Shown in pieces: positions 1-46,366 of a stretch of DNA of 46,366 bases (positions within the stretch are counted from its first letter, which is position 1; each line of letters starts with the position of its first letter). The notes under the pieces were generated by a model. The model did not search any database and was not told the origin of the DNA. It worked only from the letters and a program-made list of their open reading frames with translations. A program made the position numbers and the translations under genes. The DNA comes from an uncultured Sulfurovum sp. GTDB taxonomy: Bacteria > Campylobacterota > Campylobacteria > Campylobacterales > Sulfurovaceae. Where the stretch lies: assembly GCA_902727935.1 (NCBI GenBank), contig CACVAX010000012.1, forward strand, positions 1 to 46,366. The letters run 5' to 3'.

Positions 1-1
1 T

Positions 2-115
2 AATGCTCATAAGGGTGAAAAAATTATGAAATCTAAAGTCACCATGGCTGAAATTAAGAGAACTTGTCATCATTTAGATGATTTTACCTCTGAAATCTTT
101 GAAATTGAGGCTTAG
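2..115 (+). CDS. C-terminal fragment of an unidentified protein, possibly a transposase
   Basis: An open frame enters from the left edge and stops at TAG 113-115, giving 37 residues that end in DDFTSEIFEIEA. I do not recognise the family. A transposase tail is suggested only by context: the following hydrolase has lost its 5' half just downstream, and the opposite end of the window runs into a transposase start. No terminal inverted repeat could be fixed between this stop and position 200, so the identity is an inference. Confidence 0.35.
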   Translation, partial: NAHKGEKIMKSKVTMAEIKRTCHHLDDFTSEIFEIEA

Positions 116-132
116 GTCTCTTTTTTTTCTGT

Positions 133-825
133 TTGAAACTACCTTTTTTGTTTTTTTGGGTACTGTCTCTTTTGGTAGATAGTGACATCTTAGGTGTTAT
201 CTTGGGAGTCATCGGATTTACCTATCTTTTAGGACATTCAATGGGAGGAATGCTAGCCACTCGTTATGCACTTATGTTTCCAAAGCGTGTCGAAAAACTC
301 ATCCTTGAAAACCCTATTGGCTTGGAAGATTGGCAGCGTTTTGTGAGTAATCCTTCTTTTTACTTTTGGTATAAAAGAGAGCTTGGAAAAACAACTAAAA
401 AAATACACAACTACCAATTAAAAAGTTACTATGATGGAAAGTGGAAAGAGAAATATCAACCATGGGTAGATATACTTGCCAGTTTTACATTGGGAAAAGA
501 TTATCCAAAATATGCATGGAATCAAGCACTTATTAGTGAAATGATTTTTAGCCAACCTGTTTGTTATCAATTTGATCAATTAACTATGCCTGTTCTTCTT
601 ATTATTGGACAGCGTGATAAAACAGCCTTAGGCAAGGGATTAGCAACGCCTGAAATACGAAAAACAATGGGAGACTACCCAAAACTTGGTGTACAAACAC
701 AAAAAAGTATTCCTAATTCACAACTATTAGAGCTTGATGGTATTGGTCACATGCCACATATTGAAGATTTTGATACTTTTATCAAAAATGTACTAATATT
801 TTTCTCAAAAAAATCTAAACTATAA
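133..825 (+). pseudogene. 5'-truncated alpha/beta hydrolase
   Basis: The segment from about residue 25 onward is a clear alpha/beta hydrolase. It has the nucleophile elbow GHSMGG (Ser about residue 36), an acid loop GQRDKTA and a C-terminal histidine in GIGHMPHIED. The usual first ~80-100 residues (oxyanion loop and first strands) are missing. The 28 residues before LGVIGFTYLLGHSMGG are hydrophobic, unlike the family, and appear to come from translated mobile-element or junk DNA. The gene therefore seems to have been cut by an insertion whose right end lies somewhere in 116-200. It is followed after 9 bp by the DsrE-like gene, so the two probably formed an operon. Function of this remnant is doubtful; the substrate is unknown. 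Confidence 0.7.
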
Positions 826-834
826 GGAGTTTTC

Positions 835-1293
835 ATGCGTATACTTATACTCATTCTTTTACTAAATGTTACATTATTATTTGCCGATTCTAAAAAAATC
901 ATGATTGACCTAACAACAGGAGATACAAAAACTTTCCAATCACGCTTCCTTTCAGGAGTACCCAATATGATTGATTACTTTGAAGAAAATAACGATACTG
1001 CTAAAACTGTGGTTGTTATTCATGGAGATGCTTATAAATTTTTCATAAAGAATTTACAAGACAGCCCCTATAAAGACAATAAAGAACTTCATAATCTCCA
1101 AGATACATTAAGAAAACAACTAGATGTACTCACTAAAAAATATTCTGTTAGCTTAGAGATTTGTAGTATAGGGATGAAAAAACGAAACATTCACACAGAT
1201 GTTCTCTATAAATTTATCACACCAATCCATTCGGCCATGACAGGACTTGCAAGTTGGCAAAACCAAGGCTATGCCTTTCTACCAATTGATTAG
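835..1293 (+). CDS. Exported DsrE/DsrF-like protein
   Basis: A 152-residue protein with a signal peptide (hydrophobic residues 3-15, likely cleavage after LLFA) and a DsrE-like alpha/beta fold. The core is KTVVVIHGDAYKFF (about residues 58-71) and the conserved segment EICSIGMKKRNI near residue 108, carrying the single likely functional cysteine. Small periplasmic DsrE-family proteins occur widely in sulfur-oxidising bacteria and are thought to bind or carry sulfur, but the exact role of this branch is unknown. A good ribosome site (AAGGAG) sits 7 bases before the ATG. The spacing of 9 bp from the truncated hydrolase suggests co-transcription. Confidence 0.75.
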   Translation: MRILILILLLNVTLLFADSKKIMIDLTTGDTKTFQSRFLSGVPNMIDYFEENNDTAKTVVVIHGDAYKFFIKNLQDSPYKDNKELHNLQDTLRKQLDVLTKKYSVSLEICSIGMKKRNIHTDVLYKFITPIHSAMTGLASWQNQGYAFLPID

Positions 1294-1311
1294 GAAAAGT
1301 TTTTCTTTTCC
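1293..1311 (+). terminator. Possible weak terminator hairpin
   Basis: GGAAAAG (1293-1299), a TTTTT loop and CTTTTCC (1305-1311) form a perfect 7-bp stem overlapping the stop codon of the DsrE-like gene. A short T-run (TTTTTT near 1322) follows about 10 bases later, which is further than usual, so termination is only possible. Confidence 0.3.
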
Positions 1312-1379
1312 CCTAAATGACTTTTTTGGTTAACTTTAGTTAAAATTAGCACCAATTACTTGTTAGGATTATAAAATAT

Positions 1380-2303
1380 ATGTTTGAAAAATTTTGCAAA
1401 AAACTCTGTAGTGATGAAACTTTTATAAGCGTTGAAATAACCCCTCCACATGGTGCTTCTATTAAACCCACTATTGAAAAAATAAAAGCCCTAAATCTTC
1501 ATGAAAAAGTAGCTGGATTTTCTGTTACCGACAACCCTTTAGCCAAACTAAAAATGTCGGGTGTCCTCTCTGCCATACAAGTACAACAAGCTTTTGGAAA
1601 ACCTGTGATTGCTACTATGAGTATGAGAGATAAAAATAAACTTTCTTTACAATCAACTTTACTTGGGGCTAATGACTTTGATTTACGTTGTATTTTAGCC
1701 CTTACAGGTGACCCTGCAAAATATTCTGACCAACCCGAAGTTAAAGGTGTTTTAGAACGTGACTCTACTTTATTATTAAGTATTATTTATAGACTAAACA
1801 ATGGTTTATCTTATTCCAACAAAGAGTTAAATCCTAAACCTAAACCCATTTACCCATTTGCTGTTTCCAATGCCCATGCTAAAGACATGCGTCGTATTAA
1901 AAAAGGCATGTTAAAAAAACTTAACTATGGTGCTAGAGGTATTATTACCCAACCTGTGTATAATTTAGAAAATGCCAAAGAGCTAATCGAGATTTTTGAA
2001 GAGTGTAAAGAAGAGAGTGTTCGTGACACAGCTAAAGATGCCCAACTTATATTAGGTCAGTTCCCTGTGGTACGTGCCAAAACTGCTAACTTTATTTCAG
2101 ATAAAGTTCCTGGTATTACTGTGCCTAAAATCATTTTAGAGGAAATGGATTTAGCAGCCATGGATGGTCTCAATAAAGAACAAGAAGTAGGTTTTAATAT
2201 TTCAAAAGAAATTTTTGATGACATACTTAAAATACATCCTAAAATGCACCTTATGACACATAATCGTTTTGATTTGTGTTCTAAACTTATTGGTGATAGC
2301 TAA
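1380..2303 (+). CDS. metF: Methylenetetrahydrofolate reductase family protein
   Basis: A 307-residue cytoplasmic TIM-barrel flavoprotein that reduces 5,10-methylene-THF to 5-methyl-THF for methionine synthesis. It shows the N-terminal SVEITPPHG segment (Glu19 in the position of the catalytic glutamate), IATMSMRDKN near residue 80, and the FAD-site segment ILALTGDPAKY near residue 105. The distal half has GARGIITQPVYN and ends without the regulatory domain found in eukaryotes. The length is close to bacterial MetF. It opens a four-gene run (metF, FUN14-like, lpxB, queH). The branch is more divergent than E. coli MetF, so the electron donor (NADH or ferredoxin) cannot be told from sequence. Confidence 0.85.
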   Translation: MFEKFCKKLCSDETFISVEITPPHGASIKPTIEKIKALNLHEKVAGFSVTDNPLAKLKMSGVLSAIQVQQAFGKPVIATMSMRDKNKLSLQSTLLGANDFDLRCILALTGDPAKYSDQPEVKGVLERDSTLLLSIIYRLNNGLSYSNKELNPKPKPIYPFAVSNAHAKDMRRIKKGMLKKLNYGARGIITQPVYNLENAKELIEIFEECKEESVRDTAKDAQLILGQFPVVRAKTANFISDKVPGITVPKIILEEMDLAAMDGLNKEQEVGFNISKEIFDDILKIHPKMHLMTHNRFDLCSKLIGDS

Positions 2304-2333
2304 AATAAGTGACATAATTCAAAAAGGAAAACA

Positions 2334-2756
2334 ATGACACAAGAAGAATATTCAGACAAAATCAATCAAGTCAATCACTTAGGACAATCAGGCAATCAAA
2401 AAATGGATTATAATAACTATACTGAACCTTCCCTCTACGAGAACAGTTCTACAGCAGAATCTCCTTTGCCCTACTTAGAAATGGGTACAGGCTTTATTAT
2501 TGGATTGGCTGTTGGTTTTTTTATCAAAAAAAGTTTTAAAGCTGTTCTTTTTATCTTAGGTTTTGCCCTTATTGTTAGTTTTTATATGGAGTCACAAGGT
2601 ATTTTTACCATTAATCAAGAGGTACTTGAACAAAATATCGAAGCTGGTTCAGCATATATGGAGTACTTATTCGATGCCATTAAAGAGCGTCTTACCAGTT
2701 TTCAATCAGGCATTGGTGCTGGAGCTGGGTTTTTAGTGGGTCTAAAAATTGGCTAA
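2334..2756 (+). CDS. FUN14-family membrane protein
   Basis: A 140-residue protein. The first ~48 residues are polar and probably disordered. They are followed by three glycine-rich hydrophobic segments: GTGFIIGLAVGFFIKKS (about 52-68), VLFILGFALIVSFYM (about 71-85) and GIGAGAGFLVGLKIG at the very C terminus. This small-residue helix pattern is typical of the FUN14 family. Bacterial members have no established function; the eukaryotic FUNDC1 is a mitochondrial mitophagy receptor. It overlaps the next gene by 8 bp, so translation is probably coupled to lpxB, which hints at a link to the envelope. Confidence 0.75.
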   Translation: MTQEEYSDKINQVNHLGQSGNQKMDYNNYTEPSLYENSSTAESPLPYLEMGTGFIIGLAVGFFIKKSFKAVLFILGFALIVSFYMESQGIFTINQEVLEQNIEAGSAYMEYLFDAIKERLTSFQSGIGAGAGFLVGLKIG

Positions 2757-3789
2757 AACAAAAATTTTGGTTTCAGCACTTGAACCCTCTTCTAATCTAC
2801 ATCTTAAAGAGATTTTAAAACATACCCAAGAGTTAGAACTTCTTGGTATCTATGACAAATCTTTAGGCACACCACTGTATGACATCTCTGAAATGGCAAT
2901 TATGGGTGTAGTCGATGCCATCAAAAAACTAAAATGGTTTTTTAAAGTAGCTAATGAAATACTAATACTTGCTAAAGACGCTGATAAAATTTTACTCATG
3001 GATTCCTCAGGTTTTAACTTACCTTTGGCAAAAAAACTCAAAAAAGCTTATCCTAACAAAGAGATAATTTATTATATACTCCCTCAAATTTGGGCAAGTC
3101 GTCCAAAACGTGCTGTAAAACTCGAAAAATATTGTGACAGACTTTTAGGTATTTTACCTTTTGAAGTTGACTACTATAAAAGTAAAGCTGAGTATATTGG
3201 TCATCCTCTTTTAGATGAGATTCATATAAAAAGTGAAGAAAAAGAAAAAAAATATATTGCCTTTATGCCAGGAAGCAGAAGAAGTGAAATTACAAAACTT
3301 TTACCTATTTTTAAAGAAGTACGTCAAAAATTAAGTGATAAAAAAGCTGTTCTTATCATTCCTAACAGTTTTTCAGACGAAAAAATCGCCATACTCTATG
3401 GAAACATATCAGATTTTGAAATAGAAAGAGATACCCATACAGCTCTTGCTAAATCTGAATTTGCATTTATCTGTTCTGGTACAGCTACCCTAGAGGCTGC
3501 CCTTATTGGTACGCCATTTACCCTAAGTTATATTGCTAAAAAAATAGATTTTTTTATTGGGACGAAACTTTTAGGTATCAAGCAAGTTGGTTTAGCCAAT
3601 ATTATTTTGACCAACTATAATAATAGTACTTTACATAATGAACTACTGCAAGAAAACGTGACTGTTGAGAATCTCTTAAAAGAGTATTATGAAATAGATA
3701 GAAGTATCTTCGCCCAAAAAGCAAAAGAGCTAAAAGCATATTTGTCACATGGTAGCTCTAAAAATGTTGCAAAAATATTAATGACTTAA
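2749..3789 (+). CDS. lpxB: Lipid-A-disaccharide synthase
   Basis: A 346-residue GT-B glycosyltransferase (family GT19) that joins UDP-2,3-diacylglucosamine and lipid X to form the lipid A disaccharide at the inner-membrane face. Recognisable segments are ILVSALEPSSNLHLKEIL at the N terminus, PQIWASRPKRA (about residues 116-126), GHPLLDE, MPGSRRSEI (about 173-181) and CSGTATLEAAL (about 241-251). It is somewhat shorter than E. coli LpxB, as in other Campylobacterota. The start is TTG, inside the end of the FUN14-like gene (8-bp overlap). The stop is 10 bp before the inferred queH start. Confidence 0.92.
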   Translation: MAKTKILVSALEPSSNLHLKEILKHTQELELLGIYDKSLGTPLYDISEMAIMGVVDAIKKLKWFFKVANEILILAKDADKILLMDSSGFNLPLAKKLKKAYPNKEIIYYILPQIWASRPKRAVKLEKYCDRLLGILPFEVDYYKSKAEYIGHPLLDEIHIKSEEKEKKYIAFMPGSRRSEITKLLPIFKEVRQKLSDKKAVLIIPNSFSDEKIAILYGNISDFEIERDTHTALAKSEFAFICSGTATLEAALIGTPFTLSYIAKKIDFFIGTKLLGIKQVGLANIILTNYNNSTLHNELLQENVTVENLLKEYYEIDRSIFAQKAKELKAYLSHGSSKNVAKILMT

Positions 3790-3799
3790 AGGAGAGCCT

Positions 3800-4882
3800 A
3801 TTTTAGTTCATATCTGTTGTGCTGTTGACAGCCACTATTTTTTACAAAAGCTACAAAAAGAATATCCCAAAGAAAAACTGGTGGGTTATTTTTATGACCC
3901 TAATATTCACCCCTACTCTGAATATAAACTACGTTTGCTCGATGTAAAACGCTCTTGTAAAATGCTGAACATTGAACTTCTTGAGGGTGACTATGATGTG
4001 GACAATTGGTTAAAAGCAGTACGTGGTTTTGAAAATGAGCCTGAAAAAGGTGAACGCTGTGCCATCTGTTTTGATAGACGCTTTGAAGTTACAGCCCAAC
4101 AAGCAGCTAAAATGGGTGAAAAAACTTTTACCTCTACGCTCCTTACTTCTCCTAAAAAATCTCTCGAACAACTCAAAATATCAGGAGATAACTTAGCTAA
4201 ACAATTTGGCATTAAATTTTTAGCACCTGACTATCGAAAAGCCTCTGGAACCCAAGAACAAAATATCTTAGCCAAAGCAGATGCCCTATATCGTCAAAAC
4301 TATTGTGGTTGCCTCTATGCACTCAATATTCAACGTGATAGTCAAGAAAGACTCGCTGATGAACTCTTCTCTCCTCTTTCTCAACAGATTCAACCAGAGT
4401 CTATTGAAGCACGTATTGAACTTTATGAAAAACGTTGGAATTTAGAAGATGAGCATAAAGCTTATAAAATAGTCAAAGAACGCTTTTTAAACTGGCGACA
4501 AATGCATGGACTTTTACGTATCAAAAAACAGACTATTCCTGCCCATTTTTTACCACTTTCTACCCTTAAAAGTGAATATACTCGAGGAAAAATTGATGTT
4601 CAAGTAGGTGATTTATACTATATGAATCGCGATGAAGTTAAATTTATTACGTTGGAGACCTATAACAACTATGCCAAAACCAATTATGTTAGTGTAGAAG
4701 CACTTATCTTTTCTTCACCAACATTTGAAGAAGAATTAAAGATTAGGCATAAACTGATTAGTAATCCTTATGATTTATCTGCTATTTTGGTTGTTGAAAA
4801 GATTCCCAATAGTAAACTCGAAATCATTTATAAAAGTCATATATATGAAGATGTCAAAGAAGTTCTGTTAGAAATTTCTTAA
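3800..4882 (+). CDS. queH: Epoxyqueuosine reductase QueH, with inferred ATT start
   Basis: QueH reduces epoxyqueuosine to queuosine in tRNA using iron and a [4Fe-4S] cluster. The cysteine pattern is complete: LVHICC at the extreme N terminus, ERCAICFDRR in the middle and NYCGCLYAL near residue 165. A later ATG at 3881 would delete the first pair of essential cysteines. The frame is open back to 3785, but between the upstream stop and the CC motif there is no ATG, GTG or TTG. AAGGAG (3789-3794) lies five bases before ATT at 3800, giving (M)LVHICC, which matches QueH N termini. I therefore place the start at the rare ATT codon (360 residues). About 150 residues follow the QueH core as a C-terminal extension, as in other Campylobacterota. 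It closes the metF operon; an IS982 element begins 5 bp after the stop. Confidence 0.85.
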   Translation: MLVHICCAVDSHYFLQKLQKEYPKEKLVGYFYDPNIHPYSEYKLRLLDVKRSCKMLNIELLEGDYDVDNWLKAVRGFENEPEKGERCAICFDRRFEVTAQQAAKMGEKTFTSTLLTSPKKSLEQLKISGDNLAKQFGIKFLAPDYRKASGTQEQNILAKADALYRQNYCGCLYALNIQRDSQERLADELFSPLSQQIQPESIEARIELYEKRWNLEDEHKAYKIVKERFLNWRQMHGLLRIKKQTIPAHFLPLSTLKSEYTRGKIDVQVGDLYYMNRDEVKFITLETYNNYAKTNYVSVEALIFSSPTFEEELKIRHKLISNPYDLSAILVVEKIPNSKLEIIYKSHIYEDVKEVLLEIS

Positions 4883-4887
4883 TATTT

Positions 4888-5818
4888 ACCCAAACTGCTA
4901 GTTAAAAAGAGAATAAAGAAGAAAGAGAGTAAAGTTCCATAAAAAAGCTTGGATGGTAAATTATGGAACAAAGAATAATAACAATATACTGCTTAATAGA
5001 AGAGTTTCTAAAAGGGACATTAGGAAAAGAAGAACATGCATTATCAGAGATAAGTGATAGTGAAGTATTGTTTTTAGGCTATTTAGCTGTATCTGATTTT
5101 AATGGTAATTATGCAAAAGCACATTATTATGGGATGGGAATGAAATGGGTGAATAAAATAGAGTATTCAAGATTTACAAGAAGGATTAATCAGCTAGAAA
5201 GGGAGATAGAACACTTTTTTCTCTTTTTAAGTGAGTTATTTAAAAAGCTAAATGGCTCACAAATCTATTCAGTAGATTCATTTCCAGTAGAAATATGTCA
5301 AATTCAAAGAGAAAAAAGGTCAAAACTTTGGCGAGATGTTAGCCTTAAAGGGTATAACGCATCAAAGAAGAAATACTTTTATGGATTTAAAGTACATATG
5401 GTAGTAACAACCAATCAAGAACCCGTTTCCTGTTATATATCAGAAGGTTCAATGCATGATACAACAGCCTCTTATAAATTTCTTCCAACTCTTCCTACCA
5501 ATTCTATTGTTATTGGAGATAAGGGCTATATATCGGGAAAGTTAGAAAGTTTTTTAGCTAAATTTGGTATTGAACTCTCTGCACTAAAACGTAAAAATAT
5601 GGAGCTTGACCCTAATCAAAAAAGTAAACGAAAAATCAGAAAAGGAGTAGAAACAGCCTTTTCTGTTATTACTGCTAAGTTTGGTAAAGTTATTAGAGCC
5701 ACTTCTATTCGTGGCTTTTTAGTCAAGCTTAAATTGTTTATTTTGGCTTATAGTATTGATAGGTTTTTCAAGCTTTCTTCTAACCATCAGAAATTGGCTT
5801 TTAACTAGCAGTTTGGGT
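4888..5818 (+). mobile_element. Intact IS982-family insertion sequence
   Basis: The 931-bp element is bounded by 20-bp perfect inverted repeats: ACCCAAACTGCTAGTTAAAA at 4888-4907 and its complement at 5799-5818. It carries a single transposase gene. The flanking 9-mers TTAATATTT (4879-4887) and TTAATTTTT (5819-5827) match at 8 of 9 positions, consistent with the 6-9 bp target duplications made by this family. The left copy overlaps the queH stop codon, so the insertion left the queH coding sequence unchanged. Confidence 0.93.
4963..5808 (+). CDS. IS982-family DDE transposase
   Basis: A 281-residue transposase. The catalytic triad is visible: Asp105 in YSVDSFP, Asp186 in VIGDKGYIS and Glu230 in RKGVETAFSVI. 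The spacing fits the IS982 family. The reading frame is uninterrupted and its stop codon (5806-5808) lies inside the right terminal repeat, so the element looks active or recently active. The N-terminal 90 residues are the helical DNA-binding region. Confidence 0.93.
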   Translation: MEQRIITIYCLIEEFLKGTLGKEEHALSEISDSEVLFLGYLAVSDFNGNYAKAHYYGMGMKWVNKIEYSRFTRRINQLEREIEHFFLFLSELFKKLNGSQIYSVDSFPVEICQIQREKRSKLWRDVSLKGYNASKKKYFYGFKVHMVVTTNQEPVSCYISEGSMHDTTASYKFLPTLPTNSIVIGDKGYISGKLESFLAKFGIELSALKRKNMELDPNQKSKRKIRKGVETAFSVITAKFGKVIRATSIRGFLVKLKLFILAYSIDRFFKLSSNHQKLAFN

Positions 5819-5871
5819 TTAATTTTTATAACTTATATACATATTGATATCTTTTCAGCACTTTTTAATGA

Positions 5872-6543
5872 TTATAGAGCTTCTTGACCTACAATAAATG
5901 CATGTCCTGTTTCTCTTTCAACTTTAATAAAGATATCATCATCTGTAGATAAATTTATAGTAAGGGTACAATCAGTTTCAACAATTTGATTAAAAAATGA
6001 ATCCTTATCATATTTAGTAACGCCTCTATGTGGTCTACCTAAATAGTCAAATGCTATTTGCTTTGCAGAAGAACCTCCTCCTGTACTACAACCTGTTAAA
6101 TTCACACTCGTCACACCAAACTTTTTTCCAATCCGTATATCTTGACTAACATCATCAGCTAAGGAACTAGTCAAACATGTAGCATACAAATATTTACCTG
6201 TAATTGGATCAATAGCAGCCTCTTCTTTACGAATATCACTCCCACCCAAATCTATTTCTGAACCAACATTATAGATGGGCTGTACATCACCTAACATCGA
6301 ACAGTTTTTAAATTGTATTCGCCAATAAGCTCTTTGCCAATTTTCATTGTTATCACTTCGATGCTTGTTATCTCTCAAAGCCAACTGTTGAGTCAAACGT
6401 ATATGAGACAAAATAGTCTCAGCAGCTTCTTGACGTATATCCCTATCCATACGTCCCATAGCTAACGAGGCAAGAATACCTAAAACAACAATAACAAAGA
6501 CAAGTTCAATCATAGTAAACGCAGATTTATTTTTCAAAACCAA
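5872..6543 (-). CDS. Type II secretion / type IV pilus-like pseudopilin
   Basis: A 223-residue protein with a class III prepilin leader. A short basic leader MVLKNKSA is followed by FTMIELVFVIVVLGILASLA, with the Glu at +5 and a hydrophobic helix of about 20 residues. Cleavage is expected between Ala8 and Phe9 by PilD-type peptidase, with N-methylation. The rest is a polar periplasmic domain with several cysteines, close in plan to GspH/FimT-like minor pseudopilins. No other secretion gene is nearby, so it is a stand-alone pseudopilin of unknown partner. The IS982 insertion lies 53 bp beyond its stop. Confidence 0.85.
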   Translation of the reverse strand: MVLKNKSAFTMIELVFVIVVLGILASLAMGRMDRDIRQEAAETILSHIRLTQQLALRDNKHRSDNNENWQRAYWRIQFKNCSMLGDVQPIYNVGSEIDLGGSDIRKEEAAIDPITGKYLYATCLTSSLADDVSQDIRIGKKFGVTSVNLTGCSTGGGSSAKQIAFDYLGRPHRGVTKYDKDSFFNQIVETDCTLTINLSTDDDIFIKVERETGHAFIVGQEAL

Positions 6544-6631
6544 AACCTTAATATATTTTATTTTATAAGATTATATCATAAAGTTAAGAAATATTTAATT
6601 ATTAAAAGAGTGTAAAGAAAGAAGGAGTAAA

Positions 6632-6664
6632 TAAAAAAAACTAAATGGAAATTAATCCATTTAG
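6632..6664 (-). terminator. Rho-independent terminator of aclBA
   Basis: On the minus strand an 8-bp perfect stem (CTAAATGG at 6641-6648 paired with CCATTTAG at 6657-6664, 8-base loop) is followed by eight T residues. It starts 17 bp past the aclA stop. Confidence 0.85.
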
Positions 6665-6681
6665 TTGAGAAAGAAAAACTA

Positions 6682-8484
6682 TTAAAGTTCTTCTGCCTTT
6701 TTAACATCGTATAAGATATCATCCATTGGGTGTCTGTACATTGGCATAGCAAGTCTCTTTTCATCAAGAATATGACCAATAAATCCAATACTTCTACCAA
6801 GAATAAAGAATGCATTTAATGCACCTGCATCAATAAATACATCAATTTCTTCATCTGTGTATCCTAATGCTCTCCACATATCAACCATAAGAATACCAAT
6901 TGTACCATCCACGTTAAGAATCAAGTTCTCTTTCTTAGATGTAGTTAGTTCTTCTACTGTTCTTGCATAATCAAGAAGTGGTGTCGATGGGAAATTCTCT
7001 TTAGCATATTTCATTAATCCAGTAACTCTAAGATCTGGGTTCTTTAATGATTTAATTCTATGACCAATACCTGGAATTGGAATACCAGATTTTTTCATAT
7101 GACCTAAAAATTCTTTTGGTGTTAAATCGTTGTCATTTGCATATTTAAAGTGCTCAGCAGCACCATCAATAGCTCCACCAAATCTTGGTCCAATTGTAAG
7201 AAGACCTGCAATTAATGAAGAAATAACATCTTTACCAGCTCTTGCCGTTACTTTTGCATTGTGTGCACCTGATACAGCTGGACCATGATCAGCAACTGTT
7301 TTAAGAACTGTTTCTAAGAAATCAACAGCCCATCTTGGATAACGTTTTTTGAACCAAAGAATTGACATTACATCACCAATGGTGAATCCTGTCTCTGGTG
7401 TTGCAACAGAAGAGATAGGGAAACCACAGTAATGTGCTTCTTCACCTCTATCATCAGAAATAGTACAAATAAACTCTTTAGATCTTCTAGAAGCAGGTAC
7501 TGTATTCATCTCTGGTTCTGGAATATCTGCAATGTTCATCTCAGTAAATACTTTGTTAATCATTGCTGGTAAGTCATTGAATGAGTTTGGTACGTGAATA
7601 CCTGCCTCTTTCATAGCATTATTTTTATACTCAGCTGTTTCAGACTCAGCATTTGCAGAAGCACCTGCGTGACCAAACTGAACACCTGAATCATAATGCT
7701 TAGCAATCGTACCAATACACCATGCAATAACTGGTTTAGTAATTTGACCATTTTTAATCGCTTCAATTACTTTGTACTCTTCAGTACCACCAACTTCTCC
7801 AAGGAGTATCATGTATTTAACATCTGGGTTCTTTTCCATTCTAAGAAGGTTATCAATAAATACAGATCCAACGAATCTGTCTCCACCAATTGCTACACCT
7901 TCTGCAATACCATCAGCATTAATTGAAATAATGTTTGAAAGCTCATTGAAAAGTCCACCTGAACGCGTTACAAGACCACAAGAACCTGCTCTGTGTAATT
8001 TTGAGTTAACAATGTTAGTAATTGTACCACCAATGTTAGCAACTTTAAATGCACCTGGCGTAATTGCACCAACAGTTGCAGGTCCAATTACAGTAACACC
8101 TTTTTCTCTTGCAGTTTGGTTCATTCCTCTTGCAAGTCTTTCAGGGATACCTTCAGCTGTAATCATCATTGATGAGAAACCACCAATTTCAAGTGCTTCC
8201 ATAGTAACATCATACGCAGATCTAAACGATGCAAAGTTTAAAAGTACATCAGCTTGTGGCTGAGCAGCTTTTGCTTCTGCAGTTGTTTTGAATAATGGAA
8301 TCATTACTTCATCTGGTCCATAGAAGAACTTCTCAAACTTATTTCCAGATGTAGGTGCAACAATAGCAGCTACTGAAGGTGTTTCTCTTTGAATAGTATA
8401 ATCGTAGTCTAACATTCTTTGGATAGCAGTCTTGTTGTTATTCCAAAAAATTGCTTGTGTATCTTTAGTATATAATCTTTCCAT
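6682..8484 (-). CDS. aclA: ATP-citrate lyase, large (alpha) subunit
   Basis: A 600-residue subunit of ATP-citrate lyase, which cleaves citrate with ATP and CoA to acetyl-CoA and oxaloacetate and is the diagnostic step of the reductive TCA cycle. The N-terminal ~330 residues are succinyl-CoA synthetase alpha-like. They hold GPATVGAITPG (about 134-144) and the phosphohistidine His272 in QFGHAGASA. The C-terminal ~250 residues are a citrate-synthase-like lyase domain with DHGPAVSGAHNAK, GPRFGGAIDGAA and PIPGIGHRIKS. It lies 9 bp after aclB with a strong AAGGAG site, so the two form one operon. Naming here follows the Campylobacterota usage in which aclB is the smaller ATP-grasp subunit. Confidence 0.95.
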   Translation of the reverse strand: MERLYTKDTQAIFWNNNKTAIQRMLDYDYTIQRETPSVAAIVAPTSGNKFEKFFYGPDEVMIPLFKTTAEAKAAQPQADVLLNFASFRSAYDVTMEALEIGGFSSMMITAEGIPERLARGMNQTAREKGVTVIGPATVGAITPGAFKVANIGGTITNIVNSKLHRAGSCGLVTRSGGLFNELSNIISINADGIAEGVAIGGDRFVGSVFIDNLLRMEKNPDVKYMILLGEVGGTEEYKVIEAIKNGQITKPVIAWCIGTIAKHYDSGVQFGHAGASANAESETAEYKNNAMKEAGIHVPNSFNDLPAMINKVFTEMNIADIPEPEMNTVPASRRSKEFICTISDDRGEEAHYCGFPISSVATPETGFTIGDVMSILWFKKRYPRWAVDFLETVLKTVADHGPAVSGAHNAKVTARAGKDVISSLIAGLLTIGPRFGGAIDGAAEHFKYANDNDLTPKEFLGHMKKSGIPIPGIGHRIKSLKNPDLRVTGLMKYAKENFPSTPLLDYARTVEELTTSKKENLILNVDGTIGILMVDMWRALGYTDEEIDVFIDAGALNAFFILGRSIGFIGHILDEKRLAMPMYRHPMDDILYDVKKAEEL

Positions 8485-8493
8485 ATTATCTCC

Positions 8494-9831
8494 TTACTTC
8501 TCTAGTGCCATACGTACAATATCTGTTACGTGTGTCTCTGGTCCATAAACTTCAATGTAAAGACCCATTCTATCTGCAGCTTCTTTAATGTCTTTAAGAC
8601 CTTTTTCATAGTTTGGTCCACCACGTCTAACGTAGATTTTTGTACCAACTTCTTTTAACTTGTCTTGGTAGTTTTCAAATGCTTGAATAATACCTGTAAA
8701 TGTTTTTGCAACATCTGTAAAGTTAGCAATCGCTCCACCAATAATAAGAACTTTTCCTCTACCTTGAGCATCTTTTTCTCTTGTCATAAGATCAAAAAGT
8801 GTCTCAGCATAGAACTTAGTCTCACCTGTTGTAGGTCCACCAGAGTACTCACCGTAGTTAGCAAGATCTTCAATCCCAGCCATGTCAGCAATAGTATCGG
8901 CATAAACAACTGAAGCACCACCACCAGCAACCATCGTCCAAATTCTAGCTTCTGGTTTAAGAAGTGTAAGTTTAAGTGATGCACCTGTTTTTGAATCTGC
9001 AAGCTCTACTGCTTCTTCTTCTGGAGACTTGTCTTCCATACCAAATGCAGTTGGGTAAGAAACATCTCCCCATTGCTCAACCATCATAAATCCAGCTGTA
9101 TCATCTAGTTTTGCAACCATATCAAGAAGCTCAATTTTATTACCTTGCATTACAAATGGGTTAATTTCAAGGTATGCGAAGTTTAACTCTTTATATGCCT
9201 TAAAGAAACCAATACAGAACTCTGCAAAATTTGCTTTATTAGATTCTGCAACATCTTTAGGTACATTTGCTCTAATTTTTTCAGCAATTTCATCATCTGT
9301 TGCAGTAATAGGGAATGCTATTTCAGTTACTTTTGCATCCCAATCTTCTTCAATAGCTATACCACCTTCAGCAGACATATATATTACATCATCATCACCA
9401 ACACATGTTGCAGATACATAATACTCTTCAGATTGCTCATGAGGTGTGAACGGCTCAACAATAAAATGTGTTAGTTTATCTACTGATGGTTCACCTGTAG
9501 GTGTATCTCCATCAAATGAAAAATAAACTTTTTGATCGCCAGAAGATTTCTCATCTATCCAACTTGAAGCTTTAGCCAAAGATACATCTCCTGGCTTTGC
9601 ATCTCTGAAAAGAACTAAATCATTCATTCCTCTTTTACCAAAAAGCATATCTGGTTTTGCAACCAATGTTTTTTCATTTAACCATGCATTCGTTTTTGCA
9701 GCATCTTTTAAATCTGCTCCATTTTGAACCATTACTGTTTCATAAGCATAAGTAAAATCTGGAAAGTACTTATCCCAATGCTTAGCTAAAATTGACTTTG
9801 CGTCATATTCTCTAATCGCTTTTTGAGCCAT
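8494..9831 (-). CDS. aclB: ATP-citrate lyase, small (beta) subunit
   Basis: A 445-residue subunit carrying the ATP-grasp fold and the CoA-ligase-like C-terminal domain. The segments WTMVAGGGASVVYADTIAD and RRGGPNYEKG match the two sites used by the widely used aclB PCR primers (892F/1204R). I chose MAQKAIREYDAKS at 9831 as the start because AAGGAG stands just upstream. An in-frame ATG 14 codons earlier (9873) would put that ribosome site inside the coding region. First gene of the aclB-aclA operon. No obvious -35/-10 pair can be assigned in the 140 bases upstream. With aclA and the biotin carboxylase gene at 36.7 kb, it points to autotrophic CO2 fixation. Confidence 0.95.
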   Translation of the reverse strand: MAQKAIREYDAKSILAKHWDKYFPDFTYAYETVMVQNGADLKDAAKTNAWLNEKTLVAKPDMLFGKRGMNDLVLFRDAKPGDVSLAKASSWIDEKSSGDQKVYFSFDGDTPTGEPSVDKLTHFIVEPFTPHEQSEEYYVSATCVGDDDVIYMSAEGGIAIEEDWDAKVTEIAFPITATDDEIAEKIRANVPKDVAESNKANFAEFCIGFFKAYKELNFAYLEINPFVMQGNKIELLDMVAKLDDTAGFMMVEQWGDVSYPTAFGMEDKSPEEEAVELADSKTGASLKLTLLKPEARIWTMVAGGGASVVYADTIADMAGIEDLANYGEYSGGPTTGETKFYAETLFDLMTREKDAQGRGKVLIIGGAIANFTDVAKTFTGIIQAFENYQDKLKEVGTKIYVRRGGPNYEKGLKDIKEAADRMGLYIEVYGPETHVTDIVRMALEK

Positions 9832-9971
9832 CGAGTTCTCCTTGTTAGAATTGTGTTGACGTAATTTTAGCACTAGGAGTATTTAATCTCTATATTTCAT
9901 GCTTATCATATTAAAAAGTTTAACTTGTCTGTGTATATTAGGAACATTTCAGTAAAATATCTAGTCTCACA

Positions 9972-11057
9972 CTACTCTTTACAAGCCTCAATACCATGAT
10001 ACTTTAACTGAAATTGAACTTGATTATGTTTCGCTGTGTAACATTCTTGACCAATCTCTCTAAGTTCCATAACTTGCCAGTAAGGCTCATAAAATGGGTA
10101 AGAAAAATGTTTTGTCTTATCATCATAGAGTAAAAAAAGAGGTTTATGTAACACAATAATAAGTGCAGAAATAATCAACGAGCCCATTATGATTTTAAAA
10201 CCTAGAAGATAAGTCTTTTGAAACTGTGGTAATCTTACCCTTAGCGTTCGTTGATATACCAAAACCATTAACACAACAGCAACAATTACATAAGGTGCAA
10301 AATCTGTCATAATAACTTGTTGACGTAAAGAAAGTATAATAGAAAGTGAGAAGGAAGAAAAAGCGATGTACCATAGTATATCTTTACGCTCACGTAACCA
10401 TATACGATAAAGTGCATAAAAGAAGTATATGAAAACTAAAGGAGAGAAAAGTGCTGCATAAAGGGCAAAAAGCTCTAAAAACTCACCTGAAGGATGCCCC
10501 CCTACATGCAAATCATTAAAATATAAAAATGAAATACTTATAAATATAATAGCAATGGTAAAAAGCTTTTTATCACGTTTAAAAGCAGAATAAATTGCAA
10601 TAGAAATGAAAAAAATAATAGAAGCATCATGGACGCATAAAAGTAATATGGTAACAATGGCTTGTAACCATATTAACTTTTTTACATTTAAAATAAGAAA
10701 CGCCATGACCAGCGTAATCACGAGAACAGCGATATTCACTAATATCGCCGAGGTAATTATGCCGGGTAAAAGTGCGAAAATTGTGGTCGATAAGTAAGAG
10801 TCTTCACTTCTATCAAAATATTGTTTTGACATAATAAAAAACAAAGGGATATTCATTAAACCAAAAAAGACAAAGGGGAAACGAAAATCTAAACCATTTC
10901 CAAACCAACCTTCAGAAAAATGGGTAAGATTTCTTAAGAGTCCTTCATCTGTATAGTAAACAACAGCTTCATGTGTACCGATAGGTAACGTAATTGCCAA
11001 ATAAATTATAGCTAAAGCATAAACAAAACAAAAAGCATAAAATTGTATTCGGCTCAT
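9972..11057 (-). CDS. Polytopic membrane protein, possibly a GT-C type glycosyltransferase
   Basis: A 361-residue protein with about nine hydrophobic helices spread along its length and a short soluble C-terminal tail (about 50 residues, two cysteines in GQECYTAK and GIEACKE). The loop after the first helix contains GTHEAVVYYTDEG, with acidic residues where GT-C glycosyltransferases place their catalytic Asp/Glu. No convincing family motif is visible, so this is only a structural suggestion. It lies 42 bp downstream of the glutaminase gene on the same strand and may be read with it. An alternative is a polymer export or O-antigen-type membrane protein. Confidence 0.5.
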   Translation of the reverse strand: MSRIQFYAFCFVYALAIIYLAITLPIGTHEAVVYYTDEGLLRNLTHFSEGWFGNGLDFRFPFVFFGLMNIPLFFIMSKQYFDRSEDSYLSTTIFALLPGIITSAILVNIAVLVITLVMAFLILNVKKLIWLQAIVTILLLCVHDASIIFFISIAIYSAFKRDKKLFTIAIIFISISFLYFNDLHVGGHPSGEFLELFALYAALFSPLVFIYFFYALYRIWLRERKDILWYIAFSSFSLSIILSLRQQVIMTDFAPYVIVAVVLMVLVYQRTLRVRLPQFQKTYLLGFKIIMGSLIISALIIVLHKPLFLLYDDKTKHFSYPFYEPYWQVMELREIGQECYTAKHNQVQFQLKYHGIEACKE

Positions 11058-11084
11058 ACCAACCTTTTTTAAAGTTTCAAAAAA

Positions 11085-11113
11085 TTATAGTTTTAAAAGT
11101 TATAGTTTTAAAA
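11085..11113. repeat. 15-bp tandem duplication across the glutaminase stop codon
   Basis: The 14-mer TTATAGTTTTAAAA occurs at 11085-11098 and again at 11100-11113. The second copy contains the last codons and stop of the glutaminase gene, so the first is a duplicate lying just after the gene. Confidence 0.7.
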
Positions 11114-11669
11114 AGTTATCCAACATTTCATAGCCATGTTCAGACATAATTGATTCCGGGTGAAACTGTACCCCATAAACATTTTTACCTTCAATTTCAA
11201 GTGACATTATTTCATGATCATCTTTAGAATATGAAGTGGCAATAATATGAGAAGGCAAATTATCTTGTTTTACAGTTAAAGAATGATAACGTGTCGCCCT
11301 AAATTCTTTAGGTAAACCTTTATAAATAACTGTATCTTTGTTAATCTCAACCTGTGAAGTCTTTCCATGCATCATATTTTCTGCACGAATAACCTCTCCA
11401 CCAAATGCTTGAGCAATACTCTGATGCCCCAAACAAATACCAAAAATAGGTGTCGTATCTGCAAAAACTTTTATTACTTCAAGTGTTACTCCTGCGTCAT
11501 TGGGCGTTGCTGGACCAGGAGAAATTATAATTTTTTCAGGATTCAAAGCTTTTATCTCTTCAACTGTTAACTCATCATTACGAATTACTTTTAAATCAGC
11601 ACCTAGTTCTAGGCAGTATTGAACAACATTATAAGTAAAACTATCATAATTGTCTATCATCAAAATCAT
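11100..11669 (-). CDS. Anthranilate / aminodeoxychorismate synthase glutaminase subunit
   Basis: A 189-residue class I glutamine amidotransferase that supplies ammonia to the chorismate-using partner TrpE or PabB. The catalytic triad is present: Cys79 in GICLGHQ, His170 and Glu172 in GVQFHPES. The N terminus has DNYDSFTYN and the oxyanion segment SPGPATPNDAG. TrpG and PabA cannot be told apart from sequence alone. No trp or pab gene is nearby, which fits a shared amphibolic PabA-type role better than a trp operon member. It is followed by the membrane protein gene after 42 bp. Confidence 0.88.
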   Translation of the reverse strand: MILMIDNYDSFTYNVVQYCLELGADLKVIRNDELTVEEIKALNPEKIIISPGPATPNDAGVTLEVIKVFADTTPIFGICLGHQSIAQAFGGEVIRAENMMHGKTSQVEINKDTVIYKGLPKEFRATRYHSLTVKQDNLPSHIIATSYSKDDHEIMSLEIEGKNVYGVQFHPESIMSEHGYEMLDNFLKL

Positions 11670-11819
11670 CTTCTATTTTCCTAGTTTCTTAAGTAAAAGA
11701 AGTATATCTAATGACTACTTTTAAACAAATTCACGCTTTATATAAAACTAATATAATGATTTAAGATAAAATAATAAGAATTATTTATAATATATATCAC
11801 TAAAACCAAAGGAAAACTT

Positions 11820-12242
11820 ATGAGAGTTACATTTCTTATATTTTTATTACTAAATTTTACAGCTTGTGATACAAAAAAAACAACCTATGAAAAAAATATA
11901 GGCTATGGCATACCATGGGAAAAAGATCTAACCTCAGCTTTTATTAAAGCCAAAAAAGAAAAAAAAGTGCTTCTGGTCATGGCTGTGAGTGATGACTGTA
12001 GATGGTGTGAAAAGATGAAAAAAGAGACACTTTCTGAACCCAAAGTAGCTGAAAAATTAAAAAACTATGTTTTACTCATGGTTGACAGAGACAACAAAAG
12101 TGAAGCAGAACAACTTCCTCCTTTTAAACATGTACCCATTATCTTTTTTATGACCCATGAAAAAGAGACACTTGAACATATTAGGGGTTATTTTTCTCCT
12201 GAAGATTTCTTAGAATATTTAATAGATTTTGAAGAAAACTAA
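11820..12242 (+). CDS. Thioredoxin-fold lipoprotein with a CRWC motif
   Basis: A 140-residue protein with an N-terminal hydrophobic leader ending in NFTAC, an acceptable though imperfect lipobox (Cys16), so it is probably a periplasmic lipoprotein. The mature part is a thioredoxin-like domain with an active site DDCRWCEKMKKET (CxxC near residues 59-62) and the cis-Pro segment HVPIIFFM near residue 103. It resembles SoxW-like and DUF255-like thioredoxins that reduce periplasmic disulfides. Its stop codon overlaps the stop of the convergent GGDEF-EAL gene by 4 bp. Confidence 0.75.
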   Translation: MRVTFLIFLLLNFTACDTKKTTYEKNIGYGIPWEKDLTSAFIKAKKEKKVLLVMAVSDDCRWCEKMKKETLSEPKVAEKLKNYVLLMVDRDNKSEAEQLPPFKHVPIIFFMTHEKETLEHIRGYFSPEDFLEYLIDFEEN

Positions 12243-13942
12243 ACAAAAATCTCATTAGCAGGTTTAGGTCTTCCTATGCCAAAGCCTTGTGCTTGGTTAC
12301 AACCCAGTTTTAAAAGTATGGGAAGGTGTGCTTCACTTTCCACCCCTTGGGCAATCACCACATACCCAAAAGCTTTCGCTAACTGAATTGAAGCATTCAC
12401 CAAAGAGTGGTCTTCTTTATCTGTTAGCATATTCATCACAAAACTTTTATCTATTTTAATACTATCAATGTTGAAACGTTTAATTGAAGAGAGGGTTGAA
12501 AGTCCTGTACCAAAATTGTCCAAAGCTATCTTAAATCCAAGTACTTTTACCTCATCCAAAGCATTTTGCTCCAATTCTATATCTTGTAACGCAATATTTT
12601 CAAACACTTCAAAAATAATTTGTTCTGTTTTAACCAAAGGATATTTATCTAATAATGCCTTTATCATAACAATAAAATCAGCTGATGCCAACTCATTAAA
12701 ACTAATATTAATACTTAAAGGCATAGCATGTCCTGCTTTAAACCAAGTTTCATATTGTATAAATACTTCTTCTAGCACCCATTTTCCAAGATGCGTAATT
12801 ATCTCCATCTCATCTAACACATAAGGTAAAAACTTATCAGGCATAATAGTGCCTTTAAGAGGATGTTCCCAACGAATCAAAGATTCAAAAGAGACAGTTT
12901 GACCACTTTTTATGTCAATAATAGGTTGATAATAGAGTCTAAATTCACCTTTATCAATGCCTTCTTTAATGGCTTTACTTTTCTCAGCTTTTATTTTAAA
13001 CTTTGATGCTTCTTTTTCATCAAAAAAACTATAAGGTTTCTGAAGCTTTTTAGCCGTATACATGGCTCTGTCTGCTTGTCGCATTAATCCTTCTAAATCA
13101 AACAAATAATCACTAGAAGAGTGAAAGCTAACCCCTATACTACAAGAAATAGAAATACTATGTTCAATACGGTCATCATCAACATATAATAAAGGTTCTT
13201 TAAAGTTTTCAACAATTCTTTCTAAAAAATTTAATATTTGTGCATTGTCTTGTAAAAAACCAATGGCAATGAGGAATTCATCTCCTCCAAGTCTAGCAAC
13301 CAAGTCTTCTTTTCTCGTTGATTTTAAAAGATTTTTAGCAACCCTTTTAAGCACCAAATCACCTGCTTCATGACCATAAGTATCATTGATTGCTTTAAAT
13401 TTATTTAAATCAATGGCTAAAATTCCAACTATTTTGTTTTCTCTATCACTACGATACCTAAGATTATCATACATAGCAAAAAATTGTCGTCTGTTAAATA
13501 AACCTGTTAATTCATCATGTTGTGACACAAATTCTAACTCTTCTTTATAGCTCTCATCTTCTTTTTCTTGTTTTAACCTCTCCACGAGTTCATCTAAGGC
13601 TGAAAACATTTGTGTGGCTTTAAAAGGCTTGAGAATGTACTTGTCCACACCCATATTAATAGCTTTGTTTAAATATTCAATATCATTATAACTTGTAAAA
13701 AGTGCTATTTTTTGCTGAGGATTGTATTTTTTAATCACTTGTGTCATCTCTATGCCATTCATTTTAGGCATGGAAATATCCGATAAAACAATATCTGGTT
13801 GTTTTTCATGATAAAGTTTAATCCCTTCAAGACCATCACTTGCTACAAAAATATTGCTAAAATGTGTTCCAAGTATATTTACTATAATCTTTTGGGTCAA
13901 TCTGTCATCTTCTATGTATAGAATTGAAAAATCATTTATCAT
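12239..13942 (-). CDS. Response regulator with GGDEF and degenerate EAL domains
   Basis: A 567-residue cytoplasmic c-di-GMP protein. Residues 5-120 form a receiver domain with the phospho-acceptor Asp55 in IVLSDISMPK and a lysine in ILKPF. Residues about 135-305 are a GGDEF cyclase domain with an intact GGDEF signature, preceded by a product-binding I-site RKED five residues upstream. The remaining ~250 residues are an EAL domain in which key residues have changed: ESLIRW replaces EALxRW, DNFGTG replaces DDFGTG, and AQGVES replaces AEGVET. The Asp-to-Asn and Glu-to-Gln changes hit the metal site and the presumed general base. I infer diguanylate cyclase activity with an inactive, possibly sensory, EAL domain. 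No partner histidine kinase is adjacent. Confidence 0.88.
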   Translation of the reverse strand: MINDFSILYIEDDRLTQKIIVNILGTHFSNIFVASDGLEGIKLYHEKQPDIVLSDISMPKMNGIEMTQVIKKYNPQQKIALFTSYNDIEYLNKAINMGVDKYILKPFKATQMFSALDELVERLKQEKEDESYKEELEFVSQHDELTGLFNRRQFFAMYDNLRYRSDRENKIVGILAIDLNKFKAINDTYGHEAGDLVLKRVAKNLLKSTRKEDLVARLGGDEFLIAIGFLQDNAQILNFLERIVENFKEPLLYVDDDRIEHSISISCSIGVSFHSSSDYLFDLEGLMRQADRAMYTAKKLQKPYSFFDEKEASKFKIKAEKSKAIKEGIDKGEFRLYYQPIIDIKSGQTVSFESLIRWEHPLKGTIMPDKFLPYVLDEMEIITHLGKWVLEEVFIQYETWFKAGHAMPLSINISFNELASADFIVMIKALLDKYPLVKTEQIIFEVFENIALQDIELEQNALDEVKVLGFKIALDNFGTGLSTLSSIKRFNIDSIKIDKSFVMNMLTDKEDHSLVNASIQLAKAFGYVVIAQGVESEAHLPILLKLGCNQAQGFGIGRPKPANEIFV

Positions 13943-14053
13943 ATATTATACTTTCTATCGAATTATTTGTATTAAGTATAGCATAATTAATATAAAATAT
14001 TATTTTTAAACATTCATAAAGAAGCTTTTAGTTATTAGCAAAACTTAACTTGT

Positions 14054-14059
14054 TATAAT
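14054..14059 (+). promoter_or_regulatory. -10 box upstream of hemF
   Basis: TATAAT in the context GTTATAATTCAACTA, 29 bases before the hemF ATG. No -35 is visible, as is common in Campylobacterota. The same 15 bases recur at the AraC-type gene (38345-38359). Confidence 0.55.
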
Positions 14060-14088
14060 TCAACTATATAATTAATAGAGGTCCATCA

Positions 14089-15129
14089 ATGAGAATAAAT
14101 GCCCATTCAAAAGAAGCTAAAATTGCCAATGATTTAGTAGAAAATTTGCAAAGTTACTTTGTCAAAAATTTAAATGAGATAGCCAAAAGTTTTGGAAATG
14201 CAAAAGACTGTGAAGCTGTAGAGTGGCTAAGAGATGAAGGTCGTCATGGTGGAGGTATTCGCTTTGAAGCCAGAGATGAAAAAGTATTTAATCGTGCCTC
14301 TGTGAATATTTCACAGGTTCATTATGATGATGAGAAAAATAAAAAGCTTAGTTCAGCAACAGCTATCTCTTCTATTATCCATCCACAAAATCCTCATGCT
14401 CCTTCAATGCACATGCACTTCTCTTGGACACAAATGAGAGATGGTCAAGGCTATTGGCGACTCATGGCAGACTTAAACCCTTCTCTATTACCTAATAACA
14501 ATGATAAAAAGATTTTTGACCAGATGCTCAAAGACGCAGCAGGAGAAAAATATTTAGCCCAAGGTCTTGCACAAGGTGAGCGTTACTTCGACATTCCAGT
14601 TCTTGAACGTACCAGAGGAGTCTCTCACTTTTACTTAGAAAACTTTAACACAGGTAATTTCGAAAAAGACAAAGCCTATGTAGAAAAGTTTGCTAAAAAA
14701 GTTGTAGATGCTTATACTCAAATTACGACCAATGCTCTAAAAAGTAATCCTTCTTATCAAGCAGAAACGAAACAGATGCAAATTGACTATCATACCCTTT
14801 ATCTGTTTCAAGTACTCACTTTAGACAGAGGAACAACCTCTGGACTACTAGTACATACGCAAAATGATGTAGGGATCATGGGTTCTATCCCTTCACATAT
14901 TAATCGTGATTTACTCACTTCATGGATGAAAAAAATGCCAGAACCTCAAAATAAATTAGTTGAGAACCTGCTCCATGCTTTACCCAAAGAGAACCCTACT
15001 CCCATAGAAGCTCAAACCAAAAAAAAATTAGCTAACGCTATAAGAGACCATTATGAAATATATCCTGAAGCTTTAAGTATGCAAGCATCAGGAGAAATTG
15101 TTCCTCCTACGGTCAAGAATCATAGTTAA
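14089..15129 (+). CDS. hemF: Oxygen-dependent coproporphyrinogen III oxidase
   Basis: A 346-residue enzyme that converts coproporphyrinogen III to protoporphyrinogen IX using O2. Family signatures are present: DEGRHGGGIRFEARDEKVF near residue 50, SSIIHPQNPHAPSMHMHFSW near residue 100, the ADLNPSLLP strand, and FNTGNFEKDKAYVEKF in the C-terminal half. The length is typical or slightly long. A TATAAT box lies 29 bases upstream with AGAGG as ribosome site. Presence of the aerobic enzyme suggests a microaerobic or facultatively aerobic life style. It is divergent from the GGDEF-EAL gene. Confidence 0.9.
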   Translation: MRINAHSKEAKIANDLVENLQSYFVKNLNEIAKSFGNAKDCEAVEWLRDEGRHGGGIRFEARDEKVFNRASVNISQVHYDDEKNKKLSSATAISSIIHPQNPHAPSMHMHFSWTQMRDGQGYWRLMADLNPSLLPNNNDKKIFDQMLKDAAGEKYLAQGLAQGERYFDIPVLERTRGVSHFYLENFNTGNFEKDKAYVEKFAKKVVDAYTQITTNALKSNPSYQAETKQMQIDYHTLYLFQVLTLDRGTTSGLLVHTQNDVGIMGSIPSHINRDLLTSWMKKMPEPQNKLVENLLHALPKENPTPIEAQTKKKLANAIRDHYEIYPEALSMQASGEIVPPTVKNHS

Positions 15130-15213
15130 GGTATTGGCTTTCAATAAAATACGCTATCCCTTTTAATTACTTATTTGTTATGATAAGCGTAATTTATTAA
15201 AAGGTCTTCCCTT

Positions 15214-17238
15214 ATGAAAAAAATATTGTTCATTTTACTCATAGTACTTATTTCACTCTCCTTCTTTCTTTTTAATGACAAAGGGAATGAATACCTAAAA
15301 CCTTATTTGGAAAGCTATCTTGAAACAAAACTTCAACGAGATATGTCAGTTAAAATTGAACACCTAAATATCGATTTTAGACATCTTGAATTAGACGCAG
15401 TTCTGAATAATTTAACAAAAGTAAAAGTAGCAGGAGACATCTCTTTACTCTCACAAAGCTTTGACCTTGACTACAAACTCACCTCTAATGGTTTTAAAAA
15501 TAAACAAATATCTTTTACTAATAAAATAGACATCAATGGTACAGTCATTGGTACGTTAAATAATATGAAAATTTACGGTGAAGGAGAAACACTTAAATCT
15601 CATATTAACTATGCATTAAATATTAAAGATGAACTAATTAACAATATTAAAGTCAAAATCAATAAAGCAGACATCGCCTCTCTTTTACAACTCGCAGCAC
15701 AACCAGCCTATGCCGAAGGTAAGGTTGATGTTGACATAGATATACCTACCTTTAAAGAAGCCGATACAAAAGGAACAGGAAAAATAACTCTCTATAAAAC
15801 TTTACTCAATGAAAAAACCTTTAAAGAAGCCCTAAATATTGATTTACCTAAAAATACAGTTTTAACAGCAAATCTGAATTCAAAAGTTAGTGCTGAAATA
15901 TTTGAAGTCAAAGGAAATATTAAAAGTAATCTTGCCTGGTTAAAGCTTAACAACACTACTTATAATGTCAAAGATAAAAAATTTATCGCCAACTATAAAC
16001 TACTAGCACCAAGACTTTCACAACTTGCGTTCTTAACCAAACAAACATTAAGAGGTCAGTTACAAGTTGCTGGTACACTTCATCTTAAAGATAAACATTT
16101 TTTTCTCAAAGGCTCAACTAAAGATTTAGGAGGAGATACAAATTTTGATTACAATGGAGAGAAACTAAACCTCTCCATGGAACAAGTGGACATTGCTAAA
16201 CTCTTATATATGTTACATGAACAACCCTATGCAACAGGAAAACTTTTGGCAAAGGTGCAAATTCAAGATTTAAATAAATTAAGAGGAAGCTATACGCTAA
16301 AAACCATCAAAGCCAAAACCATTGCGAATACCTTTAAGAAAGATTTAAACATCGACTTTGGTAAAGACATTGCCTTTTCTCTTGACACAAAAGGGGTCAT
16401 TGCTTCAAATTTATTGCACATAGAAAACACCCTTTTTAGTGATATATTTCAATACCGTTCTGCGAATATGGTTTATAATTTAAACACTCAAAAACTAGAA
16501 AGCTTTTATACCCTTGAAATACCTAAACTCTCTGAACTTGACACCTTAGCAGGTAAATCGCTTCAAGGTGAAGTAAGTATTAATGGTGAAATTCAGTATG
16601 ATAAGAACCTCACCATAACAGGATCAACAAAAAGTTTAGGTGGAAGTATCAATTTTAAACTGCTAAAAACCGTACTAAGTGCTAAAATAGACAAAGTACC
16701 TGTCAAAAACCTTATGACTGTTCTTTCCTATCCCATTATTTTTGAAGCCCCTTTGGTAGGAGACTTTTATTATGACTTAGTAACACGTCAAGGAACATTA
16801 AATTCAACACTGACCCAAGCACAACTTTTAGAAAATAGTCTCACAAAGCTTGTCAAACAAATTAGAGGTGTTGACTTAACAAAAGAGCGTTATAACCAAA
16901 CGCATTTCAATGCCATCCTCAATAAAAACTTAATCAACATAGATTTTAAAGCCAAAAGTAAACAAGCCCTCTTTGCTATTCCTTCTGGACAAATCAACAA
17001 AAGTAACAATACTATTAATGCCAATTATCAAATAGAAGTAAACAACAAAGATATGGGAGGAAAAATTCAAGGTAATATCGCTCAACCAAACATTAGTATT
17101 GACTCGTCAAACTACCTCCAAAAGAAAGTCAATGATGTTATCAATAGTAATATTTCAAGCGATGCCCTTAAAGATTTAGGACTTGATAAACTAGAACCAG
17201 AAGCAATTAAAAACCTCTTAGGTGACCTGTTTAAATAA
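15214..17238 (+). CDS. Large AsmA-like periplasmic repeat protein
   Basis: A 674-residue protein with one N-terminal membrane helix (residues 3-20) and a long periplasmic region of alternating beta strands, the plan of AsmA/TamB-type inter-membrane lipid-transfer proteins. Two consecutive repeats of about 150 residues are visible. Each runs through a KxLLxML/LxxLLQLA helix, QPYATGK or QPAYAEGK, a FKKDLNID-type segment, LExPKLSxLxxLxxxxLxGxLxxxG and GSTKxLGGxxNF. The repeats start near residues 155 and 325, and a partial third starts near 500. The C terminus (VNDVINSNISSDALKDLGLDKLEPEAIKNLL, interrupted) is helical. Family assignment rests on architecture, not on a specific signature. Confidence 0.6.
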   Translation: MKKILFILLIVLISLSFFLFNDKGNEYLKPYLESYLETKLQRDMSVKIEHLNIDFRHLELDAVLNNLTKVKVAGDISLLSQSFDLDYKLTSNGFKNKQISFTNKIDINGTVIGTLNNMKIYGEGETLKSHINYALNIKDELINNIKVKINKADIASLLQLAAQPAYAEGKVDVDIDIPTFKEADTKGTGKITLYKTLLNEKTFKEALNIDLPKNTVLTANLNSKVSAEIFEVKGNIKSNLAWLKLNNTTYNVKDKKFIANYKLLAPRLSQLAFLTKQTLRGQLQVAGTLHLKDKHFFLKGSTKDLGGDTNFDYNGEKLNLSMEQVDIAKLLYMLHEQPYATGKLLAKVQIQDLNKLRGSYTLKTIKAKTIANTFKKDLNIDFGKDIAFSLDTKGVIASNLLHIENTLFSDIFQYRSANMVYNLNTQKLESFYTLEIPKLSELDTLAGKSLQGEVSINGEIQYDKNLTITGSTKSLGGSINFKLLKTVLSAKIDKVPVKNLMTVLSYPIIFEAPLVGDFYYDLVTRQGTLNSTLTQAQLLENSLTKLVKQIRGVDLTKERYNQTHFNAILNKNLINIDFKAKSKQALFAIPSGQINKSNNTINANYQIEVNNKDMGGKIQGNIAQPNISIDSSNYLQKKVNDVINSNISSDALKDLGLDKLEPEAIKNLLGDLFK

Positions 17239-17260
17239 AAGTACAGAGTAAGAAATGTAA

Positions 17261-17683
17261 TTACCCGTAATATTTATCGAACTCTTTTTTCGAAAACTCA
17301 ATATAATTGGTATAATTTTCACCCATCATGTCATTGATAACACGACGAATACTAATGTACTCAACAATTTCACCTGCATCATTTTTAATCCCTTGAACAG
17401 TTGCATCAACCACATACAGTACCCCACCTTTACCACGGTTTGGAAAAATTCCTGTCCAAATGTCACCAGCTTTAATCGTCTCCCACATCTCTGCAAAAAC
17501 CTCTTTAGGTATTGATGGGTCACGAACAATATTATGTGCTTTACCCATTAATTCTTCACGACTATACCCTGTTAAAGTACAAAATAAATCATTAGCATAA
17601 GTAATGCGACCTTTTAAATCTGTTTTAGAAATCACCAATGTATTCTCTACTGCTGCTAATACCTGTGTATTAATATCTGACAT
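17261..17683 (-). CDS. Stand-alone PAS-domain sensor (Aer/CetB-like)
   Basis: A 140-residue protein made of almost nothing but one PAS domain (residues about 10-115). The sequence DLKGRITYANDLFCTLTGY, then GKAHNIVRDPSIP, WETIKAGDIWTG and a C-terminal EYISIRR strand are very close to the FAD-binding PAS domains of aerotaxis proteins. Campylobacter CetB is a similar PAS-only partner of a transducer, but no chemoreceptor gene is next to this one. I chose the ATG at 17683, which has AAAGGATT just upstream. A longer frame begins at 17746 but would place that site inside the gene and adds a hydrophobic, unrelated stretch. Confidence 0.8.
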   Translation of the reverse strand: MSDINTQVLAAVENTLVISKTDLKGRITYANDLFCTLTGYSREELMGKAHNIVRDPSIPKEVFAEMWETIKAGDIWTGIFPNRGKGGVLYVVDATVQGIKNDAGEIVEYISIRRVINDMMGENYTNYIEFSKKEFDKYYG

Positions 17684-17879
17684 TTTTAATCCTTTAATTT
17701 TAATATTCAAAAGTGTACTAAAGAAAAAAAAATATCTTCTTGACAATTATCAATAATCGGATAAAATCAATCTGATTTAAAAACAGCTAAAATTTTAAAA
17801 ATATGAAATTCTTCGCTACATTCAACCTTTTGTTCACTTAGTTAGCTTATACTTTATCTTTCAAAAAAAAGGATAACCA

Positions 17880-18806
17880 ATGAAACAAATAACCCTGCTA
17901 TTATCAGCACTACTGCTTTTTTCTGCTTGTAGTGAAAGTGAAAAAGAAAAAGTAATAGATACCCTACAAGGTATTAAAGTTAGAGATGGAGAAAATGTAC
18001 TTAGTATAACAGATCTAAACGATACCCTCTCTGAAACTTCAGGCTTAGCTTATGTCGATGGGACACTTTGGGCGCATAATGACAGTGGTGGAGAAGCCAA
18101 ACTTTATGCTATCAGTGAAAATAATGGGAGCATCTTAAAAACTGTTACTATTTCTAATGCTACTAATGTAGATTGGGAAGATTTAGCATTTGATGAGACG
18201 CATCTCTTTATTGGAGACTTTGGAAACAATAGAGGAATACGTAAAAATTTAAGCATCTATAAAGTTAAATTAGCTGATTTAAAAACAGAGACCACAGTAG
18301 AAGCTGAAAAAATTGCTTTTTCTTATGCGACACAAACAGATTTTACAGCAAACAGCAGTACTAATTATGATTGTGAAGCATTTATTGCTTATGAAAACAA
18401 CCTTTATCTTTTCTCCAAAAATTATGGAAATGCACAAACCGATATGTATAAACTTGGGATGAGCAGTGTGGAGGTTGCCGAAAAAGTTAGTACCTTTGAT
18501 ACAGGTGCATTGGTAACAGGAGCAAGTATCGATGTAAGCAATAAATCATTGGCTTTAATTGGCTATGGTGCGAGTAGTACAAGTGAAGGTAACCCAAAAA
18601 CATGGATTTTTTCAGAGTTTACTGATACAGATTTTTTTAAAGGGAAACAAGAGAAAATTTCTTGGGGAACACCTAACATAGCTCAAATTGAAGGCGTAAC
18701 CCACAAAGAAAAAGGTGAACTCTATATTGGTTCTGAAAAATTAAACTATGACAATGGTTTACTTTCAGTTACTATTAAACAAAAGCTATATAAGTTAAAT
18801 TACTAA
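17880..18806 (+). CDS. Lipoprotein of unknown function, probable beta-propeller
   Basis: A 308-residue lipoprotein with a signal peptide and a clean lipobox LFSAC (Cys17). The mature part contains repeated strand-rich segments such as SETSGLAYVDGTLWAHNDSGG, NVDWEDLAFDETHLFIGDFGNN and DCEAFIAYENNLYLFSKN (each given as a separate motif). They look like blades of a propeller and carry conserved acidic residues (DWEDLA, DCEA, IEGV). Such proteins are found as unannotated periplasmic lipoproteins in several phyla. I cannot assign an activity; an esterase or phytase-like hydrolase is one possibility. It is a single-gene unit ending before a strong hairpin. Confidence 0.6.
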   Translation: MKQITLLLSALLLFSACSESEKEKVIDTLQGIKVRDGENVLSITDLNDTLSETSGLAYVDGTLWAHNDSGGEAKLYAISENNGSILKTVTISNATNVDWEDLAFDETHLFIGDFGNNRGIRKNLSIYKVKLADLKTETTVEAEKIAFSYATQTDFTANSSTNYDCEAFIAYENNLYLFSKNYGNAQTDMYKLGMSSVEVAEKVSTFDTGALVTGASIDVSNKSLALIGYGASSTSEGNPKTWIFSEFTDTDFFKGKQEKISWGTPNIAQIEGVTHKEKGELYIGSEKLNYDNGLLSVTIKQKLYKLNY

Positions 18807-18830
18807 CAAATAATAATCTCAATCTTGAAC

Positions 18831-18868
18831 TTTTGCTATTGAAGTATATATTGCTTTCAATAGCAAAA
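18831..18868. terminator. Bidirectional terminator between the lipoprotein gene and selO
   Basis: TTTTGCTATTGAAG (18831-18844) pairs with CTTTCAATAGCAAAA (18854-18868) with one bulged base. It lies between two convergent genes and is followed by TTTTAAT on the plus strand and by AAAAGTTC on the minus strand, so it mainly serves the plus strand and may serve both. Confidence 0.75.
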
Positions 18869-18881
18869 TTTTAATAAAAAC

Positions 18882-20585
18882 CTACGAAGAACAACTCACA
18901 TACGAAACCCCGGCAACATCAAAAAGTTCCGATGGTTTCTCTCTGTAATACTTTTCCTCTATCTTTTTAGATTGTTCCTCATAAGGGTTGTTCATCACCT
19001 CTTGTAACTCATGAATCAAGCTATAATCTCCACGAGAAGCTAACTTATACGCAGGTACTAAAAACCATTCACGTAAGGTATATTTTGGATTCACGGCTTT
19101 CATCTGTGTTGAAAGTGTTTCTCGTTCTTCATCAGTTGTTACACCTGTGGCTACTTGCCATTTTTCAAGCCACTGTGACCATCTATCCATCAGTTTTTTA
19201 TCAAGCACACTCTCACCATAAAAACTTTTAGCCAGTAAGGCAATGTCATTGGGGATAAAAGAGAGTTCACGAAAGAAGATGGTGTAATCTACTGACGTCT
19301 CTATCATTAATCTCATCAAATCATTAAAGAGCGTGGTGTCAAAGGTTTGAAGTCCTAGTTTAGAAGCCCACATTTTTATCATACGTGATTGCATGACTTT
19401 AGGGAAGTCACTTTTTATTTTCTCTAAAGCATCTTGTGCATTTTGGTTTCCTTCAAGCAAAGGTTTAAGTGCCAAACAAAACATTCCAAAGTTACGTTCG
19501 GCAGCTTTGGGTTGATTTAGAAAAGAAAAATGAATTCCCCCACCTGTCCATGACTGATATCTTGGGTCAAACACATCCATAAACCCAAAAGGGCCATAGT
19601 CAAGCCCAAATCCACCTACTGAACAGTTATCACTGTTAAAGTTTCCTTGACAGTACCCTACTCGAACCCAGTTTGCTATAAGTAACGTAAGACGTTTTCT
19701 AAATTCCTGAGCAAGGAGAAGTATTTTCTCTTCAAGTGGCAAGCTCTGGTCAATCTCTTCAGAATATTCACGTTCTATGGCATGTAAAACAATCTGTTCA
19801 AGCTCTTTAAGTGCATTTGGGTATTCATTTTTACGTGCACGCCGACCAAAAAGTTCAATCTGCCCCACTCGTAAAAACGAAGGAGCAACCCGTGTGCTAA
19901 TGGCAACAGCTTCATCGATCATCACTTCAGGGTCTCGTGAATACGATCCATTGTAAAACCATGGACGCTTCACTGTCTCGGTTTCCGAAGCATAAAAAGT
20001 CAATGAACGCGATGTTTCTATACCCAATGCGTGCATGTGTTCTTGTGCCAAAAACTCACGCACACTCGAACGTAACACAGCACGCCCATCAGCCCCACGA
20101 CAATAAGGTGTTTTACCCCCACCTTTAAGCTGCATCTCCCAACGCTTACCGTTGAGTACCCCTTCAAAAATCGACATGGCACGCCCATCACCATAGGCAT
20201 TACCCGTACGGAATGGACACTGCTCATAATACTCCGTCCCATAAATGGTCAAAGCATAACCCGTCGCCCAACCAAGCTTACTCAGTGGCTCTGGTAAAGC
20301 TGAAGTGTCACCAGAAAACATTTTCATAAACGGCTCTGAAGTTGCCAAAGAGTCTGACAAACCAAGTTCAGAAAAAAAGTTTGTACTGTGCGACACGTAT
20401 TTAGGATTTTTAATGCGTGTGGGTTTCACAGGAACAAAATGCCCAGAAAAAACTTCTCTAGGCTGATAGTCTAAGCCATCTTCCGTAGCATCAGGATTTG
20501 GGGTTAATGTGTTCATAAGTGAATAATCTGCGTGTTGTGCGAAGTCTTCTAGCGTCTCTACTGTAGTGTTTGTTGTTGTGTTCAT
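18882..20585 (-). CDS. selO: Protein adenylyltransferase SelO (YdiU family)
   Basis: A 567-residue pseudokinase-fold enzyme that AMPylates proteins on Ser/Thr/Tyr during redox stress. Diagnostic parts are [13 protein letters not shown] near residue 105, [18 protein letters not shown] near residue 153, [17 protein letters not shown] (about 174-190), and the metal-binding [12 protein letters not shown] near residue 320. The C terminus is YVSCSS, the conserved CxS tail in which vertebrate enzymes carry selenocysteine; here it is an ordinary cysteine. The length agrees with bacterial SelO (~480-560), with a slightly long N terminus. Single gene, convergent with the lipoprotein gene. Confidence 0.9.
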
Positions 20586-20713
20586 GGTATTTCCTTGTCT
20601 ATTAGGAGTAATATTATCTGATTTCTGACACTATAGCAGATGAAGCTGAAAGCCTTGTTCTCTACCTTATCAAGCTCTAAAACAATGTATCTTCTACATC
20701 CAACAAGGTACTT

Positions 20714-21352
20714 TTAGAAAGTTCCTATCTCATCAACCAAGGTAACAAAATCATCTTCAAATGAATCCAAGAAGCTTTTTTCAATTAAATTAATACTGCC
20801 TAATAGTCTATGAGGAAAACTTTTTAACCTAACAATTAGATCATCCATCGAAAAAACTGATTTCTCTTGTGCTGAGGTTAATATCTCCTGCCAATCAACA
20901 CTGTAATACCGACTAATAAGGTAAATATCGAAAATATCTTTTGGATTATCACGACCAATAACGGCTGTAATTTTATTACTCAATATGTTTTCAATGCTAT
21001 CAATTTTATAACCATTCTCCAACACTCGTGGTTCTTTGTACCTCGGTACTCTATCATTAACAAAATCCACTTGTAACAATCCATTAACTTTAATACGCAC
21101 AAAATCTCTTGAATCTAACTCAGTTTCGATATTAAACTCTTTGGAAAGCTCTACTAAAATATTTTTAACAGCAAAATTAAACCGTGTCGAGCTATTGGTA
21201 AAAAAATCTAAGTCATCAGAATAGCGTTTTTCTTGATAGAAACGCGAAAGAGCCGTACCACCTGTCAGATAAAATTCATCTTCTACTTCAAAAACCTTCT
21301 TTAAAACTTCATCTTGTAAAGCATAAAGCTTTTTATAATCTATGCTACCCAT
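20714..21352 (-). CDS. AbiEii/AbiGii-type nucleotidyltransferase toxin
   Basis: A 212-residue protein of the nucleotidyltransferase AbiEii family. It has the motifs FYLTGGTALSRFY (about 26-38) and RYSDDLDFFT (about 43-52), whose aspartates bind metal, then DPKDI-like NPKDIFDIYLISR in the C-terminal helical half. These proteins are the toxin part of type IV toxin-antitoxin or phage-abortive systems and transfer nucleotides to a cellular target. It overlaps the preceding 104-codon gene by 13 bp, the usual arrangement for a two-gene module. It sits in a small accessory island with brnTA. Confidence 0.82.
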   Translation of the reverse strand: MGSIDYKKLYALQDEVLKKVFEVEDEFYLTGGTALSRFYQEKRYSDDLDFFTNSSTRFNFAVKNILVELSKEFNIETELDSRDFVRIKVNGLLQVDFVNDRVPRYKEPRVLENGYKIDSIENILSNKITAVIGRDNPKDIFDIYLISRYYSVDWQEILTSAQEKSVFSMDDLIVRLKSFPHRLLGSINLIEKSFLDSFEDDFVTLVDEIGTF

Positions 21353-21654
21353 TTCAATTCATTAATGGTTAATGGTTTATCTAAAAAATAATACTCTAAC
21401 ATATTCAATCTTCTTGCCATGTAGTCATGTTTAAAGCTAGGAAGCTTATACGACTCTATTAAGGTTTTTAACTCGCTCTTATCAAAAATTTTCATACTTT
21501 TTAAAAGCTCTTTTGCATTTTCTAAAATCTTAGTAAAAAGAAATATCTGTTCTTGTCTGTCTTTACTTTTAGCTAAAGAGATAAGACCATCTTCATTAAA
21601 ATTGTATTCCCAAAAACAATCTCTGAGGATATTTTGTATTTGTTCTTTTTGCAT
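21340..21654 (-). CDS. Putative partner (antitoxin) of the AbiEii-type toxin
   Basis: A 104-residue helical protein with no signal peptide. The sequence (RDCFWEYNFNEDGL at the N terminus, ARRLNMLEYYFLDKPLTINE and a terminal ELKW) resembles the small proteins repeatedly found directly upstream of AbiEii-type nucleotidyltransferases in Campylobacterota and Bacteroidota (DUF6922-like, from memory). It lacks the winged-helix/AbiEi plan of the classical antitoxin. Role as antitoxin is inferred from order, overlap and size only. The good ribosome site AAAAGGAGT precedes its ATG. Confidence 0.6.
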   Translation of the reverse strand: MQKEQIQNILRDCFWEYNFNEDGLISLAKSKDRQEQIFLFTKILENAKELLKSMKIFDKSELKTLIESYKLPSFKHDYMARRLNMLEYYFLDKPLTINELKWVA

Positions 21655-21796
21655 TTTTTACTCCTTTTCTTGTATTCTGCTACTTTTCATAATTTAATTT
21701 TTTCACGTGTAATATGGGAACTCATCTCTTAGACTATATTTTATCATACCTTTGATGAATTAAAATGAATCCACCGTTAAAGATGAGTTTAGAATA

Positions 21797-21825
21797 TTGA
21801 CAAAAAAATATAAAATCATTATAAT
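21797..21825 (+). promoter_or_regulatory. Perfect-consensus sigma70 promoter of brnTA
   Basis: TTGACA at 21797-21802, a 17-bp spacer and TATAAT at 21820-21825. The brnT ATG begins only 6 bases after the -10 box, so the message is predicted to be leaderless or nearly so, and no ribosome site is visible. Confidence 0.75.
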
Positions 21826-21831
21826 ATAATT

Positions 21832-22125
21832 ATGAATAAGATAAATTTTTCTTGGGATACCAATAAAGCCCAATCAAATTTGAAAAAACATCAAGTTTCA
21901 TTTGAAGAAGCTCAAACCGTTTTTGATGATGAAAATGCTCGTTTGATTTTTGACCCTGACCATAGTGAAAATGAAGATAGATTTATCTTACTTGGATTCA
22001 GTTGCAAATCCAAGATTTTAACGGTAGTGCATTGTTACCGAGATGATGAACAAAATGTTAGAATCATAAGTGCTAGAAAATCAACCAAAATAGAAGAAAA
22101 CCAATACAGGGAGTTTATATCATGA
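21832..22125 (+). CDS. brnT: BrnT family toxin
   Basis: A 97-residue RelE-fold ribonuclease toxin. It begins INFSWDTNKAQSNLKKHQVS, followed by FEEAQTVFDDENAR, and ends with RIISARKSTKIEENQYREF; all are typical BrnT segments, with the Arg and Lys residues of the active face in the C-terminal strand. It overlaps brnA by 4 bp (ATGA). The toxin-first order is usual for this system, where BrnA binds BrnT and represses the operon. The promoter upstream is an exact consensus. Confidence 0.9.
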   Translation: MNKINFSWDTNKAQSNLKKHQVSFEEAQTVFDDENARLIFDPDHSENEDRFILLGFSCKSKILTVVHCYRDDEQNVRIISARKSTKIEENQYREFIS

Positions 22126-22331
22126 GAGAAGAATACGATTTTAGTAAATCAATAAAAAATCCTTATGTACAAAAAGAGAAAAAGCAGATTTCTATCAATA
22201 TAGAGACAGATACCATTGAGTATTTTAAACTGTTAGCAAAAAAAGTTGGAATACCTTATCAAAATTTGATTAACTCTTATTTAACAGATTGTGCTACAAA
22301 GAAGGTTGAACTTCACTTAAAATGGGGATGA
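22122..22331 (+). CDS. brnA: BrnA family antitoxin
   Basis: A 69-residue antitoxin. The N-terminal ~20 residues (EEYDFSKSIKNPYVQKEKK) form the toxin-binding tail, and the rest is a ribbon-helix-helix DNA-binding domain (QISINIETDTIEYFKLLAKKVG, then YQNLINSYLTDC). The start overlaps brnT by 4 bp, so translation is coupled. Expected to autoregulate the promoter at 21797-21825. Confidence 0.88.
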   Translation: MREEYDFSKSIKNPYVQKEKKQISINIETDTIEYFKLLAKKVGIPYQNLINSYLTDCATKKVELHLKWG

Positions 22332-22383
22332 GTTTAATTATTCTTTCGTTACAATTAAATTAACTTATAGCTAAGGAAACAGA

Positions 22384-22911
22384 ATGTTAGATTTAATTTT
22401 TAGTGGCTTAGAAGGAATTGGTACGGTTATTGGTGCGATTGCTACGATTATTGGTGCATATTTTGTTTCTATGCAAATAAAAGCAACAAGAGAAAGTGAA
22501 GAAAAAAATGAATTAATAAAGCGAAAAGAAGTAACACTTAATGCCTATAGAGTACTTATTGATAATGTTTTAAACCATAATAACATTGTGTATGATGAGT
22601 TCAACTTAATAGAAAAAACTAAGCTATCAGAAGAAAATATGTTAGTTTTAAAAAAAAACTCTGACTTATTAAAACACTTAGACCATTTATTTGAATACAT
22701 AAATCAATTAGCAATAGGAACTAAACAAGGTATTTATGACTTAGATACACTTATTGAAATTTCAGGTAGACTATTTGTACGATTATATGACAGATATGAG
22801 TTATATATTAAGTTGACTAGAGAAAGTTATTCAGAAAGTATATATAAAGATATGGAAAGTTTTATTGAACAGATACGCAAAGAATTAATTAAAAATGAAG
22901 ATAAAGTATAA
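22384..22911 (+). CDS. Membrane-anchored protein of unknown function, shortened C terminus
   Basis: A 175-residue protein with one N-terminal membrane helix (about residues 11-31, GTVIGAIATIIGAYFVSM) followed by a long, charged, mostly helical cytoplasmic domain. The plan matches small one-helix proteins of accessory islands (DUF4760-like), but I cannot name the family. It has an AAGGAAA ribosome site. The last 11 codons lie in a 34-bp direct repeat whose second copy (22959-22992) continues in the same codon phase for another 24 codons. The native protein therefore probably ended with DIAVVYPIKEHFVIELL and the rest of that tail, not with KV. Confidence 0.5.
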   Translation: MLDLIFSGLEGIGTVIGAIATIIGAYFVSMQIKATRESEEKNELIKRKEVTLNAYRVLIDNVLNHNNIVYDEFNLIEKTKLSEENMLVLKKNSDLLKHLDHLFEYINQLAIGTKQGIYDLDTLIEISGRLFVRLYDRYELYIKLTRESYSESIYKDMESFIEQIRKELIKNEDKV

Positions 22912-22992
22912 TTATTCGCTTTTCTTTAACTCGTTCCACAACTCCAGTCAAAGGACTCATACGCAAAGAATTAATTAAAAATGAAGATAAAG
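22873..22992. repeat. 34-bp direct repeat with 52-bp spacer
   Basis: Two identical 34-bp copies stand at 22873-22906 and 22959-22992 (beginning ATACGCAAAGAATTAA). The spacer 22907-22958 is not an obvious gene. The arrangement looks like an 86-bp duplication or insertion at the end of the membrane-protein gene. Confidence 0.9.
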
Positions 22993-23066
22993 ATATTGCA
23001 GTTGTTTATCCTATAAAAGAACACTTTGTTATTGAATTATTATCAGGAAAATATAAAAATAGATGA
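22959..23066 (+). pseudogene. Detached 3' end of the membrane-protein gene
   Basis: Read from the second repeat copy, the frame codes IRKELIKNEDK as in the intact gene and goes on for 24 codons (DIAVVYPIKEHF to SGKYKNR) to TGA 23064-23066. It has no start codon or ribosome site of its own, so it looks like the stranded original C terminus. Confidence 0.55.
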
Positions 23067-23077
23067 TTTGAAGTTAG

Positions 23078-23112
23078 AAAAAGAAAAAGTGCAAGAAACT
23101 AAAGTTTCTCAC
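23078..23112 (-). terminator. Terminator of gatA-guaB
   Basis: On the minus strand GTGAGAAACT and AGTTTCTTGCAC form a stem (7 perfect pairs plus GTG/CAC with a 2-base bulge; 23089-23112) followed by TTTTTCTTTTT (23078-23088). Confidence 0.8.
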
Positions 23113-23125
23113 ACTAAAAAAAAAC

Positions 23126-24571
23126 CTACGAATGATAATTAGGACTCTCTTTCGTAATCGTAACATCATGAACATGAGATTCAGAAAGTCCAGCAGAGGT
23201 AATCTCTACGAACTCAGCTTTTTCCCAGAACACTTTGATGCTTTCCGAACCACAGTAACCCATAGAAGCCCGTAAACCACCTACCATTTGGTGAACTACA
23301 GAAGCAATTTTACCACGGTAAGGTACACGTCCTTCAATTCCTTCTGGAACAAGTTTGTCTGCTGCTGTTCCTTCTTGGAAATAACGGTCTGTACTTCCTT
23401 TAGTCATCGCACCAATGCTTCCCATACCACGGTATTCTTTGAACTGTCTACCATTAAATAAAATCATTTCACCCGGTGCTTCGTACGTACCAGCCAATGC
23501 AGAACCAAGCATAATTGAGCTTGCTCCTACAGCCAATGCCTTAGCAACATCTCCTGAAAATCTGATTCCACCATCAGCAATAACAGGAACACCTAATGGG
23601 TTGGCTACTTGTGCTACTTCATCAATAGCAGAGATTTGAGGTACACCAACACCCGTTACAATTCTAGTAGTACAAATAGAACCCGGTCCAATTCCTACCT
23701 TTACAGCATCGGCACCAGCTTCGATTAAATCTTTTGCTGCTGCACCTGAGGCAATGTTACCAGCAATAACGTCTACATCAAGATTGGCTTTGATTTCTCT
23801 AAGCGTATTCATAATTCCTTGTGAGTGACCATGAGCCGAGTCAAGAACAATAACATCCACACCAGCTTCTACTAAAGCTCTAGCACGGTCAATTTGTCCT
23901 ACACCAATGGCTGCACCAACGCGAAGTCTTCCATGTTTGTCTTTGTTGGCATTGGGAAATTGCTCTTTTTTCTCAATATCTTTAATGGTTACAAGCCCTT
24001 GTAATATATTGTTTTCATCAACAATAGGTAGTTTTTCAATTTTATGTTGCTGAAGCACTTTGGCAGCCTCTTCAAGGGTAATTCCTGCTTTTGCAGTCAC
24101 CAATGGCATTTTTGTCATTACGTCTTCAATTTTTGCAGACATGTCCGTAATGAAACGCATATCACGGTTGGTGATAATCCCAAGAAGAACCATCTTTTCG
24201 TCCACAACGGGTACACCTGAGATTTTGTACTCACCCATCAGTCTGTCAGCATCACCCACTGTTTTGTTAGGAGCGATGAAGATAGGGTCAATAATAATTC
24301 CACTCTCAGACTTTTTAACTTTTGAGATTTGCTTTGCTTGTGTTTCCACGTCCATGTTTTTATGGATAATTCCAATACCACCTAAGTGTGCCATTGCAAT
24401 GGCAGCTTGGTATTCAGTTACGGTATCCATGGCAGCTGAAACCAATGGAGTGTTCAACGTTACACGCTTTGTAAGGTTGGTTTTAATACAAACTTCTTTA
24501 GGAAGAACGGTTGAGTGTTGAGGAACTAACAATAAGTCTTCAAATGTAAATGCTTTTTTCTTAATGTTCAT
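23126..24571 (-). CDS. guaB: IMP dehydrogenase
   Basis: A 481-residue enzyme that oxidises IMP to XMP with NAD+, the committed step of GMP synthesis. The catalytic loop [18 protein letters not shown] holds Cys300. Two CBS domains lie between residues about 92 and 205 ([19 protein letters not shown]). The flap [20 protein letters not shown] is near residue 430. The length is typical. It follows gatA by 11 bp on the same strand and is followed by a clear terminator, so gatA-guaB is one operon. Confidence 0.97.
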
Positions 24572-24582
24572 ATGTGGGTCCT

Positions 24583-25923
24583 TTATTTGGTGTAATTTAC
24601 TGCTTCTTCAAGGCTTAATGCCCCGTCAAACAGAGCTTGTTCGTTAAATGCTTTTCCAATCAATTGTAAACCTATTGGCATACCCTCTGCATTCTTTGCC
24701 ACAGGCAATGAAAGTGCTGGAAGACCAGCAAGGTTAATGGCAATGGTATACATGTCTGACTTATACATCTCTAGTGGGTCTTGGTTTGATCCCATCTTTG
24801 GAGCAACTGTTGGTGCTACTGGCGAAAGAATCAAGTCGGCCTCTTCAAAAATCTTATTAAATTCATCTTTAATAAGGTGTCTTACTTTTTGAGCTTTTAC
24901 GTAGTAAGCATCGTAGTAACCAGCTGAAAGTACAAAGTTTCCAAGCATGATTCTTCGTTTTACTTCATCACCAAATTGTGCTCTAGTGTTTCTAAATGTC
25001 TCTTCAAGATTTGCTCCCTCAACACGTTTACCATAACGAATACCATCATAACGTGCCAAGTTCGTTGTTGCTTCAGCTGTTGCAACAATGTAATACGTTG
25101 CAATGTCGTACTTTGTGTTTGCCATGTTTTTGTGAACAATGGTATGACCAGCTTCTTCTAACTTTTGAACCGTCATTGCGTAAGCATCTTGAACCTCTTG
25201 GCTTGCTTCTGTAATGTAGTTATTTATAACTGCAATCGTTAACTTTCTGTCAGCATTTAAGTTATCAGTCACTGATTCTAATGCTAAGGTAGAACAAGTA
25301 GAATCTTTCTCATCATGCGAAGCAATGGCATCATATAAAATCGCTGCATCTTCAACATTTTGCGTAATTGGTCCTATCTGATCAAGTGATGAAGCATAAG
25401 CACCCAAACCAAAACGGCTTACACGTCCATACGTTGGCTTCATACCTACACAACCACAATAAGCAGCTGGCTGACGAATGGATCCACCCGTATCAGAACC
25501 AAGAGCTGCAATGGCAATACCACCAGCAACAGCAGCAGCTGAACCACCTGAAGATCCACCCGGAACTCTCTCTAAATCATGAGGGTTTTTTGTTGCTCCG
25601 TAGAAAGAACTCTCGGTTGTAGAACCCATGGCAAATTCGTCCATGTTGGCTCTACCAAAAGCAGCAAAACCTTTGGCTTGTAAATTTTCGATAACCGTTG
25701 CATTGTAAGGTGCAACATAGCCTTGTAGAATCTCTGATCCTGAAGTTACTGACCACTCTTTAACTTGGATATTATCTTTAATAAGAATGGGAATACCTTC
25801 ACCAGCCGAAGCAAAATCAACGTAAGCGTTTAACCCACCCTCTTTGGCTTTGGTTTCCATCTCAACTTTTAGTGCGTCAAGCTCATCTTTGCTCTTTGTT
25901 AATGCTTCTTTTAAGGTAATCAC
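24583..25923 (-). CDS. gatA: Asp-tRNA(Asn)/Glu-tRNA(Gln) amidotransferase subunit A
   Basis: A 446-residue amidase-signature enzyme, the glutaminase part of GatCAB, which converts misacylated Glu-tRNA(Gln) and Asp-tRNA(Asn). The Ser-cisSer-Lys triad is visible as Lys49 (ILIKDN), Ser124 ([10 protein letters not shown]) and Ser148 ([12 protein letters not shown]). The 24-residue spacing between the serines matches known GatA. The start is GTG at 25923 with AGGA 9 bases upstream. gatB and gatC are elsewhere, as usual in Campylobacterota. Confidence 0.96.
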
Positions 25924-26041
25924 TTATATATCCTACTATCGATGTAAAAAATTGCGTGATTATAGCTAAAAGTTAATTCGACTACTATTATTTACTTTTG
26001 AATGTTATACTTTTAAAGTAAACTAAAAAAAAGGAAATAAT

Positions 26042-26740
26042 ATGAAGAAAATCGCTTATTTTACAACCATAACACTACTTGCACTAACTACAGAGGGCAT
26101 GGCTAACAATGGTCTTGATGATTTAGGAGAAATTAAAATTGTTGATGAGTCAGCAAAATCAAGCCTCTTTCAAAGAGAAAAAATTGTGGGATGCACAGAT
26201 TTTGCAAAAAAGAAAGAACTCTCATGCTCAAAAGAGCCTGAAGAAGTTATTTTAAATAAATTACCCAGCAGTCAACAACTAGAAGAAACTGACTTAGATG
26301 ATGATGATGCAAGGGAAAAGATGAAAGAACAATTAAGTTCAATATTAGCTGAACTAAAAAAGTTAAGAAAAGAACAACAAGCAGACAGAGCAACTATTCA
26401 ACAACTCAAAGGAATTATTACTGCTTTGTCTGAAAAAAAGACAAAACATAGTCCGATAAGAATGACCAAAGTAAAAAAAGATATCAAAAAAATCACACCT
26501 AAGAAAAGTAAAACTAGCAGTAAAACAGCTACCCTCATAAGAAAAGCCATTAAAGAAATCTCACGTGATGAGCATTCAGCTGTGATAGAAGTACAAAACA
26601 ATGAATCACTTTCTACTTATGCACAAGCTTATTATAATGATAACAGTAAATACCATAGAATTTACAATGCCAACAAAGACAAGATACCAGCAAGTATGGT
26701 AATTATGATTGGAGATAGATTAACCATCCCTCTTCCATAA
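26042..26740 (+). CDS. Secreted coiled-coil protein with C-terminal LysM-like domain
   Basis: A 232-residue protein with a signal peptide (cleavage likely after GMA, residue 21). A charged low-complexity middle contains a probable coiled coil (residues about 88-125, REKMKEQLSSILAELKKLRK), followed by a Lys/Ser/Thr-rich linker. The last ~50 residues (VIEVQNNESLSTYAQAYYND, later YNANKDKIPAS and IGDRLTIP) fit a LysM peptidoglycan-binding repeat. Two cysteines in GCTDFAKKKELSCS may form a disulfide. Likely a periplasmic wall-associated protein; the partner is unknown. It ends 8 bp before the convergent micro-gene after ileS. Confidence 0.7.
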   Translation: MKKIAYFTTITLLALTTEGMANNGLDDLGEIKIVDESAKSSLFQREKIVGCTDFAKKKELSCSKEPEEVILNKLPSSQQLEETDLDDDDAREKMKEQLSSILAELKKLRKEQQADRATIQQLKGIITALSEKKTKHSPIRMTKVKKDIKKITPKKSKTSSKTATLIRKAIKEISRDEHSAVIEVQNNESLSTYAQAYYNDNSKYHRIYNANKDKIPASMVIMIGDRLTIPLP

Positions 26741-26748
26741 GAACTTTT

Positions 26749-26865
26749 TTACAATTTCTTTTTATAGTGTTGGACTACCAAAAGTCCAACACCTACTAAA
26801 GCCAAGATAAAAACAATCGACCCAACAATTACTTCTGTTGGGATAGGTTGGCTTAAATCAAACAT
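26749..26865 (-). CDS. 38-residue single-pass membrane protein
   Basis: An ATG one base after the ileS stop codon (TAAGATG) opens a 38-codon frame. It reads MFDLSQPIPTEVIVG, then a 20-residue hydrophobic helix (SIVFILALVGVGLLVV), then a basic end QHYKKKL. The layout (acidic/polar outside, one helix, positive inside end) is that of a genuine small membrane protein, and the position implies translational coupling to ileS. A 10-bp perfect inverted repeat (GTGTTGGACT/AGTCCAACAC, 26767-26792) lies inside the coding sequence. Function unknown. Confidence 0.65.
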   Translation of the reverse strand: MFDLSQPIPTEVIVGSIVFILALVGVGLLVVQHYKKKL

Positions 26866-26866
26866 C

Positions 26867-29641
26867 TTAAGCCTTTAGTTTCTCAACAACATCTTCACAA
26901 CGCTCACAAGCATGCTCTTCTGACGTTGAAGTATATCGCCAACATCTTGAACATTTTTCACCTGTTGCTTTATGAACGGTAAATGTTTTACCATCCACTT
27001 CAAAACTCGCTACTTGCTCACCTTCACAAGAAGTTTTAAGAGCAGAAACCATAAACCAATCTTCTAAATCTTTCGCTTCCGTAATTGGGAAAATGCTAAC
27101 GTCTCCAGCAATTTCAAGTTCTAGTGTCGCTTTAATCAGCTTCTCTTTTTTCAACTTATCAATCGCTTCTGAAAATTTAACTCTACCCTCTTTTAACAAT
27201 GTGTCATCAAAAGCAGCAGCTACTTCTGGAACTGGCTCATACACTACATCAAATACAGACTCCATGTCACCTTTGAAAATAGCCGGTGCGTAATCTAAGA
27301 TTTCATCACAAGTATAAGTAAGTACTGGTGCAACAAGTCCCATCAGTGCTTTTGCCATTACTACCATAGCTGACTGTGTTGAACGTCTAATGGCTCCGTT
27401 TTGTTCATCACAATAAAGTCTGTCTTTAGTGATGTCCATGTAAACACCTGACAGGTCATTAGTAATGAAGTTGTTCAATGTTGCAAAACCACGTAAAAAG
27501 TCATACTCGTCAAATGAATTTTTAACGGATGCAAAAACTTCACCTGCACGTCCAAGTACCCAACGATCAATCTCACCGTATTCACTAGGCTCAACTACAG
27601 CTTCTAAACCTTCAACATTTGCTAGTAAAAATCTAAATGTATTTCTTAGTTTTCTATACTGCTCTGCTGTTTGCTGTAAAATTCCATCTGAAATTTTTAA
27701 GTCATGTTGATAGTCTGAAAGTGCTACCCATAGACGTAAAATCTCTGAACCATACTGTTTAATCACTTTGTCTGGAGCGACTACGTTACCCTTTGACTTC
27801 GACATTTTTTCACCCTTGGCATCAACTGTGAAACCATGAGTAATCAACGTTTTGTACGGTGACTTTTGGTGAACAGCTGACGAAAGAAGTAAAGAAGATT
27901 GGAACCAACCTCTGTGTTGATCTGAACCTTCAAGGTAAAGTGATGCTGGGTATTCACCTGCATCGTAGTTACCAGACTCTAAAACAGCATTCCATGTTGA
28001 ACCTGAATCAAACCATACGTCTAAAATATCACTAAGCTTTTCAAGCTCATCTGCTTTGTACTCACATTCTGGGTGAAGAAGTTCTGCAATTTTCATTTCA
28101 TACCAAACATCGGTACCTTTTTCTTCAAAGATATTCGCTACATAGTCAAGTACTTTTTCATCAAAAATTACTTCTTTGGTTGCTTTTACTCTAAAGAACG
28201 CTATTGGCACACCCCAAGAACGCTGACGAGAAATACACCAGTCTGGTCTACCCTCTACCATAGGCTTTAATCTATTGGCTGACGTTTTAGGAATGAAATT
28301 TACATCATCAAGTGAAGAAAGTGCTGCTTCTCTCAATGTCTCTTCTGATCCACTTGGCTTGTCATCTACTGAAATAAACCATTGGTTTGTTGCTCTGTAG
28401 ATTAGTGGTTTTTTTGTTCGCCAACAGTGTGGGTATGAGTGCGTAAACTTCCCTACTTTAAGTAAAGAATCACCAAGAAGCTCTAAAATAGGCTCATTGG
28501 CTTTGAAAATATGCATTCCCACAAACTCATCTGCATTTGGAAGTAAGTTTAAACCTTTTACCGATTCATCATAACATCCACGCTCATCAACTGGCATAAG
28601 TACTTCTAAACCGTTAGCAAGTCCAACTTTGTAGTCATCCTCACCATGTCCTGGAGCTGTATGAACACACCCTGTACCACCGTCCATTAGAACGTGATCA
28701 CCAAGAACAATCTTAGAGCTTCGTCCATTTAAAGGGTTAATAGCTAAAAGCCCTTCTAACTCAGTTACTGCAATTTTACGGCTTGAATGTCCTGCTACCA
28801 CACCCTCTTCGATCATGGCATCATAACGTGCTTCAGCAACAATGTGTCCATGTTCACCAAGTACATACATCTCTTCTGGATTAAGAGCAATACCTGTGTT
28901 TGAAGGTAATGTCCAAGGAGTAGTTGTCCAAATAACCACACCAGCAGCACCATCAATTCCAAGTTTTTCTTTTGCCATGTCTGAAAGCTCAAAGTTAACG
29001 TACATTGTGTAGTCTTCTTTGTCTTCGTACTCTACCTCTGCATCAGCCAAGGCAGTTCTAGCAGCCCATGACCAAAAAATAGGTTTATGACGCTCTACCA
29101 AAAGACCTTTTTTAGCTACTTCACAGAGTGTTCTGTAAATATTTGCCTCAAATTTAAAGTCCATAGTAATATACGGATTTTCCCAATCAGCCATAATACC
29201 TAACTGTTTGAAACCTTTTTTCTGACCTGTTACGGCTTTTTCAGCTGTGATTCTACAGATTTCTCTAAATTTGGAAACGGAAAGGGTCTCTTTTTTAGCT
29301 GTACCCATTTTGTCTTCCACTTTTTGCTCAATTGGAAGACCATGACAATCCCAACCCGGAATCATTCGTACTGATTTACCTTGGAAATAGTTGTATTTTA
29401 AAATAATGTCTTTTAGTGTTTTATTCAAAGCATGACCAATATGAATATCACCATTTGCATACGGAGGGCCATCGTGAAGGGTAAACATTTCAGCACCTTC
29501 TCTTTTTGCCTTCATCTGCTCATATAGTCCATCATCGTACCATTTCTGATAACGTTTTGGCTCATTGTTCGGTAAATTTCCTCTCATTGGAAACTTCGTT
29601 TTTGGGAGTAATAATGTGTCTTTAAATTCCATTTTAGTCAT
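26867..29641 (-). CDS. ileS: Isoleucyl-tRNA synthetase
   Basis: A 924-residue class I synthetase. It has the HIGH motif at residues 67-70 (GDIHIGHALNK), the editing (CP1) domain with TTPWTLPSNTGIALNP, the KMSKS loop GEKMSKSKGN and an anticodon-binding domain. The C-terminal zinc finger KCSRCWRY/CERC is typical of bacterial eubacterial-type IleRS. The length is standard. The start at 29641 (MTKMEF) may alternatively be the second ATG three codons later. It is followed immediately by a 38-codon membrane gene. Confidence 0.97.
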   Translation of the reverse strand: MTKMEFKDTLLLPKTKFPMRGNLPNNEPKRYQKWYDDGLYEQMKAKREGAEMFTLHDGPPYANGDIHIGHALNKTLKDIILKYNYFQGKSVRMIPGWDCHGLPIEQKVEDKMGTAKKETLSVSKFREICRITAEKAVTGQKKGFKQLGIMADWENPYITMDFKFEANIYRTLCEVAKKGLLVERHKPIFWSWAARTALADAEVEYEDKEDYTMYVNFELSDMAKEKLGIDGAAGVVIWTTTPWTLPSNTGIALNPEEMYVLGEHGHIVAEARYDAMIEEGVVAGHSSRKIAVTELEGLLAINPLNGRSSKIVLGDHVLMDGGTGCVHTAPGHGEDDYKVGLANGLEVLMPVDERGCYDESVKGLNLLPNADEFVGMHIFKANEPILELLGDSLLKVGKFTHSYPHCWRTKKPLIYRATNQWFISVDDKPSGSEETLREAALSSLDDVNFIPKTSANRLKPMVEGRPDWCISRQRSWGVPIAFFRVKATKEVIFDEKVLDYVANIFEEKGTDVWYEMKIAELLHPECEYKADELEKLSDILDVWFDSGSTWNAVLESGNYDAGEYPASLYLEGSDQHRGWFQSSLLLSSAVHQKSPYKTLITHGFTVDAKGEKMSKSKGNVVAPDKVIKQYGSEILRLWVALSDYQHDLKISDGILQQTAEQYRKLRNTFRFLLANVEGLEAVVEPSEYGEIDRWVLGRAGEVFASVKNSFDEYDFLRGFATLNNFITNDLSGVYMDITKDRLYCDEQNGAIRRSTQSAMVVMAKALMGLVAPVLTYTCDEILDYAPAIFKGDMESVFDVVYEPVPEVAAAFDDTLLKEGRVKFSEAIDKLKKEKLIKATLELEIAGDVSIFPITEAKDLEDWFMVSALKTSCEGEQVASFEVDGKTFTVHKATGEKCSRCWRYTSTSEEHACERCEDVVEKLKA

Positions 29642-29706
29642 GCCTTATCTAAATATTGGCGAAATTATAGCTAAAAGTTGTTGTGGCTCTTATAAAGCAA
29701 AATATT

Positions 29707-30999
29707 TTAAGCTGACTTTGATGAAAAAGCATCTTTAGTAGCTTCAACCTCATCCAATTTATGTAAAAGCTCTATACAAGACTTAGCCAAGGCACTTGCT
29801 AATTGAGGGGGAACAGCATTACCAACATGCTCACATCTTTTAGTATGACTACCAAAAAACTTATAATCTAAAGGAAATCCTGTAATCATGGCTGCTTCAC
29901 GTACACTAATGGAACGATGTGCTTTAGGATGAACTGGAAAGTTACTGTGTCCGGGAACAAGTGTAGGGCTGGGTTTGTCTCCATGAAGTCGCATGGTACT
30001 GCCTCTTGAATAAAACTTACTAATCTTCAAATGTGCAGGAAGCTTCTCAATATTTTTAGCAATATTCTCACCTTCTGGAATATACTTAAATCGTTCAATG
30101 GTTTTAGGAGCATGATTCATTGGCTTATTGTCAATATCGTCTTCATTCTCATAATCAATTAATGCAAGTGCCGAATTAACCGTATTTGGTTTTTTAAACT
30201 TCTCATCTTTTAATCCTTTATCTAAATTTCTCATTAACGACTCATCCATATAAATCGGTTTTGGAAAATTAAAAACTCCTTCGATGTCTCCTCTAACTGC
30301 AACAATAATAATTCTCTCACGTTTCGTACTTGAACCATACCATGCTACATTCAAGACTTTATGAGAAACACGATACCCTATTCTCTCATACATGGTATAA
30401 ATATCTTCCAAAACAGAAACAAAATATCCTTGATTTTCTAAATCCTCTAAGATACTCTCTTTCTTTTTACGTAATAATTTTCCTTGTTCTTCAATCTCAG
30501 GCGTAAGATTATTTTCTTTTCTTAACTTCGCTTTTAAGCCCTTAAATTTTTCTAACTCTTTCCAAATCTTCTTTAACTGCTAAGGGAGTATCTAAAGAAA
30601 GAACTTTAGCATTCATAATACCAGGTACATTTTCAATTAAACTAATTTTTGGTTGTACTTCTTCTATTAATTCTATTTGCTTATGATAAAAATAGTTTCG
30701 TTCATCATGAGGAGACCTTTCTCCTGCTAATGAAAACCCTTTACAAACAATTCCACCAAAAAAGACATCTAACTCACCTTATTTCATTTTGGTTTTCGTT
30801 AATAAATCTTTTGGGTTAATATCTAAAATAGAACGGTTATCAACATATGCTGTCTTTTTTATCTCTGAATTATTATAAGTTAAAGTTTCTAAACAAGTAC
30901 GTTCAATATCATTAACATATCTAGAAACAAAACCATTTTCACAAAAACCAATATGTGCCCACCAGCTCCTACAAATGTCTCAAAAATTGTATATGCCAT
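29707..30999 (-). pseudogene. Decayed DNA (cytosine-5) methyltransferase
   Basis: The ATG at 30999 has a good AAGGAG site and begins MAYTIFETFVGAGG (motif I). The frame then breaks by one missing base within the expected GGSHIGF. It continues as AHIGFCENGF to an in-frame TAA at 30779-30781, resumes with FFGGIVCKGFSLAGER (motif IV region with the catalytic Cys) and IENVPGI (motif VI), and shifts frame again near 30575. The last 234 codons (29707-30411) are open and carry motif VIII (STKRERIIIVAV), motif IX (RGSTMRLHGDKPSPTLV) and motif X (GNAVPP). With three lesions it should be inactive. No cognate restriction gene is seen beside it. Confidence 0.88.
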
Positions 31000-31049
31000 T
31001 ATAAACTCCTTAATAAATTATTATATTTTGCAATGTACGAATTAATCAA

Positions 31050-31066
31050 AACAGCAACACTCTGTT
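31050..31066 (-). terminator. Possible weak terminator after htpX
   Basis: AACAG/CTGTT 5-bp stem with a 7-base loop, 6 bp past the htpX stop on the minus strand, followed by TTGATTAATT. The stem is short and the T-run poor. Confidence 0.25.
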
Positions 31067-31071
31067 AACCT

Positions 31072-31902
31072 TTACTTCAACTTCTCCAACCTTTCAATTC
31101 TCTGTTCTGTACTTGGATGCGTACTAAAAAGCTGTTTCATTGAAAAATCTTTACCTGTAAATGGGTTAATAATAAACATGTGTGCCGTTTGAGGCTCTGC
31201 ATCATGCATTACCCTTCCACGTGCATAATGTTCAAGTTTACGTAACGCACTCTGTAACCACTCAGGGTGTCCTGTCATTTTCGCTGCCCCCTCATCGGCC
31301 ATAAACTCACGGTTTCGACTCACCGTCATTTGAATAATGGTCGCAGCCAAAGGCATAATAAACATCAATGCTATCATTATAATGGGATTGGGTCTATTCT
31401 CATTATTCCCTCCAAAAAACATCCCAAAGTTTGCCAACATGGCAATAGCCCCTGCCATGGTCGCTGTAATCGTTCCCACAAGCATGTCATAGTGTTTAAT
31501 ATGACTTAACTCATGGGCAATAACAGCTTCTACTTCCTCTTCATCTAACAGTTCAAGCAATCCTTCTGTAACGGCTACAACAGCATGTTCATAATCTCGT
31601 CCTGTGGCAAAAGCATTGGGTACATTATCAGGAATAATGTAAAGGGTTGGCATCGGTAAATTTGCTTTGGCTACCAATCTGTCCATAATCTCATACAATC
31701 CACGAGCAGATTTTCTACTAACAGGAACAGCATGATAATGTTTTAGCACCTGCTCATGACTGTAGTAATAAGCATAAAAATTCATTCCAATCGCAGCAAC
31801 AAAAGCGATTATCATCCCCATCTGACCAGCGATTAACCCTCCAAACCAAATAAAAAGAAGGGTTAACGCTGTCATGAGGGCATAGGTTTTAAACTGTTCC
31901 AT
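31072..31902 (-). CDS. htpX: Membrane zinc metalloprotease HtpX
   Basis: A 276-residue M48 protease that degrades misfolded inner-membrane proteins. It has two N-terminal helices (about 8-45), the zinc site HELSH (His130, Glu131, His134) and a third ligand Glu in [11 protein letters not shown]. Two further hydrophobic segments lie between them. It is the last gene of a stress operon after three small heat-shock protein genes (32-bp gap), which supports a role in heat or envelope stress. Confidence 0.93.
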
Positions 31903-31934
31903 CTATTATCTCCTTATTTATCGTTGAGACTATT

Positions 31935-32435
31935 TTACTTTTTCTTAGGTATTTTAAGGGTTAAAACACCATTATTATAGGTACTTTTATAGGCATGTCC
32001 ATCAGCATCTTTAGGCAAGGTCATGCCTCGTTGTACCATACCCACCTTACGTTCTTGGTGAATAATTTTATCATCTTCTTTTTGCTCTTTACGTGCTTCA
32101 CTCTTTGCAACCACCTTGAGATAGTTATCATCTATCTCAATTTTGATACTCTCTTTGTCCATTCCAGCTAAATCCATTGTGAGTTCATAGGCTTCACCCG
32201 TATCAATCAAATCAGTATTGGGTGTAGCACTAAAAACTGTCGGAAAATCAAAATCCATTTTCATCTCTTTAAACATATCTTGATTAAACTGCTTAAACAC
32301 TTTATCCATATCTTGTTTTAATTGTTCAAAGTGTTGAAATATCGCATCATTTTTTTGTGTCATATTCATATCAGCATGACTCAAAATAGCAGAAAGCGTT
32401 ACCAGCATTGTTATTGGTACTAACTTTTTAAACAT
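31935..32435 (-). CDS. Exported small heat-shock protein (Hsp20 with signal peptide)
   Basis: A 166-residue protein. Residues 1-21 form a Sec signal peptide (FKKLVPITMLVTLSAILSHA), so the mature chaperone should work in the periplasm, unusual for Hsp20. After a Met- and Lys-rich helical N-terminal arm comes an alpha-crystallin domain: YELTMDLAGMDKESIKIEID, YLKVVAKSEARK, then MTLPKDADGHAYKSTYNNGVLTLKIPKK (given in parts: MTLPKDADG, NNGVLTLKIP). The C terminus has no I-x-I tail. It is third of three hsp20 genes, 15 bp after the second. Confidence 0.85.
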   Translation of the reverse strand: MFKKLVPITMLVTLSAILSHADMNMTQKNDAIFQHFEQLKQDMDKVFKQFNQDMFKEMKMDFDFPTVFSATPNTDLIDTGEAYELTMDLAGMDKESIKIEIDDNYLKVVAKSEARKEQKEDDKIIHQERKVGMVQRGMTLPKDADGHAYKSTYNNGVLTLKIPKKK

Positions 32436-32450
32436 AACTTTTTTCCTTTT

Positions 32451-32891
32451 TTATTTTATTGAAATATTACGGGCTTTTCGTGCTTCCTCTTTTTCCAAGG
32501 AGATATAAAGCCGTCCATCTTCATAATTGGCTGAAATTTTTTCTCTGTCCACATCTTTTGGTAAAACAAAGCTTCTTGAAATAAGCCCAAAGTTACTTTC
32601 ACATAAATAATAATCTTCTTCTTTTACTTCATTTTTTGTTTTTCTTATCGCATTTACGGTTAAATAGTCATCTTCTATTTTTAGCTCAATTTCACTTCTT
32701 TCCACCCCTGGTAAATCTATCTCAATATCATAGGTATCTGTTTTATGTTTCGCAAAATTTGCAAAAGGAAGATGCCTTGCAACATTTCCCAAAGTCTCTT
32801 TGGCTACTTCTACGCCTTTTTCAATTCCTTCTTCAACATCATTAACTATTTTTTTTGTATTATCCATAATTTTATCTTTGGTTGCACTCAT
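32451..32891 (-). CDS. Small heat-shock protein (Hsp20)
   Basis: A 146-residue cytoplasmic chaperone. A ~45-residue helical arm precedes a full alpha-crystallin domain: YDIEIDLPGVERSEIELKIE, YLTVNAIRK, RSFVLPKDVDREKISANYED and GRLYISLEKEE. It ends with ISIK, which supplies the I-x-I oligomerisation motif. It sits in the middle of the hsp20-hsp20-hsp20-htpX operon with 11- and 15-bp gaps. Unlike the next gene it has no signal peptide. Confidence 0.9.
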   Translation of the reverse strand: MSATKDKIMDNTKKIVNDVEEGIEKGVEVAKETLGNVARHLPFANFAKHKTDTYDIEIDLPGVERSEIELKIEDDYLTVNAIRKTKNEVKEEDYYLCESNFGLISRSFVLPKDVDREKISANYEDGRLYISLEKEEARKARNISIK

Positions 32892-32902
32892 CTTTCTCCC
32901 CT

Positions 32903-33283
32903 TTATTTAATTTCAATTTTTTTACTAGAGGTATCAATGTTTCCTGTATCTACTTTTTCAGGTAAGGTAAATGAACGTGAAAAGAGACCGTAGCGACTCT
33001 CAACTTTATGATAGTCTTCATCTTTAACCTCTTCCCTTACATTTCGTTCACCCGAAATCGTTAAAACATTTCCATCAACTTTAATCTCTACATCCTCTTT
33101 TTTAACCCCAGGGAGTTCCACTTCTATATGATAACTCGCTTCTGTTTCACGGGTATTAACTTTTGGACGAAAATCCATGATTTCTTGTTTATTTTGTTCT
33201 TCACTATAATTGTTAATAATCGCATTAACAAGGTCAAAACTTTTTCGTATATCATTAAATGGCTCATATCTTTTTGCTAACAT
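32903..33283 (-). CDS. Small heat-shock protein with shortened C terminus
   Basis: A 126-residue Hsp20, first gene of the stress operon. The alpha-crystallin domain starts normally (YHIEVELPGVKKEDVEIKVD, VLTISGERN, RSFTLPEKVD) but after DTGNI jumps directly to DTSSKKIEIK. The expected stretch with the DGVL strand and I/V-x-P-K end (about 25 residues) is missing without loss of frame. The protein keeps a terminal IEI that could act as I-x-I motif. Whether it still folds as a normal dimer is uncertain. No CIRCE, HAIR or clear sigma32 site is visible upstream. Confidence 0.85.
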   Translation of the reverse strand: MLAKRYEPFNDIRKSFDLVNAIINNYSEEQNKQEIMDFRPKVNTRETEASYHIEVELPGVKKEDVEIKVDGNVLTISGERNVREEVKDEDYHKVESRYGLFSRSFTLPEKVDTGNIDTSSKKIEIK

Positions 33284-33423
33284 GTTTATTCCTTAAAAAT
33301 TATTTTTTAAACCTACTGGCTTAAATATGCCAAAATTATAAAATAAATAAAAAATAAAAAATGCCACATTAGTTGCATTCAAAACTATTGTATAATGTTC
33401 CAAATTTATAGTAAGGAGTTCTA

Positions 33424-34302
33424 TTGCCCTATGTACTAAAACAATATGAGGTCATAAAAGCTGAAAAAATAGAAGATTTTTTAGTAAATTCTGCAAACTT
33501 ATCAGAAACATTCGCTCATAAACTCCTAAAAAAATGTAGAATAGTTGACCATAAAAAAAGACGTTTACAAAAGGGTCAAGTCGTTAAGAGTGGGTATGTA
33601 GAGATTTTAATTTTTGAAGCCATTACAAAAGGCTTAATCCCACTCTTTCAAACGGAACATTTTGCACTTTTTGACAAACCCTCAGGCTTACTTGTCCACC
33701 CTACCACACGTTCTACCAAGTACACCCTGTTAGATGAAATACGCTACCAATTTGGAGATGAAGCCAATTTAGTTCATAGAATAGATGCTGAAACATCAGG
33801 ATTGGTACTTGTCTCTAAAAATGCTTATGCTCAATATGTACTCCAAGAGATGTTTGCTAAAAAAGAGTTTGTTAAAAAGTATCAAGCAGTGGTAGAAAAC
33901 GAGATAAAAGAAGATATTTTAATTGACAAAAAAATTAGTCCATCTAATGGTCTCATTGATTTAAAAATGCAAACTTCCCCCAAAGGAAAAGAGTCTCGCA
34001 CCCTAATACACCCAATAAATTATAATAAAGAGAAAAACCAAACCTTAGTAGAAGCCATACCCTACACTGGAAGACAACACCAAATAAGAGTACATTTAGA
34101 TTCTATTGAGCACAGAATTGTAGGTGACCCTATTTATGGGCTTGATGAAAGTTTTGTAGATGACTTTTTAAATCATAAAATAGAAAATAACGAACGCATA
34201 AAAATAACAGGAGCTTCTAGGTTAATGCTACATGCTTATTATTTAGAGTTTACGTTTTTAAATAGAACCTATAAGTTTTGTTCTAAGCAAGAGTTTTATT
34301 AA
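33424..34302 (+). CDS. RluA-family 23S/tRNA pseudouridine synthase
   Basis: A 292-residue enzyme that isomerises uridine to pseudouridine in rRNA or tRNA. Residues ~15-62 look like an S4-type RNA-binding domain. The catalytic domain has HRIDAETSGLVLV with the nucleophile Asp121, then PYTGRQHQIRVHL and GDPIYG, all typical of RluA/RluC/RluD. Which position it modifies cannot be told. The start is TTG at 33424, five bases after AAGGAG. It is convergent with the Crp-family gene (11-bp gap), with no hairpin between. Confidence 0.88.
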   Translation: MPYVLKQYEVIKAEKIEDFLVNSANLSETFAHKLLKKCRIVDHKKRRLQKGQVVKSGYVEILIFEAITKGLIPLFQTEHFALFDKPSGLLVHPTTRSTKYTLLDEIRYQFGDEANLVHRIDAETSGLVLVSKNAYAQYVLQEMFAKKEFVKKYQAVVENEIKEDILIDKKISPSNGLIDLKMQTSPKGKESRTLIHPINYNKEKNQTLVEAIPYTGRQHQIRVHLDSIEHRIVGDPIYGLDESFVDDFLNHKIENNERIKITGASRLMLHAYYLEFTFLNRTYKFCSKQEFY

Positions 34303-34313
34303 ATAAGCACAAC

Positions 34314-34991
34314 TCAATTCAAAAACAACTGCTCCGAATTTTCAAGCAGTTTCTTGACATCTTTAACATAAATATTTTTACGTTTATTTTCAATTATTTG
34401 GTCGGATTCCAAATCTTTTAAATGGCGTTCTACCACATTACGCACCGTGCCCAAAAGTTTTGCAATTTCAGTTTTAGAGAGGTTTTGAAGTAGTTGATAA
34501 TAGTGTTCATCGTTAGGATTCATATTTTGAAGAAGCAATTTAGAGAGACGTTCAGAGGTAGAATGAAGCGACAAATCACTCGCTAACTCTTCAGTATGAC
34601 GCATTTGAGAAGCTATGTAAGGAAAAAAATGTTGATTAAACTGTTCATTAGTTTTTAACCACTCACGAACTTTTTCCATAGGAAGTTCTAGTGCTTCAGA
34701 ATTCTCTATCACCTCATACAAAACATCATGAGCTTTTCCATCCAGTAAAATCAAAGTATCAAACATATCCCCAGCTCTATAAACAAACAGTGTCTGCTCT
34801 TTCGCATTTTCAATGTTCATTTGAAAACTTTTGATTTTACCTTTGAGAACAATGTAAAAAAAATTAGAGAGTTCACCATCAAGAAAAGGGGTCTCTTTCT
34901 TTTTAAACGACACAACTTTTCCATATTTAAAAAATTGTTGTTCAAAATTTTGGTCTAACTCATTAAATATTTCAATGTCGTACTCTTTCAT
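34314..34991 (-). CDS. Crp/Fnr-family transcription regulator without Fe-S cysteines
   Basis: A 225-residue regulator. Residues 20-130 form a cyclic-nucleotide-type beta-roll (LKGKIKSFQMN, FVYRAGDMFDTLILLDGK). A long dimer helix follows, then a winged HTH in LSKTEIAKLLGTVRNVVERH. There is no cysteine in the protein, so it is not an FNR oxygen sensor, and the cAMP-contact residues are not evident. The ligand is unknown. It is 35 bp after purE on the same strand with its own AAGGAAAG site. Confidence 0.85.
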   Translation of the reverse strand: MKEYDIEIFNELDQNFEQQFFKYGKVVSFKKKETPFLDGELSNFFYIVLKGKIKSFQMNIENAKEQTLFVYRAGDMFDTLILLDGKAHDVLYEVIENSEALELPMEKVREWLKTNEQFNQHFFPYIASQMRHTEELASDLSLHSTSERLSKLLLQNMNPNDEHYYQLLQNLSKTEIAKLLGTVRNVVERHLKDLESDQIIENKRKNIYVKDVKKLLENSEQLFLN

Positions 34992-35026
34992 TTACTTGCT
35001 CTTTCCTTCACTATAATGCATAAAAA

Positions 35027-35551
35027 TTATTTTGCCATCTCTTTTAAGTACTTTTTATATTCAACTTTTTTTAATTTTTTAACTTTTTTACCAACCTCTT
35101 TGCCCATATTATTTTTATAGTCCGTAATCTTTGCTCTAAGAGAAGCATCTGAAGCACCAATAATTTGTGTGGCTAAAATCCCAGCATTTTTTGCCCCATT
35201 AATCGCGACTGTAGCTACAGGAACGCCACCTGGCATCTGTACAATAGACAAAAGTGAATCCATACCATCTAAAGCAGAAGTTCTCACAGGAACGCCAATA
35301 ACAGGTAACGGCGTTAAGGAAGCCACCATACCTGGTAAATGGGCAGCCCCACCAGCCCCAGCAACAATTACTTGTAAACCACGCTCTTCAGCTGTTTTAG
35401 AATACTCAACCAACTTATCAGGTGTTCTGTGTGCTGAAACAATGTCAACTTCATACGCTACACCAAATGTTTCACAGATCTCAATGGCAGCAGCCATCAC
35501 AGGTAAGTCTGAATCAGACCCCATAATAATTCCAACTAATGCTTTACTCAT
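35027..35551 (-). CDS. purE: N5-carboxyaminoimidazole ribonucleotide mutase
   Basis: A 174-residue class I PurE that moves the carboxyl group from N5-CAIR to C4 in purine synthesis. Visible motifs are [10 protein letters not shown] (10-19), SAHRTPDKL with the catalytic His41, and [20 protein letters not shown]. It overlaps purK by 4 bp. A Lys-rich tail of ~25 residues follows the core. Confidence 0.95.
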
Positions 35552-36699
35552 ATTTTTTTGCTTCCTTTAACTTTTAAAATTTTTTTTGCTTTATTTGCTT
35601 TTGCTAAGGCTTCATCAATGTCATCATCTAACACAGTAATGTGTCCCATTTTTCGAAAAGGCTTCGTAAATGTTTTACCATAAAAATGAAACGATAACTC
35701 TGGAATCTCTAAGGCATCATGAATCCCCTCAATAAAAGGTTCTCCTTCATAGCCCTCTTCACCCAACAGATTAATCATAACAGAAGGAGAGAGCAGTTTG
35801 GTTGAACCCAGTGGTAGATTGGTCACAGCACGAATAATCTGTTCAAATTGAGAAGTCGCACATGCTTCCACCGTATAATGTCCAGAGTTATGAGGTCTTG
35901 GGGCAATCTCATTGACCAAAACTTCACCACTTTGTGTTAAAAATAGCTCAACCCCAAATATTCCTACCCCTTCAAGAACTTGAATGGATTTTTCAGAGAT
36001 TTCAATCACTTTGGCTTCAAGTGCTTTAGAAATCTTTGCAGGCGCCATTACCGAGTCACAAATATTAACCCGATCATCAAAAAGCATCTCCACAACAGGA
36101 TAGGATGTCACTTCACCTTCCATATTTCTAGCCACAATAACAGCCAACTCTTTGTCAATCTCTATCAACTCTTCAATAAAAGAATCACTTTGAATGGCAT
36201 GGGGAATATCAGCTTCGGATTTAAGCATCATCACCCCTTTGCCATCATAACCATCTCGTTTTGTTTTTTGAATCACAGGAAATCCAAAACTGGCTAAATC
36301 TTGCTCTGAAAGTACATTTTTATATTTTGGTACAGGAATACCTTCTTTATCTAAAAGCTTTTTTTGTTCATATTTATTTTGAATCAGTTCAATGACATAA
36401 GGAGAAGGGTGAATCACATGCCCATGATCATAAAGCTTTTTTAAAATAGAAGTCTCCACATGTTCCAGCTCAAAAGTCGTTACATCGGTCTCTTGAACCA
36501 ACTGTTCGAGCTTCTCAACATCATGGAAACCTCCCATGATGTGTTTGTCTGAAACTTGTGCTGCAGGACAGTTGAAGGTTGGGTCTAAAATGGTGACATG
36601 AAAGCCCATTTTTTTAGCTTTTTGGGACATAATTTTTCCCAATTGCCCCCCACCAATAATGCCTAGTTTTAAACTAGAATAATTAAAATTTTTATCCAT
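35548..36699 (-). CDS. purK: N5-carboxyaminoimidazole ribonucleotide synthase
   Basis: A 383-residue ATP-grasp enzyme that makes N5-CAIR from AIR, bicarbonate and ATP. It starts [19 protein letters not shown], has [16 protein letters not shown] (ATP loop), [20 protein letters not shown] with Mg-binding Glu and Asn, and [16 protein letters not shown]. Its stop overlaps the purE start by 4 bp, so purK-purE are coupled. It lies 41 bp after the biotin carboxylase gene on the same strand, so co-transcription is possible. Confidence 0.95.
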
Positions 36700-36740
36700 A
36701 ATGCTCTCTTTAAGAAGTATTCAGAAATTTTAACCTAATT

Positions 36741-38192
36741 TTAGCTTCTTGTGGTTAAATTATTCTCTTTTATCTTCTTAATCATACTTGATATCAAGGT
36801 AATTTTCTTCTCTTCATCTTCCAAAGAAGATTGTGCTGAAAGATTAAACTGTTCCATTTTTGAGTCTAAAAAGCCCGTGTTGAATTTTCCACTGATAAAA
36901 TCTTCATCTCGGACAATCTCTCGATGCAGAGGTATGTTCGTTTTGAGTCCATCAATGTTATACTCATCCAACGCTCTTTTAGCTTTTTTGACAGCCCCTT
37001 CCCAATCCAATGCTGAAACAATTAATTTTCCAATCATCGAATCATAGTTAGAAGGTGTTTCATAGCCCTCATACAAACTCGAATCTATTCTTACCCCAGG
37101 TCCTCCAGGGGTTAGATAGTTTTTAATGGTTCCAGCCGATGGCATAAAATTATTTTGAGGATTTTCAGCATTAATTCTAAACTCAATAGCATACCCTCTA
37201 AATTTTATCTCTTCTTGTAAAAATTGTAGTTTATCTCCTTCAGCTATCTGTATCATACGTTGGATAATGTCTACACCTGAAATCACTTCAGTCACAGGAT
37301 GTTCTACTTGAACACGCGTGTTCATTTCAATAAAATAGATATTGTCCTCTTCATCAATTAAGAACTCCAAGGTTCCCACACTTTCATAGCCCAATTTAAA
37401 CATGGCTTTGCTTGAAACACGATACAACTCTTTTCTAACCGTGGGACTTAGTCGAGGCGAAGGAGCAATCTCAATTACCTTTTGATGTCGTCTTTGAATG
37501 GAACAATCTCTTTCCCCTAAATGCACCACATTTCCATGACTGTCGGCAACAATCTGTACTTCTATGTGTCGTGGATTTTCAACATATTTTTCAATAAACA
37601 CTTCCCCTTTTCCAAAGTATTTAATCGACTCATTGGTGGCAGCATCAAACATCTTTGAAAACTCTTTTCCTTTTCTAACAATCCTCATACCACGACCACC
37701 TCCACCAAAAGCAGCTTTAATAATAATAGGAAAACCTATCTCTTTGGCAATCTTTTCACCCTCTTGTTTATCTAAAATGGGGGTATCTGTTCCTTCAAGT
37801 ACAGGAACACCTATCTCTTTCATGGCTACTTTCGATGCCATTTTATCACCAAACAATTCAATGTGTTCAGGTTTTGGACCAATAAAAATAATCCCATTGT
37901 CACTACACGCTTGTGCAAATTCAGCACTTTCAGATAAAAAACCATAACCTGGATGAATCGCATCACAATTTGCTTTTTTTGCCATAGAGATAATACGTTC
38001 ATAGTTTAAATATGCCTCAACAGGGTTTCCCATAATAGGATAACACTCATCAGCTTTTCTAACCCACACTCCATGAACATCAACTTCAGAAAAAACCACT
38101 ACTGATTTCATTTCCAACTCCTTACACGCTCTGATAATTCTTAACGCGATTTCACCTCTATTGGCAATTAAGACTTTTGATATTTTACGCAT
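36741..38192 (-). CDS. Biotin carboxylase subunit, PycA/CfiB-type
   Basis: A 483-residue biotin carboxylase. It starts KISKVLIANRGEIALRIIR, has the ATP loop KAAFGGGGRGMRIV, ERDCSIQRRHQKVIEIAPSP and the metal-site EMNTRVQVEHPVTE. It is ~35 residues longer than AccC, with a C-terminal helix SSMIKKIKENN like the tail of the split pyruvate carboxylase of Campylobacter (PycA). It may therefore belong to pyruvate carboxylase or the 2-oxoglutarate carboxylase of reductive-TCA bacteria rather than to acetyl-CoA carboxylase. The biotin-carrying partner is not here. I use the ATG at 38192: the TTG four codons earlier falls in the ribosome site TTGGAG. Confidence 0.85.
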   Translation of the reverse strand: MRKISKVLIANRGEIALRIIRACKELEMKSVVVFSEVDVHGVWVRKADECYPIMGNPVEAYLNYERIISMAKKANCDAIHPGYGFLSESAEFAQACSDNGIIFIGPKPEHIELFGDKMASKVAMKEIGVPVLEGTDTPILDKQEGEKIAKEIGFPIIIKAAFGGGGRGMRIVRKGKEFSKMFDAATNESIKYFGKGEVFIEKYVENPRHIEVQIVADSHGNVVHLGERDCSIQRRHQKVIEIAPSPRLSPTVRKELYRVSSKAMFKLGYESVGTLEFLIDEEDNIYFIEMNTRVQVEHPVTEVISGVDIIQRMIQIAEGDKLQFLQEEIKFRGYAIEFRINAENPQNNFMPSAGTIKNYLTPGGPGVRIDSSLYEGYETPSNYDSMIGKLIVSALDWEGAVKKAKRALDEYNIDGLKTNIPLHREIVRDEDFISGKFNTGFLDSKMEQFNLSAQSSLEDEEKKITLISSMIKKIKENNLTTRS

Positions 38193-38345
38193 TGTTTGCT
38201 CCAATTAATTAAGATAGCCAAATTCTACTCTTTTAAAAAAAATATCTCTTCACCTATTTTATCTCTTTTGTTATCTATTTTTATTCAAAATAGTTTCTAT
38301 TGTTAATTATAAATAGCACAAAAAGCATTATTTTTTCTTTTTCGT

Positions 38346-38351
38346 TATAAT
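38346..38351 (+). promoter_or_regulatory. -10 box of the AraC-type gene, possible leaderless start
   Basis: TATAAT ends 9 bases before the ATG at 38361, in the same GTTATAATTCAACTA context as hemF. Transcription would begin at or a few bases before the ATG; no ribosome site is visible. Confidence 0.5.
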
Positions 38352-38360
38352 TCAACTACC

Positions 38361-39236
38361 ATGAAAAGAGAAACCCTTAATAAAAAAACAAAAATTTCAA
38401 ATGACATACTTTACTATATCTATACGCATATAGAGATAGATATCAATATGGATGAACTTGCTCAAAACTTTCATATTAGCAAACCCTACATGCACAAAAT
38501 TTTTAAAGAAATTTTTGCTAGAAACATTTACCAAAGCATTAAGTCCATTAGATTACAAAAAGCCTCTTCACTTTTACTTACCAATAAATACTCGACCATT
38601 ACCGAAATAGCCTCCTTGTGTGGCTACAGTTCGCACACTTCATTTATACGTGTCTTTAAAGAGAGATTTTTAGTGACCCCTACCCAATGGCGAAAAGGGG
38701 CTTATAAAGCCTATTCAAAAAGTATCTTGCAAAAATCTAAAAAAGCCATCGCCTCCAATGCAAACTTTGATAACCTCGAAGCCACCATTGTTAAAATGCC
38801 TTGCATCGAAGCCTATTACATAAGACACAATGGCTACAACGATGCAATTAAACAGACTTGGCAAAAAATTCAGACATGGAGTTACAGTAATGACATTAGC
38901 CACTACCAACACATTGCTCTTTTTCATGACAACCCTGTCATAACCGACCCAAAATTCTGCCAATATGTTGCTTGTATCGAAGTGATGGACAAAAAGTTAG
39001 AGGAGAACCAACGCTTACCTAAATTCAAAATTTCTGATGGGACGTATGCAAGATTTGACATCAAAGGGGTTGATGGAGATTTACTAAAATTCATCCATTG
39101 GCTCTACAATGAATGGCTACCAAAAAGTGAATACGAAACAACCACCAAACCTCCTTATGCTATTTATAAAAAAAATAAATATTTAGCAGATGATAATAAT
39201 TTTGAGTTGAGTTTTTACCTATCAATTATGTTTTAA
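38361..39236 (+). CDS. AraC-type regulator with GyrI-like ligand domain
   Basis: A 291-residue regulator with the DNA-binding part first. Two helix-turn-helix units lie in residues ~28-115 (MDELAQNFHISKPYMHKIFK and ITEIASLCGYSSHTSFIRVF), followed by a linker and a C-terminal GyrI/SbmC-like domain (~135-291: ATIVKMPCIEAYYIRHNGYN, YARFDIKG, FIHWLYNEWLPKSEYE). This MarA-Rob-like order is typical of Rob/BltR-type regulators that bind small hydrophobic or drug-like ligands. It may control the adjacent glutamate-synthase-like gene 64 bp downstream on the same strand. Confidence 0.88.
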   Translation: MKRETLNKKTKISNDILYYIYTHIEIDINMDELAQNFHISKPYMHKIFKEIFARNIYQSIKSIRLQKASSLLLTNKYSTITEIASLCGYSSHTSFIRVFKERFLVTPTQWRKGAYKAYSKSILQKSKKAIASNANFDNLEATIVKMPCIEAYYIRHNGYNDAIKQTWQKIQTWSYSNDISHYQHIALFHDNPVITDPKFCQYVACIEVMDKKLEENQRLPKFKISDGTYARFDIKGVDGDLLKFIHWLYNEWLPKSEYETTTKPPYAIYKKNKYLADDNNFELSFYLSIMF

Positions 39237-39300
39237 CTTACAATCAATCACTTAGCGTGATACAATACTCTTTATATTAATATTAGGAAATTAATCAACA

Positions 39301-40866
39301 ATGAAAAAACGCTTTCTCCAATTTACCCTTATTACTCCTCTGCTTATTTTACTTTTAACCTTTGTCTCCTCTTCTTTTTGGTGGCTTATTGTCCCTTATC
39401 TGCTGATTATTAGCATGGGGTTTTATGACCTTTATCAAACCAAACATTCTCTTTGGAGAAATTACCCTGTTTTGGGGCGTTTTCGTTGGGTGCTAGAAGA
39501 GTTACGCCCACCCATACGCCAATATTTTATAGAGTCTGATATTGATGGTGTTCCCTTTAACCGTCAAACCCGAGGCTTGGTCTACCGACGTTCAAAAAAA
39601 GAGATGAGTACCATCCCTTTTGGCACTAAAGTCGATGTTTATAAAGCAGGATACGAATGGATAGGACACTCACTCAAAGCCATCAACGCTGAGACTTTAG
39701 AGCAGAACCCTCGTGTTTTGATTGGTGAAAAATCGTGTAGCCAACCCTATTTGGCGAGTGTACTCAATATCTCTGCCATGAGTTTTGGGGCATTGAGTTC
39801 TAACGCCATTTTAGCCTTAGGTCAAGGGGCAAAAATAGGAAATTTTGCTTTAAACACAGGCGAAGGTGGACTTAGCCATTATCACTTAGAATCAGAAGCC
39901 GATTTAATCTGGCAAATCGGTACAGGATATTTTGGTTGCCGTACTCTCCAAGGCACTTTTTGTAATAATACCTTTAAAGAAAAAGCCCTTCTTCCCAATG
40001 TTAAAATGATAGAAATCAAACTCTCCCAAGGAGCAAAACCAGGGCATGGAGGAATCTTACCAGCCGATAAAAACACGGTCGAAATTGCCCAAGTACGAGG
40101 GGTTGAAGTCCATACCCAAGTCGATTCGCCTCCACGGCATTCAGCCTTTAACAGCTATGAAGAACTTTTGCATTTCATTGAAAACCTTCGAGAACTTAGT
40201 GGGGGAAAGCCTGTAGGCTTTAAACTCGCCATTGGTCAAAAAGAGGAGTTCATCGAACTGTGTCAAACCATGCATGAGTTAAACATACAACCCGACTTCA
40301 TCACGGTAGATGGTGGCGAAGGAGGAACAGGAGCAGCCCCTGTAGAGTATACCAATTCAGTAGGAATGCCTCTGCGTGAAGCGTTGGTTTTTGTGGTTGA
40401 TACTCTTGTAGGTTTTGAATTAAAAGAAGATATTAAAGTCATCGCCTCAGGACGCATTATTGATGGGATGGACATCGTCAAAGCCATGGCTGTAGGGGCT
40501 GACCTTTGTGCAAGTGCTAGAGGCATGATGTTTGCCTTAGGATGCATCCAAGCCCTACAATGTCATAAAAACAAATGCCCCACAGGCATTGCCACCCAAG
40601 ACAAGTCATTAGCCAAAGCTTTAGTAGTAGAAGATAAAAAACAACGTATTGCCAATTTTCATGAAGAGACACTCAAAAGTTTTGTAGAGATTTACGCTTC
40701 AGCAGGTCTTTCACACCCTAATGAGTTAAACCGTACCCATATTTTTTACCGTGTTGACCAAACAGACTATAAGCGTTATGATGAATTATTTGTTCCGTTA
40801 GAAAAAGGGGCTTTACTCAAAAAGCCCTATCCCAAGGCGTACGAACACTACATGAAAAAAGTTTAA
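39301..40866 (+). CDS. Membrane-anchored glutamate-synthase-like FMN protein
   Basis: A 521-residue protein: two N-terminal membrane helices (about residues 5-45), then the FMN-binding TIM barrel of GltB. Seen motifs are ISAMSFGALSSNAILALGQG, NTGEGGLSHYH, KLSQGAKPGHGGILPADK, VDGGEGGTGAAPVEY and ARGMMFALGCIQALQCHKNK. The last runs into CPTGIATQ and gives C-x5-C-x4-C, the [3Fe-4S] site of glutamate synthase. The glutamine amidotransferase domain and the beta subunit are absent. Stand-alone members of this family occur in many bacteria and their true reaction is not established. A strong terminator follows. Confidence 0.87.
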   Translation: MKKRFLQFTLITPLLILLLTFVSSSFWWLIVPYLLIISMGFYDLYQTKHSLWRNYPVLGRFRWVLEELRPPIRQYFIESDIDGVPFNRQTRGLVYRRSKKEMSTIPFGTKVDVYKAGYEWIGHSLKAINAETLEQNPRVLIGEKSCSQPYLASVLNISAMSFGALSSNAILALGQGAKIGNFALNTGEGGLSHYHLESEADLIWQIGTGYFGCRTLQGTFCNNTFKEKALLPNVKMIEIKLSQGAKPGHGGILPADKNTVEIAQVRGVEVHTQVDSPPRHSAFNSYEELLHFIENLRELSGGKPVGFKLAIGQKEEFIELCQTMHELNIQPDFITVDGGEGGTGAAPVEYTNSVGMPLREALVFVVDTLVGFELKEDIKVIASGRIIDGMDIVKAMAVGADLCASARGMMFALGCIQALQCHKNKCPTGIATQDKSLAKALVVEDKKQRIANFHEETLKSFVEIYASAGLSHPNELNRTHIFYRVDQTDYKRYDELFVPLEKGALLKKPYPKAYEHYMKKV

Positions 40867-40880
40867 GTTCAGTAGCATCA

Positions 40881-40914
40881 AGAAGCTTACCAAGTGTAAG
40901 CTTCTAATCTTTTT
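40881..40914 (+). terminator. Strong terminator after the glutamate-synthase-like gene
   Basis: AGAAGCTTAC (40881-40890) pairs perfectly with GTAAGCTTCT (40896-40905), loop CAAGT, followed by AATCTTTTT. Confidence 0.88.
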
Positions 40915-40933
40915 AAAAAAGCAATCTCAACCC

Positions 40934-41194
40934 TTATTCAGGTCTTGAACCTCTCTCTTTATGGTCTTTAGGCATACACGCAAAATATTTTTTATCAGGT
41001 GTATTTTGACATGTTCCTGTTAAAGTATCGCCTCTTGGTGTCTCTACGCTACACGTTGTGTTCTCATCTTCACCTTCACACGCTGTAATGGCTTCTGCTG
41101 GGGGTTGACCATTTCCACCTCTTGGAGGTCTGTTATCTTGTGCAAAACTTGCTGTAATGGCTAAAATAGCCAAGGTTGTTATAATTTTTTTCAT
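40934..41194 (-). CDS. Small secreted four-cysteine protein
   Basis: An 86-residue protein with a signal peptide (KKIITTLAILAITASFA, cleavage before QDNRPP). The mature ~68 residues are Pro/Gly-rich at first (RPPRGGNGQPPAE), then contain a four-cysteine module: AITACEGEDE, TTCSVETPRGDTLTGTC and KKYFACMPKDH. The TPRGDTLxGTC element recurs in small secreted proteins of many Proteobacteria but no function is known to me. I use the ATG at 41194, which has AAGGATT upstream and 24 bases after the predicted transcription start. A frame open to 41314 would cross its own promoter. It is controlled by a 27-bp operator shared with the ferredoxin and CotH units. Confidence 0.8.
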   Translation of the reverse strand: MKKIITTLAILAITASFAQDNRPPRGGNGQPPAEAITACEGEDENTTCSVETPRGDTLTGTCQNTPDKKYFACMPKDHKERGSRPE

Positions 41195-41224
41195 TTTTGA
41201 ATCCTTAATTGTTTTGATAATCTC

Positions 41225-41277
41225 ATTATAGGGTTTTTGATTAAACCGTGGGTAACCAAAAGTAAATGCTTGGTAAC
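41225..41277 (-). promoter_or_regulatory. TTAC-repeat operator (site A) and promoter of the small secreted protein gene
   Basis: Read on the minus strand, the element 41277-41251 is GTTACCAAG-N2-TTTACTTTTGGTTACC with TTAC at offsets 2, 13 and 23. Exactly 20 bases later comes TATAAT (41230-41225). No -35 hexamer is present; the last TTAC sits where it would be, as in promoters activated by PhoB/OmpR-type regulators. Confidence 0.75.
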
Positions 41278-41301
41278 AGAGCCAAATACCCTTAACCTTT
41301 T

Positions 41302-42966
41302 TTACGTTGCCCACGTACCAAACGGCTGTTTTTCAAATGCCATTTGCCCATCAGCTCCTTTGTAGATATTAATCCATGCTTCCCAATTTTCCTTATCCAT
41401 CTCAGGATAATCGGTACGATAGTGACTACAACGGCTCTCTTTACGCATGAGGGAGGCTTTGAGTTTCATCTCGGCACTGATAACCATATTAATGGTTTCG
41501 TGAGCCAGTCGTAGTTCATGCATATCAGAGGCTTTGAGCATCGGGAGATGATGGTCACGTAACTCTTCCACATAACTCAATGCTCCTTGCAACATACGCT
41601 CTTTTTTAATGTAAAGCACAAAGTTGGGAATCATAATCCCTTGCAAGGTTTGGGTAACCCATGCAGGAGAGTAACCTTTTTTTCGATTGAGAGGTGCCAG
41701 TATTTCCTCTTTGATATGCTTTTGTTTCTCTTTTGAAATGGTCGACAAAGTGGTATCAGTAGCATATTTTGCAGCAGCTTCACCAGCAATCGCCCCTTGT
41801 ACCGATGAACCTGCCATAGATGAGCCTATTTGGGTATAAATCGCTCCAGCCATATACGACCCCAACGCATCTCCTGCTGCATAAAGCCCTTTAATGGTCG
41901 ATTCGCATTGGTCATTGATGGGTACGAGTCCTTCGGATTTATGGATGGACAATCCTGCTGAAGCACCCCCCACACTCGCCATGTTCATACCAGGAGGAAG
42001 CTTTCCCTCTCCATGTGGAGGTGGAGAACCTCTTCTATCCTCTTTGTCGCCACTTCCTGGTGGTGGTCCTTGGTCAATCAAACCCTTTGGTCGATAAGGT
42101 CCCCCTTTGGTGGTTGAACGGTTTCCTGCATGAGGAGGTCCCATGCTTACAGGTCCTCCATTTTCATACGCTTGATAGTTTAAGTCCACTCCTAAGTCAT
42201 GACGAATACCTACACCTGTGGTACTAGGGATTTGCTCAAACATACCATGCCATCCATCAAAAGTAGCAGCTGCATTTTTAGCAGAGCCTGAGTGTCCATC
42301 GTTCCACTCTTTGCCTGTTACTTTTGCACCAATGTTGTACGCCATCACTGTACCATCATGGGTTAAGTCACAAATAGGAAAACCATTGGGTTTAAATCCA
42401 CCTGCACCCGTACATAAAATCACACTTTTTGCACGGAAAAGATGCAAGGTTTGCGTATCCAAGCTAAACCCTGCTGCTCCTGCAATTTTGCCATTTTCTT
42501 TGATAAGATGGGTGATGCTAATACGTTCCAACATAGCAATTTCACGCTCTTTAATCGGTTTTTGTAAAGGGTCTCTACAGAGTGCTTGGTCAAAATATCC
42601 CCACGCTTTAAGCTCATCTACCCTAGCTTTTGAGTGTTCTGCCATCTGTTTGGTATAGACGGCATTGTTTGTACCAAGGGCTGAATAAGAGACCTGTTTG
42701 GTAAACTCGTCGAGTGAGATTTTGGAGCTTTTTTCATCAAAAGAGAAAACCCCTTTGGCAAAGGGTGTTTGTCCTGATGTTCCAACACCTCCTTTGGCAA
42801 CCAATAAAACTTTAGCTCCTGCATCATGGGCTTTAACCGAGGCAAACACACCTGCTACCCCACCACCAATCACCAATACATCGGTTTCATGTTCCATTTC
42901 CACAAAACCATCAGGGTCAATTACAGGGCGATTAACCTCTTGCTTTTGCTCAAGCAATGGTGGCAA
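41302..42966 (-). CDS. FAD-dependent oxidoreductase, FrdA/AprA-like; Tat signal out of frame
   Basis: The 554-codon frame codes a flavoprotein of the fumarate reductase/adenylylsulfate reductase superfamily. It shows the FAD-binding TDVLVIGGGVAGVFASVKA, the second FAD segment GLYAAGDALGSYMAG, and the family C-terminal RCSHYRTDYPEMDKENW. Its nominal TTG start at 42966 lacks a ribosome site. The real start is surely the ATG at 43036, which encodes a Tat signal peptide in another frame (see next entry). The shift lies within 42953-42970. A ~60-residue Gly/Pro/His-rich insertion (residues about 265-325) interrupts the substrate-side domain, and the usual H-x-MGG substrate motif reads MASVGG. The substrate is unknown. 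Last gene after ferredoxin and cytochrome b genes. Confidence 0.8.
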   Translation of the reverse strand: MPPLLEQKQEVNRPVIDPDGFVEMEHETDVLVIGGGVAGVFASVKAHDAGAKVLLVAKGGVGTSGQTPFAKGVFSFDEKSSKISLDEFTKQVSYSALGTNNAVYTKQMAEHSKARVDELKAWGYFDQALCRDPLQKPIKEREIAMLERISITHLIKENGKIAGAAGFSLDTQTLHLFRAKSVILCTGAGGFKPNGFPICDLTHDGTVMAYNIGAKVTGKEWNDGHSGSAKNAAATFDGWHGMFEQIPSTTGVGIRHDLGVDLNYQAYENGGPVSMGPPHAGNRSTTKGGPYRPKGLIDQGPPPGSGDKEDRRGSPPPHGEGKLPPGMNMASVGGASAGLSIHKSEGLVPINDQCESTIKGLYAAGDALGSYMAGAIYTQIGSSMAGSSVQGAIAGEAAAKYATDTTLSTISKEKQKHIKEEILAPLNRKKGYSPAWVTQTLQGIMIPNFVLYIKKERMLQGALSYVEELRDHHLPMLKASDMHELRLAHETINMVISAEMKLKASLMRKESRCSHYRTDYPEMDKENWEAWINIYKGADGQMAFEKQPFGTWAT

Positions 42967-43036
42967 CGCCTACGGCTGTTCCTGCCCATCCTAAAAAGGA
43001 TCTTCTTGAAAATCCATCTATTTTATCTTGCTTCAT
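42950..43036 (-). pseudogene. Tat signal peptide of the flavoprotein, separated by a +1 frameshift
   Basis: The ATG at 43036 has GGAG seven bases upstream and overlaps the end of the cytochrome gene by 14 bp. It reads MKQDKIDGF-SRRSFLGWAGTAVGVATIA, a classic twin-arginine signal, then hits TGA at 42952-42950. The mature flavoprotein continues in the next frame. One extra base in this stretch, real or from sequencing, explains the split. Confidence 0.85.
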
Positions 43037-43664
43037 GGTGTGTCTCCTTTGGTGAGAGGTATGTTTTTAGTAATAAGATTGACCCTGTAACAGCTAAAAG
43101 AATCATCCATATTGCCATTGCTTTTTCGGCATGTCTTCCCATGTCTATGGCGTGATAGGTGGCAAAACCAATAAAAAGTAGAGAGAAAATACCATGTAGC
43201 AGTTTCCATTTTTTATAGCTCATACCCATTTTGTTACGAAAAATTGAAGTTGCACCCAATACAAACATTAAGATATACGCAACCAATCCCATAATCTGAC
43301 CTGTTGTCTCAAAGGTGGTAATGAGTTTGAGAAATGCATCCATAGGAAGCAGACCCGATTCAAAAAATCTTGGTACAACAATAAACAGAGGGTGAAATAT
43401 AAAGACCAAAATAAAGGTATAGCCAATTATTTTATGCCATTTTAAAACTTCTTTAAAATGGTAAAGTCGCATCATGCTGTTGGCATGAGAGAGAAAAAAC
43501 TGTGCCGTCATCATAAAAAATGCAAAGAGTGTTAGAACTGAAAGAGACTCTTTTAAAATGGAACGCACAGGATACTCTCCCACAGCCCATAAAAGCAAAG
43601 GCACTCCAATAAAGCTTAAGAGTCCCATAAAAAGAGTTTGTTGCTTGAGTGTTGTTTCCATCAT
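43023..43664 (-). CDS. Bis-haem ferric-reductase-like membrane cytochrome b
   Basis: A 213-residue protein with about six membrane helices. Two helices each carry a histidine pair 14 residues apart: KWHKIIGYTF...FHPLF (near residue 80) and LLHGIFSLLF...TYHAID (near residue 165). This is the haem-ligand pattern of the ferric reductase/MsrQ/NOX transmembrane domain and places one haem near each membrane face. No FAD/NAD domain is attached. I take the ATG at 43664, overlapping the ferredoxin stop (TAATG). It probably passes electrons across the membrane from the ferredoxin to the Tat-exported flavoprotein. Confidence 0.8.
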   Translation of the reverse strand: MMETTLKQQTLFMGLLSFIGVPLLLWAVGEYPVRSILKESLSVLTLFAFFMMTAQFFLSHANSMMRLYHFKEVLKWHKIIGYTFILVFIFHPLFIVVPRFFESGLLPMDAFLKLITTFETTGQIMGLVAYILMFVLGATSIFRNKMGMSYKKWKLLHGIFSLLFIGFATYHAIDMGRHAEKAMAIWMILLAVTGSILLLKTYLSPKETHHEAR

Positions 43665-43879
43665 TATCCCCAAGCTACGATGACAGGAATGGTTTTTTCA
43701 GGTGAGATAATAATGGCATCCACAGGACAATACATTCGGCACAAGTGACAAATTTGACAATCAGCCACATACATAATAACAGCTTTACCCGATTTTGGGT
43801 CTAGGCGAAGTACATCGGTAGGACAAGCTCTGACACAATCTCCACAACCGATACACCCTCTAATGGATGAGATAGACAT
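43664..43879 (-). CDS. 2[4Fe-4S] ferredoxin
   Basis: A 71-residue ferredoxin. It has two complete cluster motifs: CIGCGDCVRACP (residues 9-20) and CQICHLCRMYCP (about 41-52). The spacing and short C-terminal tail resemble bacterial-type ferredoxins and the iron-sulfur subunits of AprB-like complexes. No signal peptide, so it is cytoplasmic. First gene of the operon ferredoxin - cytochrome b - flavoprotein, behind the operator at 43937-43963. It likely feeds electrons to the membrane cytochrome. Confidence 0.9.
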   Translation of the reverse strand: MSISSIRGCIGCGDCVRACPTDVLRLDPKSGKAVIMYVADCQICHLCRMYCPVDAIIISPEKTIPVIVAWG

Positions 43880-43910
43880 CTGTTTTCCTTTAAATTATTG
43901 GATATGCATC

Positions 43911-43963
43911 ATTATAATAATTTAAGTCAAACCGTGGGTAACCAAAAGTAAATGGTTAGTAAC
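43911..43963 (-). promoter_or_regulatory. TTAC-repeat operator (site B) and promoter of the ferredoxin operon
   Basis: On the minus strand 43963-43937 reads GTTACTAAC-N2-TTTACTTTTGGTTACC. TATAAT lies at 43916-43911, again after exactly 20 bases, and the following CACGGTTT also equals site A. The predicted transcript starts about 25 bases before the ferredoxin ATG. Confidence 0.8.
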
Positions 43964-43971
43964 ACTCTATT

Positions 43972-44421
43972 TTAGCTATCGGGACACATATCAGCAGAAG
44001 AGGTGGTGTTACTGCTACTCACAATATTCACACGGTAACAGTCCAAATCATCCACTTGTTTATAAATTTCAGAAGTTGTAATCACCAGTGTTTCACCCGT
44101 ACTAATGTTAATGCTTAAGCCACTTTTAGCCACCCCATAGGTGTAGGTTGACCCATCGCCCATAAGCATCTCTCCATCATCTGAAAATTTGGTATAGAGT
44201 GTACTGTCGGATGAGGTATCATAAAGCACCCAAATGCCCACAACATTCTGTTCTCCAAAAATAACATTTTCACCAAAATATCCATAAGCATTATAAAACC
44301 CTGAAAGTTCAGCGTTGTTATAAGTATCAAAGCCACTGGTATCATACGTCTCTTCGGAGGTATCACACCCTAAAAGTAGTAGGAGTGAAGTTATTAGTAA
44401 TGATAATTGCATTAATTTCAT
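43972..44421 (-). CDS. Small lipoprotein of unknown function
   Basis: A 149-residue lipoprotein with a signal peptide and lipobox LLLGC (Cys19). The mature part is strand-rich with GIWVLYDTSSDSTLYTKFSD and a repeated Tyr/Thr/Ser pattern (STYTYGVAKSG). It resembles a lipocalin-type or stress-response beta-barrel such as those checking a measured value with GIW openings, but no family can be named. Two C-terminal cysteines (DLDCYRVN, SADMC) could pair. It follows the CotH-like gene by 56 bp and may be co-transcribed, although a weaker version of the operator lies in the gap. Confidence 0.6.
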   Translation of the reverse strand: MKLMQLSLLITSLLLLLGCDTSEETYDTSGFDTYNNAELSGFYNAYGYFGENVIFGEQNVVGIWVLYDTSSDSTLYTKFSDDGEMLMGDGSTYTYGVAKSGLSINISTGETLVITTSEIYKQVDDLDCYRVNIVSSSNTTSSADMCPDS

Positions 44422-44452
44422 GGTTTCTTCTTTATATTTTAATTTTACGAAT

Positions 44453-44473
44453 GGTAATCAAATAGTTGATAAC
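44453..44473 (-). promoter_or_regulatory. Weak variant of the TTAC operator (site D)
   Basis: On the minus strand GTTATCAAC-N2-TTTGATTACC matches the first 14 positions of the shared element with two changes and ends in TTACC, but it is 6 bases shorter. TATAAA follows after 16 bases. May be a decayed or lower-affinity site. Confidence 0.35.
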
Positions 44474-44477
44474 CCGT

Positions 44478-45917
44478 TTACTCTAAATAACTCTCAACAG
44501 CACTCTCACGACTGGTTGCATGGGTTTTAAGTGTACTAATCGCTTGTGAAAATTCACTGCTTTTATTATTACCTAAAAAGCTATACCCACTTCTCTCCGT
44601 TATGGCATACGATTCAATCAATGAAGAATAGGTGTCATAGGTTGCTTTTATGGTATCAACATTAAAGGCATCTTCACTTACCTCTTTAACATAAGCATCG
44701 TATTGGGCTTTATAGACATCATCAGCATAAATTTTGGCAATTAAAGGCCAAGAGTTGTTTGAAAGATTGGAGAAGTCTAACTTTAATGCACCACCAAGTT
44801 TACCCTCTTGTAGGGCTTCATTGTTGTCCCATGGAATCCATGTGAGTTTTCCATTTTCAGGATTGTTATAAAGGTAGTAGTTATGTGCCATGAGTCCATA
44901 AGTGTCCCAGTTCTGAATAATGCCATTAACAGCCAAATATTTTAAGAAAACATCCACATCAAAAACAGCTTCTAAATTGCTTCTCCATGTTTGTGCATCG
45001 GTGGTACGGGTAGTGGCATGTAACGCTGAAAAGAGTGCCTCAATGTCTGACCAATCTTCATCATCTTCATTGGTTTTTTTAGTGAAATCATCTTTGTTAA
45101 ATGTACCTTCTGCAAAATTGGCACTGCCATCTTCTGGTTTATAGAGGTTTCCTTCATCACTTGAAAACTGTGTCTCAACTACTGTGCCATCAACCTCTTC
45201 AACCAAGGTATAGAGTCCAAAATATTCAGCTCCATTCCCATGGTCAACATAGAGTTCATAAAATCCTGTATTTGATACCACCATACCTGCATTTTTAAAG
45301 ACATCAGCAGCTACTTTTTCACGTACAAAAGCACTGTCATCATAGTTATTTTTTAGAGAAAACTTTTTAAATCCATAAAAGCGTTGGTTTTTAATTTGTG
45401 GATAGGTGTCTTCAAACTCATCAAAATCCAGTTTAAACGCAAGTTTTAAAATACCACTTTGCCAAGAAGTCTGTAAAGAAGAGTTTCCTTTAAATCGAAT
45501 ACCCACACGGTACCACTCTTTCCCCTCATAATAAACATCGGCTGGAACAAAAATAGGGTCTTCATCGGTATCCACAAGCGTATTGTTCCTAGAGCTTTGT
45601 CCAAATGTACCATAGGTCTGTGTCATGTCATCAAGCATACTTTGCCAACGCTCTGAGCTAACCACAAAATCTAAACGCTTCACTTGGGTATCATCAAAAA
45701 CCTCTTCAAAGTTTGGGTCTACATTTTTACTGTGTGTCTCATCTGTCCAATCGGTCGCTTCAAAATCGGTATCGGTGTAAGTTAGGGTGGTATTGGTATC
45801 CGTATCGGTTGTATTTGATTCTGTGCTAGAAGCGTCACTTGAACTACCACATCCACTAAATGTAAGTGAGATACTTACAAAAAGTAAAAGAAATAATTTC
45901 ATACTTGCTGTTTTCAT
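44478..45917 (-). CDS. CotH-kinase-family lipoprotein
   Basis: A 479-residue lipoprotein (signal peptide, lipobox FSGC at Cys22), then a Ser/Thr/Asp-rich linker to residue ~50 and a CotH domain. Visible family segments are VRLDFVV-like VKRLDFVVSSERW, RVGIRFKGNSSL, KKFSLKNNYDDSAFVREKVA, EYFGLYTLVEEVD, GNLYKPEDG and TWIPWDNNEAL with the acidic metal/catalytic residues. CotH of Bacillus is an atypical protein kinase acting on spore-coat proteins. Surface homologues in Gram-negative bacteria have unknown targets. It has its own copy of the shared operator 55 bases upstream, tying it to the ferredoxin-cytochrome-flavoprotein operon. Confidence 0.88.
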   Translation of the reverse strand: MKTASMKLFLLLFVSISLTFSGCGSSSDASSTESNTTDTDTNTTLTYTDTDFEATDWTDETHSKNVDPNFEEVFDDTQVKRLDFVVSSERWQSMLDDMTQTYGTFGQSSRNNTLVDTDEDPIFVPADVYYEGKEWYRVGIRFKGNSSLQTSWQSGILKLAFKLDFDEFEDTYPQIKNQRFYGFKKFSLKNNYDDSAFVREKVAADVFKNAGMVVSNTGFYELYVDHGNGAEYFGLYTLVEEVDGTVVETQFSSDEGNLYKPEDGSANFAEGTFNKDDFTKKTNEDDEDWSDIEALFSALHATTRTTDAQTWRSNLEAVFDVDVFLKYLAVNGIIQNWDTYGLMAHNYYLYNNPENGKLTWIPWDNNEALQEGKLGGALKLDFSNLSNNSWPLIAKIYADDVYKAQYDAYVKEVSEDAFNVDTIKATYDTYSSLIESYAITERSGYSFLGNNKSSEFSQAISTLKTHATSRESAVESYLE

Positions 45918-45945
45918 TGTTTATCCTTTGTTGATTAGTGACTTA

Positions 45946-45998
45946 ATAGTACTCTTTAAAGGAAAATGATAGGTAACCAAAAGTAAATGGTTGGTAAC
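45946..45998 (-). promoter_or_regulatory. TTAC-repeat operator (site C) and promoter of the CotH-like gene
   Basis: On the minus strand 45998-45972 reads GTTACCAAC-N2-TTTACTTTTGGTTACC, followed after exactly 20 bases by TACTAT (45951-45946), a good -10 box. The predicted transcript starts about 22 bases before the ATG. Confidence 0.78.
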
Positions 45999-46045
45999 AG
46001 TTTTTTGAGAGTCAATAGAGATGCAAAAAATAAAGTAAAACGTCT

Positions 46046-46258
46046 CTACAACTTATCATGCTCTCTTGGGTCAACACTTGGAGCATTTGATAATAAGTCT
46101 AAAGCATGTTTTCGTGAACCTCTTAATGCTCGTTTTTCTAAATGATTTAAGGTCTTCAAGGTAGCCAATTTTTCGGCAATTGCATTAATAATAAATTGAT
46201 TCATCGAAACATTACCTTTTAACAACTCAATATCACTTTTCTTACTCCACGACAACAA
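46046..46258 (-). CDS. Truncated ribbon-helix-helix antitoxin-like protein
   Basis: Seventy codons with a doubtful TTG start. The segment VSMNQFIINAIAEKLATL is the second half of a ribbon-helix-helix DNA-binding domain, and the tail RALRGSRKHALDLLSNAPSV with DPREHDKL is the toxin-binding end seen in HicB/CopG-type solo antitoxins. The N-terminal beta strand and first helix are missing or replaced, because a transposase gene starts 40 bp away on the other strand and the frame is closed by a stop upstream at 46273. No toxin gene lies next to it, so it is probably a stranded remnant. Confidence 0.55.
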   Translation of the reverse strand: MLSWSKKSDIELLKGNVSMNQFIINAIAEKLATLKTLNHLEKRALRGSRKHALDLLSNAPSVDPREHDKL

Positions 46259-46298
46259 GAAGAAAAGATGCTAAAATAAGAGAAAAGTAAGAGAAAAA

Positions 46299-46366
46299 AT
46301 GAAACATATAAAAGCAATAAAGTCAATATTAGAAGAATATTACCCATGGCATGAGGCAAGAGTGGA
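46299..46366 (+). CDS. Start of a transposase gene (IS4-like), cut by window end
   Basis: An ATG at 46299 opens MKHIKAIKSILEEYYPWHEARV and runs off the edge. The LxxxYPWHEARV pattern is like the N terminus of IS4-family transposases (PWHxAR segment). The left end of the element must lie between about 46245 and 46298, but no inverted repeat can be fixed with one end only. Confidence 0.5.
   Translation, partial: MKHIKAIKSILEEYYPWHEARV

Follow-up and report, generated by a model that had tools for sequence, protein, structure and literature searches.

The 46,366-nucleotide stretch of DNA analyzed here (the window), from an uncultured Sulfurovum sp., contains three near-identical promoter elements, which very probably serve as operators for a single OmpR-type two-component system whose genes lie on another contig (C13) of the same genome (G000). 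The relevant features of the window are listed below; E-values for the operators were obtained with R1, a model of nine operators of relatives from which the genome's own sites were excluded.

38361-39236: AraC-type regulator, about 2 kb from the Cys protein gene
40934-41194, minus strand: small 4-Cys protein of 86 aa, exported (the frame scanned was the longer 40934-41314)
41225-41278, minus strand: four-repeat operator and -10 (TATAAT, 41225-41230), small Cys protein gene; E = 1.4e-13
41302-42966, minus strand: fumarate-reductase-like flavoprotein; FAD_binding_2 5.2e-20, Succ_DH_flav_C 7.6e-12
43023-43673, minus strand: membrane cytochrome, Ferric_reduct family; PF01794 5.4e-11
43664-43879, minus strand: 4Fe-4S ferredoxin, first gene past the second operator; Fer4_7 6.1e-10
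43911-43964, minus strand: four-repeat operator and -10 (TATAAT, 43911-43916), ferredoxin-cytochrome-flavoprotein genes; E = 2.4e-12
43972-44421, minus strand: lipoprotein-like 149-aa protein; no Pfam or NCBIfam family
44442-44474, minus strand: site with proximal box only and -10 (TAAAAT, 44442-44447), gene of the 149-aa lipoprotein-like protein; found by weight matrix
44478-45917, minus strand: CotH lipoprotein; PF08757 1.9e-68
45946-45999, minus strand: four-repeat operator and -10 (TACTAT, 45946-45951), CotH gene; E = 2.1e-11

The small Cys protein, scanned as the longer frame, belongs to no Pfam or NCBIfam family, and a fold search with its model (mean pLDDT 67) returned nothing significant (best E = 0.88). 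A Tat-like start for the flavoprotein, at 43036, sits in another frame.

A scan of the window located the 28-mer GGTAACCAAAAGTAAATGGTTGGTAACA at 41251-41278 (1 mismatch), 43937-43964 (1 mismatch) and 45972-45999 (0 mismatches), with none expected from 100 dinucleotide shuffles of the window. The three near-identical sites claimed in the sequence-only reading are thus real and beyond shuffle expectation; all are intergenic, and each is oriented toward the next gene. The genome scan at up to 3 mismatches that this reading had proposed returned just three places, all of them in the window, and the reversed 28-mer used as a control gave no match in the genome at the same threshold. Because the genome is a draft (2,395,011 bases in 60 contigs, 84.6% complete, contamination 5.8%), further operator sites may be missing. 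All three sites have TTAC repeats at steps of 11 and 10 bp; the loose pattern TTAC-N7-TTAC-N6-TTAC is itself not rare, with 6 exact places in the genome (3 being the window sites) and 2 for the control. The claimed distance of 20 bp from operator to -10, measured from GGTTACC, is also kept by all three (TATAAT, TATAAT and TACTAT). With a weight matrix from the nine operators of other genomes, the window sites score 63.4, 57.9 and 54.1, against 2.6 for the next best place in the window and at most 16.5 across 300 dinucleotide shuffles.

While the 10-11 bp steps stand at every site, the repeats number four and not three as had been proposed: a fourth repeat (GTTTAATC, GTTTGACT and ATTTTCCT across the three window sites), weakest in the CotH operator, follows the third TTAC and precedes the -10. 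The operators of relatives consist of four direct repeats (GTTACCAACC, ATTTACTTTTG, GTTACCCACG and GTTTGACT). Since 21 bp separates repeats 1 and 3, and likewise repeats 2 and 4, the operator can be described as a tandem of two two-repeat boxes. We aligned 27 of 38 collected four-repeat sites, and this alignment is gap-free from the first repeat to the -10, with the -10 placed 25 nt downstream of the start of the third TTAC in all 27 sites, a fixed spacing that partly reflects how the sites were found. It omits close copies (G011 CotH, G011 PycTM and G030 Cys), as well as L104, L105, L109, L110, L118, L121, L125-Spy and L130-Spy, which were left out for an extra base, a weak repeat or a weak -10, or because they were not needed; in L104 and L105 there is one extra base between repeats 2 and 3.

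Three near-identical copies inside 5 kb are what would be expected if the elements were a small dispersed repeat that plays no part in regulation. This reading is very hard to credit, however, given the orientation of the sites to the next gene, their fixed distance to the -10, the diverged versions that keep the TTAC cores and the -10 while the remainder changes, and the copies in relatives, which sit on different contigs and precede members of the same gene families.

Genome-wide, R1 placed the three window sites at ranks 1-3 and the promoter of the C13 regulator at rank 4 (E = 0.0067), among the best 150 of 630 candidates scored. The fifth match (C18:114505, E = 0.08), which falls within an open reading frame, on the opposite strand, was taken as chance. 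A second model, R2, comprises the proximal box and the -10 in 11 sequences of relatives, two of which are regulator promoters. Among the best 150 of 1476 candidates, R2 ranked the C13 regulator promoter first (E = 4.2e-4), the Cys and ferredoxin operators second and third, and the CotH operator sixth, after C18:114505 (E = 0.04) and C43:33865 (E = 0.13). The proximal box of the C13 regulator promoter is exactly as far from a -10 as in the target operators. It occurs alone in the regulator promoters of G000, G009 and G030, and both boxes are present in those of G011, G089 and G090.

The lipoprotein gene at 44421 is probably also under a proximal box alone. Its site, 44442-44474, ranks 4 of 92,668 window positions with a weight matrix from relatives, and scores at least as high were reached by 2 matches in 300 shuffles (0.0067 expected); it is absent from the R2 cmsearch listing at E ≤ 5 for the window plus six loci, and from the genome-wide R2 listing at E ≤ 10 among the best 150 of 1476 candidates. 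The degenerate fourth operator proposed at 44453-44473 survives as a site before a lipoprotein gene, but as a proximal box only, not as a degenerate full operator. A weight-matrix match at 38183 (score 14.8) was not counted, 0.14 such matches being expected per window.

The regulator had been said to lie outside the window, and we found a candidate pair on contig C13 of the same genome:

C13 481-1680, minus strand: histidine kinase of the candidate pair
C13 1673-2347, minus strand: OmpR-type response regulator of the candidate pair

In two relatives, G009 and G011, an orthologous two-component pair adjoins CotH and the CotH operator. The C13 regulator is 84-89% identical to these CotH-adjoining regulators; its nearest paralogs in its own genome are 46-50% identical, and its recognition helix is unlike those of the own paralogs aligned. 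In G011, a two-gene pair labeled by eye as toxin-antitoxin-like sits between the two-component pair and CotH. The C13 regulator is among the 22 Trans_reg_C matches of its genome, the G011 ortholog matches PF00072 (8.9e-27) and PF00486 (3.9e-20), and the G009 kinase has HAMP and HATPase_c above cut-off and HisKA below it. The system thus combines a receiver and a winged-helix Trans_reg_C domain, a kinase, tandem direct repeats at helical steps and a fixed core-promoter distance, all features of the OmpR/PhoB type. The OmpR/PhoB-family assignment of the sequence-only reading is borne out insofar as the pair was found, co-occurs with the operator and adjoins CotH in relatives; it is amended in that the regulator lies elsewhere and the repeats are four. 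Neither regulator ortholog reached a cut-off among the best 25 NCBIfam models. A structure model of the kinase matches the common cytoplasmic kinase core, that of CpxA among many others, and leaves the sensor domain uninformed.

In a tree of 97 rows (76 of 80 named loci, 16 of the 22 own regulators and 5 others), the regulator falls with 100/100 support within a 14-row clade, whose members come from Sulfurovaceae, Sulfurimonadaceae and Sulfuricurvum. The surveyed family was taken to be Sulfurovaceae on the grounds that the regulators of G089 and G090 are identical to ones in two Sulfurovaceae records. C13 begins 480 bp past the kinase stop, and 367 bp separate the CotH operator from the end of the window contig (C12), on the operator's upstream side. 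The sequence at either contig end exists in several copies (6 and 14 places, own copies included), so that the two contigs could be parts of one interrupted locus and the pair is possibly adjacent to the window contig; the first 480 bases of C13 were unmatched in six stretches around copies of the C12 end, which yielded no linking copy.

The association of regulator and operator extends across the family. Among 175 family genomes, the regulator was detected in 11 (E ≤ 1e-75) and the operator in 13 (E ≤ 0.001): all 11 regulator-bearing genomes carry the operator, compared with 2 of the 164 without the regulator (Fisher p = 9e-16, uncorrected for relatedness, and related genomes are not independent). 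The two latter genomes, G031 (83% complete) and G047 (99% complete), carry operators without a C13-type regulator match at this threshold, which could mean that the operators belong to another regulator, either another OmpR-type protein of the genome, with its 22 Trans_reg_C matches, or the AraC-type protein encoded near the Cys gene. We regard this as improbable, since the operator accompanies the C13-type regulator wherever the latter occurs in the family, the C13 regulator promoter tops the proximal-box listing (best 150 of 1476 candidates), and the next paralogs, at 46-50% identity, have different recognition helices. To our knowledge, the sites of AraC-type proteins do not typically consist of direct repeats at helical steps, which counts against the AraC-type protein.

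Within the genus (34 genomes), the exact pattern, with up to 3 mismatches allowed, occurs in 4 genomes, kinase orthologs of at least 62% identity in 5 (other kinase matches are at most 41% identical), and model-found operators in 6, including all five with a kinase ortholog. A third model, R3, which includes the own sites, was used for an order-wide search that scored the best 14 candidates per genome and misses weak sites; it found the operator in at least 9 of 398 genomes and missed G047. Genomes added by this search include G191, in which the operator precedes a Spy-like gene, itself upstream of a regulator, and G402, in which it lies directly before a regulator.

The targets in relatives comprise CotH, the Cys protein, the ferredoxin operon, Lcl_C lipoproteins, PycTM with Porin_O_P, Spy/CpxP-like (LTXXQ) proteins, the regulator pair and several uncharacterized small proteins. 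In G030, one operator lies at the end of a contig, and no gene is visible there. When R1 was run without filters on five diverged loci (70 kb), 7 of the 8 matches at E ≤ 1 were upstream of cluster genes, and one of the eight, L128:9810, is in an unrelated place. Sites before L128 Spy, L129 regulator and L129 CotH were seen by eye and are not model-listed. In L131, L132 and L133 a single box stands before a gene beside a related pair, an EF-hand protein gene in L133. Among the loci scanned for LTXXQ, the match exceeds the cut-off in L128, L130 (beside the pair) and L104, and is below it in L125. Pro-rich stretches with His or Arg are found in five kinases (L123, L127, G009, G011 and G030), and also in the Cys protein and the flavoprotein; the C13 kinase has just GHREHLPFEG as a stretch of this type. 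A ligand common to the Pro-rich proteins, such as a metal ion, is possible.

At pstS, the four repeats of PhoB replace the -35. The PhoB of E. coli is a phosphorylated OmpR-type regulator acting on direct repeats with strict core-promoter spacing (PMC10294691), and its tandem binding is head-to-tail (PMC4415409). Its pho boxes are like the window operators in both the direct repeats and the strict spacing, but the half-site differs, the regulator ortholog does not reach the PhoB cut-off (TIGR02154, 144.9 vs 296.2 bits), and no phosphate gene was noticed among the targets here apart from Porin_O_P in relatives. The CpxR box is a direct repeat, GTAAA-N5-GTAAA (PMC12802237), similar to GTAAC-N5-GTAAA-N6-GTAAC on the plus strand of the window operators, in which two of the three half-sites are GTAAC instead of GTAAA. 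A further possible likeness is that Spy/CpxP-like LTXXQ genes adjoin the pair in relatives; however, most targets of the Cpx regulon are unlike those here, and the G011 ortholog does not reach the CpxR cut-off (NF008199, 121.3 vs 341 bits). The RstA box TACATNTNGTTACA, which the half-sites here likewise resemble, has tandem TACA at 10 bp and is bound by a head-to-tail dimer (PMC4117788); the half-site here is GTTACC or TTTACT, and the G009 ortholog does not reach the RstA cut-off (NF007977, 121 vs 330 bits). The system would work like PhoB, CpxR and RstA, but its regulator orthologs fail those equivalog cut-offs and it is assigned to none of them. PceP (RR2) of Sulfurospirillum, from the same phylum as the window, is also OmpR-type with direct repeats that overlap the -35 (PMC7755780), but its repeat (CTATW-N17-CTATW) and its targets, organohalide respiration genes, both differ from those here. 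DccRS of Campylobacter jejuni, an OmpR-type system, enhances a handful of putative periplasmic or membrane protein genes (PMC9449129), a resemblance by description. The regulators of Campylobacter showae and concisus fall in another clade of the 97-row tree than the C13 regulator. Literature searches gave no description of this operator-regulator system among the matches listed.

The position of the proximal box, which overlaps the -35 place, also bears on the sign of the control. The C13 regulator might bind there and repress by covering the -35 position, and phosphorylated PhoB is described as a dual regulator whose effect varies with where its site lies (PMC10294691). Repression is nevertheless unlikely, as no good -35 is present to compete for, and the spacing is like the one reported for PceP, which is considered an activator and has repeats overlapping the -35 (PMC7755780). 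The arrangement is compatible with regulator dimers that activate from above the -35 position, as PhoB does at pstS and as reported for PceP, and we infer regulator binding, activation and autoregulation from the sequence. In such activation, two regulator dimers would bind head-to-tail on the two tandem 21-bp boxes, with the promoter-proximal box covering the -35 position, so that the bound regulator would substitute for the missing -35 contact and recruit RNA polymerase to the -10. The C13 regulator's own gene would be under the proximal box alone.

The target types in relatives (Lcl_C, PycTM/porin and Spy/CpxP-like) suggest that the system serves a Cpx/Rst-like response of the envelope or periplasm. 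A more specific reading, which we offer only tentatively, is that of a new Campylobacterota envelope-sensing system working like Cpx, in which a kinase with a small periplasmic sensor domain would switch on Spy-like proteins, CotH, the 4-Cys protein, Lcl_C lipoproteins, and a porin with its PycTM-domain partner, together with a ferredoxin-cytochrome-flavoprotein chain that might deliver electrons to the periplasm.

These results pair a promoter set with a specific regulator from sequence alone, and they provide an operator model that can be used to scan other Campylobacterota. The difference between targets with two boxes and regulator promoters with one is directly testable. One predicted control would span several poorly understood families, namely CotH lipoproteins, the 4-Cys protein, PycTM-porin pairs and Lcl_C lipoproteins, and would also cover a fumarate-reductase-like flavoprotein with a Tat-like start.

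A weak proximal-box-like sequence, resembling the promoter-side half of the operator, lies at 38183-38215 (+) of the window, about 145 bp upstream of an AraC-type gene, and 0.14 sites of its score are expected per window. The Tat-like start of the flavoprotein gene (MKQDKIDGFSRRSFLGW..., 42950-43036, -) and the bulk of that gene (41302-42966) do not share a reading frame, reflecting either a frameshift or an assembly error.

The right end of the window (46238-46366) is a multi-copy sequence found at 6 places in the genome, several of them contig ends, and the start of C13, the contig carrying the predicted regulator pair, is a different multi-copy sequence found at 14 places; both are probably mobile elements.

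Among the relatives, a gene for an EF-hand-type protein with Pro-rich stretches adjoins a related two-component pair, with a single proximal box ahead (EF-hand assigned by Pfam applied to the L133 gene alone):

L131:2941-3855, EF-hand-type protein gene
L132:8850-9788, EF-hand-type protein gene
L133:6344-7315, EF-hand-type protein gene

The L133 regulator clusters with Arcobacter regulators in the regulator tree; its record is a metagenome bin titled Helicobacter pylori PMSS1, a label that may be wrong.

In the related genome G011, the kinase gene is split between two frames (L034:1381-2590). A PycTM-domain (Pycsar-effector-type) protein gene forms a pair with a Porin_O_P gene under the operator at these loci:

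L034:7363-9055, PycTM-domain protein/Porin_O_P pair
L036:10780-12457, PycTM-domain protein/Porin_O_P pair

The pairing is seen in G011, where Pfam was applied to this one pair only, and sequence similarity points to it in G030 and G090 as well; it is unexpected for a defence gene.
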